IMG/VR virus record: IMGVR_UViG_3300043436_000350
Coordinates: 1 to 43,449 of that record
Length of the DNA: 43,449 bases
Strand: one strand, 5' to 3'
Origin: a virus
Below are positions 1-43,449 of this stretch, in pieces. How positions within the stretch are numbered: the first letter of the stretch is position 1; each line of letters opens with the position of its first letter. A program made the translations under genes and the position numbers. The notes under the pieces are model-generated. The model saw only the letters and a program-made list of their open reading frames with translations. It ran no database searches and was not told the origin of the DNA.

Positions 1-261
1 CATCACTTGAGCATCTTAACCGTACCCGTGGTGGGCTAACGACTGGTCAGCGTGAAGACCTCGAAGAGAATTGGCAAGACCTAGAGGCTATGACCCGAGC
101 TTACATCTACTTCTCTGGTGACTACGAGCTAGAGAATATCCCTGATTGGAACCATGAGGACTTCACCCCTAATGAGGCTGCACGAGGGGATGTGGGATGG
201 GAGTACTGGACCCAAGGTGACGTGAAGTGATTGTCCTCGTAGACGGAGACGTTGTAGCCTA
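1..261. repeat. Left copy of the imperfect terminal overlap (partner 43207-43449)
   Basis: Bases 1-127 are identical to 43207-43333. Bases 128 to about 224 are diverged and carry 18 extra nucleotides relative to the right copy. The last 37 bases (225-261) are again identical to the final bases of the window. The sequence after this copy continues naturally into the exonuclease gene, so the two ends mark circular closure. Exact identity over 127 nt followed by two different branches is what a k-mer assembler would give at a polymorphic site in a virus population. It is not necessarily the physical terminal repeat of the virion DNA. Confidence 0.8.
3..230 (+). CDS. Small phage protein, C-terminal part (allele A)
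   Basis: The frame is open from the window edge to TGA at 228-230, so only the C-terminal part of the protein is present. It encodes the same protein as the complete gene at 43095-43418: residues up to SGDY are identical, then the tail differs (ELENIPDWNHEDF against DLKHIPEWDHNEF) and this copy carries six extra residues before the shared ending YWTQGDVK. The stop codon overlaps the GTG start of the exonuclease gene. The protein is acidic and rich in aromatic residues, and I do not recognise a family. Because the contig closes on itself, this is the same locus as the one at the right end, represented by a second allele. Confidence 0.75.
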   Translation, partial: SLEHLNRTRGGLTTGQREDLEENWQDLEAMTRAYIYFSGDYELENIPDWNHEDFTPNEAARGDVGWEYWTQGDVK

Positions 262-907
262 CCGTGCAGCGTACTCTAAGGAGGGTGAACCCCTTAACGA
301 CGCAAAGGAGAAGGTCGATGAACTGATGGATAACATCACCTTCGATACTGCTCCACGGGATACGCCTGTAGAAGTCTACCTAACGGGTAAGGGAAACTTC
401 CGCTACGACATTAGCCCTACCTACAAGGCTAACCGTAAGGATACCCCTCGTCCTGAACACCTCTCGGACCTACGCACTTACCTTGTGGATGCTTACGATG
501 CTATCGTCAGTCAGGGTCAGGAAGCTGATGATCTTATTGCTATCAGAGCCACAGAGTTAGCCTACGCCTGCACTATCGTCTCCCCTGATAAGGACTTCAA
601 ACAAATCCCTTGTCGTCACTACAACCCTAATAAGGCTGAGTGGTCTGTCGTTGGAGAGTTTGAGGCCCTACAGTTCTTCTACGCTCAGATCATTATGGGT
701 GACAGAGCAGACAACGTAGAGGGCATCTATGGCATTGGCCCAGTGAAGTCTAAGCGTATGCTAGCTGGGGCAACGACAGAAGAAGAGTTGTACGAGAAGG
801 TGGTTGAGGCTTACGAAGGGAATGAGGAGCTTGTCGTTACAAACGCTAGGTTGCTCTGGCTACGACGTAAGGAGGACGACCTATGGTTGCCGCCCAATCA
901 AAGGTAA
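227..907 (+). CDS. FEN/T7 gp6-like 5'-3' exonuclease
   Basis: This is a 226-residue flap-endonuclease-type 5'-3' exonuclease (PIN-like domain plus helix-3-turn-helix DNA clamp). It would remove RNA primers and trim DNA ends at the fork and in recombination. The N-terminus MIVLVDGDVVAYRAAY carries the first metal-binding Asp. QEADDLIA (about residues 98-105) and SPDKDFKQI (about 119-127) are the internal acidic clusters. MGDRADNVEGIYGIGPVKS (about 157-175) is the H3TH region with the final metal-binding Asp residues. The start is GTG, overlapping the upstream stop. The end overlaps endonuclease I by 25 nt, so the two DNA-processing genes are translationally linked. Confidence 0.9.
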   Translation: MIVLVDGDVVAYRAAYSKEGEPLNDAKEKVDELMDNITFDTAPRDTPVEVYLTGKGNFRYDISPTYKANRKDTPRPEHLSDLRTYLVDAYDAIVSQGQEADDLIAIRATELAYACTIVSPDKDFKQIPCRHYNPNKAEWSVVGEFEALQFFYAQIIMGDRADNVEGIYGIGPVKSKRMLAGATTEEELYEKVVEAYEGNEELVVTNARLLWLRRKEDDLWLPPNQR

Positions 908-1284
908 GGCAAAGAGCACTCAAGGCTGGGTATCGTTCTGGCCTTGAGGAGAACGTAGCGACACAGCTTAAGAAACTAGGCGTTACGGCAGAATACGAGA
1001 CGACAAAGATCAAGTACAGGGTCGAAGAAGACAGGTCTTACACGCCTGATTTTGTGCTCCCAAACGGTATCATCATTGAGACCAAGGGTAGATTTGTTGC
1101 TGCGGACAGGAAGAAACACCTCCTCATCAAGAAACAACACCCAGAGCTTGACATTCGTTTCGTCTTCTCCAATAGTAAAACTAAGCTGAGCAAGGGTTCC
1201 AAGACTACCTATGGCGCTTGGTGCACGAAACATGGCTACATGTATGCCGACAAGGAGGTTCCTTTAGAATGGCTAAAGAGATAA
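883..1284 (+). CDS. T7-type endonuclease I (Holliday junction resolvase)
   Basis: This 133-residue protein is close in length and motif order to T7 gp3. That enzyme is a homodimer that cleaves Holliday junctions and branched DNA, and in T7 it helps degrade host DNA. The whole catalytic set is visible: GLEENV (Glu), YTPDFVLPNG (Asp) and IIETKGR (Glu and Lys), followed by DRKKHLLIKKQHPELDIRFV, which closely resembles T7. ATG 883 has AAGGAGG at about 869-875. It lies within the end of the exonuclease gene, as part of a tightly packed replication/recombination operon. Confidence 0.95.
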   Translation: MVAAQSKVRQRALKAGYRSGLEENVATQLKKLGVTAEYETTKIKYRVEEDRSYTPDFVLPNGIIIETKGRFVAADRKKHLLIKKQHPELDIRFVFSNSKTKLSKGSKTTYGAWCTKHGYMYADKEVPLEWLKR

Positions 1285-1493
1285 AGATTCACAAGGTCAT
1301 TGAGGGACCGTTTGAAGACGACGAAGAAGATGGCTACTGGTGCTTGTGTCTGGCAGAGGACAATGGTGAACTCTACGACATTGAGGTTTTCTTCGACGAG
1401 TTCAACGAGGCTTACACCTTCAAGATGCACTTCACCAAGAGTATCAACCCCATCATCATGGAAACTGACGATGAAGCGGAGCACGACGCATGA
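1269..1493 (+). CDS. Small acidic hypothetical protein
   Basis: This 74-residue, strongly acidic protein starts at ATG 1269, preceded by AAGGAGG at about 1253-1259. An earlier in-frame ATG at 1218 lacks such a site and would extend far into endonuclease I. It overlaps the end of endonuclease I by 16 nt and the start of the phosphoesterase by 4 nt (ATGA), consistent with translational coupling. The acidic tail is ETDDEAEHDA. I recognise no domain. Confidence 0.75.
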   Translation: MAKEIKIHKVIEGPFEDDEEDGYWCLCLAEDNGELYDIEVFFDEFNEAYTFKMHFTKSINPIIMETDDEAEHDA

Positions 1494-2260
1494 GCACTAC
1501 ACATCTTGTTATCGGTGATCCCCACGCTCACCCAGACTTCTCTAACGACAGGGCGGATTGGTTGGGTAAGCTGATCTTGGACCTCAAGCCTGATGTTGTC
1601 GTTAACATGGGGGACACTGCTGATCTAGCGTCCATGTCCTCCTACGACAAAGGTAAGGCATCCTTCCATGGGCGTAACTACCAGAAGGATATTGATGCTC
1701 ACCTAGACTTCCAAGATCGCATGTGGCATCCTATCCGTAAGGCTAAGAAGAAGATGCCTCGTCGTGTAGTCCTAGAGGGTAACCACGAGAACCGCATCAA
1801 GAAGGCCATCCAGTACTCCCCTGAGCTAGAGGGTGATCGCTTCGGTGTCTCCTTCAAGAACTTAGCCCTTGACGATTACTATGACACTGTAGTAGAATAT
1901 GATGCCTCTACTCCCGGTGTCGTTAACGTCGATGGGATTGACTACTGCCACTATGCAGTCTCTGGTGTATCTGGTCGTGCCTTGTCGTCTATCCACCATG
2001 GGTATGACCTAACGGTTAAACGACACACCTCTACCACTGTAGGCCACAGCCACCTCTTTGATTACCACGTGAACCGTGATAGTAGTGGACGTGTGAGGAT
2101 GGGTCTGGTAGCTGGGGTATACCAAGACTACCGTAGTCCATGGGCAGGGGACATCAACTCGTTCTGGACTGCTGGGGTAGCCATTTGCAGTAGCGTAGAC
2201 AACGGCGTGTACGACTTCCAATGGCTCAGTATCGCTACTATGAAAAGGTTGTACTCGTAA
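1490..2260 (+). CDS. Calcineurin-like metallophosphoesterase
   Basis: This is a 256-residue protein of the binuclear metallophosphoesterase superfamily. The metal-ligand motifs occur in order: GDPHAHPD (about residues 9-16, the D-x-H site), NMGDTAD (about 39-45), EGNHENR (about 98-104, the GNH[E/D] signature) and VGHSHLF near residue 184. The family hydrolyses phosphomono- or diesters including nucleotides, nucleic acid ends and phosphoproteins; the substrate here is unknown. It sits between DNA-processing genes and nucleotide-pool genes, which suggests a nucleic-acid or nucleotide substrate (inference). Confidence 0.88.
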   Translation: MSTTHLVIGDPHAHPDFSNDRADWLGKLILDLKPDVVVNMGDTADLASMSSYDKGKASFHGRNYQKDIDAHLDFQDRMWHPIRKAKKKMPRRVVLEGNHENRIKKAIQYSPELEGDRFGVSFKNLALDDYYDTVVEYDASTPGVVNVDGIDYCHYAVSGVSGRALSSIHHGYDLTVKRHTSTTVGHSHLFDYHVNRDSSGRVRMGLVAGVYQDYRSPWAGDINSFWTAGVAICSSVDNGVYDFQWLSIATMKRLYS

Positions 2261-2445
2261 TGTTTGACTTGGAGAGTAAAATCCTAGCCCTGATGGACAA
2301 CTTTGGGCTTGCCTTACTCATGGAGCAGAACGATGTATCCGAGTATGTCGTCCTTCAATTCCTGATCGACAACGGGTACATTGACTTAGACGACTACTTC
2401 AACCTTGACGCAGAACTCGAAGAATGGAAGAGGACAGAAGAATGA
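2260..2445 (+). CDS. Small hypothetical protein
   Basis: This is a 61-residue acidic protein starting MFDLESKILALMDNFG. ATG 2260 overlaps the stop of the phosphoesterase (TAATG), a typical stop-start coupling. An earlier ATG at 2221 would lie deep inside the upstream gene. It looks mainly helical and carries the aromatic/acidic stretch YIDLDDYFNLDAELEEW near the C-terminus. Its own end overlaps the mazG start by 4 nt. The family is not recognised. Confidence 0.65.
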   Translation: MFDLESKILALMDNFGLALLMEQNDVSEYVVLQFLIDNGYIDLDDYFNLDAELEEWKRTEE

Positions 2446-2801
2446 TTAGTGGAGAGGATATCGAAGCCTTCTTGGATGAAAAGCGTAGGAGTGAGCTTAC
2501 GTTCAATGTCTACCAGAAGGCTGCTCGTCGTACCGCTATCTACACAGATCGTATCACCTACCCTACGCTGGGCCTGTGTGGTGAAGCTGGTGAGGTAGCA
2601 GAGAAGATCAAGAAGTTCATGCGTGATGGCGTACTGAACGACAAAGAAGTGGCTAAGGAGCTTGGTGATGTACTCTGGTATATCGCTAACCTTGCAGAAG
2701 ACCTTGGCTACGACCTTGCTGAAATTGCTGATATCAACCTTGAGAAGCTTGCCGACCGACAGAGCCGTGGCGTAATCAAGGGAAATGGGGACAACCGATA
2801 A
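2442..2801 (+). CDS. mazG: MazG-like nucleotide pyrophosphohydrolase
   Basis: This is a 119-residue all-alpha NTP pyrophosphohydrolase of the MazG/dUTPase-like group. The magnesium-binding acidic residues are in GEAGEVAEKIKKF and KELGDVLWYIANLAEDLG, the two signature helices. Such enzymes hydrolyse nucleoside triphosphates to monophosphates. Phage MazG has been linked to altering host nucleotide or alarmone pools, but the substrate preference of this one cannot be read from sequence. ATG 2442 in an ATGA overlap with the previous stop is preferred over ATG 2424, with AGAGGA upstream. The stop overlaps the ATG of the RNR gene. Confidence 0.88.
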   Translation: MISGEDIEAFLDEKRRSELTFNVYQKAARRTAIYTDRITYPTLGLCGEAGEVAEKIKKFMRDGVLNDKEVAKELGDVLWYIANLAEDLGYDLAEIADINLEKLADRQSRGVIKGNGDNR

Positions 2802-4750
2802 TGAATAACTACCTGCCTACCGACTACCAAGCCTTCATTCACACCTCACGCTACGCACGGTGGCTTGAGGAAGAGAACCGTCGTGAGACTTGGGCTGAGA
2901 CTGTCTCTCGCTACATGACCAATGTTGTCGTTAAGAAGACCCGTGACGAGATCGTACTGGATGAAATCGAAGAGGCTATCCTTGGTCTTGAGATCATGCC
3001 TTCCATGCGGGCTATGATGACTGCTGGTCCTGCCTTGGAGCGTGACAATACCGCAGGGTATAACTGCTCTTACCTTCCTGTCGATGATCCTAAGTCCTTT
3101 GACGAGGCTATGTTCATCCTGCTCTGTGGTACGGGCGTAGGCTTCTCCGTGGAGCGTCAATACATCTCGAAGCTCCCTGAGGTTCCTGAGAAGCTCTTCG
3201 ACAGCGAAGACACTATCGTTGTTCACGACAGCAAAGAGGGATGGGCTAAATCCCTTCGTAAGCTTGTGGCTATGCTCTACGCAGGGGAAATTCCTACGTG
3301 GGACACCTCGAAGGTTCGCCCTGCTGGCGCTAAGCTTAAGACCTTTGGTGGTCGAGCATCTGGACCCGCTCCGTTGGAAGACCTCTTCCGCTTTACTGTA
3401 GCCCTCTTCAAGGAAGCACAGGGGCGTAAGCTGTCGTCTATCGAATGTCATGACCTGATGTGTAAGATCGGTGAGGTTGTTGTCGTAGGGGGTGTCCGAC
3501 GCTCTGCTATGATCTCTCTGTCGAATCTATCGGACGACCGTATGCGTCACGCTAAGAGTGGTCAGTGGTGGGAGAAGAACCCTCAACGTGCACTAGCCAA
3601 TAACTCTGTGTCGTACACCGAGAAGCCCGACATGGAAACCTTCATGCGTGAGTGGCTGTCGTTGGTCGAATCCAAGTCTGGTGAACGTGGTATCTTCTCA
3701 CGTCAGGCATCCAAGAAGCAGGCTAACAAGAGTGGACGACGCAATTCAGACTTTGACTTCGGCACTAACCCATGCTCAGAGATTATCCTGCGTCCCTATC
3801 AGTTCTGTAACCTGACTGAGGTTGTCGTTAGGGCTACCGACAGCTTGGAAGACCTTGAGCGTAAGGTAAAGCTGGCTACGATCCTTGGCACTATCCAATC
3901 TACCTACACGCACTTCCCCTATCTGCGTAAGATTTGGCAGAAGAACACTGAGGAAGAGCGTCTGTTGGGCGTGTCATTGACTGGCATCATGGACAACCTT
4001 GCTCTGTCTGGCGCTATCGACAAAGATGCTTGCGTGGCTTGGGGGTTTTCTGGTGATGAAGAGTACACTCTGGCGAAAACCTTGGAGCATCTTAAGAGTG
4101 TCGCTGTTGCTACTAATGCTGAGTGGGCAAATCGCCTTGGCATTCCAGTTTCTGCTGCAATTACCTGCGTTAAGCCTTCCGGCACTGTTAGCCAGCTTGT
4201 TGATTCCGCTTCCGGTATTCATGCTCGTCATAGCAGCTACTATATTCGGACTGTACGTGGAGATAACAAAGACCCTCTGACCCAGTTTATGAAGGATCAG
4301 GGTATCCCTAACGAGCCTGACGTGATGAAGCCGGATAGCACCACTGTCTTTAGCTTCCCGCAAAAGTCTCCCGAAGGGGCTATCACTCGTAACGACATGA
4401 GTGCCTTGGAGCAGCTTGAGTTGTGGTTGGTCTATCAGCGGCACTGGTGTGAGCATAAGCCTTCCGTTACGGTTACCGTTCGTGACAAGGAGTGGATGGA
4501 GGTTGGTGCTTGGGTGTACAAACACTTCGATGAAGTCTCTGGTGTATCATTTTTGCCACACTCAGACCACACTTACCAGCAGGCTCCCTACCAAGACTGT
4601 AGTGAACGTGAGTACCTTGACGCTCTTGCCTTGATGCCTGAACGTATTGACTGGACGAAGCTCAGTGACTATGAGAAGGAAGACATGACCAAGAGTGCCC
4701 AGACGTTTGCTTGTAGCTCTGGCGTGTGTGAGATCGTAGACCTTACCTAA
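2801..4750 (+). CDS. nrdJ: Class II (adenosylcobalamin-dependent) ribonucleotide reductase
   Basis: This is a 649-residue single-chain RNR. It reduces ribonucleotides to deoxyribonucleotides using adenosylcobalamin, so the host must supply B12. Landmarks are the N-terminal YNCSYLPV cysteine region, CGTGVGFSVE, TNPCSEIILRP (the NPC-E active-site signature, about residues 322-332), KPSGTVSQLVDSASGIH (phosphate-binding loop), and a C-terminal pair CSSGVC that would re-reduce the active site. There is no separate small subunit, as expected for class II. A B12-dependent RNR is the hallmark that gave cobaviruses their name. The segment around 3880-4730 is poorer in the CTACG word than the rest of the gene. 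Confidence 0.92.
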   Translation: MNNYLPTDYQAFIHTSRYARWLEEENRRETWAETVSRYMTNVVVKKTRDEIVLDEIEEAILGLEIMPSMRAMMTAGPALERDNTAGYNCSYLPVDDPKSFDEAMFILLCGTGVGFSVERQYISKLPEVPEKLFDSEDTIVVHDSKEGWAKSLRKLVAMLYAGEIPTWDTSKVRPAGAKLKTFGGRASGPAPLEDLFRFTVALFKEAQGRKLSSIECHDLMCKIGEVVVVGGVRRSAMISLSNLSDDRMRHAKSGQWWEKNPQRALANNSVSYTEKPDMETFMREWLSLVESKSGERGIFSRQASKKQANKSGRRNSDFDFGTNPCSEIILRPYQFCNLTEVVVRATDSLEDLERKVKLATILGTIQSTYTHFPYLRKIWQKNTEEERLLGVSLTGIMDNLALSGAIDKDACVAWGFSGDEEYTLAKTLEHLKSVAVATNAEWANRLGIPVSAAITCVKPSGTVSQLVDSASGIHARHSSYYIRTVRGDNKDPLTQFMKDQGIPNEPDVMKPDSTTVFSFPQKSPEGAITRNDMSALEQLELWLVYQRHWCEHKPSVTVTVRDKEWMEVGAWVYKHFDEVSGVSFLPHSDHTYQQAPYQDCSEREYLDALALMPERIDWTKLSDYEKEDMTKSAQTFACSSGVCEIVDLT

Positions 4751-4800
4751 GCTAGTGTTAACACATCCTGAGCATGATGTTAAGAAAACTGCTCTTTATT

Positions 4801-4851
4801 AACACAAGCACAAAGTGCGACGCCCTACGGGCTAAAAGGGAGAACGACACA
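4801..4851 (+). promoter_or_regulatory. Tandem-hairpin translation leader, copy 1
   Basis: Two adjacent small hairpins precede the ribosome site of the 4852 microgene: GCAC-AAA-GTGC at 4808-4818, then three bases GAC, then GCCC-TAC-GGGC at 4822-4832. AAAAGGGAG follows, and AACGACA lies between it and the ATG. A near copy with the same spacing and a compensated stem lies at 36527-36570. It could gate translation of the microprotein/phoH pair. No sigma-70 promoter is evident in 4751-4800; a perfect palindrome GTGTTAACAC lies at 4755-4764. Confidence 0.5.
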
Positions 4852-4935
4852 ATGCCCTCTATCTACCCCTTCATTGACTACGTTATGCTGGCGATGCTAG
4901 TCTTTGTCGTTTACAAAATCATCAAGTTGGATTAA
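4852..4935 (+). CDS. 27-residue putative membrane microprotein
   Basis: ATG 4852 has a good ribosome site (AAAAGGGAG) and opens a 27-codon frame to TAA 4933-4935. The product has a hydrophobic core, YVMLAMLVFVVYKIIKL, flanked by a proline/aromatic N-terminus and a short lysine-containing tail, as expected for a single-pass membrane peptide. It ends 4 nt before the phoH start. No homologue is known to me. Support comes from the strong ribosome site, the conserved leader and its tight linkage to phoH. Confidence 0.6.
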   Translation: MPSIYPFIDYVMLAMLVFVVYKIIKLD

Positions 4936-4939
4936 GCCT

Positions 4940-5641
4940 ATGTTAGAGAAGCCACGGGGTAAGCGGACGACCAAGTATAAGGGTGCACCAGAGGAGGCTA
5001 CCGCAAGGACAGCTTCGCTTGTACCTCTTAACGACAATCAGAAGCTCTACATTGATGCCCTTAAGACGAATCGACAGGTAATCGTTCTCGGTCCTAGCGG
5101 TACAGGTAAGACCTACATCGCAGCCACCTACGCAGCAAACCTCTACGTGATGCGTAAGATCGACAAGATCATTATCACTAGACCTGCTGTATCTGTCGGT
5201 AAGTCCTTGGGTGCCCTACCGGGTGACATTGGGGAGAAGTTTGGTCCGTGGCTCTCACCTGTTCTGTCGGTCCTAGAGGAACAGTTGGGTAAGGGTGTCG
5301 TTGAAACTGGGGTAAAGAACGGTAACATCCAGATGGCCCCCTTGGAGTACATGAGAGGATCATCCTTCAAAGATGCGTTTGTCCTAGCAGATGAATGTCA
5401 GAACCTAGATATCGCTCAGTTCAAGATGTTGGTGACCCGCATAGGGGATAACTGCACCTTGGTTATGAACGGAGATATCCGACAGAGTGACATCAAGGAA
5501 CAGTCAGGGTTGTCTAAGGCGATACACTTGGCTAAGAAGTACAGCATTGAAGCCTGTGTCGTTGAATTTGGTATTGACGACGTGGTACGTTCAGACCTAT
5601 GTAAGCAGTGGTTGGAAGCTTTCTACGCAGAGGGAATGTAA
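4940..5641 (+). CDS. phoH: PhoH-like P-loop ATPase
   Basis: This is a 233-residue PhoH-family ATPase. Walker A is GPSGTGKT (about residues 53-60). The family signature RPAVSVGKSLGALPGDIGEK follows, then the Walker B region FVLADECQN and the NGDIRQSD motif. PhoH genes are very common in marine phages. Their biochemical role is unsettled (phosphate-regulon member in E. coli, suggested RNA-related activity), so no specific substrate is assigned. ATG 4940 gives the best family-like N-terminus; the in-frame ATG at 4904 lies inside the microgene. The stop overlaps the next ATG (TAATG). Confidence 0.93.
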   Translation: MLEKPRGKRTTKYKGAPEEATARTASLVPLNDNQKLYIDALKTNRQVIVLGPSGTGKTYIAATYAANLYVMRKIDKIIITRPAVSVGKSLGALPGDIGEKFGPWLSPVLSVLEEQLGKGVVETGVKNGNIQMAPLEYMRGSSFKDAFVLADECQNLDIAQFKMLVTRIGDNCTLVMNGDIRQSDIKEQSGLSKAIHLAKKYSIEACVVEFGIDDVVRSDLCKQWLEAFYAEGM

Positions 5642-5910
5642 TGGCTAAATGGGAGATAGACTATACGATGAACGACAAAGGAATCGTTAGCGAAGACATG
5701 GTAAATAGCCCTGACCACTACCAAGGGGACAAGATTGAGTGTATTGAATACCTCAAGGACAACATGCCCTACGAAGCATACCTTGGTTATCTTGAGGGAA
5801 ATGCTAAGAAATATTTACATCGCTGGCGTCGAAAAGGTAAACCTGTCGAAGATTTGAGGAAATCAATTTGGTATCTTAATCGTCTCGTAGTGGAACTGGA
5901 CGGTAAATAA
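5641..5910 (+). CDS. DUF3310-type small protein
   Basis: This is an 89-residue protein with the typical DUF3310 pattern: NSPDHYQGDKIECIEYLKD followed by GYLEGNAKKYLHRWRRKGK and a helix LRKSIWYLNRL. The family is widespread in phages near replication genes and is sometimes labelled nucleotide kinase without proof, so I assign no activity. ATG 5641 is coupled to the phoH stop, with GAGGG upstream. It is the last gene of the rightward operon, directly before the terminator at 5915. Confidence 0.85.
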   Translation: MAKWEIDYTMNDKGIVSEDMVNSPDHYQGDKIECIEYLKDNMPYEAYLGYLEGNAKKYLHRWRRKGKPVEDLRKSIWYLNRLVVELDGK

Positions 5911-5914
5911 ACAA

Positions 5915-5941
5915 AAGGGGAGCCTCGAAAGCTCCCCTTAA
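5915..5941. terminator. Bidirectional intrinsic terminator between convergent operons
   Basis: A perfect 9-bp stem AAGGGGAGC / GCTCCCCTT with a 7-nt loop CTCGAAA lies between the last rightward gene (ends 5910) and the last leftward gene (ends 5965). On the leftward strand the stem is followed by TTTTGT; on the rightward strand it ends in TTAAGTCATTCTT. It should stop transcription from both arms. Confidence 0.85.
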
Positions 5942-5964
5942 GTCATTCTTGAGTGTGTATCAGG

Positions 5965-6087
5965 TTACTTGCCGTAAGACTTAGCCTTCTTAGCGGCAGG
6001 TTTAACCTTCACCATAGCCATGGGAGCTTTGGCACCGACACCAGCTTTACCAGCGGCTTTAGCTTTAGCTTTAATCTTCATCATCAT
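5965..6087 (-). CDS. Tiny lysine/alanine-rich basic protein
   Basis: This is a 40-codon leftward frame beginning with three consecutive methionines (MMMKIKAKAKAAGKAG) and ending KKAKSYGK. It is made almost entirely of Lys, Ala, Gly, Val and Met. AAAGG lies upstream of the Met cluster, and the gene starts 3 nt after the stop of the next upstream gene. It belongs to a run of five small basic genes at the end of the late operon. It is probably a virion-associated or DNA-binding peptide (inference from composition only). Confidence 0.6.
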   Translation of the reverse strand: MMMKIKAKAKAAGKAGVGAKAPMAMVKVKPAAKKAKSYGK

Positions 6088-6090
6088 AGT

Positions 6091-6228
6091 TTACTTACCT
6101 TTCTTCTTTGGTTTACGAGCAGAGCTAAGAGCAATCGCTACGGCCTGCTTCTGGGGTTTACCTGCCTTCATCTCAGTCTTGATGTTAGCAGAGATAGTCT
6201 TTGGGCTAGAACCTTTCTTGAGAGGCAT
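6091..6228 (-). CDS. Small basic conserved phage protein (MPLKKG type)
   Basis: This is a 45-residue protein, [20 protein letters not shown] onward, ending [11 protein letters not shown]. The MPLKKG...ISANI...[15 protein letters not shown] pattern is one I recognise from many phage and prophage genomes as a short conserved protein of unknown function. The start at 6228 is preferred because AAGGAAAAAGG lies directly upstream and the family begins at this Met; the frame stays open to 6276. It is strongly basic and part of the basic-protein cluster. Confidence 0.7.
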
Positions 6229-6275
6229 AACCTTTTTCCTTGTGAGTTGACGGGTATTCTGTGTCGTCATAGGCA

Positions 6276-6539
6276 TTACTTACGGCCCGCACTAGAGTTA
6301 CGCTTAAAGGATCGGTTCTTAGAGGGAGACTGAACCTTGAGGTTAGACATCTTATTGTCGTTGGTACGATTGTTAGAGTGCGCTACGTCTTTACCGTCAC
6401 CCTTGGATACCTTACCAGCCTTCTCCATCTTCCTACGTGCAGCGTTATTCTGAGCACGTTTCTTCTTGGCCTCAGGAGACGAATGGTAGTTGTCGTATTC
6501 AGAACGAAAGTCTCTGACGTAATTCTTTGAGCTAGGCAT
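6276..6539 (-). CDS. Small basic protein with degenerate HNH-like motif
   Basis: This is an 87-residue basic protein. The C-terminal half [20 protein letters not shown]...KNRSF follows the HNH-nuclease pattern (xxH.N....DN...NL.....N), although the usual first His/Asp pair is reduced to AH. The N-terminal part is a basic helix, [18 protein letters not shown]. It could be a packaging-associated or inactive nuclease-fold protein; catalytic activity is not supported. ATG 6539 overlaps the upstream stop region and has GGAAG upstream; an in-frame ATG at 6557 is the alternative. Confidence 0.65.
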
Positions 6540-6540
6540 C

Positions 6541-6801
6541 TCAACACTTCCACGCACGAAGGGCTTTATTAATCCGACTGTCTGGGTCGTTACGAGTCTT
6601 CTCGCTAGTAAGTTTCTTCTTCATGCCACCCATACGGGCGCAGAAGCTTTTACGACGAGAAGCATCTTTCTCATTCTTAGGGTTTGGTGCAGGAGGTTTC
6701 AAGTTCATACCCTCTTTCTTGGCCGACGCCCTACCTTTAGCGTTCAGCCCACCCTTGGGGTCTTTACCTTCTTTCCTCTGCCAAGCAGGAGATTTAGCCA
6801 T
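6541..6801 (-). CDS. Small basic conserved phage protein (SPAWQRKEGK type)
   Basis: This is an 86-residue protein beginning MAKSPAWQRKEGKDPKGGLN, a start I recognise from conserved phage proteins of unknown function (possibly DUF6321). It is very rich in Lys, Arg and Gly, with SRRKSFCARMGGMKKK in the centre and a C-terminal Cys. It lies just before the HNH-like protein. Structural or DNA-associated function is inferred from composition and from its position among virion genes. Confidence 0.75.
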   Translation of the reverse strand: MAKSPAWQRKEGKDPKGGLNAKGRASAKKEGMNLKPPAPNPKNEKDASRRKSFCARMGGMKKKLTSEKTRNDPDSRINKALRAWKC

Positions 6802-6806
6802 AGTGA

Positions 6807-6953
6807 TTACTTCTTCCTTGCAGTCTTAGCAGATTGTTTGAACGCCTTAGCCGTAGGGGCACCTTTAGTCCCCGGCCTACGCATCTTCTCTCCTGAACCC
6901 TCAGCGATACGCTTACGTTTAGCGTTAATGTTAGCGTAGAGACCCTTAGCCAT
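6807..6953 (-). CDS. Small basic conserved phage protein (MAKGLYANI type)
   Basis: This is a 48-residue protein starting MAKGLYANINAKRKRIAEGS and ending KQSAKTARKK. The M-x-KGLYANI(N/H)AKRKRI opening recurs in many phage genomes as a short protein of unknown function. ATG 6953 has a strong GGAGG six bases upstream, which decides the start over ATG 6992. It overlaps the end of the preceding gene by 8 nt. Confidence 0.75.
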   Translation of the reverse strand: MAKGLYANINAKRKRIAEGSGEKMRRPGTKGAPTAKAFKQSAKTARKK

Positions 6954-7359
6954 TTGTATCCTCCAAGTCCAGAACTTCTGTGTCGTTAACAACGCGAGTG
7001 GTTAAACCCATAGCTGCTAACGCTGACAAGGCTTCTATCCCACTGATAGCCGTGAGGTTACTAGGGGATGCAAGTAGAGGCTCTGTGCTGACCACCAAGG
7101 CTGCCTGCGCTCTCCCTGCGGCCACCATGTCGATAACCTCGTCTACGTCCCATGAGGGGCGCTCTAGAGGCTCCTGAGCCTTCCCAAGCCACTCCTCTGA
7201 CGCTTCCCACGAGGCACACCCGTAGAGGCCCCCGTTGGCATCCTGCCAGTTAAGGTTGGAGAAGGTCAGGCCATCTGCCAAGGAGTAACCCAAGCACATG
7301 GCAAACTGATTGCTATCGAAGACGAGGGCCTCGGGTGCTGCTGCTGTGATACGTGGCAT
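6946..7359 (-). CDS. Hypothetical protein after the tail fibre gene
   Basis: This is a 137-residue acidic protein, MPRITAAAPEALVFDSN at the start, rich in Ala, Leu and Trp. Its ATG overlaps the stop of the large tail fibre gene by one base, so it is probably co-translated with it. Position and acidic helical character would suit a fibre-associated or chaperone role, but I recognise no domain and that is inference. Confidence 0.7.
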   Translation of the reverse strand: MPRITAAAPEALVFDSNQFAMCLGYSLADGLTFSNLNWQDANGGLYGCASWEASEEWLGKAQEPLERPSWDVDEVIDMVAAGRAQAALVVSTEPLLASPSNLTAISGIEALSALAAMGLTTRVVNDTEVLDLEDTNG

Positions 7360-10355
7360 TAGATTACGACCCCTGTCTTACCTGCGACCCAAGTTTCTGT
7401 GGAGGAGATTTGCTCAGTGTTCGACTGTGCGCCCCGGACGATCAGGCTGTAGAGGTGGCCGGAGAAGAACAGGGATGTTCCTGCGCGTGCGCCGATGAAC
7501 AGCGGGTAATTGCCGTATGTGCCTGTGCCTTGGTCTGCGGACGATGTGGCTGCTTGAGTTCCGTTGACGCGGAGGGTCGTCACATCGTTGGCAATGTCCC
7601 CTATGCCTGTCAGAATACTTGTAACAGGTGCAGCAAAACCTGTGGTTACAGCAGCGCCAGCCGCATTAAGTGTTCCCCTCTGTCTATACTCATAGCCAGC
7701 GGAACCCGGTGCAAGAAGTCTGAAAGCACCATTGTTTGAGGCTGCATCAACACTCGTTTCCGCGATCATCCCAGCCGCAGCATCACTCAGCTTCCGCACC
7801 CCGGCGAACACGGTCATCTTGTCGGTGCCGATGTTCTGGAAGGCAGAGGCTGTGGTGCCTGTCTCAAGCTGTGCGCCCCAGATGAGGATGCCAGAGCCAG
7901 CGGTGCCAGCGTAAGAGCTTACCCCATCGCCTGTAGACGTAAGGATTGTTGTAGACCCAGACACAGTTGAAGCGGCAAAGGTCTTGGTGACAGACACACG
8001 GAACCAACCGTCGCCAACGTCAGAGATAGACCCTGTTGTCCCCGAGGCTGTGGTTCCGACACTACCTGAACCACTTAGGTTAAAGAAGCAGTTGAAGTCG
8101 TTGTTGCTAAGACCAACTAAGAAAACCCATGATCTTTCAACAGCTTTTACATAAGAGCTTACGGTATATGTTCCCGCAGCATAAACTACAGCCGCATTGG
8201 CAACATTGTGGGTGCCCGTGTCAACGGTCTCAGCAAGCTTATCTGCCGTGATCGTCCCGTCAGGCGCAGCCGCAGCATTTGCTGAGATAGATGAACGGGT
8301 TTTAGTCCAAGCCGCATCATCAAACGCAGTCGGGAAGGTCAGCAAGTTCCGCCGAGCCTGTCCGTCAGAGGTTGCCGTGGCAAAGTTAATGCTCGGGGTA
8401 TCCAAGCTGTCGTTCACCCCGTCGAAGAACAGGTAGCTGACGGACGGAACACCAGCCTCGGTGACGTTGTATTGGTCGGCCACGCGCTGGTAGGCCGTGG
8501 CGGTGGAGCCTGTTTCGAGTTGTGCGCCCCAGATGAGGATGCCTGACGAAGTGTTGCCAGTATATTGGCGCGTAGCCCCATCGTTAATTTCAACGTAGCC
8601 ACGAGCCGTATAAGCAGACGCACGTGAAGCAGTGACAGAGCAACGATACCACCCGTTTCCAACATCTTGGATGGAGGTAATACCCCCTGAGTAGCCCGTG
8701 CCAGCGTATTGGATCGTTCCCGCCGCGCCTGATGACAAGTTGAATTGGGCAAAGGCAAAGTTTACCCCGGCACCATCGTCCATCAAAAGCGTGACGCCAT
8801 TGCGCTCTGCTGCCTTTGCATAGGCGGAGACAGTGTGCGTTGTAGCTGTCGCCCCAGAGGAAGGCTGTAGGGTCTGATGGAAGGCGTTTGTCGCTGTCGT
8901 TTCGACAAGTCTATCAGCCGTTACAGTCCCATCTGGGGCCGTTCCAGCGTTAGCCGTTGCTGTCAGATTGACCTTTGTCCACGATACGCTGTCAAACTCC
9001 TCCGTCCGCACCAGCAAATTCCTACGCCCACCGACAGGATGGATGCCGTAGATCGGGCGGTTGGCAGTGGTGGCCTGCACGGCGTGGTTGCCGGGAAGTT
9101 CCTTGACGGAGATGTTGTCGATGGTGATGTCTACGTTGGCGCTGTTTCTAACGATCTGGAAAGCCGGAGAAGATGCAACAACGCGAACCTGTACCGTCCC
9201 AACCCCAGTACCAAGGATAGTGTTGCCACCAAAACTGTCCGACTTGACCGAACCGCTGGTCCACGAGGATGTGGTGACTTCCACAAGGTATGTCCGGCCT
9301 ACAACCAGCGCCCCAAGCTGCTCTACAACAAGCTGTGGGCTGGTGGTGTCAGACTGGTAGCGAAGCGTTCCACCAGAAAAGGTGGCGATATGAGTTGCGT
9401 CTGCATTTGCGACGACCCAGCCCGCCGATCCGCTGGAGAAGTCCCCGTTGGTGATACGCTCACTACCCAGCGCCAGCCCCTTGGACTTGTCCAACAGGAG
9501 GCCCACGGATTGCCCAGTCGTCGTCACAGGGGTCGTGCCTGCGGTGTCCTGATAGAGCGTGGCAGTCGGGAAGCGTTCGATGACTTCCGTGTTGAGGTCC
9601 GTGATGCGTTGGTAGTCAGTGGCGGTGGAGCCGAGTTCGATCTGACCACGAACCACGCCAATTTTTTGTGCCACATTTCCCAGATAAGTGGGCGCAGTCA
9701 GCACACCAGATACATAGGGGGCGTTGTGCATTAACAGCGCCGGGAATTTGTTGCCTGTTGCGGCAGATACAACAGTTACGGACAGGTCAAACACACCGGA
9801 GGACACCTCCGAAATGCTGGCACTTGAGGCAGACCAGCCTACGCCGCTGTTCCCAGTTCCAGTGACGGTTTTATCAACAAGATCAAATCCAGCGCCGCTA
9901 GTTCCGCCAGAGTCCCAAAATCCGATCCGGCAATACCGGCGATTATTATATTGAACTCGGAATGTGAGCCTGTAGCTTTGACCGCTAATCAACGGCAACC
10001 CTTGGTAGATGCCGTGCGTTGCGGTTGTGGCGCTTTCGGTCAGTTCACCACTTGCGAAGGTTGCGTCAGCCTTCACCCAAGCCGCATTATCGAACTGCTC
10101 GGTCCACGTCAGCAGGTTCCGACGCCAATTCAGGTTGGCAACGTCAGACGGGTCGAACCAGACGCCGGGTTCGCCGACAGAGAAGAGATTAGCAGGAGAG
10201 TAAGCCAACCACGAGGTCATCATATCTGCCAAGGAGTTCTGGTACCCTTGGGCGCGTAGGAAACTGAATTGCCTATCGTTCAAGGTTCCCATATGCCCTT
10301 GGTCACCCAGAGACTTAAACTCTCCGTCCACTGTAAGATTTGGATAGATTCTCAT
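7359..10355 (-). CDS. Large modular tail fibre with three repeated jelly-roll-type modules
   Basis: This 998-residue protein is the main candidate for host recognition. The N-terminus (MRIYPNLTVDGEFKSLGDQG) probably anchors the tail. Three related modules of about 170-180 residues follow, each opening with RRNLL...(T/P)xxFDxxxW (near residues 78, 442 and 668) and closing with (Q)(I/L)E(L/T)G(S/T)TA(T/S)xxQ. The pattern resembles carbohydrate-binding beta-sandwich modules in marine phage and bacterial adhesins. Residues from about 840 to the end look like a LamG/concanavalin-type domain. The gene almost completely lacks the heptamer and CTACG words that mark the rest of the genome, which suggests recent exchange. 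Confidence 0.85.
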   Translation of the reverse strand: MRIYPNLTVDGEFKSLGDQGHMGTLNDRQFSFLRAQGYQNSLADMMTSWLAYSPANLFSVGEPGVWFDPSDVANLNWRRNLLTWTEQFDNAAWVKADATFASGELTESATTATHGIYQGLPLISGQSYRLTFRVQYNNRRYCRIGFWDSGGTSGAGFDLVDKTVTGTGNSGVGWSASSASISEVSSGVFDLSVTVVSAATGNKFPALLMHNAPYVSGVLTAPTYLGNVAQKIGVVRGQIELGSTATDYQRITDLNTEVIERFPTATLYQDTAGTTPVTTTGQSVGLLLDKSKGLALGSERITNGDFSSGSAGWVVANADATHIATFSGGTLRYQSDTTSPQLVVEQLGALVVGRTYLVEVTTSSWTSGSVKSDSFGGNTILGTGVGTVQVRVVASSPAFQIVRNSANVDITIDNISVKELPGNHAVQATTANRPIYGIHPVGGRRNLLVRTEEFDSVSWTKVNLTATANAGTAPDGTVTADRLVETTATNAFHQTLQPSSGATATTHTVSAYAKAAERNGVTLLMDDGAGVNFAFAQFNLSSGAAGTIQYAGTGYSGGITSIQDVGNGWYRCSVTASRASAYTARGYVEINDGATRQYTGNTSSGILIWGAQLETGSTATAYQRVADQYNVTEAGVPSVSYLFFDGVNDSLDTPSINFATATSDGQARRNLLTFPTAFDDAAWTKTRSSISANAAAAPDGTITADKLAETVDTGTHNVANAAVVYAAGTYTVSSYVKAVERSWVFLVGLSNNDFNCFFNLSGSGSVGTTASGTTGSISDVGDGWFRVSVTKTFAASTVSGSTTILTSTGDGVSSYAGTAGSGILIWGAQLETGTTASAFQNIGTDKMTVFAGVRKLSDAAAGMIAETSVDAASNNGAFRLLAPGSAGYEYRQRGTLNAAGAAVTTGFAAPVTSILTGIGDIANDVTTLRVNGTQAATSSADQGTGTYGNYPLFIGARAGTSLFFSGHLYSLIVRGAQSNTEQISSTETWVAGKTGVVI

Positions 10356-10442
10356 TTCAGAAACAAAGCCCTTTCTTCTTCCCTACGTTTGGTAAGGCCA
10401 TTGAGAACCCTACCCTTTTGTTTGCTCGACTTAATGTCCCTA

Positions 10443-10637
10443 TTACTGACCCAAGCCACCACCAACCACCCAAGCTACGATAGACGCGATGAAGCCACCA
10501 CCGACAATCCACAGAATCTTCGACAGGCTAGTATTGATATTACATACATTTCTGTCGATCTGGTCCACTTTCTGCTCAAGGAGAGCCAATCGTTTATCCA
10601 TTTCAGAAATCTCCTTTTGAATGGCTTCTCCGTCCAT
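10443..10637 (-). CDS. Coiled-coil plus transmembrane protein, holin/XhlA-like
   Basis: This is a 64-residue protein. Residues 1-40 form a heptad-like helix (EISEMDKRLALLEQKVDQID), followed by one hydrophobic segment ILWIVGGGFIASIVAWVVGG near the C-terminus. This architecture matches XhlA-type haemolysin/holin accessory proteins and other phage membrane proteins. It lies between the fibre and the ejection protein genes, away from the endolysin, so a lysis role is uncertain. The 87 nt between it and the fibre gene contain no convincing gene. Confidence 0.65.
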   Translation of the reverse strand: MDGEAIQKEISEMDKRLALLEQKVDQIDRNVCNINTSLSKILWIVGGGFIASIVAWVVGGGLGQ

Positions 10638-10656
10638 TTCAGCTTCCCCCTAGCGA

Positions 10657-13332
10657 TTAAGAATTAACGGTACCAAGCCTACGGATTAGACCATTCTTAC
10701 GGACCACGTAAATCTCTCCATTAACGACAACAGTGTCTCCCGGTTCAAGTTCCCCAGCCTCTTGTGCTGCAACGAACTCAGCCTCAGAAGCGTAGGTCTT
10801 GTCAGGGTCACCAGCGATCTCTTGGATGAAAGCCTGAACGTCTTGGTCGAGAGCGATAGCAGGGCTAAGTTCACTTGCACCTTGAAGACCACTAGTAGCC
10901 TCAGTAGGGATAGCCTCTGGGAGAGCCGCTGTAGCCTCCATAGGGGCCACCTCAGCAGTAGCCGCAGGGGTAGTAGCCGCCATAGTAGATGCTGCGCTAG
11001 GGGCGTTGTTTACGGCTCTCTGAACGGCAGGACCAGCAGCAGCAGCTACAGTGTTTTCATTAGCTGGGGTACCAGCCGTAGGGTTCCCACCCTTACCAGT
11101 GGCTGAGAAGAGACGGGCCAGTGTTTCACCACGGGTAACCGTCCCATCACCGTTGGTATCAAGGCCCTTGTTAGCGTTGTAACTGTCAGAGCCAGCCTCG
11201 TACATAACGTAAGAGTCGTCCTTACCTACGCCCTTAGGCCAATGAACAGCCATGTATACGTCGCCAAAGTTTTTGATACGATCTTTAAACGGCTCAAAGT
11301 ACTTCTTAACGTAGTCAAGCTGTTCGACAGCAGTCATGTTAGCCAGATCAGCGGTTGTCGTTCCAAGGCCCTTGGCAGTCTTCTCAAGGAACTGGATCAA
11401 ACCTGTAGCAGACGAGATTTTAGTTCCATCTTTACGGATAGGTTGGGCTTTAGGGGAGAACGACCCAGCAGTCTCAAAGTCAATCACTCGGAGAAGATCG
11501 TTAGGGTCGAACCCAAGATCAGACGACACAGAAACTACCTTGTCCAAGAACTCAGTGTCTGCGGCAATAGCCTCTGGAAGGGCGTAGGTAATTTGAGCAG
11601 AAGTGCTTGACGAACCACTACCCGCGCCACGGAGGGTATCACTTCCTGCACCACCACCGAGTCTGTCGTCACCGCCACCAGCTTCTACAGGCGCTTGAAG
11701 AGCCGTAAGAGCCGAACCAATCGTCTGGATAGATGCACGACGGTCCATGGCTTGACGGATAGTCTCTGCGTTCTCTTGCAGTGCCGACATAGGGACACCA
11801 CCGAAGCCACCCATACCGGGAATAACTCGACCACCTTGAGCAGCCTCAGGGGTCATAACGTAGGCAGAGCCATTCCAAACGACACCCTTACCTTCAAGCA
11901 AGTTGTCGATGGAGCTAAGATTTGTCGTCTGCTTACCCAACTCTACGTTAAGACCCGAGCGGACGTAGGTCCGAGCCACAGTAGCCGATTCAGGGTCAAT
12001 AGCGTCAAGAGCCTTCACATTACGAATGAAGTTAGGGTTGGCTACGAGTTTCTTGAGGAAGTCATTCGACAAGAATTGGTCGCTACCAGTCTCCATCATA
12101 ACGGCACCGATAGTGGATGCGTTAGTCACAAACTGCTCACGGGCATCGACAGATTGCAGATTGTTCTGGCCAACGACAGATGTTAGACGACCAGAAGCGT
12201 TAAGGCCATCGTAGATTTGCTGAGGGTTTTTACCAGCGACAGCTTCTTTGACAGCCTGAGGAACCGTAGAGAGGAAACCGTTAGGATCAGTATCTCCAGA
12301 AATACTACCAGACTCTTCGACGATGTGGCCGAACAGGTTTTGTGTCGTCAGATTAAGATTGAGACCCTTACCCACTTCCATCATAAAGGTTTCCATATCC
12401 AGACCGCCGAGTGTGGCTAAGGTCGTGGGGTCTTTGATAGCACTAAGGGCTGCAATGGCTGCGGTCGTAGTATTACCACCGTCCTTAAGCAAGGTACGAG
12501 CGAGAGACGTAGTGATCTCTTCAACAAGAACACCCTGAGAGCTTGCCTTCTCAAGGTTAGCCAACATGGTGTCTACGCTATTCAGCTTGTCTTGGGTAGA
12601 CTTCCACTGATCGTCACTCACATTAGGTGGGCGAGTAAGACCTACTTTAAGTTGGCTCCACTGTGCAGTGAGGTTAGCGATAGCCTGAGGACCAACCGTA
12701 CCGCCCTGTTGCCCGCTAACGACAAGAGCACCAAAGTTCTGGTTCAGGAACGTATCGACAGCACCAGAGAACGCAGCCTCGGATTGTGTCGTCCACTGAT
12801 AATCAGCCTTAGCCTTAGCTTGCTCAATCTCACTACGGTAGAACGCAAGGTTAGCCTGCTGGCCAATGGCATACTCTACGCGCTGCTTTTGGGTCCAGTT
12901 AGGGTTTACAGCAAACGACGCAATGTAGGAAGCCTGAACCTCAGGTTTAGCCAAAGTGTCACGAGCAAGGTTAGCCTCGTAGTCTTCGCCGTAGCCAGCC
13001 CACGGACGACCAGTAGTCTTTTCGTACACTGCCTTATAGTCGTCGTCAAAGCTGATGCCAGCCATTGCGAAGTTACCAGCCAGTTTACGTTCTTCAACCT
13101 GAGCAGCCATCTCGCCCTTCTGATCCCTGACCGCTTCGATACGCTCAAGACCTTGAGTAAAGACAGCAAGGTTAGGGTCTTCTTTAGGTGCGCCAGTGGT
13201 TCTTTGGTCACGAGAAACAGATTTAAGGAAACCCTCCCCGATCTGGGCCAGAGCGCCTACCATAGACGGTTGTTCGATTGGTTGATTGAAACGAACATCG
13301 CTTGACAGTTTAGGGGCGAAAGCGTCAGCCAT
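10657..13332 (-). CDS. Internal virion (ejection) protein with lytic transglycosylase domain
   Basis: This is an 891-residue protein. Residues about 590-720 carry an SLT-type transglycosylase domain: LLRVIDFETAGSFSPKAQ holds the catalytic Glu region, and ATGLIQFLEKTAKGLG is the substrate-loop motif. Such domains in podovirus core proteins open peptidoglycan during DNA entry. Directly after it is DTNGDGTVTRGE, a complete EF-hand calcium loop. A low-complexity Ala/Pro/Thr/Glu linker and a small C-terminal domain follow. Most of the N-terminal 580 residues look helical and unassigned. Position after the 1477-residue protein parallels the T7 gp14-15-16 cluster. Confidence 0.85.
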   Translation of the reverse strand: MADAFAPKLSSDVRFNQPIEQPSMVGALAQIGEGFLKSVSRDQRTTGAPKEDPNLAVFTQGLERIEAVRDQKGEMAAQVEERKLAGNFAMAGISFDDDYKAVYEKTTGRPWAGYGEDYEANLARDTLAKPEVQASYIASFAVNPNWTQKQRVEYAIGQQANLAFYRSEIEQAKAKADYQWTTQSEAAFSGAVDTFLNQNFGALVVSGQQGGTVGPQAIANLTAQWSQLKVGLTRPPNVSDDQWKSTQDKLNSVDTMLANLEKASSQGVLVEEITTSLARTLLKDGGNTTTAAIAALSAIKDPTTLATLGGLDMETFMMEVGKGLNLNLTTQNLFGHIVEESGSISGDTDPNGFLSTVPQAVKEAVAGKNPQQIYDGLNASGRLTSVVGQNNLQSVDAREQFVTNASTIGAVMMETGSDQFLSNDFLKKLVANPNFIRNVKALDAIDPESATVARTYVRSGLNVELGKQTTNLSSIDNLLEGKGVVWNGSAYVMTPEAAQGGRVIPGMGGFGGVPMSALQENAETIRQAMDRRASIQTIGSALTALQAPVEAGGGDDRLGGGAGSDTLRGAGSGSSSTSAQITYALPEAIAADTEFLDKVVSVSSDLGFDPNDLLRVIDFETAGSFSPKAQPIRKDGTKISSATGLIQFLEKTAKGLGTTTADLANMTAVEQLDYVKKYFEPFKDRIKNFGDVYMAVHWPKGVGKDDSYVMYEAGSDSYNANKGLDTNGDGTVTRGETLARLFSATGKGGNPTAGTPANENTVAAAAGPAVQRAVNNAPSAASTMAATTPAATAEVAPMEATAALPEAIPTEATSGLQGASELSPAIALDQDVQAFIQEIAGDPDKTYASEAEFVAAQEAGELEPGDTVVVNGEIYVVRKNGLIRRLGTVNS

Positions 13333-16300
13333 TATTCAGAACCTTTCAGGATATTTCGTGCGGCTTGCAGTGCGTACATTTTGTCTTGGGTGATAAGGTT
13401 GTCTTGGATTTTCTGCCAGTTAGTTTCCATACGGCTTCTGGCTGAACGACGAAGAGATTGCATCTGGGACTGTGAGAAGCCAGAGAAGCTGATACGCTCG
13501 TGCAATTCTTGCATCAAGGAGATTGCTTTGTCAACATCGTTAGCGTCACCTTCCATGAGGGTGAAGATGAACTCAGCTTCCTTGTTGACTTCCTTACGGA
13601 AAGTAGAGAACTTCTTGTCGCTACTAAAGACCTTATCCAGACGTGCGTAGTTCTCTACGACTTCCAAGGGTGTGAAGCCAAGGAGTGCCGTAATGCCATC
13701 ACCAATGGACATCTCATAGTCTAGCATGGTGCCAGTTTTGCTACGATAGATGCCGTTGTTGAAGATACCAATAGCCTTAGCTATGTTGTCGATACCAGAC
13801 GGGGTACGCAAGACTTGAATAGCGTCTTCCGTGAGGGTTGTCGAGTGTCCGTAGAACAGAGAAGAAGCAGTGTTAGCGAAAGCATCCCACAGGCCAGCCG
13901 TGATCTGACCAGACGGACCACCGACAACCTCAAGGAACTTACCCTCAGAGAGATTCTTATAGGTGTCCAGAAGTGCTCCGATAGGCGCAAGGCGAGTACC
14001 GACACCGATCTGTGCTTCCATGGGGAGAGCATCAATCATACCGTCGATCAGACCGTACTTAAGCGTCGTGTAGAGAGCACCACCGGGTTCAAGACCCAGC
14101 TTTTCTCCTACGTAGTCAGCAGCGTTTGTAAGACCAAAGCCTGTCAAACCGAACATGGGGACCAGAGCAAGAAAAAGTCTACGACGTTCCCAAGGGGTAA
14201 AGTTACGACCAACGACAACAGCTTCCATAGCCCGCATGGTGTACGCAAGCCATTGTGTGGGTACCTTGAGGATACCTGCCGGACCCGTTTGGATTGCACC
14301 ACGGGACAGAGAAGACATGTTAAAGGTCAAGTCTTGTTCCCTACGGGTGATCCAGTTACGAGCCTGATCCGAGAGGAGAGAAGCTTTAGGGAACTTAGTC
14401 TTGAACTCAAGGATAGCCGTGTTCATAGCCGTCATACGGGCCAGACGTTCACCTTGCTTGAAGGGCATAAGGCCGATATCCAAGCCTTTACCGACAAGAC
14501 TGCTGACATTGTAGGCTGCACCAGAGAGGGCCGTGTAGCGCATATCCTGACCCTTCCAGCCAGAGATACCGAACCCTACGCCCGTACCGTCTTCAATAGC
14601 GTCACCGTCAACGACAGCACGACCAGATGTGCGGATGAACTCAAGCCACTCACCAGCTTCCTTCTCGCTGACCTCAGCAGCCTTAGCCCAACGCTTGATT
14701 ACTTCGTCGCTATACCCCATGGCAGAACCCCTAAGGGCTGCACGTAGAGGAACCGTGAGGGCTGCACCTTTCATACCGTGGATAGGGCTGATAGCCATAA
14801 CAGTGAACGCATGGAACGACTGCATGAAGAACTGCGAGACGTTCATAAAACCAAATGCAGACTGGAAGCCAATCTTGAGCATAGCGTTAACAGGACCGAC
14901 ACCACCAAGTTCGACACCAGTGCGAGGAACTTGAATTTCCTCACCTAGTTCATTCTTTATGGTTTTACTTGGCAGTTTCTTAGCGAACACATCCGTCTTG
15001 TTGAACACAAACTCTGCAAACTGTTGGCCATACTGCTCCATGCGGACAGCGTAGTCATCCTGAACGGACATACGACGAAGAGTGATGCTCCGCAGTTCAG
15101 TCATACGACGAGCAAATTCATCATTACCAGTGATGTTAGCTGAACGGAACAGAGCCTCATAGTCGTTAGAGGAGACACCCGCAGGGAACCAATCGCGTCC
15201 CTTCTGTTGGGCTTTCTTGACCCAGCCTACCATGGCATTACGAGCATACGCACGGTTGGTGTAGGTGAACACAGAGTCCCCAAACTGAGCCAGAATGGAG
15301 TTTACAGGATCGTCGTTGTATGCACGTCCACCACCAAAGTCCATCAGAACCTTGTCGTTACGACGCATGTCGTTCTGAACGTAGTCGTCAATCCTCATAC
15401 CAGAGAAGATATCAGAGGCGTCTACGTCTTTCTCAAGCAGGTCACCATCGCGGTTCTTGTAGCTAATCTCACCACGGGTGAAATCCCAGCCTTCTTCGTC
15501 AGCAACCTTCCTAAAGTCTGCTGCGGTCTGAACGGATGGGTTCCAATCATTGTTGGCCTGAACGATCTCGTCGAGGTTATCTTCACCGTTGGCAATCGCC
15601 CTTTGGATACGACGCAGTTGCTCCGAGGCAAGCTTAGCCTGCTTCTCAGAGAAGGTAGTGAGCATAGCCTTGATGCGCTTGTCACCGATAACGACAAAAT
15701 AGTTGGCAGAAGGGTTAAGACGTGAACCACCGGGGTTATAGCCCATAACGTCAGTAGGGTCGATCAGACGCACTTCCGTAGGATCAACGACGTATTCTGT
15801 ACCATCTGCTGTTGGTCGATCAAGTTTCCAGATCGGGAACTCTTCAGATTCAATATCTTGAATACGAAGTTTAGTCCCTGTGTTTGCGTCAAGGATACGG
15901 ACATCTTCTGGGAGAGTAGAACGACCAACCTTCTTAGCCGGGGCGTAGTAGTTGTCAGCAACCTTGATGGTATCCTGATAGCCCTTCTCAAGGTAACGGT
16001 TGAGCATAGCGTGGGTTTTCAGGAGGTAGTCAGCTTCTTCAACTTGGGCAAGAGCTTCATACGCCTCAAAGGTTTTCTGGCTAGGGGCTTCTCCATTGGG
16101 GTGGAGTTGCTTATACTTTGAGTAGAACTCACCCTCAGTGTAGCGTACACGAAGAGATGCGTCGATACCATCCCGAAGCTGGGAGTAAACAGCCTGAACC
16201 GTGTATCGTTCCTTGGCACCAAGACGGCTAATCTTGTCGGTATATTCTTCACTGACAGCCTTAACGGCAGCACGAGAGCTTTCAGCCATCTGAGCCAAAG

Positions 16301-17765
16301 TGGAGAGACGTTGATTGTCCCGCATAGCAGCCGAACCAGCGATACTGTTGTTCATGATTTTGCCGACAGTCTCACGAACAAACGTAGGTTCGATACCGAG
16401 GGCTTCATCAATAGCCTCAGGCATACCGCTAAGATTGATGCGTTCACCGACCTCTACGACATAACCCTTACGAAGATCGTCTGCATCGACAGGAACAATC
16501 TCTGCCCGCTCAACCTTCGTCTTGATTTCCTCTACGTAACGCTTAAGGCTTTCAGGAGGATTACCGTCAGCAAGAGGCTTAAAGGGGGCACCATCCATCG
16601 CACGACCAAAGCGAACCTTGGCAATGTACGAACCAAGAGCCTCGTAGTCCAACTTAGAGTCGAACACAGGGTTAGAGACTTTCTTAGCGTTCTTCTCTAC
16701 GATGTCGTCAGCAACAGCCTTGATGTCCTCCGCAGTGGCCAAACGACCAAAGGCACCTTTCTTGTACATGTCGTCGATCTGCTGGGCAATGACGCTACCC
16801 TCAAACTTACGGGTAAAAGGTGACGACAGAGATTTAACAGGCTGAGGGTGGAGATCAAGAGAAGCTGGCCCTACGTTACCAAGAGTCTCGGGGTCTGGGG
16901 CAACCTTAAGGATTTCATCAGCAGCCTTAGCACCAGCCTCAGAACCTTCAATTGCAGCTACACGGCCAACAGTAGTTGAAGATTTAAGGGAGCTTTTGAC
17001 AATAGCCTTACGACCAGACTGAACCAGAACACCTGCGGTACCAGACGTGACAATATCGAAAGCACCCATCAACTGATTGAAGGTTTTGTTTGGGTCGTAT
17101 CCTGCACCAGAAATCTGAGCCTGAACATCTTGGAAAGCCCCAAGAGTATTCTCACGGAAGATACCTTCTTGAGCTACACTGTCTGCGTAGGTTTCAAACC
17201 AGACACGAAAGTCAGCAGGAGACATCGTAGAGGCTTTATCAAGAATCTCCATACCACGAGCTTCTGTCTTTGCCGTAATGTCTTCGTAGGTTCCGATAGG
17301 GGTAACAGCACGAAGGAATCTGTCGGCAACGTCTACTGCACGACCAAAAGACCCCTTGTTCTCCCCGATCTCCTGCATACGGTCGGCTACGATCTCGTTA
17401 GCAATCTGGTAGTTGGTAGCAATACGGGAATCGACAGCAGAGTAGTCAGAGTTAGTTACCGTCAGAGCCTGTTCGATATAGAAGTCAGGGTTGCTGCCAA
17501 AGTCATTCTGCTTGATACCAATGTTCTGGGCAGCAGCTTGAAGCTCCTCGGCAGACATGCCAGTGGCATACCCTTTGATGAAGGCATCGTAGATAGCGTT
17601 ACTGTTCTTGTCTTGTACAGCAGCCTTAGCCTCTGCCGTTGGTTGGTCAAGACTCGTTACAGCAATGATGTCGTCCTTACGATCTGGCCGTTGCTCAGAA
17701 GGTATACCATATTGCTCGTCAAGAGTTTTGATATTGATATTGTAACCGAGAGGCAGATTTGTCAT
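13332..17765 (-). CDS. Giant internal virion protein (gp16-like position)
   Basis: This is a 1477-residue protein, the largest in the genome. It has no recognisable catalytic domain; most of it looks helical, with several hydrophobic stretches in the C-terminal third (for example LALVPMFGLTGFGL). Length, position between the small Gly-rich internal protein and the transglycosylase protein, and composition fit an ejection protein that helps form the channel for DNA entry. This function is inferred by analogy with T7 gp15/gp16. Start and stop codons overlap those of both neighbours, so the three genes are tightly coupled. Confidence 0.8.
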   Translation of the reverse strand: MTNLPLGYNINIKTLDEQYGIPSEQRPDRKDDIIAVTSLDQPTAEAKAAVQDKNSNAIYDAFIKGYATGMSAEELQAAAQNIGIKQNDFGSNPDFYIEQALTVTNSDYSAVDSRIATNYQIANEIVADRMQEIGENKGSFGRAVDVADRFLRAVTPIGTYEDITAKTEARGMEILDKASTMSPADFRVWFETYADSVAQEGIFRENTLGAFQDVQAQISGAGYDPNKTFNQLMGAFDIVTSGTAGVLVQSGRKAIVKSSLKSSTTVGRVAAIEGSEAGAKAADEILKVAPDPETLGNVGPASLDLHPQPVKSLSSPFTRKFEGSVIAQQIDDMYKKGAFGRLATAEDIKAVADDIVEKNAKKVSNPVFDSKLDYEALGSYIAKVRFGRAMDGAPFKPLADGNPPESLKRYVEEIKTKVERAEIVPVDADDLRKGYVVEVGERINLSGMPEAIDEALGIEPTFVRETVGKIMNNSIAGSAAMRDNQRLSTLAQMAESSRAAVKAVSEEYTDKISRLGAKERYTVQAVYSQLRDGIDASLRVRYTEGEFYSKYKQLHPNGEAPSQKTFEAYEALAQVEEADYLLKTHAMLNRYLEKGYQDTIKVADNYYAPAKKVGRSTLPEDVRILDANTGTKLRIQDIESEEFPIWKLDRPTADGTEYVVDPTEVRLIDPTDVMGYNPGGSRLNPSANYFVVIGDKRIKAMLTTFSEKQAKLASEQLRRIQRAIANGEDNLDEIVQANNDWNPSVQTAADFRKVADEEGWDFTRGEISYKNRDGDLLEKDVDASDIFSGMRIDDYVQNDMRRNDKVLMDFGGGRAYNDDPVNSILAQFGDSVFTYTNRAYARNAMVGWVKKAQQKGRDWFPAGVSSNDYEALFRSANITGNDEFARRMTELRSITLRRMSVQDDYAVRMEQYGQQFAEFVFNKTDVFAKKLPSKTIKNELGEEIQVPRTGVELGGVGPVNAMLKIGFQSAFGFMNVSQFFMQSFHAFTVMAISPIHGMKGAALTVPLRAALRGSAMGYSDEVIKRWAKAAEVSEKEAGEWLEFIRTSGRAVVDGDAIEDGTGVGFGISGWKGQDMRYTALSGAAYNVSSLVGKGLDIGLMPFKQGERLARMTAMNTAILEFKTKFPKASLLSDQARNWITRREQDLTFNMSSLSRGAIQTGPAGILKVPTQWLAYTMRAMEAVVVGRNFTPWERRRLFLALVPMFGLTGFGLTNAADYVGEKLGLEPGGALYTTLKYGLIDGMIDALPMEAQIGVGTRLAPIGALLDTYKNLSEGKFLEVVGGPSGQITAGLWDAFANTASSLFYGHSTTLTEDAIQVLRTPSGIDNIAKAIGIFNNGIYRSKTGTMLDYEMSIGDGITALLGFTPLEVVENYARLDKVFSSDKKFSTFRKEVNKEAEFIFTLMEGDANDVDKAISLMQELHERISFSGFSQSQMQSLRRSARSRMETNWQKIQDNLITQDKMYALQAARNILKGSE

Positions 17766-18217
17766 TACTGGGCACCGACACCAGAGAGGAGATCAGAATT
17801 GCTCTTATTGCCACCGAAGAGAGCACCTGCACCACCAAAGCTATCAAACATCTGGAACCCAAGACTAGAGATAGCCCCGAGAGTGCTTGCCTTCTGGCCA
17901 AGGTTAGAGATATTAGCCGACAGTCCAGACATCTGGCTAGCGAACCCGAGAGAGCCACCAAGCTGTGAGCCAAGGGATGCTGTCCCACCAGCGACACCAG
18001 AGCTTCCTACGACACCAGAAGCCTGACCAGCCGACATGGTTTGTGCACGGCGAATCTGAGCCTCTCGGATAGCCTGACGCTGAGACTGGCGGGTGGCCAG
18101 TTGCTGCTGCTTCTGCTGCTCCTTAGCCATTCTCCTCTGGGTGTTAGCGGAAGAGATAGCTGCACCAGCGCCAGCGACACCAGCTACGGCACCAATAACG
18201 GGAAGAAGTTGTGGCAT
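17765..18217 (-). CDS. Small internal virion protein (gp14-like)
   Basis: This is a 150-residue protein. It has an N-terminal hydrophobic segment LLPVIGAVAGVAGAGAAI, a charged Gln/Arg-rich helix (KEQQKQQQLATRQSQRQAIR) and a Gly/Ser-rich C-terminal half. This layout matches T7 gp14-type ejection proteins that insert in the outer membrane. ATG 18217 with GAGGT upstream is preferred; the frame stays open to 18283 inside the preceding gene. Confidence 0.72.
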   Translation of the reverse strand: MPQLLPVIGAVAGVAGAGAAISSANTQRRMAKEQQKQQQLATRQSQRQAIREAQIRRAQTMSAGQASGVVGSSGVAGGTASLGSQLGGSLGFASQMSGLSANISNLGQKASTLGAISSLGFQMFDSFGGAGALFGGNKSNSDLLSGVGAQ

Positions 18218-18218
18218 C

Positions 18219-18524
18219 TTAGACCTCGTATTTGTAAACAGACATACCGTCCGCTTGACCTTCGAATTTGAACTGTAGGCCACCTAGTAGCCGCTTGATC
18301 TTTATGTTGTCGTAGGGTACAGCCGCCCAGAGGTGAGTATGTCCCATGGCCTTAAGGAAGTCAGACCATTCAAGAAGCTGTAGTTGCATCCTACGGAAGA
18401 TGTCTTTGGTGAACTGGTTTATGTCCATCAGGTGCAGGATAACGTAGTCTTCGGTGTACTCTAGCCTCAGAGTGTAACCATCTTCCCTAAGGTAGAGGCT
18501 CTTAGAAGCGTTGGTTGACTGCAT
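18219..18524 (-). CDS. GNAT-like small protein
   Basis: This is a 101-residue protein. Its C-terminal half, AAVPYDNIKIKRLLGGLQFKF followed by EGQADGMSVYKYEV, resembles the end of GNAT-fold acetyltransferases, where a final strand-helix-strand (N.....L..LGF) precedes the last beta strands. The full acetyl-CoA pocket cannot be verified, and similar proteins occur beside tail genes in many podoviruses. It overlaps the tail tubular protein B gene end by 23 nt. A structural role is also possible. Confidence 0.6.
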   Translation of the reverse strand: MQSTNASKSLYLREDGYTLRLEYTEDYVILHLMDINQFTKDIFRRMQLQLLEWSDFLKAMGHTHLWAAVPYDNIKIKRLLGGLQFKFEGQADGMSVYKYEV

Positions 18525-20658
18525 TAACTACACCATACCCGAGCAGAACGAAGTCTTTACCTTGCTCACTGTCGAAGCGTAGGCGCACTGAACGACCACG
18601 GCCACGGAGCTTAAGGCGGCTAGAGATAACAGTATCTGGGTAGTTGAACTCTGTCAAGTCGCCGGGGTTAACGATAGGGGTTTGCTTATAACGATAGGCT
18701 TGTTGCGCTACGCTAGATGCTGTCGTGCTGAAATCCCAGTAGGCCGACACAAGGAGACCAGAGGGGCGAATAGGCTCATACCCAGATTCTGTCGTTTCCC
18801 ATCCTTCCTCGGTAACCCGCATGTAGGTCACGATGTAAGGAGAGTTCTTCTGTCGAATAAGATCACTGATGAAATCGTACCCTGCCTCAGCAAACGACAA
18901 ATAGTTAGTAGTACCCCAGTCGAGGAAGTCTTTGCCAGAGAAGGTTCCCATGGTGAGTTTACCAGTGGCACCATCACGGATCAGAAGCACGATGGCAGGG
19001 TTACCCGTAGCGAAGTCAGAGAACTGCGTAGAAACGACATCATCTGAATCCTGAACGACATCATCACCATTGGGAAGCACTACGTCAAGCACAAGCTCGT
19101 CTGAGCCGTAGCCTGTGTAGACCGCAAGACCCATGATGTAATCCGTAGAGGATGTCTCGTCAGATACCTTCCAAGGGTAGAAGGCACCCAAGGGGATATC
19201 AAGGATTAGGAAGTTGTTGAGCTTGTTTATGCTAGTCTCGTTAGCATTAGGGTAAGCCCAGTAAATCTTCTTGTTCAGTCTGTCGTAGGTAGCCTTAACG
19301 AGTGAACGAGCATTGGAGCCAATGTCATCCCAGAAGGTCTGGATTGTCGTTAGGCTGATATTCTGCTCCGTAGGGTTGGCGCTTACCTCATCAAACTGCA
19401 AGGTATGGATACCCGTCTTGGACCACCAGAACGGAACACCCTCTGCCTCAGCAAAGGATTCAGCCGTGAGCATCCCGGTATACGACACACGACGCAGGGA
19501 GTACTCAGTAGCACGGAAGACGTTATCGACACCATTGATGGACCAGACACCGTTATCCGCGAAGATAAACAGGTTGGCACCAAAGGAGTAGAGATACTTG
19601 ATGTTCACTGCATCGGGGATACGAACCATACCTCCGTCAGTATCCAAGAGGTCAGATATTTCTTCTGAGGTGGGGTCGTTAACTTGGAAGCAATCCCCAA
19701 GCTCACTCAACGTCTCAATCTGACGAGAGAAGAGGATAACACCAGAGTTCTTAGCACTCTCAAGACCTGCGTAGAAGATACGACCAGCAAAGGACTCAAC
19801 AGCCTTAAAGCGTGAGGTCTCAATGTCTGCCGTAATACCTGCGATACCAGAGGCGGTGCTACGGTCCTTGTTGAAGAAGTTAAGGATATAGGTGCCGTTA
19901 CCAATGAGGCTGGTACCAGAGAATACCTTCTCCCATTCGGTCTTCGAGAAGTTACCGCTAGAGTCTTTGCCTGAGTACCACGGAAGGGTCAGGGGAGGGT
20001 AAGCACCAAAAGCAGTTAGGGCAGCAGAGCCTTTAGTACCCGACCAGCCAGCGTTAGCAGTATCGTACTTACGCTGCACAGACGCTGAACCTGTAGCAAT
20101 CTCTGTCGTGTAGGTGCTCTTGTCACCCAACCACTCGAAGTCACGAATACGGAAGCTAATCTGTGTCGTTGTCAGAGCGCCAGTGGAGTTATTACGCTGA
20201 ATGTAGATCGTATTGATAGCAGGAGAGGTAACGACAAGAGCGCCATTGATAGATGCAAACTGGCAGTTAGCGTTAGCTGCACCTACCCCACCAGCTACTT
20301 CGTAGGACGACAGATCAACAGTCTCAGCATCCTCATGGGACGAGTAGGGCAGATCAGATTCGTTATAGAAACGTAATGTAGAGCCTACTTGAAGAACAAG
20401 GAAGCGCAGACCAGATTGACCACCTACGTTGTCCCAAGTACCGTTGTTGAAGCGAGTGGAGGAGCTAACGGTGAACGACGAAAGAACACGGCTCTCTTCG
20501 ACCTTAGCTGCAAGCCTACGACGACGTGAGCCATCCCTACGCAAGTCACAGTTAAGCTCGTCTACCGAAGCGTCAGGAGGAAACGTAAGCTCACCGAGTT
20601 CAGTAATCAGACCCTTTACAAAGGTGTTAACTGCTTTCTGAGACAGACTTTGGGGCAT
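18502..20658 (-). CDS. Tail tubular protein B / nozzle protein (gp12-like)
   Basis: This is a 718-residue protein placed directly downstream of the gp11-like adaptor, as in T7-type genomes. The N-terminus (VKGLITELGELTFPPDASVDELNCDL, split here as VKGLITELGELTFPPD and ASVDELNCDL) with the Arg-rich RRDGSRRRRLA is a pattern I recognise from T7-like tubular protein B homologues in marine phages. The rest is beta-rich with many Asn/Asp/Thr turns, as expected for a tail nozzle. Confidence 0.82.
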   Translation of the reverse strand: MPQSLSQKAVNTFVKGLITELGELTFPPDASVDELNCDLRRDGSRRRRLAAKVEESRVLSSFTVSSSTRFNNGTWDNVGGQSGLRFLVLQVGSTLRFYNESDLPYSSHEDAETVDLSSYEVAGGVGAANANCQFASINGALVVTSPAINTIYIQRNNSTGALTTTQISFRIRDFEWLGDKSTYTTEIATGSASVQRKYDTANAGWSGTKGSAALTAFGAYPPLTLPWYSGKDSSGNFSKTEWEKVFSGTSLIGNGTYILNFFNKDRSTASGIAGITADIETSRFKAVESFAGRIFYAGLESAKNSGVILFSRQIETLSELGDCFQVNDPTSEEISDLLDTDGGMVRIPDAVNIKYLYSFGANLFIFADNGVWSINGVDNVFRATEYSLRRVSYTGMLTAESFAEAEGVPFWWSKTGIHTLQFDEVSANPTEQNISLTTIQTFWDDIGSNARSLVKATYDRLNKKIYWAYPNANETSINKLNNFLILDIPLGAFYPWKVSDETSSTDYIMGLAVYTGYGSDELVLDVVLPNGDDVVQDSDDVVSTQFSDFATGNPAIVLLIRDGATGKLTMGTFSGKDFLDWGTTNYLSFAEAGYDFISDLIRQKNSPYIVTYMRVTEEGWETTESGYEPIRPSGLLVSAYWDFSTTASSVAQQAYRYKQTPIVNPGDLTEFNYPDTVISSRLKLRGRGRSVRLRFDSEQGKDFVLLGYGVVNAVNQRF

Positions 20659-20941
20659 CTTTTAAGGCTTTCCGTTCTTCTCGTTCTCTAGCGAAGTTTT
20701 CTCTACGAGCAGCGATAGTTTCTTTCTTGTTCCGCAGGTAGAACTCGACAGCTTCTTTAGCCTTGGGGATGGAAGAATACTTACCACTCAACTCGGCTGG
20801 TGTCGGCCCTTGGTCTGGTACAATGTCAAAGAAGATGTATCCGCTACGATCTTTCTTGATTGTCAGAGCCTGTACCATTTTCTCTGGGCAACGACAGATA
20901 CAGATTTGTTTGTCGGGGTAGTCTTCAAACTCTACAATCAT
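20627..20941 (-). CDS. Hypothetical protein between tail tube genes
   Basis: This is a 104-residue protein, N-terminus MIVEFEDYPDKQICICRCP with a Cys-x-Cys-x-Cys cluster. The C-terminal half is a highly charged helix (KKETIAARRENFAREREERK). It overlaps the start of the tail nozzle gene by 32 nt and shares its ATG with the stop of the tail adaptor gene. The family is not recognised; a tail assembly function is suggested only by location. Confidence 0.65.
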   Translation of the reverse strand: MIVEFEDYPDKQICICRCPEKMVQALTIKKDRSGYIFFDIVPDQGPTPAELSGKYSSIPKAKEAVEFYLRNKKETIAARRENFAREREERKALKDAPKSVSESS

Positions 20942-21678
20942 TAGTTCCTGCCGTAGTGGTTTCTTACGTTAGGCCGTTTAGTCCGATACATGTCATTCTG
21001 GACAAAGGATTTCAAACGACGAGCAGCTTGCTCTACCTTGGGGTCGCTACCGCTCTTGAACAACGAGAAGCAGGTAGACTTAGCCTCAGCCAGAAGGTAG
21101 GGCATCATCGTGTCGTCAAGGTCAGGAACGAAGCTATCAGCGATGGTAAACGTAGGGTATACCGTACCATAGGCCCGAGTCTTAGATGCCTGTAGGATCG
21201 ACTCTACGGAGCTATCGTAGGCGTTCATGACGATGTGCAGATCATCAAAGGACGTGTAGTACGTAGGCATCCTGTCGCTGAATACGACGAGAGAAGTATT
21301 AGCAGCCTCGTCAGGAACGACAAGAGTGGTGCCAGCAACACTAGCAGGCATACGGCTCAAGAAGTCCAAAGGCTCTACAAAGTAGATGGTGCCGTAGTTA
21401 ACTCCACCCGAGGTGTCTACGTTATACGACAGAGAAACAATTTCTTTGGTGTTCGTAGGGTACGTGAAGTGCGTAGGGCGCGTAGAGGACGACAGAGAAG
21501 TAAGTTTGAGGAGTTGCTGGTGCTCAGGGATGTTACGAGCAGCAATGATGTTGTAGTAGGTGTCCTCAATCACAGACGCGATCTGCTGGGCCTCTACGGT
21601 GTCACCGATGGAGTTTACAGCCTCAGAGTCCATATCACTAAGGATCGACCCTACCATCTCCAAGAGAGTCTTTTTCAT
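20941..21678 (-). CDS. Tail tubular protein A / adaptor (gp11-like)
   Basis: This is a 245-residue protein with the typical opening of podovirus tail adaptors: MKKTLLEMVGSILSDMDSEA, then a helix ending in EDTYYNIIAARNIPE. It would form the ring between portal and nozzle. It lies between a head-accessory protein and the nozzle genes, and the start overlaps the previous stop. Confidence 0.82.
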   Translation of the reverse strand: MKKTLLEMVGSILSDMDSEAVNSIGDTVEAQQIASVIEDTYYNIIAARNIPEHQQLLKLTSLSSSTRPTHFTYPTNTKEIVSLSYNVDTSGGVNYGTIYFVEPLDFLSRMPASVAGTTLVVPDEAANTSLVVFSDRMPTYYTSFDDLHIVMNAYDSSVESILQASKTRAYGTVYPTFTIADSFVPDLDDTMMPYLLAEAKSTCFSLFKSGSDPKVEQAARRLKSFVQNDMYRTKRPNVRNHYGRN

Positions 21679-22241
21679 TATGCTGCGATCCCAAAGATGC
21701 GAAGGTAGCCAGAAGCAAAGTTAATGGTAGCTGCCGAGTTAGCCTTAACAAAGACTTCAAGGTAATTCGTAGTGGCCATGGTGGTGTCGAAGCTAAAGGA
21801 GATCGTGTGCCACTCACCAGAGGCAGCGGTAGTAATAACCCGGCTACCCACAAGCTCTGTGCCGTTCTTGTAAAGAACCATCTCTACTTGACGTGCAGTA
21901 CCTGAAGCCTGCTGGATAGAGAACGACGCATCAATAGAAGCATTAATAGTTTCTGTGCCATCGTAACGCACACGAGCGTTAGGGGACGACAGACCTGTAA
22001 ATCCGTTGTTGACCGAAGAAGTGAACGTAGGGTTCAATACCGTATCAGATGTAGTAACGGAATGTGCGTAAGGGGAACCAGTGGAGAACGTCAGGTACCC
22101 ACCGAAGATACGACTATTCTCTACCCAAACCCCTGAACCTGCACCATTGGCTACGTAGATTTGACCTGCGAGAGCCGTAGAGGCACCCTTGGGTTCATGG
22201 AGGTAAGGATCGGTAAGGGTATTGTGGTTGACGTTGGCCAT
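21678..22241 (-). CDS. Head fibre/decoration-like beta-sandwich protein
   Basis: This is a 187-residue protein. A short N-terminal segment, MANVNHNTLTDPYLHEPKGA, looks like a capsid-attachment peptide, followed by AGQIYVANGAGSGVWV and a jelly-roll-like C-terminal domain (ISFSFDTTMATTNYLEVFVK). Similar proteins in other podoviruses are described as head fibres. It is the first gene after the consensus promoter at 22343-22370, so it and the tail genes below can be transcribed separately from the capsid gene. Confidence 0.65.
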   Translation of the reverse strand: MANVNHNTLTDPYLHEPKGASTALAGQIYVANGAGSGVWVENSRIFGGYLTFSTGSPYAHSVTTSDTVLNPTFTSSVNNGFTGLSSPNARVRYDGTETINASIDASFSIQQASGTARQVEMVLYKNGTELVGSRVITTAASGEWHTISFSFDTTMATTNYLEVFVKANSAATINFASGYLRIFGIAA

Positions 22242-22342
22242 ACGTTGAGTCCTTGAGTCAGTTTATCTTACTAGTGTGTCGTAACCCTACATTAGCTGCT
22301 ATAGAGATATAGTATATATTCATCGGGTGGCAGCTTAAGCTT

Positions 22343-22370
22343 ATTATACACTGTTTTTAGAGTTTGTCAA
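22343..22370 (-). promoter_or_regulatory. Consensus sigma-70 promoter for head fibre and tail genes
   Basis: Read leftward: TTGACA (complement of 22365-22370), a 16-nt spacer, then TATAAT (complement of 22343-22348). Both hexamers match consensus. It lies in a 197-nt non-coding gap, about 100 nt upstream of the ATG at 22241, leaving a leader of about 95 nt. It should be read by host RNA polymerase. Confidence 0.8.
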
Positions 22371-22401
22371 CTACGTTCGTAACAAACCGTAAGAAGAGTG
22401 T

Positions 22402-22427
22402 GGGGTGTCACACTTAAGCAACACCCC
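22402..22427 (-). terminator. Hairpin after the capsid/decoration genes
   Basis: GGGGTGT at 22402-22408 pairs with ACACCCC at 22421-22427 around a 12-nt loop, 12 bases past the stop of the decoration gene. The following leftward sequence has only a broken T-rich tract (CTCTTCTTACGGTTTG), so it may be a partial terminator that sets capsid expression above tail expression, or an mRNA-stabilising 3' end. Confidence 0.5.
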
Positions 22428-22438
22428 TAGGGTCAAGC

Positions 22439-22924
22439 TTACTCGACCTTGATGTACTCGATGATGAGCTTAGCAGCACCGCCAGTGAAGGCAGCAGTGC
22501 CCCAGTTCCAGCCGACGTAGGCAGCAGCGCCACCAACAGTCACCAGACCCGACACCTGAGCACCGTCACACTGCACCACATCACCGTCTGCGTCGATAGC
22601 AGACAGGGCAATCGTAGCGTCGATACCGTCAGCGTCAATGGCAGTGCCAGCAGCGTTGTAGGTACCGATGGTCAGCGTAGCCGAACCACCCGAGGTGAAC
22701 GGCGAGGTAATGACAAGATCAGCGTTCACAATGATGCAGTTAGCGGGCAGGGTAGGTGCCAACTGGTCAATGTTCGAAGCACCAAACGTCGAAGCCGTGT
22801 TAGCCGAAGTAATATCGACAACAAGGGTCTGGCGCGAGGCACGGGCGGTAACGCCTTCACCACCGATGGAGCCTTGGGCACCGTCAGTAAGAATGAAAAG
22901 GCCGTCAGCGTTAGTGTAAGACAT
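22439..22924 (-). CDS. Capsid-associated (decoration-like) protein
   Basis: This is a 161-residue acidic protein rich in Ala, Gly, Thr and Asp and predicted beta-rich (CIIVNADLVITSPF, ATLTIGTYNAAG, KLIIEYIKVE). It lies 16 nt downstream of the major capsid gene, with GGAGGGATAACTC before the ATG, and shares its low content of the genome-wide words. Location and composition suggest a head surface or stabilisation protein; the family is not identified. Confidence 0.65.
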   Translation of the reverse strand: MSYTNADGLFILTDGAQGSIGGEGVTARASRQTLVVDITSANTASTFGASNIDQLAPTLPANCIIVNADLVITSPFTSGGSATLTIGTYNAAGTAIDADGIDATIALSAIDADGDVVQCDGAQVSGLVTVGGAAAYVGWNWGTAAFTGGAAKLIIEYIKVE

Positions 22925-22940
22925 GAGTTATCCCTCCTAA

Positions 22941-23909
22941 TTACACGTTGGTTTTCGTGATGACACGAACCATGTTCTCGGGACGGTACAGCTTAACACC
23001 GTAGCGAGCAGTCGTAACATACTCGTGACGCTGGAAGTCTTTGTTGTACTCGTAGTCCACTTCCGGCATCTGACGCCATGCGCCCACGAAGGGGTTAGCA
23101 GTCGCAGCAGCCGAGAAGAACAGGTTGACTTTGCCGTTAACCGACGAGAAGTCTTGGTTAGCAGGCGAGGTGGCAGCGTTGGTCAGTGCCGAGTCAGTAG
23201 CGGTAGCAAGGTAGTTCGAGGTGTAAACGTCAAAGCCGTAGACGTTCTTCACGAACTTCATGCCAGTAGCGATACCATCAGCAACGATACCTTCCCAACG
23301 GGGGTTGTCCGAAACCGACACGAGGTTGGTCAGGGTGTTGATCGAATATTCAACCGAAGGGTCAACGATAGCGATCAGGTTGGTGTCCGGCACGTTCAGC
23401 TTCTTGAGCGAGTAACGAGCACGAGCAAAGTCAGACACAGCGATGAAGGCACCCGAGGTCGAACCAGCCCAACGGTGAGCAATACCGTCGATCAACTGGG
23501 TCGAGTTAGCCGACACACCCACTTCGGGTGCAGCCATCGTGGTGGCTTCAAAGTGAGCCATGATAGCCCGCTCTTGTTCCGGCACGAAACGCGACATCAG
23601 TTCAGCCGCATAGAACGAATCCTGCTCAGCCTTCTTGGTGAGGTAGGTAGCCGAGGACAGATAACGGTCAACGCTGAAAGTGAACTCACCAGTATCCATC
23701 GGGCGATAGATAACAGCAGCATCTTCAACGTAGTTATCGACCTGCGCTTGGCCAATCGACGGGATGGTGAACTGGTCACCGTCAGGGAAACCTTCAAGCA
23801 TACGCACGTAGCGTTGTGCCATCATTTCGTCACGCAGAATCTCCTTAAGCTCAGCCGACCAAACTTCCGAGCGAGTAAGGAGACTCATATTGGCAGTAGT
23901 CATAGCCAT
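22941..23909 (-). CDS. Major capsid protein
   Basis: This 322-residue protein has the opening MAMTTANMSLLTRSEVWSAE and the pattern FPDGDQFTIPSIGQA...VDNYVEDA, as in major capsid proteins of T7-like marine podoviruses (HK97-type fold). GGAGAAG lies upstream of ATG 23909. It sits in the canonical order portal, scaffold, capsid. Codon use appears more selective than in the neighbours, and the AACGACA word is absent from the gene, as might be expected for a highly expressed protein. Confidence 0.88.
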   Translation of the reverse strand: MAMTTANMSLLTRSEVWSAELKEILRDEMMAQRYVRMLEGFPDGDQFTIPSIGQAQVDNYVEDAAVIYRPMDTGEFTFSVDRYLSSATYLTKKAEQDSFYAAELMSRFVPEQERAIMAHFEATTMAAPEVGVSANSTQLIDGIAHRWAGSTSGAFIAVSDFARARYSLKKLNVPDTNLIAIVDPSVEYSINTLTNLVSVSDNPRWEGIVADGIATGMKFVKNVYGFDVYTSNYLATATDSALTNAATSPANQDFSSVNGKVNLFFSAAATANPFVGAWRQMPEVDYEYNKDFQRHEYVTTARYGVKLYRPENMVRVITKTNV

Positions 23910-23924
23910 TTTAGTCTTCTCCTA

Positions 23925-24707
23925 TTAGGGTTTCCACTTTCCACCAAGACGAGTAGCATCAGCCATCATTTCTCGTTGAACCTTGGGGGTATAGTAGAGG
24001 GATTTATTTTCACGACGAAGCTTTTGGTAGTAATCGAAATTACGCTCCGACGAGGATTGCATGTTGACACCTTCTGTGCGAACCGAACCTTGCACGATAG
24101 GCTGGAAGGGTTTCTTGGGTTCACCAATAAGGTTAAAGAAGGCGTTAGGGGACTCAGACGCTAGTTCCTGTAGACGCTGCACAGTCAAGCCAAGTTCTTG
24201 AGCTTTCTTCTGGACAACGGCAGGAGCCTCAGTACCGTAGGTCTTCTCTAGTTCCTGATCGACAAAAGCGAGATTCTGTTTAACAGTGTTGTCTCGGTCA
24301 CGTTCAGTCAGGGTTCGTTCAACAAGGCTCTTTAGGGTATCCTCACTCACTTGTGGCTGGGTATTGCCATCAGTTCCAGTGCCACCTTTATTGTCGTTAT
24401 TGGCCACTACAGATTTCACGTTGGTGGGCGACGTAGCCTTGTTCTGTAGTTCTTCGAGTAGAGTCTTGGCATAGTCCTGTTTTTGGATATCCTCACGCAT
24501 CTGCTTGAGTTGATCCTCTAGGTTCTTAATGTAGCCATCAGCTTCGAGTTTGCCTTTAGCCAGAACCTCAGGGTCTTTCCAGTTCTCTCCCTTAGTGGCG
24601 ACGAGCTTAGCTAGATAGGACTCCTGTTGTTCAGCAGTCATCTGTGGTGCTTGGCCCTCTTGACTCTGCCCAGTTGGTTGCTGAGCTTGGTCGAACACGT
24701 TTGTCAA
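23925..24707 (-). CDS. Scaffolding protein
   Basis: This 260-residue protein is Gln/Glu/Lys-rich. It has a disordered N-terminus (TNVFDQAQQPTGQSQEGQ), a long central coiled coil (GYIKNLEDQLKQMREDIQKQ) and a basic C-terminus. Composition and position immediately upstream of the capsid gene identify it as the capsid assembly scaffold. The start is a TTG codon at 24705-24707 with AAGGA about 7 nt upstream; no ATG or GTG with a ribosome site fits better. Confidence 0.85.
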   Translation of the reverse strand: MTNVFDQAQQPTGQSQEGQAPQMTAEQQESYLAKLVATKGENWKDPEVLAKGKLEADGYIKNLEDQLKQMREDIQKQDYAKTLLEELQNKATSPTNVKSVVANNDNKGGTGTDGNTQPQVSEDTLKSLVERTLTERDRDNTVKQNLAFVDQELEKTYGTEAPAVVQKKAQELGLTVQRLQELASESPNAFFNLIGEPKKPFQPIVQGSVRTEGVNMQSSSERNFDYYQKLRRENKSLYYTPKVQREMMADATRLGGKWKP

Positions 24708-24711
24708 ATTG

Positions 24712-24957
24712 TTAGTCCTTCTGGTTAGAAGAGAGATCGATTAAGTTGAGTAGATCGTCTAACGCAGCATTATACTCGTTAACTCCAATCTGTCTGTATT
24801 CCCAACCGGGGGAATAATCCCGAACAGACTCCCTTTTTAGGTAGTTCCGTTCTAGAATTTCACGAAGGTCATCAAAGGCATTGCGGTACGACAAGACTTC
24901 TGCTTTGCGTCGTTCACGTTCTTCGGCTTTGACACCCTTAAGCCATACAGCTTGCAT
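24712..24957 (-). CDS. Small hypothetical protein between portal and scaffold
   Basis: This is an 81-residue protein, highly charged N-terminal helix (VKAEERERRKAEVLSYRNAF), C-terminus with ALDDLLNLIDL. Its ATG overlaps the portal stop codon and it ends 4 nt before the scaffold start. The family is not recognised. Small helical proteins here are common in podoviruses and may help head assembly (inference). Confidence 0.68.
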   Translation of the reverse strand: MQAVWLKGVKAEERERRKAEVLSYRNAFDDLREILERNYLKRESVRDYSPGWEYRQIGVNEYNAALDDLLNLIDLSSNQKD

Positions 24958-26702
24958 TAAATACCCATCTCTTGTGCGGCCATGAGTTGCTCTTGGTTGA
25001 CCATCTCAGCTTCTTGGACCGTCTGTTGAGTTTCAAGTTGTTCGATAACGCTGATGTTCTCGCCGTACAAGTTAGGCTCACCAAGTTCCTCAGCCATGAT
25101 CTTAGCCATTTCTTTACCCGACAGGTGCGGTGCAATGGTAGGATCAGCAAGCTTGAGTTGATACAGTTGGGTGAGGTTCTGGACACGACGAGCACGTTCA
25201 GCAAAGTGACGAGCACCGACAGGAACCAACTTACCCTTAGCAGTAATGTCGTCCTTAGTGATGCTACGGAAGAGAATAGCACCAGTTGCGTCGTCGAGAA
25301 CCCGGATAGTGTCCGACATGTTCATGTTACGACGAGCTACCTCAAGCATAGCGTTCAGGATAGGCTCAAGGAAGGTACGCTCAAAGTGGGCAGTCTTGTG
25401 CTCGAAGATACGCGAGGCAGAGTTCTGTAGGCTCTGGACCTCAAAGGCTGTCTTCTCACCGGGAGTACGGATACCCATGGCCTGACGGGGAGCACCAGCC
25501 ATCTCCTCCATCTTGTTCTCAAGGAGTTGAATTTGGAGATCAGCTTGGAGAGCCGTAGCGTCAGGCTGCAAGTACCCTACGTCACCTTCTTCACCAAGGT
25601 AAATACGAGCACCGGGAGCAAAGTCAAAGTCCTCTACGTCACCACGAATCTTAATTACAGGGTAAGCGATCTGGTCGAATACGTCTGCCTTAAGGTTCTC
25701 AAGGTGGTCGATACGATACTGCATCCCTACGAGGTTATCCAGCGGACCCATAGCGTAGAGGTTATCAGGACGAGGACGCCAGCCTGCCGTAAAGATAGGT
25801 GCGTGACCAAGCCACGAGGGGTTCTCTTCATTGTCCAGAACGTAGGCACGGTCAACGACAGAAATGATACGATCCGAGTGGAGCTTGTTCTGGTTGTAGT
25901 CGTAGATGTCACCGTAGAACGTGAGAACCTCTACGTAGTCTGATTCGTAGTACTGCTGGATCGACGTGAAGCCATCAGCAATGAAACCGTCAGCCTTGTT
26001 GTAAGCAGAGTCACCCGAGCGAATAGCTGCACGGCTGTAGATCATCTTGTCGATAATGGCTTGCCAATGGCCCTTAGACGGGTCTTTGTCGATCATCCGT
26101 TTGATTTCCCCGAGGGTGAGGATACTCTTGATGATCTTAGGCGATTTGTAGAAGTCAGAAGCAGTAGGGTTAAATACGATGTCGTAGGGTGACACACGAA
26201 CCAGACGAGGGCCAATGTAGTTCGTAGTGACTTCACCAGACTCTTTAGCGTTGTACTCTTGGTTCCACGACACAGTAGCAAAGCAGTTACCGTACTGAAT
26301 CCAGTCGTAGAGAAGGTTAGAAGCAGTGTTTACAAAGTCAGACTGACGAATCTTGTTATCCATGTAGGATTGGATTACATCACGCTTCTGACGGGTATTA
26401 GCGTCCTTCGAGTCACCTTCCCAACGCATCCACTTCTGCTGAGGGAACAGCGTGCTGAAATAATTCGCTTGTAGGTTGTCCATAATTTGAGTCAGCTTTG
26501 GCGTAGTCGTAGAGTTAGACCACGGCAACGCTGAGTTTTTTGTCGTGCGGGTATCCGTAGCGTAGAGGTAGTTACGGAGTTCTTTCTTTTCCTCTACCCA
26601 CTTCTCACGCAAATTGCTCCACTCAACCCAACGATTAGCAATCTCTACAGCGAGAGTATCGGGGTTAAGCAGATGCTCAAGTTCAATGGTAGTTCCGGCC
26701 AT
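24957..26702 (-). CDS. Portal (head-tail connector) protein
   Basis: This 581-residue protein matches the T7 gp8-type connectors of marine podoviruses: NSTTTPKLTQIMDNLQANYF near the N-terminus, a central wing region (LVRVSPYDIVFNPTA), and a C-terminal domain with APRQAMGIRTPGEKTAFEVQ. It forms the dodecameric ring for DNA packaging and tail attachment. Its ATG overlaps the large terminase stop, giving the expected terminase-portal pairing. Confidence 0.9.
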   Translation of the reverse strand: MAGTTIELEHLLNPDTLAVEIANRWVEWSNLREKWVEEKKELRNYLYATDTRTTKNSALPWSNSTTTPKLTQIMDNLQANYFSTLFPQQKWMRWEGDSKDANTRQKRDVIQSYMDNKIRQSDFVNTASNLLYDWIQYGNCFATVSWNQEYNAKESGEVTTNYIGPRLVRVSPYDIVFNPTASDFYKSPKIIKSILTLGEIKRMIDKDPSKGHWQAIIDKMIYSRAAIRSGDSAYNKADGFIADGFTSIQQYYESDYVEVLTFYGDIYDYNQNKLHSDRIISVVDRAYVLDNEENPSWLGHAPIFTAGWRPRPDNLYAMGPLDNLVGMQYRIDHLENLKADVFDQIAYPVIKIRGDVEDFDFAPGARIYLGEEGDVGYLQPDATALQADLQIQLLENKMEEMAGAPRQAMGIRTPGEKTAFEVQSLQNSASRIFEHKTAHFERTFLEPILNAMLEVARRNMNMSDTIRVLDDATGAILFRSITKDDITAKGKLVPVGARHFAERARRVQNLTQLYQLKLADPTIAPHLSGKEMAKIMAEELGEPNLYGENISVIEQLETQQTVQEAEMVNQEQLMAAQEMGI

Positions 26703-28240
26703 TACGCACTGCCTCTAAAGCGATTTCCAGCCCAAACGATGCTATTGCTGCCGTTACGTTGGACGTTCTTCGTTGGTTTCACAGCCATATCGACAGCAGA
26801 AGCTAGAGCATCCTTAACGTCGTCATGGCTAGGGTTACGGCTGGACAGTTCTTCTTCCAAGGTTTGAATGTGCCCACCGCGATAGTGCCAGATAGAAAGG
26901 TTGTCGTATCTAGGCTCTAGGATAGCTGCAATACGTTCTTCCTTGCTGCCCTTATTCGGTCGGTATTCTTCGATAGAGATCGACAGACCATGTTGTTTGA
27001 TAAGCTCTTTAAGCTGCTTAACGATAGCCATCTGAGCCACAGTAACTTCTGCCCGCATCTTGCGGAACGACCACTTGTTACTTAGTTGTAGGATATGCTC
27101 AAAGTACTCAGAGATACGGTCGGTACGGAAACGGTCAATATCTAAGACGTAGACGTTATTCTCACTATCTACCCCAACGACAACCATTGCAGTATAGTCA
27201 GCCTTCTTACTCAAGCTAAACGCAAAGTCTACTGCACAGTACACGTTCAGTCGATGCGTCTTGTAGTACCAGTAGCCGTTGCTAAGCTGTAGATGCTTTC
27301 TGTCGTAGTACTGAAACTTGTCTGAACCTACGGGTACGTTATCTGGGTCCGTAGGGTCGTTGTAATACTGTGCTCTGAACTGACCACGATCAAGATACTG
27401 CCCACGCTTCTTGGCTAGAATCTGCTGGTCGAACCCAAACCACTTACCATCTTTACGTTGCTGACGTGGCCACAGGAACTCACCCGTACCATCGCCATTA
27501 ACCTCTACTGCACGTTCAAAGACTTCGTAGATATTCTCTTCACCAGACTTACTACCGTCTTTGTCGTATTGATCCTCAACCATCTGCATTAGGTCGTTAT
27601 ACAGATCAATAGGATGGTAACGTGTCCCTACGACCCACTCACGAGCCTCTGCACCTTCGATGGACGACAACAAAGAATACTGGCTTCTTACTTTGTCACG
27701 GCCTTCATTAGTGTACGCATTTTCGTAGACAACCACATCGTCAAGTACTGCAATGTCGCAGTGCATACCAGTAAGGGAAGTAGTGAGGCCACCAGTGAAG
27801 ATGCTAGGGTCACGAACATTTTCCTTCTTACGTAGGGGGTGGTCTAACGCAATTTCACTTGCCGTCCAGCGAGAGCGTTTACCCTCTTCGGGATGAACGT
27901 GCTCAGGCCAATAACGACGATAAATCTCAGAGGTAAAGATACCCTTCATGAACCCTAGCTGCTTTTCTGCAAGGTTAGCAGTAGCAGAGATGTAGAGTAC
28001 ACGTAGCGTAGGGTTCTTCGTGAGTTCCCAGACTACTCGGTAAGCAACCATACGAGACTTCTGGTGGTCACGAGGAAACAGCACAAGCTGGTGTGTCTTA
28101 GAATCCTGTCGTGTCCACCATTGTAGCAACTCAGAGTGACATTGACCAAGGACTTGTTCAGGAGCGACAAGCTTGATAAAGGTCTCTAAGTCAGCCTCAG
28201 CAGCTAGACGGATTGTGTCGTTGACTGATAAAGAACTCAT
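26702..28240 (-). CDS. Terminase large subunit
   Basis: This is a 512-residue packaging ATPase-nuclease. The deviant Walker A is LFPRDHQKSRM (about residues 54-64) and Walker B is CDIAVLDDVVV (about 160-170). The RNase H-like nuclease begins with VYCAVDFAFSLSKKADYTA, with acidic residues continuing in DVKDALASAVD. It cuts concatemers and drives DNA into the head. No ribosome site precedes ATG 28240, and the promoter at 28247-28275 would start transcription at about the A of the ATG, so this may be a leaderless mRNA. Confidence 0.93.
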   Translation of the reverse strand: MSSLSVNDTIRLAAEADLETFIKLVAPEQVLGQCHSELLQWWTRQDSKTHQLVLFPRDHQKSRMVAYRVVWELTKNPTLRVLYISATANLAEKQLGFMKGIFTSEIYRRYWPEHVHPEEGKRSRWTASEIALDHPLRKKENVRDPSIFTGGLTTSLTGMHCDIAVLDDVVVYENAYTNEGRDKVRSQYSLLSSIEGAEAREWVVGTRYHPIDLYNDLMQMVEDQYDKDGSKSGEENIYEVFERAVEVNGDGTGEFLWPRQQRKDGKWFGFDQQILAKKRGQYLDRGQFRAQYYNDPTDPDNVPVGSDKFQYYDRKHLQLSNGYWYYKTHRLNVYCAVDFAFSLSKKADYTAMVVVGVDSENNVYVLDIDRFRTDRISEYFEHILQLSNKWSFRKMRAEVTVAQMAIVKQLKELIKQHGLSISIEEYRPNKGSKEERIAAILEPRYDNLSIWHYRGGHIQTLEEELSSRNPSHDDVKDALASAVDMAVKPTKNVQRNGSNSIVWAGNRFRGSA

Positions 28241-28246
28241 GTGACA

Positions 28247-28275
28247 ATAATACCACGGTTGATTTGGTTTGTCAA
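28247..28275 (-). promoter_or_regulatory. Sigma-70 promoter directly before large terminase
   Basis: Read leftward: TTGACA (complement of 28270-28275), 17-nt spacer ending in an extended TGG, then TATTAT (complement of 28247-28252). The -10 box ends only 6 nt before the terminase ATG, so the predicted transcription start falls at or next to the start codon. The gap of 58 nt between endolysin and terminase holds nothing else. Confidence 0.78.
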
Positions 28276-28298
28276 GGGGTACGTTTAGTCTTACAACA

Positions 28299-28913
28299 CT
28301 ACGCTTTCAACCAGCCGTAAATCTTCTCGGTCTCTTTCTTACGGTGATCCAAACCAATGAAACCACCATTCACACGCTTGGTGATCTGCTTGATGGTATC
28401 TTCGTTCACACCCTTGTCAGCGATAGCAAACAAGCCATTCTTCTCGAAAAACCACATGGCAGTTTCCATTGCGTAGTCAGTCTCGACCAGCGAAGGATTC
28501 TCCATAACCTCAGGCACACGCATGTCAGAGGCAAAGGATCGGTAGTTATCCTTACCCGTCAACTGCAAGAAGCCACGTCCAATCCAGATGTGACCCTCAC
28601 CTTCTCCGTTACCCATACGATTAGAGTAAACCTTGTCAGCCAGAGCCTTGGGGTTACGAGCAAAAGGTGCAGCCTCAGCTACGCTCTTAAACCGCGAAGG
28701 CCAGACCTTGCACATAGTTTCAGCGGAGTAGTTCAGGTTTTCTTTGGTGAGCTTGAAGCCTCCGCTCTCATGGCTGGCCTGACCCAACAGGTGAGCACCA
28801 CGTTCAGCAGAGAGTTTGTAGTGCTTAGCAATAGCTCGTGCCGTATTTGGGCCAAAGGCACCATCAGCAACGACACCACACTTCTCTTGCAACTTCTTCA
28901 TTGCATCAGACAT
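28299..28913 (-). CDS. Endolysin, GH19 chitinase/lysozyme family
   Basis: This 204-residue enzyme degrades host peptidoglycan at lysis. GQASHESGGFKLTKENLNYS (about residues 44-63) holds the first catalytic Glu, and WIGRGFLQLTGKDNYRSFA (about 109-127) is the GH19 signature. The C-terminus LDHRKKETEKIYGWL is typical of GH19 endolysins. No signal peptide is seen, so release needs a holin, for which the genes at 29127 and 28906 are neighbours. Confidence 0.92.
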   Translation of the reverse strand: MSDAMKKLQEKCGVVADGAFGPNTARAIAKHYKLSAERGAHLLGQASHESGGFKLTKENLNYSAETMCKVWPSRFKSVAEAAPFARNPKALADKVYSNRMGNGEGEGHIWIGRGFLQLTGKDNYRSFASDMRVPEVMENPSLVETDYAMETAMWFFEKNGLFAIADKGVNEDTIKQITKRVNGGFIGLDHRKKETEKIYGWLKA

Positions 28914-29130
28914 CGCGCTTGTTAGCCTTCTTTTTAACGACAGCTTTCAGAACTTCTTCCTTCGCCATGCTTTTACCCATGTCGCCAAGCAAGTCTGTCG
29001 GGTTACCAGTGACAGCAGCCTTGATTGCATTCTCTACTGGATCAGGCAGGTCTACCTTGTCCAGCACTACATCAACTGCCTTCTCTTTCAGCCTGCGGCC
29101 AATGAGCATTCCAATAATGCGTCCGATCAT
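28906..29130 (-). CDS. Small amphipathic protein in the lysis cassette
   Basis: This is a 74-residue basic protein. It starts MIGRIIGMLIGRRLKEKAVD, an amphipathic helix that could associate with membrane, and ends in a basic tail VVKKKANKRDV. It overlaps the endolysin start by 8 nt and the two-span membrane protein end by 4 nt. It could be a lysis accessory or spanin-like factor, but there is no lipobox or clear membrane span; the function is unknown. Confidence 0.65.
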   Translation of the reverse strand: MIGRIIGMLIGRRLKEKAVDVVLDKVDLPDPVENAIKAAVTGNPTDLLGDMGKSMAKEEVLKAVVKKKANKRDV

Positions 29131-29405
29131 TCTTGTTGTTCCTGTGCTAGCGATGATTCTTCGCTACGTTTACGGTTATTTCCTGCGGCCATTACGCCAC
29201 CCAAGGCACCAGTGATAAAGCTTGCAATGGGAGTAAGAATAGAAAACAGTGCTCTGTCGTTCTCAGAGCTTTCGCCCAAGGGTTGGGTTACAAACACCAG
29301 AGAGTACAGGATGATGAAGATGCTGCCGCCGAGGATCAGCGTCAGGCTAACCCCCACGAAATAACGCAGCTTGGCTTCGAGGAAGTCAGAGTCGAAATTC
29401 TTCAT
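29127..29405 (-). CDS. Putative holin (two membrane spans)
   Basis: This 92-residue protein has two hydrophobic segments, YFVGVSLTLILGGSIFIILY (about residues 15-34) and FSILTPIASFITGALGGVMA, joined by a polar loop and ending in a charged tail (NNRKRSEESSLAQEQQE). This is the class II holin layout. It lies two genes upstream of the endolysin with overlapping start and stop codons, supporting a lysis cassette. Confidence 0.75.
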   Translation of the reverse strand: MKNFDSDFLEAKLRYFVGVSLTLILGGSIFIILYSLVFVTQPLGESSENDRALFSILTPIASFITGALGGVMAAGNNRKRSEESSLAQEQQE

Positions 29406-29593
29406 GGCGCGATACCTCCAGTCAGGTTTTCGGCGCAGTTCTTGGTGCGTAGACAGATCGGCGGCTTACACGGCGGAGTTTCCCAGTTAGCTGGGTCTTG
29501 GCACGGATAGCGATACCAGCCGTCTCCACTGAACCAAAACAAAACGCCTATAGCCACGGCAGCGGCAGGCCACACCCAGTGTTCAAGTACCAT
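29402..29593 (-). CDS. Membrane-anchored Cys-rich small protein
   Basis: This 63-residue protein has an N-terminal membrane segment WVWPAAAVAIGVLFWF followed by an exported-looking domain with four Cys (YPCQDP, PPCKPPICL, KNCAE). The W-ET-PP-C-KPPIC pattern is reminiscent of small membrane proteins next to holins in other marine podoviruses. Cysteines outside the membrane could form disulfides in the periplasm. It is possibly a spanin-like or lysis-timing component (inference). Confidence 0.68.
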   Translation of the reverse strand: MVLEHWVWPAAAVAIGVLFWFSGDGWYRYPCQDPANWETPPCKPPICLRTKNCAENLTGGIAP

Positions 29594-29595
29594 TG

Positions 29596-29631
29596 TTACT
29601 TACCTAGATAGCGTAGCATTTCGAGAGGCAT
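29596..29631 (-). CDS. Possible 11-residue peptide MPLEMLRYLGK
   Basis: In the gap between the chaperone-like gene and the Cys-rich membrane gene there is an ATG with GCGGAG seven bases upstream, opening an 11-codon frame that ends 3 nt before the next ATG. It may be a leader peptide that couples translation to the next gene, whose own ribosome site is weak. It is too short to be confident. Confidence 0.25.
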   Translation of the reverse strand: MPLEMLRYLGK

Positions 29632-29634
29632 GGC

Positions 29635-29958
29635 TTACTCCGCAGGGTAGGGGTAACGGTCACGATCAGCGTGAAACCTAGCCAGCCAGTCCGCATCAGT
29701 TCCCTGCCCCGGCCTTGTGGGCCAGAAGATGCGATGTGGAAATTCAGATTGCTCTGTGATGCCCAAAAGCAAAAGGCGGTATGCCTCCCACTCTGCCTGT
29801 TCCTGCGCGGTCAATTCAGACCAAAGGATCGAAAAGATAGGGTCAACCTCGGACGCCAGCCTATATTCCACCGACTTGCGAACCATGTCTGCGGCGGCAG
29901 CATGCTCATCCTGCGTGAGAGGGTCGTAGGTATTTGGGTTTGCGAGAATTTCTGACAT
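29635..29958 (-). CDS. Phage tail assembly chaperone-like protein
   Basis: This 107-residue protein, with WSELTAQEQAEWEAYRLLLL in the centre and PHRIFWPTRPG following, shows the pattern of the phage tail fibre assembly chaperone family (W..L...E..EW..YR..L.......FP..I.WP..P). It lies 3 nt downstream of the tail fibre gene at 29962, the usual fibre-chaperone pairing. It probably assists folding of that fibre. Confidence 0.72.
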   Translation of the reverse strand: MSEILANPNTYDPLTQDEHAAAADMVRKSVEYRLASEVDPIFSILWSELTAQEQAEWEAYRLLLLGITEQSEFPHRIFWPTRPGQGTDADWLARFHADRDRYPYPAE

Positions 29959-29961
29959 TGG

Positions 29962-31128
29962 TTAGCCCACCTTCTGAACGATGACAGACAGGGTTTGCTC
30001 AGTCGTACCGTCCGTAGTTGACATGGCCAAAGCAGCCCCACCGATGTCAGCGTAGTGCTGGATTTGGAAATTTTTTGTCCCGGTGATTTCAAAGTATGAG
30101 TCAATCACGCTGGGCGTTGGGTGGGCATCGGAATCAGCCCTAGAGTATGCGTCACACCCAACGAGGGTGCTTGTACCATCCGTTGTGTTTTGAAGCCTGA
30201 TGTAGTGACGGTTGGTAGAGTAGGCCATAGCAAATGCCCTCACCAAATACTTCCCAGCCGGAAGGGTGAATGTCGGGCTTGAAACGCTTGCCCCCGTAAT
30301 CGTGTTTTTGACCGTTGTTCCAAGCGATCTGTTTACAAAAGCCCCTGCGGACGAAGTGTCCAAGGTCACTGACCTCAAGATCAAATATTGATCCATGGCC
30401 TGAGCCGTCCGCAGGGGCGTCATAACGTGCGTGTTGTCGGTTCCAGCCTGCGCCTCTGCCTGACTTGCAAGGTCAGCGGCCACAGTGGGAGCACCTGCTG
30501 CGCCTGTTCCGTTTGTAACCACAACCCCAGTGCCAGCCGTTAGGGTCCGCTTGGTGAAGGTGTCTGCGCCTGTTTGAACGACAAGACCAGCAGCAGTGTC
30601 CAGTCCAGCCAGAGCAGTGAGTGTGTTGTCGGCTGCTTGAGCACTAATGTTAGAACGAGCAGTAGCAGCGTTAGCTACGTCAGAGAGGTTATTAGCCCCA
30701 AGCATGTCGCCCGTACCAGCACCAGCCGTACCCTTCTCAGCAAAGAGTTCCCACTTGGAGGCGACAAGATCAGTAGAGAAGGTACCTGACGTGTGGGCGA
30801 CAAGACAGATGTAAGCACTACCAGCTTCACGGACAAGATCATTCTTAACGTAAGCTCGACCTGTAGTCCAAGCATTACGCCACTCAGGTACCGAAGAGAT
30901 ATCGGTGATCTGTTGGCCGTTAAGGGTCAGACCCGATACTTCAATCTCACCAGCGTTAAGGATACTGTTGCCATTCAGGTCCAGATCAGCAAGCATAGCG
31001 TTGGGGGTGCTTCCATCCAACGACAGCGTATTGTCGAACCCATCTCGGAGAGCCTCAAGACTCGCGTTAATGGTTGCCGTAGAGTTGAACCCTGACGAGA
31101 TAGTGCTGATGGTCGGTTTTTTCGCCAT
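29962..31128 (-). CDS. Second tail fibre / spike protein
   Basis: This is a 388-residue protein. The N-terminus [20 protein letters not shown] and [17 protein letters not shown] are typical of fibres that attach to podovirus tails. [20 protein letters not shown] with [10 protein letters not shown] resembles a chitin-binding-type (CBM5/12-like) module near residues 80-125. The C-terminal 150 residues look like a jelly-roll tip ([19 protein letters not shown]). The C-terminal coding part has fewer genome-wide words than the N-terminal part, as if the receptor-binding tip had been exchanged. Confidence 0.82.
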
Positions 31129-31130
31129 AC

Positions 31131-31658
31131 TTATTGTACCTTGATTCCTAGACGTTCAGCATCCTCAGAAAGGAGCGACAGAGCTTGTTTATCCAATTCC
31201 TCTTCTTCCTTGGCCTTGAGTTTCTCTTTAGCCTTAGAAGCGTTCTTGTCGTCAAGCCACCCACGTTCCAGAAGAAGCTTAGCGGCACCAAAGGAAGAAC
31301 GCCCACCAGTCCTCATCTCTTTAGCAATAGAACTGATAGCCTCAGATTTGATCTTGACCTCTACTTCCCTACGCCACGTCTCAATGTCTTTCTTGATGTA
31401 GTTACTACGGCAGAGTTGCTGCCAAGTTTCCCACGAACCAAAGACGGTCCATGCGAAGGTGTACTCCGTAGGGTCAGAGCAGCAGTACGACAGATACAGT
31501 TTACGTAGAGACACGTAAGTCTTGTCGTTCTTAACGAGGTCTTCCTCACGCAGGGTGAAGATCACATGCTCAGGTTCGAAGTAAGAAAGCTCCCAGAAGA
31601 GAGACTTCGTGCGTAGCTTACCTTGAGAGGTACGTAGCTGCTTCTCGGAGAACATCAT
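31131..31658 (-). CDS. Terminase small subunit (putative)
   Basis: This is a 175-residue basic/acidic helical protein. The central part ([40 protein letters not shown]) resembles terminase small subunits of marine T7-like phages, which select DNA for packaging. The start at the Met pair 31653-31658 is preferred: the frame is open to 31724, but the promoter -10 box lies at 31715-31720, so an mRNA could not include that ATG. GAGGA lies about 12 nt upstream of 31658. Confidence 0.7.
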
Positions 31659-31714
31659 TGAGAGTGTGGTTCCTCTGATACTTCGTGTAGGTGGAAAACG
31701 AATCACTTGTTGTA

Positions 31715-31744
31715 ATATTAACACACTACTTTTGAGTTTGTCAA
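31715..31744 (-). promoter_or_regulatory. Leftward sigma-70 promoter at the head of the late arm
   Basis: Read leftward: TTGACA (complement of 31739-31744), an 18-nt spacer and TAATAT (complement of 31715-31720), or TTAATA with a 17-nt spacer. The context TTGACAAACTC matches the promoter at 22343-22370. It points toward the small terminase and the whole leftward arm, back to back with the rightward promoter at 31817. Confidence 0.75.
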
Positions 31745-31816
31745 GTACTTTCTTTCAAGCGACCACTACGTTCTGAAAACGACACATAGATAGTCTAGAT
31801 ACGACAAAATAGGGGG

Positions 31817-31845
31817 TTGACAACTTCAAGAAATCTGTGTATAAT
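31817..31845 (+). promoter_or_regulatory. Perfect consensus rightward sigma-70 promoter
   Basis: TTGACA at 31817-31822, a 17-nt spacer, and TATAAT at 31840-31845: both hexamers and the spacing are ideal. Predicted transcription start is about 31851. No protein gene begins downstream for 1.5 kb in this direction; the transcript would instead enter the structured unit ending at 32141. Confidence 0.88.
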
Positions 31846-31850
31846 AAAAT

Positions 31851-32141
31851 TGTCCTTTGGCGGACCCTAAGTATATACTCTATACTATAGGACTGACTCT
31901 ACGTTACTCCTCTATCTGGTTCCTTCCTCTAGGGTAGCTCTACGTTCTCTACATAAGTACTACTTAAGTAGACTGATGCAGATTCCATGGGCACCTTACG
32001 TAGGGGTACTCCTTGGGTAGTCACCCACAATAGGACATACGTAAAGCCCGTAGGGCGTCACAGCTCTGCTGTTCTAGGGTTCAGACACCTAACAAGTCAT
32101 AATCTAAAGCACCCCCTATGGTTCACTCCGTAGGGGTTTTT
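31851..32141 (+). ncRNA. Candidate structured non-coding RNA of about 290 nt
   Basis: The unit is bounded by a perfect promoter and a textbook terminator. Within it I can fold: 31852-31865 (GTCC/GGAC), 31866-31891 (CCTAAGTATA pairing with TATACTATAGG, ten pairs with one bulged A), 32014-32027 (TGGGT/ACCCA, tetraloop), 32046-32056 (GCCC-GTA-GGGC), 32060-32072 (ACAGC-TCT-GCTGT) and the terminator stem. The longest ATG frame (31987 to about 32133, 48 codons) has no ribosome site and an unconvincing composition. Bases 32045-32059 are perfectly complementary to the phoH-operon leader at 4819-4833. The regulatory role is inference. Confidence 0.6.
32113..32141 (+). terminator. Intrinsic terminator of the rightward RNA unit
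   Basis: CCCCTATGG (32113-32121) pairs with CCGTAGGGG (32128-32136) with one G-T pair and a 6-nt loop TTCACT, followed by TTTTT. This is a classic rho-independent terminator. It ends 12 nt before the stop of the convergent HNH gene and may also help terminate that transcript. Confidence 0.88.
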
Positions 32142-32152
32142 CCATTTGTCTA

Positions 32153-32710
32153 TTACAAACCTTGTCGTTTCATCCATGCGTGTAGCTTCAGTACCTCTTC
32201 AGCGTTAGCATCACTCTTCATACGGTTAGCTTGAAGGCTTATGACTGCAACGTTACCTTTAACGTAGCCTAACTCAGGTACCAAACGATCTAGCGTAGGT
32301 GAGTTCTTGGAGGGTTTACCTTGCCAAATAAGTTCCATACCGAAGACTGGGCAAATGTCCGGTATACTCACGTCAGAAACGTCTAGGTTAAAAGGTAGGC
32401 CTTTACCTTTAGCTCGGCACTTAGCACTATGGTACATGTCAGACTCAGCCTGCTTACGTGTTCTTTCCTTACGACAACCATCGGTAAGCCACCTCTTCTT
32501 GACTTCACGAGGTACTTTAGGTTCTTTCACAGGTTTTACGTAGCCATCACGTAGGTATTCAGGCAATAAAGTCTGTAGGTAAGCTCTACGCTCATCCATC
32601 AACTCATCGGATGGGTCGCTACCCTTAGGAAGTTCCATTGGCTCACCTCCCCAACGGAGGATACTGTGTTCTCTACGCTTAAACGTTTTCTTCTTAGCTG
32701 ATATGGGCAT
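32153..32710 (-). CDS. HNH-type endonuclease
   Basis: This is a 185-residue protein. After a basic N-terminal half, the C-terminal domain SAKCRAKGKGLPFNLDVSDV, CPVFGMELIWQG, SPTLDRLVPELGYVKGNVAV, ISLQANRMKSDANAEEVLKL has the pattern of phage HNH/endonuclease VII-like proteins (CP..G..L...SLDR..P..GYV.GNV...S..AN..K). Such genes are mobile or act in packaging and branch resolution. ATG 32710 has GAGGAG upstream and lies correctly downstream of the promoter at 32733-32761; an in-frame ATG at 32761 lies within the -35 box and is excluded. Confidence 0.82.
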   Translation of the reverse strand: MPISAKKKTFKRREHSILRWGGEPMELPKGSDPSDELMDERRAYLQTLLPEYLRDGYVKPVKEPKVPREVKKRWLTDGCRKERTRKQAESDMYHSAKCRAKGKGLPFNLDVSDVSIPDICPVFGMELIWQGKPSKNSPTLDRLVPELGYVKGNVAVISLQANRMKSDANAEEVLKLHAWMKRQGL

Positions 32711-32732
32711 TATAGTCTCCTCTTCTGTTGTA

Positions 32733-32761
32733 ATTATAGCACACCCTACCCCCTTTGTCAA
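32733..32761 (-). promoter_or_regulatory. Consensus extended -10 promoter for the HNH gene
   Basis: Read leftward: TTGACA (complement of 32756-32761), 17-nt spacer ending TGC, TATAAT (complement of 32733-32738). It is a perfect sigma-70 consensus with an extended -10, about 22 nt upstream of the ATG at 32710. A lone endonuclease gene with its own strong promoter suggests very early expression. Confidence 0.85.
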
Positions 32762-33256
32762 CCCCTACCCCTCAAACATTGGGAATTTTATGGCGAAACT
32801 GAAAAGGTCCAATAGTACATGTAAAGGATACCCCGCGACCCCCTGCCTCCGGGTCTGCCAACGTGATCACATTTGCCCCCACCCCATGCGTTTTGTTATC
32901 ACATTCGGACATTCGCATGTGTGCATGAGTCCATTGCGGTATCAGGATACCCCATGTTACATTATAACATTGTAGGGGCAAAGCACTGAGCACATATTCA
33001 AATCTTTGCATCCCTTTGATTACATTCACACATTCATATCTGTGCATCTACGCACCATGCCAACGGATACACATTCACATTCACGCATGGATGCACAAGT
33101 ATATCATATGCAAGAACCTGAATGTATTCCTTACGTATACGCGCGTATGTGTTCCATCCCCGACAAGCTAACGACAACCTAATCCGCACCAGCCTACCTA
33201 TGAGAACGAATCAGGAACATTGATCTTTGTGTCGTTCTCTATCAATTTTGTTCCTA
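32762..33256. other. Non-coding region with iteron-like repeats (candidate replication origin)
   Basis: About 500 nt carry no supportable gene. Three related direct repeats occur: 32901-32926, 33022-33047 (26 nt each, about 21 of 26 bases identical, pattern acattc..acattc....tgtgcat) and a shortened third copy from 33071. CATGTG/GCATG and CACATTC words are dense around them. A 12-bp palindrome ATACGCGCGTAT lies at 33137-33148 and an imperfect dyad TACATTATAACATTGTA is nearby. Clustered repeats beside the early promoter and far from genes fit an origin or a regulator-binding array; this is inference. Confidence 0.45.
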
Positions 33257-33342
33257 ATGAATTCAATCACTTACAAGAAATATTCCCTTCCCTTGCATTT
33301 TCTTGTTGACCTATTCGAAAGCCTGTAGTTAATTGAATTCAT
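33257..33342. repeat. 11-bp inverted repeat around the early promoter
   Basis: ATGAATTCAAT at 33257-33267 and its exact reverse complement ATTGAATTCAT at 33332-33342 are separated by 64 nt. Each arm contains the 8-bp dyad TGAATTCA. The right arm overlaps the proposed -10 region. Paired operators with about 75 bp between centres could be bridged by a looping regulator. Confidence 0.5.
33306..33334 (+). promoter_or_regulatory. Weak rightward promoter for early genes
   Basis: TTGACC at 33306-33311 and TTAATT at 33329-33334 with a 17-nt spacer lie 45 nt upstream of the first early gene (GTG 33380). The -10 box is poor (3 of 6), so activity may depend on an activator or be modulated at the inverted repeat that overlaps it. 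Confidence 0.4.
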
Positions 33343-33379
33343 CGAAAGCGAAACAACGCAACGTCGAAAGGATCAAACA

Positions 33380-33637
33380 GTGGAGACGGTCTTTATCTTT
33401 AACAGCGGACGCTTTGCCGCAAAGGATGGGGCGGAACGTATTGCCCCGGAAACAGTCGAATATCCTACAATTAACCGCGACACACAGCAAGTCATTCGTG
33501 TCGATACCGTCAAGCTTGACGCATGGGACAAGGAACAATGGTTAAAAGGGTATGACCATCACCTAGAGCGTGTGGCAGAAGCTTCCAAGCCTAAGGCTAA
33601 GCTTACATGGGTTCGCAATTATGGGTATTGCCGCTAA
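33380..33637 (+). CDS. Early hypothetical protein, first gene of rightward arm
   Basis: This 85-residue protein starts at GTG 33380, 7 nt after AAAGGA. It begins METVFIFNSGRFAAKDGAER and is rich in Lys, Asp and Arg, with a C-terminal WVRNYGYCR. There is no recognised domain. Being first behind the early promoter, it is a candidate host-takeover protein (inference from position only). Confidence 0.7.
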   Translation: METVFIFNSGRFAAKDGAERIAPETVEYPTINRDTQQVIRVDTVKLDAWDKEQWLKGYDHHLERVAEASKPKAKLTWVRNYGYCR

Positions 33638-33665
33638 GGCCAACACAAACAGAAGGAACGACACA

Positions 33666-33860
33666 ATGGCAAGCTACATCACAGACAAGCGCAACGTTAA
33701 GGCTATGGTAGCAGCACTGGAAAAGCTACCTAGGGTGCAAGTGGTCTGGTCGGATGCTGGGGTATACGTCAAGCACCCTAAGGGGATGGAAGTATTCCGG
33801 GCTATGGTAGGAAGCACTGGCAAGTATCTTGTGCGCCATCCTGATGAATTGTTTCTGTGA
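33666..33860 (+). CDS. Early small hypothetical protein
   Basis: This 64-residue basic protein opens MASYITDKRNVKAMVAALEK. ATG 33666 follows AAGGA and the recurring AACGACA box (33657-33663). Predicted alpha/beta, with VVWSDAGVYVKHPKG in the centre. The family is not recognised. It is followed after 10 nt by the next small gene. Confidence 0.68.
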   Translation: MASYITDKRNVKAMVAALEKLPRVQVVWSDAGVYVKHPKGMEVFRAMVGSTGKYLVRHPDELFL

Positions 33861-33870
33861 GGGGAAAGCC

Positions 33871-34029
33871 ATGACCTACCTAGAAAGCGCCAAGGGTATC
33901 ACGATACTCAAAGCCCGCGCCTATAAAGAAGTGAAGGACCACGGATGCGATTGGCAAGAGTTTGTCAAGGACATGGGCGACAAGGAAAGCTACAAGGCAA
34001 TCCACGTTCTGCAATGGCTAGGGTATTGA
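33871..34029 (+). CDS. Early small hypothetical protein
   Basis: This 52-residue protein, MTYLESAKGITILKARAYKE at the start, is mostly helical. ATG 33871 has GAGGGG just upstream. It lies in a run of closely spaced early genes. No recognisable family. Confidence 0.65.
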   Translation: MTYLESAKGITILKARAYKEVKDHGCDWQEFVKDMGDKESYKAIHVLQWLGY

Positions 34030-34030
34030 T

Positions 34031-34102
34031 ATGATATCCGCAACGCTACTGATCGTCTGCATCTTTGGGCTTGCCGCCCTAGTATGCTTCAACGCTGATT
34101 AA
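34031..34102 (+). CDS. 23-residue putative membrane microprotein
   Basis: ATG 34031, two bases after the previous stop, opens a 23-codon frame encoding MISATLLIVCIFGLAALVCF plus NAD. It is a nearly pure hydrophobic span with two Cys, like other phage single-span microproteins. AGGG about 8 nt upstream is a modest ribosome site. It could act on the host membrane early in infection (inference). Confidence 0.45.
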   Translation: MISATLLIVCIFGLAALVCFNAD

Positions 34103-34118
34103 TTGTTGCTTTAGTCTG

Positions 34119-34142
34119 TGCCCTACGTTTAAGCTTAGGGCA
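34119..34142 (+). promoter_or_regulatory. Hairpin upstream of the 34172 gene
   Basis: TGCCCTA (34119-34125) pairs with TAGGGCA (34136-34142) around a 10-nt loop. There is no T-run after it, so it is not a simple terminator. It sits 29 nt before the ATG and AAGGAGGG ribosome site of the next gene and may be an mRNA processing or stability element. Confidence 0.4.
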
Positions 34143-34171
34143 TAGCGTAAAGAAACAAGGAGGGAAAGATC

Positions 34172-34900
34172 ATGTGGAAGGGTAATCTTCTGTCGTGCGG
34201 TTCAAACGCAAAGACCGTTAAGGGTGACGGCTCAGAGTATCTAACGGCGATCATGTATCTTACGCCTTGGAAAAGCGCAGGCATTAACGTCTGCCCCATG
34301 GCTGAGCAAGCCAAGTGCATCGACGGTTGCCTAAATACGGCAGGACGTGGGCAGATGTCCAGTGTTCAGATAGGGCGGGCACGGAAAACGCAATGGTTCG
34401 CACAAGATCGGCAAGGCTTCATGGCTCAGCTTGTCGCAGACTTAGAGTCCTTTGTGTCGTATTGCAGCAAGAGGGGGATTCAGCCTTGCGTTAGGCTTAA
34501 CGGAACGTCTGATATCAGATGGGAGCTTATCCCTGTTCAACGTGGTGGCCATACACTAGGCAATGTCTTCTTAGCCTTCCCCATGGTGACGTTCTACGAC
34601 TACACAAAGATTGCTAATCGCAAGGTGGTCCATACGACACCGGGTAACTATAGCCTAACGTGGTCCTATAGCGGCGCTAATGAGGCGTATGCCAAGCAAC
34701 ATGCAATCGCTAAGGCTAATGGGCTAAATATCGCTGTCGTTTTCAGACGCAAGAGTGATATCCCTACGGAATTCCTTGGGCTTCCCACGATTGACGGTGA
34801 CCGTGACGACATGCGATTCCTTGACCCTAAGGGCGTAGTGGTGGCACTGTATGCCAAGGGTAAGGCGAAACAAGATCAATCCGGCTTTGTTGTCGGTTAA
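34172..34900 (+). CDS. Conserved Cys-cluster phage protein (unknown function)
   Basis: This is a 242-residue protein. The most distinctive part is NVCPMAEQAKCIDGCLNTAG (about residues 39-58), a C-x7-C-x3-C cluster followed by RG and an Arg-rich helix; other Cys occur at residue 9 and in SYCSKRGIQPCVRLNGTSDI. The pattern is like a family of phage proteins of unknown function (possibly Gp88/DUF7227-like) whose Cys set could bind a metal or Fe-S cluster. AAGGAGGG precedes the ATG. It is the largest gene in the early block. Confidence 0.75.
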   Translation: MWKGNLLSCGSNAKTVKGDGSEYLTAIMYLTPWKSAGINVCPMAEQAKCIDGCLNTAGRGQMSSVQIGRARKTQWFAQDRQGFMAQLVADLESFVSYCSKRGIQPCVRLNGTSDIRWELIPVQRGGHTLGNVFLAFPMVTFYDYTKIANRKVVHTTPGNYSLTWSYSGANEAYAKQHAIAKANGLNIAVVFRRKSDIPTEFLGLPTIDGDRDDMRFLDPKGVVVALYAKGKAKQDQSGFVVG

Positions 34901-34915
34901 CAGAAAGGATAGGCC

Positions 34916-35053
34916 ATGCGCTACTACTGGAAAATGACAGACTGGAACGAATACACGCTACTCCCGCCCCATGGTGCGTCTATTGTATTCGGCACTTACG
35001 AAAGCCTGTGGCACTACTGCAAGGCCCATAACATAGACGCAGCACAAGTCTAA
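34916..35053 (+). CDS. 45-residue Trp/Tyr-rich hypothetical protein
   Basis: ATG 34916 with AAAGGA upstream opens a 45-codon frame: MRYYWKMTDWNEYTLLPPHG onward to CKAHNIDAAQV. It is rich in aromatics and probably a small folded domain. The gene is 15 nt after the previous stop and 19 nt before the next start, in line with the early operon. Confidence 0.6.
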   Translation: MRYYWKMTDWNEYTLLPPHGASIVFGTYESLWHYCKAHNIDAAQV

Positions 35054-35072
35054 CACAAGGAGGACTACTATC

Positions 35073-35240
35073 ATGATACGCACAACTGAACACTTTGCCA
35101 CTGAGGTAGAGGCGCACAAGCGAGGTGCAGACTTTGTAGATGGCTGGGGCTATGGGTATGGGGCTACGTATGCCGTATGGTTCTCAGAAACCTATGGACA
35201 GTGGAGCTGTAGCATGTCACGTTATTCAAGCTGTGACTGA
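35073..35240 (+). CDS. 55-residue Gly/Tyr-rich hypothetical protein
   Basis: ATG 35073 is preceded by AAGGAGG, a strong ribosome site. The product begins MIRTTEHFATEVEAHKRGAD and contains DGWGYGYGATYAVWF and two Cys near the end. No family is recognised, but codon use and spacing match the neighbours. Confidence 0.6.
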   Translation: MIRTTEHFATEVEAHKRGADFVDGWGYGYGATYAVWFSETYGQWSCSMSRYSSCD

Positions 35241-35249
35241 GGGTAGGGG

Positions 35250-35411
35250 ATGAAATACTTATACAGTAAAGAAATCTACGCCTTAGCAGCAGGGGAAGAC
35301 CTTAAACGTAGGGGTTTTACCTATACTGTGTCGTATGATATTGAGGAAAAAGCCTATGTCCTAAACTATAGGCTGTCTAGAGCACGTAAACCTAAACCAG
35401 AGGAAGAATGA
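35250..35411 (+). CDS. 53-residue basic hypothetical protein
   Basis: ATG 35250 follows GGGTAGGGG closely. The product, MKYLYSKEIYALAAGEDLKR at the start, ends in a basic/acidic tail (RARKPKPEEE). Its stop overlaps the ATG of the next gene (ATGA), indicating coupling. Unknown function. Confidence 0.6.
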   Translation: MKYLYSKEIYALAAGEDLKRRGFTYTVSYDIEEKAYVLNYRLSRARKPKPEEE

Positions 35412-35761
35412 CCGTCATGGATCATGTAGAGGCAATGGATAAGGCTGTGGAAGCAGCTAAGACAGAGGCTGTCGCTATCCTTAACAAGTGGTGGGACGGA
35501 AAGGATGCAGGGGCTTGTGGCTTTGCTTGGGTGAACATCAAGCCTAAGCACAAGGGCAACACAAAGGAAGGGAAGGCTGAACGTGTTATCCTTAGGGAGA
35601 TGGGGTTCAGTCCCGATTGGACGGGCAAAGAGTTTACCTACTGGAACCCGTCTGAGCTTGGGGTGCAGAACGTAGACTCTAAGTATGCAGGTGCATTGGC
35701 AGCGGCCATTGTGTTGCGGGATCATGGCTTTGATGCCTACGCTGGCTCACGTTTGGACTAA
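35408..35761 (+). CDS. Conserved hypothetical protein
   Basis: This is a 117-residue protein. A helical N-terminus (MDHVEAMDKAVEAAKTEAVA) is followed by GACGFAWVNIKPKHKGNTKE and a GFSPDWTGKEFTYWNPSELG segment. The KxKHKGNTKxGKxER pattern looks like a conserved phage family, but I cannot name a function. It overlaps the previous gene by 4 nt. Confidence 0.7.
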   Translation: MTVMDHVEAMDKAVEAAKTEAVAILNKWWDGKDAGACGFAWVNIKPKHKGNTKEGKAERVILREMGFSPDWTGKEFTYWNPSELGVQNVDSKYAGALAAAIVLRDHGFDAYAGSRLD

Positions 35762-35781
35762 TGGAAAAGGAGAACGACAAA

Positions 35782-35937
35782 ATGTTGAGCAATGCAAGAG
35801 ACTTCGCAATCATCCTTTGGGTGGGTATGCAAGGATTTGGGTGGTTTCATCCGTCGTCCTATGGTATCTTCCAAGCACAAGTGGAACAGGCGTATCTGGA
35901 ACATGCAGATCGTCTAGGTTATTGGACGGAGGAATGA
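35782..35937 (+). CDS. 51-residue hypothetical protein
   Basis: ATG 35782 follows AAGGAG and the AACGACA box (35773-35779). The product has a hydrophobic half (FAIILWVGMQGFGWF) and a helical acidic half ending LGYWTEE. It could be membrane-associated. Its stop is 2 nt before the next ATG. Confidence 0.58.
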   Translation: MLSNARDFAIILWVGMQGFGWFHPSSYGIFQAQVEQAYLEHADRLGYWTEE

Positions 35938-35939
35938 AC

Positions 35940-36128
35940 ATGAGTGCATCAGAACATCAATACAAGGCGGAGCTTACTTCCTTGTCGTTTGTACGGGGTA
36001 ACCTACGCCGTGCCGTAGAGGAAGCCGAATGGCTAGGGGATGATGAACGTCTGGCCAGCCTTGAGGTAGAGCTTGAGATGGTAGAGGGTAAGATCGCCAA
36101 GGGTCAACTCTACGAGCCTAACTGGTGA
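35940..36128 (+). CDS. 62-residue helical hypothetical protein
   Basis: ATG 35940 with GGAGGA upstream gives MSASEHQYKAELTSLSFVRG and a charged amphipathic helix (EEAEWLGDDERLASLEVELE), probably a coiled coil. Unknown function. It belongs to the early block of small genes. Confidence 0.62.
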   Translation: MSASEHQYKAELTSLSFVRGNLRRAVEEAEWLGDDERLASLEVELEMVEGKIAKGQLYEPNW

Positions 36129-36134
36129 TGAGGT

Positions 36135-36227
36135 ATGGCAGACACCTTAGGCATCCTACTGACTGTTGCAGTATTGTCACGATTTGACTTGGTGATCTAC
36201 TTTCTTTACCGTCTCTTCAAATGGTAG
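36135..36227 (+). CDS. 30-residue putative membrane microprotein
   Basis: ATG 36135, 6 nt after the previous stop with GATGAGG nearby, encodes MADTLGILLTVAVLSRFDLV followed by IYFLYRLFKW. It has a single hydrophobic span interrupted by Arg-Phe-Asp and an aromatic basic tail. It is one of several microproteins of this type in the rightward arm. Confidence 0.45.
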   Translation: MADTLGILLTVAVLSRFDLVIYFLYRLFKW

Positions 36228-36255
36228 TTGACGGATCAAAGAATGGCTGTATGCT
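36228..36255 (+). promoter_or_regulatory. Possible promoter and structured leader before primase
   Basis: TTGACG (36228-36233), 16-nt spacer, TATGCT (36250-36255) form a fair sigma-70 match in the 112-nt gap before the primase gene. The leader that follows contains CCCC-TGCGC-GGGG (about 36266-36278) and a TATAGG/CCTATA stem, so it may be folded. Confidence 0.4.
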
Positions 36256-36339
36256 AGGGCCGTGCCCCTGCGCGGGGTATATTAGTATCTCCCTAGTATA
36301 GGCTCTACGCTAAACCTATAGCCAACGTGAGGTAACCTG

Positions 36340-37986
36340 ATGCAAAGTGAATACAACCTTTCTAGACTGCCGTGCCCCTACGTTGACTGCGGTAGTAGTG
36401 ATGCGTTCAGTTGGAACCCAAGTAAGGGTTGTGGTAAGTGCCACTCATGTGATAATGGCTACCCTAGTAGGAAGCCTACCTTTGATTGGGCCAGTGAAGA
36501 ATACCCTACGGAATGGACACACAAGAGCACGAAGTGCGACGACCTATCGGTCTTAAAGGAGAGCCACGCCATGAGCAACAACAGTACGAACCAGACTACC
36601 CTATCTGTCGTTAAAGAGGAATACTTGACGCCCGTCTATCGGACCATGCGTTCGATCAGCGACAAGACCATGCAGTTCTATTCCGTCAAGACCTACGTCA
36701 ATGCTGATGGCGAGAGCATCCGACAGGAATACGTTTACCCCTCTGGTGGTAAGAAGTTCAGGACATTGCCTAAGTCTTTCCGTGTGGAAAACTTCAAGAG
36801 CGATGAGCTATTCGGGATGGACAAGTTCAATGCGGGTAGTGCTAAGGCTGTCGTTATCACCGAGGGTGAGCTTGACGCTATGTCGGCCTTCCAGATGCTA
36901 GGGGATAAGGTTCCTTGCGTCTCTTTGCCATCCGCTACGCCAAGCCAGAAGCTCTTCGAGAAGTGCCGCGATTGGTTGGATAGCTTCGAGAAGATTTATG
37001 TGTCGTTTGATAGCGACATGAAAGCCGAAGGTGTAGCGCAGAAGCTTGCGAACCTCTTCCCCAATCGTGTCTACGCTATCCCTCACGACAAGTATAAGGA
37101 TGCCAATGAGTTCCTTGAGGCTGGTGCCAAGGACAGCTATCGCACTGCCTTCCAGCAGGCGCGTAAGTATATCCCTGACAACATCTTCAATACGACAGAA
37201 CAATTCCTGTCCATCCTGCACGACGATGATGATAGTAGTTACACCACTACTGGTATTCAATCGCTTGACGACGTGATCCTTGGTCTCATGCGTGGGCACT
37301 TCACAGTGTTCCAAGCACCCGAGGGTATCGGTAAGACAGAGTTTATGCGCTACTTGGAATACTCCATGCTCACAACGACAGATGATATCAAGATCGCCAT
37401 CTGCCACATGGAAGAGGTCAAGAAGCGTTCCCTCTTGGGTCTTGCGTCGTATGCCTTGAAGAAGAATGTGACCCGTAAGGACTTGATTACGAACCAGACC
37501 GAGGTGGACAAGGCTATCGCTACGATCTCTGCTGATGAGCGTCTGTATCAGTTTACTCTGGGTGTTGACGAAGACCCTCTGGAAATCCTTGAGCGTATCC
37601 GTTTCCTCACTGAGGCATGTGGCGTCCACTACATCTTCTTCGAGCCTATCCAAGACCTTGCGTATAGCCGCCAAGGGGATGAAAGCGTAGAGCAATTCCT
37701 GAGCCAGCTATCCACTAAGCTTGCACGTCTCTCCGCTGAGCTTAACGTAGGGATCGTGACCATTGCCCATGAGAATGATGATGGGGCTATCCGTGACTGC
37801 CGCATGATTGGTAAACGAGCATCTGTCGTTATCAAACTTGAGCGGGACAAGATGGCTAAGGATGATGAGAGCCGCAACACTACTAAACTTCTTGTCGTTA
37901 AAAATAGACCGACAGGTTCCACAGGCTACGCAGGACAGATGTTCTTCGATAGTGAGACGTTCACCCTCTCGGAGAAGTTTATGTGA
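36340..37986 (+). CDS. T7 gp4-like primase-helicase
   Basis: This is a 548-residue bifunctional replication protein. A zinc-binding domain has Cys12, Cys17, Cys31, Cys34 and Cys37. The TOPRIM primase core has ITEGELDAMSAFQ (about residues 173-185) and SFDSDMKAEG. The RecA-like helicase has Walker A APEGIGKTE (about 326-334), HMEEVKKRS, and a Walker B-like HYIFFEPIQDL in which the usual Asp after the strand is replaced by Glu. It unwinds DNA and lays primers for the polymerase. An internal ATG at codon 78 with its own ribosome site would give a zinc-finger-less helicase like T7 gp4B. Confidence 0.92.
   Translation: MQSEYNLSRLPCPYVDCGSSDAFSWNPSKGCGKCHSCDNGYPSRKPTFDWASEEYPTEWTHKSTKCDDLSVLKESHAMSNNSTNQTTLSVVKEEYLTPVYRTMRSISDKTMQFYSVKTYVNADGESIRQEYVYPSGGKKFRTLPKSFRVENFKSDELFGMDKFNAGSAKAVVITEGELDAMSAFQMLGDKVPCVSLPSATPSQKLFEKCRDWLDSFEKIYVSFDSDMKAEGVAQKLANLFPNRVYAIPHDKYKDANEFLEAGAKDSYRTAFQQARKYIPDNIFNTTEQFLSILHDDDDSSYTTTGIQSLDDVILGLMRGHFTVFQAPEGIGKTEFMRYLEYSMLTTTDDIKIAICHMEEVKKRSLLGLASYALKKNVTRKDLITNQTEVDKAIATISADERLYQFTLGVDEDPLEILERIRFLTEACGVHYIFFEPIQDLAYSRQGDESVEQFLSQLSTKLARLSAELNVGIVTIAHENDDGAIRDCRMIGKRASVVIKLERDKMAKDDESRNTTKLLVVKNRPTGSTGYAGQMFFDSETFTLSEKFM
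36527..36573 (+). promoter_or_regulatory. Tandem-hairpin element and internal start in the primase gene, copy 2
   Basis: Inside the linker after the zinc domain are GCAC-GAA-GTGC (36527-36537), spacer GAC, GACC-TATC-GGTC (36541-36552), then TTAAAGGAGA and an in-frame ATG at 36571. It matches the leader at 4801-4851 in sequence and spacing, and one base pair in the second stem is changed on both sides. It marks a likely internal translation start for a shorter helicase form (471 residues). Confidence 0.6.
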
Positions 37987-38213
37987 TGATTGAATACTCA
38001 GGGATGTTAATGCCTACGATCTGGGCCGTTATCTATACGCTGGGTGCCTACCTCTACTACTGGCACGTCAAGACCATCGTCCACTTTGCAGGTGAGGATA
38101 ACGTAGAGTATAGTGACTTCAAGATGCTCAGGAACAGTGCTATCTGGCCTTTACAGGTAATCGAAATCATGTATTATCACGCTACCTACAAAGAGGAGGA
38201 CAACGATGAGTGA
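37986..38213 (+). CDS. Small membrane protein
   Basis: This 75-residue protein has one hydrophobic segment, MLMPTIWAVIYTLGAYLYYW, then a polar acidic region ending YKEEDNDE. ATG 37986 overlaps the primase stop (TGATG), with GGAGAAG upstream. The function is unknown; it may anchor a replication component to the membrane (speculative). Confidence 0.62.
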   Translation: MIEYSGMLMPTIWAVIYTLGAYLYYWHVKTIVHFAGEDNVEYSDFKMLRNSAIWPLQVIEIMYYHATYKEEDNDE

Positions 38214-38283
38214 TAACGTATGCCCACCCTGTAACAACAACTGCAACCAAGGCCGGACCTGCCCTAATCGGAGGCCGAAATGA
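38206..38283 (+). CDS. 25-residue four-cysteine microprotein
   Basis: ATG 38206 follows AGGAGG and opens MSDNVCPPCNNNCNQGRTCP then NRRPK. Cys6, Cys9, Cys13 and Cys19 could form a small zinc knuckle. Start and stop overlap both neighbours (8 nt with the upstream gene; ATGA with the next), so it is embedded in a translationally coupled series. Confidence 0.5.
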   Translation: MSDNVCPPCNNNCNQGRTCPNRRPK

Positions 38284-38678
38284 CTGACGAAGAACTGGTG
38301 AAGCGGCTGCGTGGTCGCGCGCGTTTTTGTCGTGACCGTGGAGAAGTAAAAAGCCCAAAACTGCATGACGAAGCCGCCGACCGCATCGAGCAACTTGTTG
38401 CGATTAATGAAGCCCTGACCGCGCAGCGTAGCGAGCAAAGCCCTTCAAAGACGCAAGACGTGATCGCATGGGAGAAGCTGCCTGATTGGGCTGAGTGGGT
38501 AGCGCGGTATGAGAACGGCAGGGTTTTCACCCTCCCCACAGAGCCTTTCATTTCAGGTACTGGGTGGTGGGTGGCGTTCTCCTTGCCCCTATACCGCCGC
38601 ATCGACGACTTCCCCGGCATCGTGCAGATCGGGAAGTGTGATTGGCGAGACAGCAAGCAGCGGAGGCCACGGGGATGA
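38280..38678 (+). CDS. Hypothetical protein, first of a tandem paralogous pair
   Basis: This is a 132-residue protein. The N-terminus MTDEELVKRLRGRARFCRDR and DEAADRIEQLVAINEALTAQ resemble those of the next gene. The C-terminal part (ENGRVFTLPTEPFISGTGWW) is distinct. The GC-richer codon use (CGC, GCG, GCC) and lack of the genome-wide words make it look recently acquired. ADRIEQL-type helices are common in small proteins of Rhodobacteraceae phages and prophages. Unknown function. Confidence 0.65.
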   Translation: MTDEELVKRLRGRARFCRDRGEVKSPKLHDEAADRIEQLVAINEALTAQRSEQSPSKTQDVIAWEKLPDWAEWVARYENGRVFTLPTEPFISGTGWWVAFSLPLYRRIDDFPGIVQIGKCDWRDSKQRRPRG

Positions 38679-38992
38679 GTGACGAAGAATTGTGCAAGGA
38701 TGCAAGGTTAGCAGCGAAGTGCCTGAAAGACACTGATACATTCCCAACTGGGCAAGGCATCTTCTTGGACTGCGCCGACCGCATCGAAGCCCTGACCGCC
38801 GAGCGTGAATGGTTCGAGGAAGAGTGGGTGTCTGCCGTGGACAAACTGAATAAGGCGGTGGAGCTTGCAAAAGAGGCTATTGAGACAATGGCAAGTGGGC
38901 CGTTTTTCCCAGATGAAGAAGAACGACGACTACTCTCTAAGCTGGCCGAGATTGAGAACAGCGAAGCTGTGACATTGGGAGAGAAGGGATGA
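38675..38992 (+). CDS. Hypothetical protein, second of the paralogous pair
   Basis: This 105-residue helical protein has the opening MSDEELCKDARLAAKCLKDT and DCADRIEALTAEREWFEEEW, parallel to the upstream gene, followed by a coiled coil (DKLNKAVELAKEAIETMAS). ATG 38675 overlaps the previous stop and has GGAGG upstream. It shares the unusual composition of its neighbour. Confidence 0.65.
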   Translation: MSDEELCKDARLAAKCLKDTDTFPTGQGIFLDCADRIEALTAEREWFEEEWVSAVDKLNKAVELAKEAIETMASGPFFPDEEERRLLSKLAEIENSEAVTLGEKG

Positions 38993-39165
38993 GATACACT
39001 ACGCTACCCTACGACTACGCAAGGTGCATCAGCAAGGACTGTCCTCTAGAGGAAACGTGTATGCGTAAGACACCGGGGAGAGAAACTTACCAGACAGTGT
39101 TCTCACCCGCACCTAGCAATACCTGCAAATACTACATCTTTATGGAGGACGACGAAAATGAGTGA
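38989..39165 (+). CDS. 58-residue Cys-containing conserved small protein
   Basis: ATG 38989 overlaps the previous stop (ATGA); AGAAGGG lies upstream. The product contains ARCISKDCPLEETCMRKTPG and NTCKYYIF, so four Cys in a C-x4-C-x5-C...C arrangement that could bind a metal. The end MEDDDE-like acidic tail overlaps the next start. It resembles small zinc-finger-like phage proteins; the family name is unknown to me. Confidence 0.6.
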   Translation: MRYTTLPYDYARCISKDCPLEETCMRKTPGRETYQTVFSPAPSNTCKYYIFMEDDENE

Positions 39166-39394
39166 AGATACGATCAGTGAACCGTTCAATATCTCAGTAG
39201 AAAAAGTTGTAGAACATGAAGACGGTGGTGCGACTTACTCATTTGATATGGATGAAAAGGCTGCTGTCAACATGGCTCAGATTGGCCTAGAGTTCACTGT
39301 CTACTGTGCAGCCTACCAACTGGACCTACAGTATGTCCTAGACAACTTGGCATACCTTGCGGAGAAGCGTGACAGCAGTGAAAACGACAAATAA
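39158..39394 (+). CDS. Small acidic hypothetical protein
   Basis: This is a 78-residue protein: MSEDTISEPFNISVEKVVEH, then a beta strand pair (GGATYSFDMDEKAAVNMAQI) and helices. GGAGGACGACGAAA precedes the ATG, a strong ribosome site. It is a conserved-looking phage protein beside the polymerase but not assignable. It overlaps the next small gene by 26 nt. Confidence 0.68.
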   Translation: MSEDTISEPFNISVEKVVEHEDGGATYSFDMDEKAAVNMAQIGLEFTVYCAAYQLDLQYVLDNLAYLAEKRDSSENDK

Positions 39395-39518
39395 AGGCTC
39401 TGTGAGAACAGTCTTGACACAACACGCTATGCCATGGTCTACTTCTAAGCCTGTTGTCGTTAAGGTGACACTGCCAAGGGAACCTTGGGCTAAAGAACCA
39501 AAGGAGGACGAAGCATGA
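39369..39518 (+). CDS. 49-residue basic hypothetical protein (GTG start)
   Basis: A GTG at 39369, 5 nt after GGAG, opens a frame overlapping the end of the upstream gene: VTAVKTTNKGSVRTVLTQHA, ending REPWAKEPKEDEA. A second GTG at 39378 is in the same frame. It fills the otherwise empty gap to the next gene, whose ATG overlaps its stop (ATGA). Moderately supported by coupling on its 3' side. Confidence 0.45.
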   Translation: MTAVKTTNKGSVRTVLTQHAMPWSTSKPVVVKVTLPREPWAKEPKEDEA

Positions 39519-39628
39519 CGTTTGGTCAGTGGTGGGAGAGAAAGGGTTGGTGGTTTGCCCGTAAGTACAACCTCAGCGAAGAGACGATGAAGGAGATTTG
39601 GGATGAAGTTCGTAGCCATGGATTGTGA
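39515..39628 (+). CDS. 37-residue Trp-rich hypothetical protein
   Basis: ATG 39515 follows AAAGGAGG. The product MTFGQWWERKGWWFARKYNL continues with SEETMKEIWDEVRSHGL. It has five Trp in 37 residues and overlaps the start of the polymerase by 26 nt, providing that gene with its GAAGGAG ribosome site. Unknown function; coupling to polymerase synthesis is plausible. Confidence 0.55.
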   Translation: MTFGQWWERKGWWFARKYNLSEETMKEIWDEVRSHGL

Positions 39629-40508
39629 AACAGATGGGCTTGATCCTACGCGCATCTGGGTGATCTGTTCGAAGGACTTGGACACTGGTGAGACGATCCA
39701 GTTCCTTAACCCCTCGCATGTCGTCGAAGAGAAGGAGAGGTTCCTTGCTTATTGCAACACTGTTGACAAGTTTGTATTCCATAACGGTCTGGGTTTTGAC
39801 GTACCTGTTCTTCATCGCCTTATTGGCCGTGATTGTGTTCCTGTTGGTAGCGTCATTGATACTCTTATTGTATCTCGAATGATCGACTACGAGATCAAGG
39901 ATGGGCACAGCCTCAAAGCTTGGGGTATCCGCCTTGGTCTCTTCAAGGGTGAACACAAGGATTGGAGTAAGCTCTCACAGGAAATGATTGACTACTGCCA
40001 CCAAGACGTAGCGGTTACTCAGGCCCTCTTCGAAAGGTTCCGTAAGGTAATCTTCGATAAGGCATGGGCTGATGCACTACGTTGTGAGCATGACATTCAA
40101 ATCCTGTGTGAAGAAATGACTGCTAACGGTTTCAAGTTTGACAAGGCTAAGGCTGAGGAATACTTGAAGGAGGTAGAGGATCGTATGGCAGAGCTTGAGG
40201 CAGGGTTCCAGAGGGACTTCCCACCTAAGCTCGAAGAGGTTAATCGCCTCAAGTATCGCGTCAAGCAGAACGGTGACCTCTACTCAAATGTTGTCGATGC
40301 CAAGAAGAAGTATCCAGTTACTGACGTATACGGTGATGAACTGATCTGCTTTGATTGGGTGTCGTTTGATCCGGCATCACCTAAGCAGAGGATCGACAGA
40401 CTATGGGACGCAGGGTGGACCCCTGTAGACAAGACAAAAGGACACATCCAGTATGAGCGTGAGCAGCGTGACAAAGCAAGACAATCTTGGCGAGGGAAAA
40501 GACGCTGA
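39603..40508 (+). CDS. DNA polymerase A family, exonuclease and N-terminal part (5' half of a split gene)
   Basis: This 301-residue frame holds the 3'-5' proofreading domain: MKFVAMDCETDG (motif Exo I, D-x-E), FHNGLGFDVPVL (Exo II) and YCHQDVAVTQ (Exo III), followed by the thumb region up to DAGWTPVDKTKGHIQYEREQ. The frame then hits TGA at 40506-40508, while the polymerase continues in the +1 frame. In T7-type relatives this is one protein. Joining the frames by skipping one A in GGGAAAAG (40494-40501) gives a continuous protein of about 637 residues. Confidence 0.9.
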   Translation: MKFVAMDCETDGLDPTRIWVICSKDLDTGETIQFLNPSHVVEEKERFLAYCNTVDKFVFHNGLGFDVPVLHRLIGRDCVPVGSVIDTLIVSRMIDYEIKDGHSLKAWGIRLGLFKGEHKDWSKLSQEMIDYCHQDVAVTQALFERFRKVIFDKAWADALRCEHDIQILCEEMTANGFKFDKAKAEEYLKEVEDRMAELEAGFQRDFPPKLEEVNRLKYRVKQNGDLYSNVVDAKKKYPVTDVYGDELICFDWVSFDPASPKQRIDRLWDAGWTPVDKTKGHIQYEREQRDKARQSWRGKRR

Positions 40509-41517
40509 GCGGGGAGAGAAGTTCGCTAGATACGGCTGGTCTTGCTCTGAATTGAACCTCTCTACGCTTCCAGAGGACGCACCTGATGGCGCTAGGAACC
40601 TTGCTGAGTGGCTCACCCTAGAGGGTCGTCGTTCATCCCTTGTAGAGTGGCTGGGTCACGTTAAGGACGATGGTCGTATCCATGGCAGGTTCACCCACAT
40701 TGGGGCTTGGACTGGACGTATGGCCCATAGTGCACCTAACCAAGCGAATATCCCTGCCGCCTTCCATGGCAAGGTTAAGTCTGCTGTCGATGCTGTTAAG
40801 GAGAAGTACGACGGAAAGATGCGGGCACTGTGGAAGGTAGAGGATGGCAACTGGCAGGTTGGTACAGATGCCTCGGGTATTCAGCTACGTATCCTAGCGC
40901 ACCTCATGAAGTCTGATGCCTACGTTGAAGCTATCGTTAGCGGACGTAAAGAGGATGAGACAGACATTCACCACCTTAACCGTAAAGCCCTTGGTTTCCA
41001 ACACGTTACGAGGGACATGAGTAAGACTTTCATCTACGCTTATCTCTTGGGTGCTGGTGTCGGTAAGGTCGCAGAGATTCTCAAGGTGAACCAGAGGGAA
41101 GCCACGGAGGCTATGGAGAACTTCACGAAGAACATTCATGGTCTTGAACGACTAAAGAAACAGGTAATCCCTCACGTAGCTGAGATGGGTTGGTTCAAAG
41201 GTCTTGATGGTCGTCGTGTAGCGGTACCGTCTGAACACAAAGCTTTGGCTGGTATGCTCCAGAGTGGCGAAGCTATTGTCGTTAAGAACTGGTGTATTGA
41301 TTGGGTCAAGAAAGCTAGGGCTGAGGGTATCAACTTCAAGCTTATCAACATTGTCCACGACGAAACACAGACAGAGGTTGTCGGTTCACGTGAGGATGCT
41401 GAACGTCTGGCAGCTATCCAAGCCCAAAGTATGATTGACGTAGGGATGCGACTTGGTGTATACTGCCCCCTCGCAAGTGAGAGTGCTATAGGAAAGAACT
41501 GGGCAGAATGTCACTAA
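40453..41517 (+). CDS. DNA polymerase A family, polymerase domain (3' half of a split gene)
   Basis: This 354-residue frame carries the palm and fingers: motif A GTDASGIQLRILAH (catalytic Asp; the usual Glu of the sugar gate is Gln, as in several phage polymerases), motif B RDMSKTFIYAYLLGAG (Tyr at the position equivalent to E. coli Phe762/T7 Tyr526) and motif C NIVHDETQ (catalytic Asp). ATG 40453 has AAAGGA about 10 nt upstream and could start independently, but homology to the family resumes only at about DAERGEKFARYGW, after the GGGAAAAG run. It is either a separately translated subunit or the product of frameshifting. Confidence 0.88.
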   Translation: MSVSSVTKQDNLGEGKDAERGEKFARYGWSCSELNLSTLPEDAPDGARNLAEWLTLEGRRSSLVEWLGHVKDDGRIHGRFTHIGAWTGRMAHSAPNQANIPAAFHGKVKSAVDAVKEKYDGKMRALWKVEDGNWQVGTDASGIQLRILAHLMKSDAYVEAIVSGRKEDETDIHHLNRKALGFQHVTRDMSKTFIYAYLLGAGVGKVAEILKVNQREATEAMENFTKNIHGLERLKKQVIPHVAEMGWFKGLDGRRVAVPSEHKALAGMLQSGEAIVVKNWCIDWVKKARAEGINFKLINIVHDETQTEVVGSREDAERLAAIQAQSMIDVGMRLGVYCPLASESAIGKNWAECH

Positions 41518-41900
41518 GAACTAGAGGTATACCACTACGCTTCTCTAAAACAGATAGCGACTGCTACATCTGTGTATCACATAGAACTAACCCAGACGGA
41601 TACCTTCGTCTACAGTTCAACGGTGTTATGACTATGTTTCACCGTGTTATGTGGGAAGAGAAGCGTGGGAAGATACCACTCGGATATGAGATACACCACA
41701 AGTGCGGAGTTCGCTCGTGCTGTAACGTAGAGCACCTAGCTCTTATCGACGGGAAGGAACATGCAATTCTGACCAACCGAGAGAGATACCTTGACAGAAA
41801 AGAGTCTGTCCTCCAAGGTGCTAGTATTATGAGTGTAAAAGAGTTGGCTGAAACATATGACTGTTCAGAGAGTACAGTCTACAGATACCTAAGGGGTTAA
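41508..41900 (+). CDS. HNH homing endonuclease with C-terminal HTH
   Basis: This is a 130-residue protein. YEIHHKCGVRSCCNVEHLAL (about residues 60-79) is a compact HNH site with His pair, Cys-zinc ligands and Asn-x-x-His. The C-terminus IMSVKELAETYDCSESTVYR is a helix-turn-helix of the kind found in HNH homing endonucleases. It overlaps the polymerase 3' end by 10 nt. Free-standing homing endonucleases often sit beside polymerase genes and cleave phages lacking them, so this is probably a selfish element. Confidence 0.85.
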   Translation: MSLRTRGIPLRFSKTDSDCYICVSHRTNPDGYLRLQFNGVMTMFHRVMWEEKRGKIPLGYEIHHKCGVRSCCNVEHLALIDGKEHAILTNRERYLDRKESVLQGASIMSVKELAETYDCSESTVYRYLRG

Positions 41901-41902
41901 GC

Positions 41903-42376
41903 ATGGCTAAGACTAAATGGGGTGTGTTCGAAGGCGAAATCTTCTGGGCGCGTGTGTTCGAACAGAACATTGACGACAGTGAATACCACAAGGCTACTGA
42001 GGGTCAGTACAACTGTGTGTTCATCCCGAAGGACGACGAAGAGTTGGACAAGATGAAGAAGATGGGTTTCCCTGAGAAATCAATGGGTAACGCTATGATC
42101 CGTGAGATTGAAGCAGCAGATGGCCGTAAGGGTATGAAGCTCAAGCGTCCTAACAAACACGCTAAGATCGAAGACTTCGGTGGTGCACCTGTCGTCACTA
42201 AGGGTGTCTCGGACGACGTGTGGGACATGGACGTAGACGGTGAGTTGGGTAACGGCACCAAGGTCAAGGTGAAGATCAGCATCTACGGTGAGGGCGCTAC
42301 GGCATCTGTTCGCTTGGAGAAGATCGCAGTGCTTGAGTTGGTTAAGTTCGAAGCTAGCGCGACTATGGGCTGGTAA
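41903..42376 (+). CDS. Putative ssDNA-binding protein
   Basis: This 157-residue protein with alternating charged beta strands (TKVKVKISIYGEGATASVRL) is located between polymerase and ThyX, where related podoviruses carry a gp2.5-type or other OB-fold ssDNA-binding protein. The N-terminus MAKTKWGVFEGEIFWARVFE and the acidic patch DDVWDMDVDGELGNG are visible; a C-terminal acidic tail typical of T7 gp2.5 is absent. The assignment rests on context and fold-like pattern, so it is moderate. Confidence 0.6.
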   Translation: MAKTKWGVFEGEIFWARVFEQNIDDSEYHKATEGQYNCVFIPKDDEELDKMKKMGFPEKSMGNAMIREIEAADGRKGMKLKRPNKHAKIEDFGGAPVVTKGVSDDVWDMDVDGELGNGTKVKVKISIYGEGATASVRLEKIAVLELVKFEASATMGW

Positions 42377-42384
42377 GATAACTG

Positions 42385-42408
42385 AGGGGGAGCTTAAGTG
42401 TTCCCCCT
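42385..42408 (+). terminator. GC-rich hairpin between SSB-like gene and thyX
   Basis: AGGGGGAGC (42385-42393) pairs with GTTCCCCCT (42400-42408), nine pairs with one G-T, loop TTAAGT. Only TA follows rather than a T-run, so termination would be partial; it may stabilise the abundant upstream mRNA. Confidence 0.55.
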
Positions 42409-42435
42409 TACACCACCAAAGCTAAGGAGAGCAGG

Positions 42436-43098
42436 ATGATTAAGGCTACCTACATCGACCACATGGGCAGTGATCTGTCTGTCGTTAATGCTGCACGGGT
42501 CAGCTTTGGTAAGAAGAGTGAGTGGGACTTGGTAGAGTTCGTCGGTGGACGGGTTGAGCACATCTTGTTCGACAAGGACTACAGTCTGATCCACTACCTT
42601 GCCAAGCACAAGCACTTCTCCCCCTTCGGCCATGCCTTCGCATCCTTCCACGTTAAGGCACCCATCTTCGTAGCACGACAGCTTGTGAAGCATAAGTTCC
42701 TTCGGTGGAATGAAATCTCTCGTCGTTACGTAGATGATGAACCAGAGTTCTATGTGCCTGAGGTATGGCGGGGTCGAGCAGAAGACAAGAAGCAAGGTTC
42801 TGGCTCCAACCTCGACTGGGACCACGACCCTTATGCTTACGAAACATGTCTCCGTAACTACAACTTCCTTCTTGAGGTTGGCGTAGCACCTGAACAAGCC
42901 CGTATGGTTCTCCCTCAATCGACAATGACTGAGTGGTACTGGTCAGGAAGCCTTGATGCCTTCGCAGATATGTGTCGTCTACGCTGTAAGGATGATACCC
43001 AATACGAGACACGTCTAGTTGCGGATCAGATCAGCGTGATAATGAAAGACCTATTCCCTGTATCGTGGGATGCCCTAACGAAGGAGAACGACAAATGA
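42436..43098 (+). CDS. thyX: Flavin-dependent thymidylate synthase ThyX
   Basis: This 220-residue enzyme makes dTMP from dUMP using methylene-tetrahydrofolate, FAD and NADPH. The ThyX signature region is ARQLVKHKFLRWNEISRRYV (about residues 77-96). The common RHR start of the motif is KHK here, while the NE-S-RRY part is intact. VAPEQARMVLPQSTMTEWYW (about 154-173) is the second conserved block with the nucleotide-binding Arg. AAGGAGA precedes ATG 42436. Together with RNR and MazG it supplies deoxynucleotides for phage DNA. Confidence 0.93.
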   Translation: MIKATYIDHMGSDLSVVNAARVSFGKKSEWDLVEFVGGRVEHILFDKDYSLIHYLAKHKHFSPFGHAFASFHVKAPIFVARQLVKHKFLRWNEISRRYVDDEPEFYVPEVWRGRAEDKKQGSGSNLDWDHDPYAYETCLRNYNFLLEVGVAPEQARMVLPQSTMTEWYWSGSLDAFADMCRLRCKDDTQYETRLVADQISVIMKDLFPVSWDALTKENDK

Positions 43099-43418
43099 AC
43101 CAAGACCTATACGACCTCTTCGAAGAGTTTATGAACGGGGACTTTGTGGGTGATCTTGTTGCCTTCAATATCCGTGAACAAGTGTTGACCCTACGCCTCT
43201 CTATCACATCACTTGAGCATCTTAACCGTACCCGTGGTGGGCTAACGACTGGTCAGCGTGAAGACCTCGAAGAGAATTGGCAAGACCTAGAGGCTATGAC
43301 CCGAGCTTACATCTACTTCTCTGGTGACTACGATCTTAAGCATATCCCTGAGTGGGACCACAATGAGTTTCCAGATGTGGCAGGATGGGACTACTGGACC
43401 CAAGGTGATGTTAAGTGA
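43095..43418 (+). CDS. Small phage protein, complete copy (allele B)
   Basis: This 107-residue acidic protein (MNQDLYDLFEEFMNGDFVGD at the start) has ATG 43095 coupled to the ThyX stop (ATGA) and AAGGAG plus the AACGACA box upstream. The centre REDLEENWQDLEAMTRAYIY is helical. Residues from SLEHLN to SGDY are identical to the fragment at the left end; the C-terminus differs and is six residues shorter. Its stop overlaps the GTG of the exonuclease gene. No recognised domain. Confidence 0.75.
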   Translation: MNQDLYDLFEEFMNGDFVGDLVAFNIREQVLTLRLSITSLEHLNRTRGGLTTGQREDLEENWQDLEAMTRAYIYFSGDYDLKHIPEWDHNEFPDVAGWDYWTQGDVK

Positions 43419-43449
43419 TTGTCCTCGTAGACGGAGACGTTGTAGCCTA
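43207..43449. repeat. Right copy of the imperfect terminal overlap (partner 1-261)
   Basis: Bases 43207-43333 equal 1-127. The region 43334 to about 43412 is a diverged allele lacking 18 nt, and the last 37 bases match 225-261. It shows that the contig closes into a circle, with two alternative alleles retained at the junction. Confidence 0.8.
43415..43449 (+). CDS. Exonuclease gene start, truncated by the window end
   Basis: The GTG at 43415 and the following bases are identical to the start of the exonuclease gene at 227, encoding MIVLVDGDVVA. It is the same gene seen again through circular closure, not a second copy. Confidence 0.8.
   Translation, partial: MIVLVDGDVVA

Follow-up and report, generated by a model that had tools for sequence, protein, structure and literature searches.

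Introduction

The described systems closest to the locus reported here are phi29 pRNA, phi-OR of phage T7 and the trans-acting small RNAs of phages. Like phi29 pRNA, the RNA proposed below would be a small structured phage RNA encoded beside a genome end; it differs in that the unit has no sequence or Rfam match, in that its phages have direct terminal repeats (DTRs) and a phrog_38 large terminase, and in that the RNA is missing from sister phages whose ends are of the same kind. In T7, phi-OR transcription and a polymerase pause at the concatemer junction have been described (PMC3276506). The likeness to phi-OR lies in a strong promoter that stands near the right end and points at the terminal repeat in DTR-bearing podoviruses of related layout, but phi-OR is a T7-type promoter, whereas the present unit has a host sigma-70 promoter, a conserved 5′ hairpin, a motif and a putatively released RNA that ends ahead of the DTR at a terminator of its own. 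Trans-acting phage small RNAs such as 24B_1 (reviewed in PMC12197685) resemble the predicted product as phage-encoded small noncoding RNAs made by the host polymerase; the unit described here, however, is found in lytic marine podoviruses and at a fixed genome-end position.

Phages of the Veravirus type have a replication arm running rightward, a structural arm running leftward and short DTRs (PMC6775973). The DNA analysed here (the window) is the whole of IMG/VR virus record IMGVR_UViG_3300043436_000350 (43,449 nt), a Veravirus-like cobavirus (Zobellviridae). Its large terminase (phrog_38 large subunit) shares 79% identity with the enzyme of Roseobacter phage CRP-5 and 77% with the enzyme of Lentibacter phage ICBM2, both of which are classed in Zobellviridae, Cobavirinae, Veravirus. 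The ICBM2 and CRP-5 records carry no annotated feature at the RNA unit, and a literature search found no report of an RNA at the cobavirus right genome end.

Results

The first-pass annotation had set the unit at the point where the late arm and the early region diverge. More exactly, its place is the right end of the genome, where the first late gene lies on one side of it and the predicted DTR edge (~32812) on the other. In ICBM2 the right end consists of the first leftward gene, ~500 nt without an annotated gene and then the DTR; in the window the order is g197 (31131-31658, minus strand), the RNA unit, an inserted endonuclease gene and a sequence matching the ICBM2 DTR start. The left edge of the repeat in the window (32812-32835, no strand assigned) is predicted from similarity to the annotated DTR of ICBM2, which begins ATTGTACATACAGCAGGCTACCCCC. 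The late arm has a divergent promoter that points leftward (TTGACA-18-TAATAT, 31715-31744, minus strand) and lies between g197 and the unit; its TTTGTCAA is kept in the alignment of relatives. Phages of marine Roseobacter bacteria thus carry the predicted RNA gene at their right end, ahead of the DTR. In the sister genus Siovirus (ICBM1, ICBM3, P12053L), a short gap with a leftward promoter leaves no room for the unit, which is therefore not essential to the subfamily.

The neighbouring gene g197, the first late gene, had been taken for the small terminase, an assignment that we keep as a candidate by position. It belongs to phrog_8035, which in genomes of the type of Vibrio phage ICP2 neighbours the large terminase, and may therefore be the small terminase; searches with it gave no Pfam, PDB sequence or fold match, the AlphaFold model having a pLDDT of 80.

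The proposed perfect sigma-70 promoter is present on the plus strand (31817-31845), where TTGACA (-35, 31817-31822) and TATAAT (-10, 31840-31845) are separated by 17 nt and match the consensus at 12 of 12 positions. Perfect promoters are rare in these genomes: there are three in the 43 kb window at spacers of 16-18, namely that of the RNA unit, that of the endonuclease gene (32761, minus strand) and one at 22370 (minus strand), and one to three each in CRP-5 and ICBM2. A perfect sigma-70 promoter also precedes the major capsid gene in ICBM2 (28619) and CRP-5 (28106), and the one at 22370 in the window has a similar place in the structural arm. As the major capsid gene region has the same kind of promoter, the timing of expression is not readable from the sequence, and the suggestion that the RNA is expressed immediately after entry is unsupported, as is that of a decoy role.

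The rightward unit ends in an intrinsic terminator (32113-32141, plus strand), again as first described: a CCCCTATGGTTCACTCCGTAGGGG hairpin (32113-32136) is followed by TTTTT, downstream of ~290 nt without a conserved ORF. Taken from promoter to terminator, the inferred noncoding transcript spans 31852-32141 on the plus strand (start ±3 nt), and group A identity (see below) and the lack of a conserved ORF agree with it. An anti-Shine-Dalgarno reading of the terminator loop UUCACUCC was dropped, the loop being different in other relatives. A host origin of the unit was likewise rejected, the terminator pattern being absent from the genome_contigs collection.

IMG/VR was scanned once with the terminator hairpin and once with the -10 region plus the 5′ hairpin. 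Each scan matched 22 contigs, nearly the same set, with the two RNA ends ~200-280 nt apart; the terminator hairpin was identical across the 22, and the unit adjoined g197 in every matched contig reaching that far. These contigs yielded 19 unique RNAs, which fall into group A, containing that of the window, and group B. For most group A members, identity to the window is 92-95% in the RNA body, as against ~72% at the fourfold-degenerate sites of g197. The same comparison gave 97% versus 89% for L003, the relative closest to the window, 92% versus 84% for L006, 83% versus 65% for L005 and 75% versus 60% for L010. Between groups A and B, on the other hand, the body (identity 0.45-0.60) is no better conserved than the fourfold-degenerate sites (0.57-0.64), which suggests long-term constraint on the ends and a few elements.

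A clade search with a g197 alignment found 461 relatives, and the best 80 were analysed, giving 56 more distant loci with enough flank, which were reduced to 25 divergent members. The same layout next to g197 was found in these 56 Veravirus-like loci (best 80 of 461 relatives), an outcome favourable to the proposal that the unit recurs in related genomes. TTGACA-N17-TATAAT is perfect in 45 of the 56, and a promoter matching at least ~11 of 12 positions occurs at the same site in 53, pointing from g197 to the DTR (again among the best 80 of 461). In the divergent subset of these best 80 of 461, the promoter is perfect in 21 of 25 and matches 11 of 12 positions in three, while one has Ns in the -35. 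The CRP-5 copy has one mismatch (TATACT), and in the CRP-4-like relatives (CRP-4, L114, L120) the promoter is weaker or different.

Terminator stems in the other relatives differ, with T-runs after them. Our terminator script recognised none in 6 of the 25 divergent members, yet some of those show one by eye. With a script-recognised terminator, the more distant loci (best 80 of 461 relatives) have an RNA of 114-257 nt; the overall range is 114-290 nt. The distance from the terminator to the DTR motif is 43-136 bp in most, and 678 (window), 784 (L021) and 768 bp (L082) where an endonuclease gene has been inserted. In the window this HNH/endonuclease VII-like gene (32153-32710, minus strand) has its own perfect promoter (32761-32733) and is absent from most relatives. 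Promoter and terminator of the RNA are kept in all three lineages with the insertion. The inserted genes of the window and L021 are 54% identical and belong to separate lineages. The leftward endonuclease promoters of the window and L082 are consensus-like, and transcription from them would run antisense into the RNA.

Given that the body of the window's RNA, taken alone, barely exceeds dinucleotide shuffles in stability (z -1.14, not significant), the six hairpins first drawn from this one sequence were weak evidence; what strength they have comes from conservation. Over 28 members the mean folding z of the body was -1.66, a figure in which several members include the terminator or flank where the terminator finder failed. 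The clearest signal lies at the 5′ end, where the first 28 nt (offset +4) fold better than dinucleotide shuffles in 28 divergent members (Fisher p 1.3e-5), and six other offsets do not. This corresponds to P1, a hairpin at the extreme 5′ end (31852-31865, plus strand, like all helices below; GUCC-UUUGGC-GGAC), which in L005 shows a double change to CUCC/GGAG. Across the clade its stem varies, with AUCAGCCC/GGGGUGAU, GUAUCGCU/AGCGGUAC, AUCGG/CCGAU and GUCC/GGAC as examples; such different stem sequences with pairing kept are as expected from selection on RNA pairing. Some members (L068, L121, L123 and ICBM2) have no more than weak 5′ hairpins.

Next to P1 is the AU-rich ten-pair stem of the first description, P2 (31866-31891), the counterpart of CTATAGTATATACTATAG in relatives. 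It is present with one bulged A, is conserved in 9 of 10 close relatives and has 97% of cells paired in group A; an element of the TATAGTATATA type follows P1 in many relatives. We rejected the AT-palindrome as an operator used elsewhere, near-matches to TATAGTATATACTATA occurring only at the RNA unit in each of three genomes. P3 is a long-range stem whose 5′ arm ACUCUACGU (31896-31904) pairs with ACGUAGGGU in relatives (95.6% of cells paired, with one-sided changes only); in the window an insert interrupts this partner (from 32039). P4 (31912-31937) has a C/U-rich loop, UUCCUUCCU, with 95% of cells paired and one pair changed on both sides. The group A helix model further contains P5 (31948-31972; UCUACAUAAG-UACUA-CUUAAGUAGA) and P7 (32013-32027; UGGGU-AGUC-ACCCA), the latter with 100% of cells paired in group A. 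The double-hairpin insert of ~34 nt (32044-32077, plus strand) belongs to the window only and is absent from relatives. Other short double-hairpin insertions (e.g. CCCGTAGGGCGTCACAGCTCTGCTGTT, CCCTACAGGGCGACGCACTACGTGCTGC) occur near the unit in L010, L007, L004, L006 and L008, and such insertions are gained and lost from one close relative to the next in noncoding DNA, much as small mobile hairpin elements would be.

In the full nine-helix model, 97.3% of group A cells are paired, which proves little by itself because the model was drawn from the same sequences; two pairs show a two-sided, compensated change, so that covariation is thin. A 16-sequence alignment of one subgroup gave a consensus fold with z -10.6 against column shuffles, most of it due to the terminator, and when groups A and B were put into one alignment, no shared fold could be relied on except at the ends. 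Overall, the comparison of structure in related genomes came out for the reading first put forward, a structured noncoding RNA conserved by position and partly by sequence.

Within the variable body, one sequence element recurs in divergent members, GAC-N5-CAGATTC (31971-31985 in the window, plus strand). CAGATTC is found in 10 of the 25 (best 80 of 461 g197 relatives) against 0.1 expected, usually in the form GAC-N5-CAGAT and usually ahead of the terminator. Relaxed to GAC-N4/5-[CA]AGAT or CAGATTC, the motif occurs past the promoter in about two thirds of the 25 (best 80 of 461), and beyond the terminator in L075. A genome-wide DNA motif was considered and rejected: with 7 occurrences in the window against 5.8 expected, enrichment is limited to the RNA unit. 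Duplex energies for phage targets of the motif region gave none consistent between the window and CRP-5.

Searches against Rfam at gathering and relaxed thresholds gave no match (best E 3.7, a chance hit to a microRNA model), and a tRNA/tmRNA search found none. As first stated, there is no convincing ORF: the 48-codon frame at 31987-32133 is broken by 1-nt indels in L005, L006 and L012, and coding conservation of this frame, looked for in the relatives, was not seen. Among family members the longest ORF in the unit varies from 2 to 56 codons.

Discussion

In this study, we describe a conserved unit that is, with a probability of roughly 0.9, a noncoding RNA gene. At the level of sequence we show that it has a promoter and a terminator but no conserved ORF, that its place, its motif and the hairpin at its 5′ end are conserved, and that its sequence is constrained among close relatives. 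It is probably a new RNA family, of the known general kind of phage-encoded noncoding RNA, in an unusual fixed position. A small protein gene, such as the 48-codon frame at 31987, is very improbable, for although this frame is open in the window, it is frameshifted by 1-nt indels in relatives and the longest ORF of the family ranges from 2 to 56 codons.

As to function, our best guess, which we hold at about even odds, is that the RNA acts in trans. Host RNA polymerase carrying the housekeeping sigma factor would initiate at the consensus promoter, and transcription would be strong. The RNA would start directly with a hairpin, followed by the AU-rich hairpin and a variable folded middle, would carry GAC-N5-CAGAUUC, often shortly before the terminator, and would be released there at a length of 114-290 nt. 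The hairpins at both ends may stabilise it, and the free RNA would most likely present its CAGAUUC segment to a protein or RNA partner. We infer trans action from the hairpin ends, from the promoter and terminator being kept although the distance to the DTR changes, and from a short motif conserved in a variable body. Retention of the unit after endonuclease insertion is also more easily explained by a released RNA than by a cis element coupled to the DTR.

The main rival, to which we give a clearly smaller though real chance, is that right-end transcription itself matters: host polymerase firing towards the concatemer junction would aid replication priming, end maturation or packaging, as phi-OR transcription and the junction pause do in T7, and the RNA would be a by-product or local primer. 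The fixed place and direction of the unit, with a terminator usually 43-136 bp before the DTR, are consistent with this, as are a promoter better conserved than the RNA body and a phage group without its own RNA polymerase (stated for SIO1, PMC6775973). However, endonuclease insertions have moved the DTR to 678-784 bp from the terminator and the unit was not lost; mere transcription would need neither the 5′ hairpin nor CAGATTC nor constraint on the body; and Siovirus has the same kind of ends without the unit. A related proposal, that the RNA is a cofactor of the DNA-end machinery (end maturation, packaging or right-end replication) in these T7-like podoviruses without their own RNA polymerase, we regard as rather doubtful.

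Two further readings are both unlikely. The unit may be a cis-acting leader whose promoter, on concatemeric or circular DNA, would drive the early arm through the DTR, with the RNA and terminator serving as an attenuator or a put-like antitermination element. The promoter does point through the DTR to the early arm, and the hairpins resemble the layout of HK022 put, in which hairpins lie right behind the transcription start; but the terminators are strong and end transcription before the DTR, and three lineages have an endonuclease gene in the way, in the opposite orientation, which read-through would run against. Alternatively, promoter and terminator could act as an insulator that shields the packaging site from leftward as well as rightward transcription, and the RNA itself would be irrelevant. 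This agrees with the position between the divergent late promoter and the DTR and with an RNA length that varies from 114 to 290 nt, yet a terminator alone would suffice, and it leaves the constraint on the group A body and the conservation of the 5′ hairpin and CAGATTC unaccounted for.

A widespread marine phage lineage thus appears to carry an RNA gene that is missing from all annotation; its promoter is among the best of the genome, and its location is linked to replication and packaging. The locus is directly testable in the cultured phages ICBM2 and CRP-5. It also raises the question of what use T7-like phages that lack an RNA polymerase of their own make of host transcription at genome ends.

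The DNA next to the repeat has features of its own. A block, GAGAAAATCTTTAGGTGCA, is conserved directly before the DTR start, for example after the terminator in L025, and AGAAAAT precedes the DTR in 20 of the 25 divergent members (best 80 of 461), a candidate packaging or cleavage signal. Two types of DTR, TGTACATACAG and TTTCATGAATA, alternate among close relatives.
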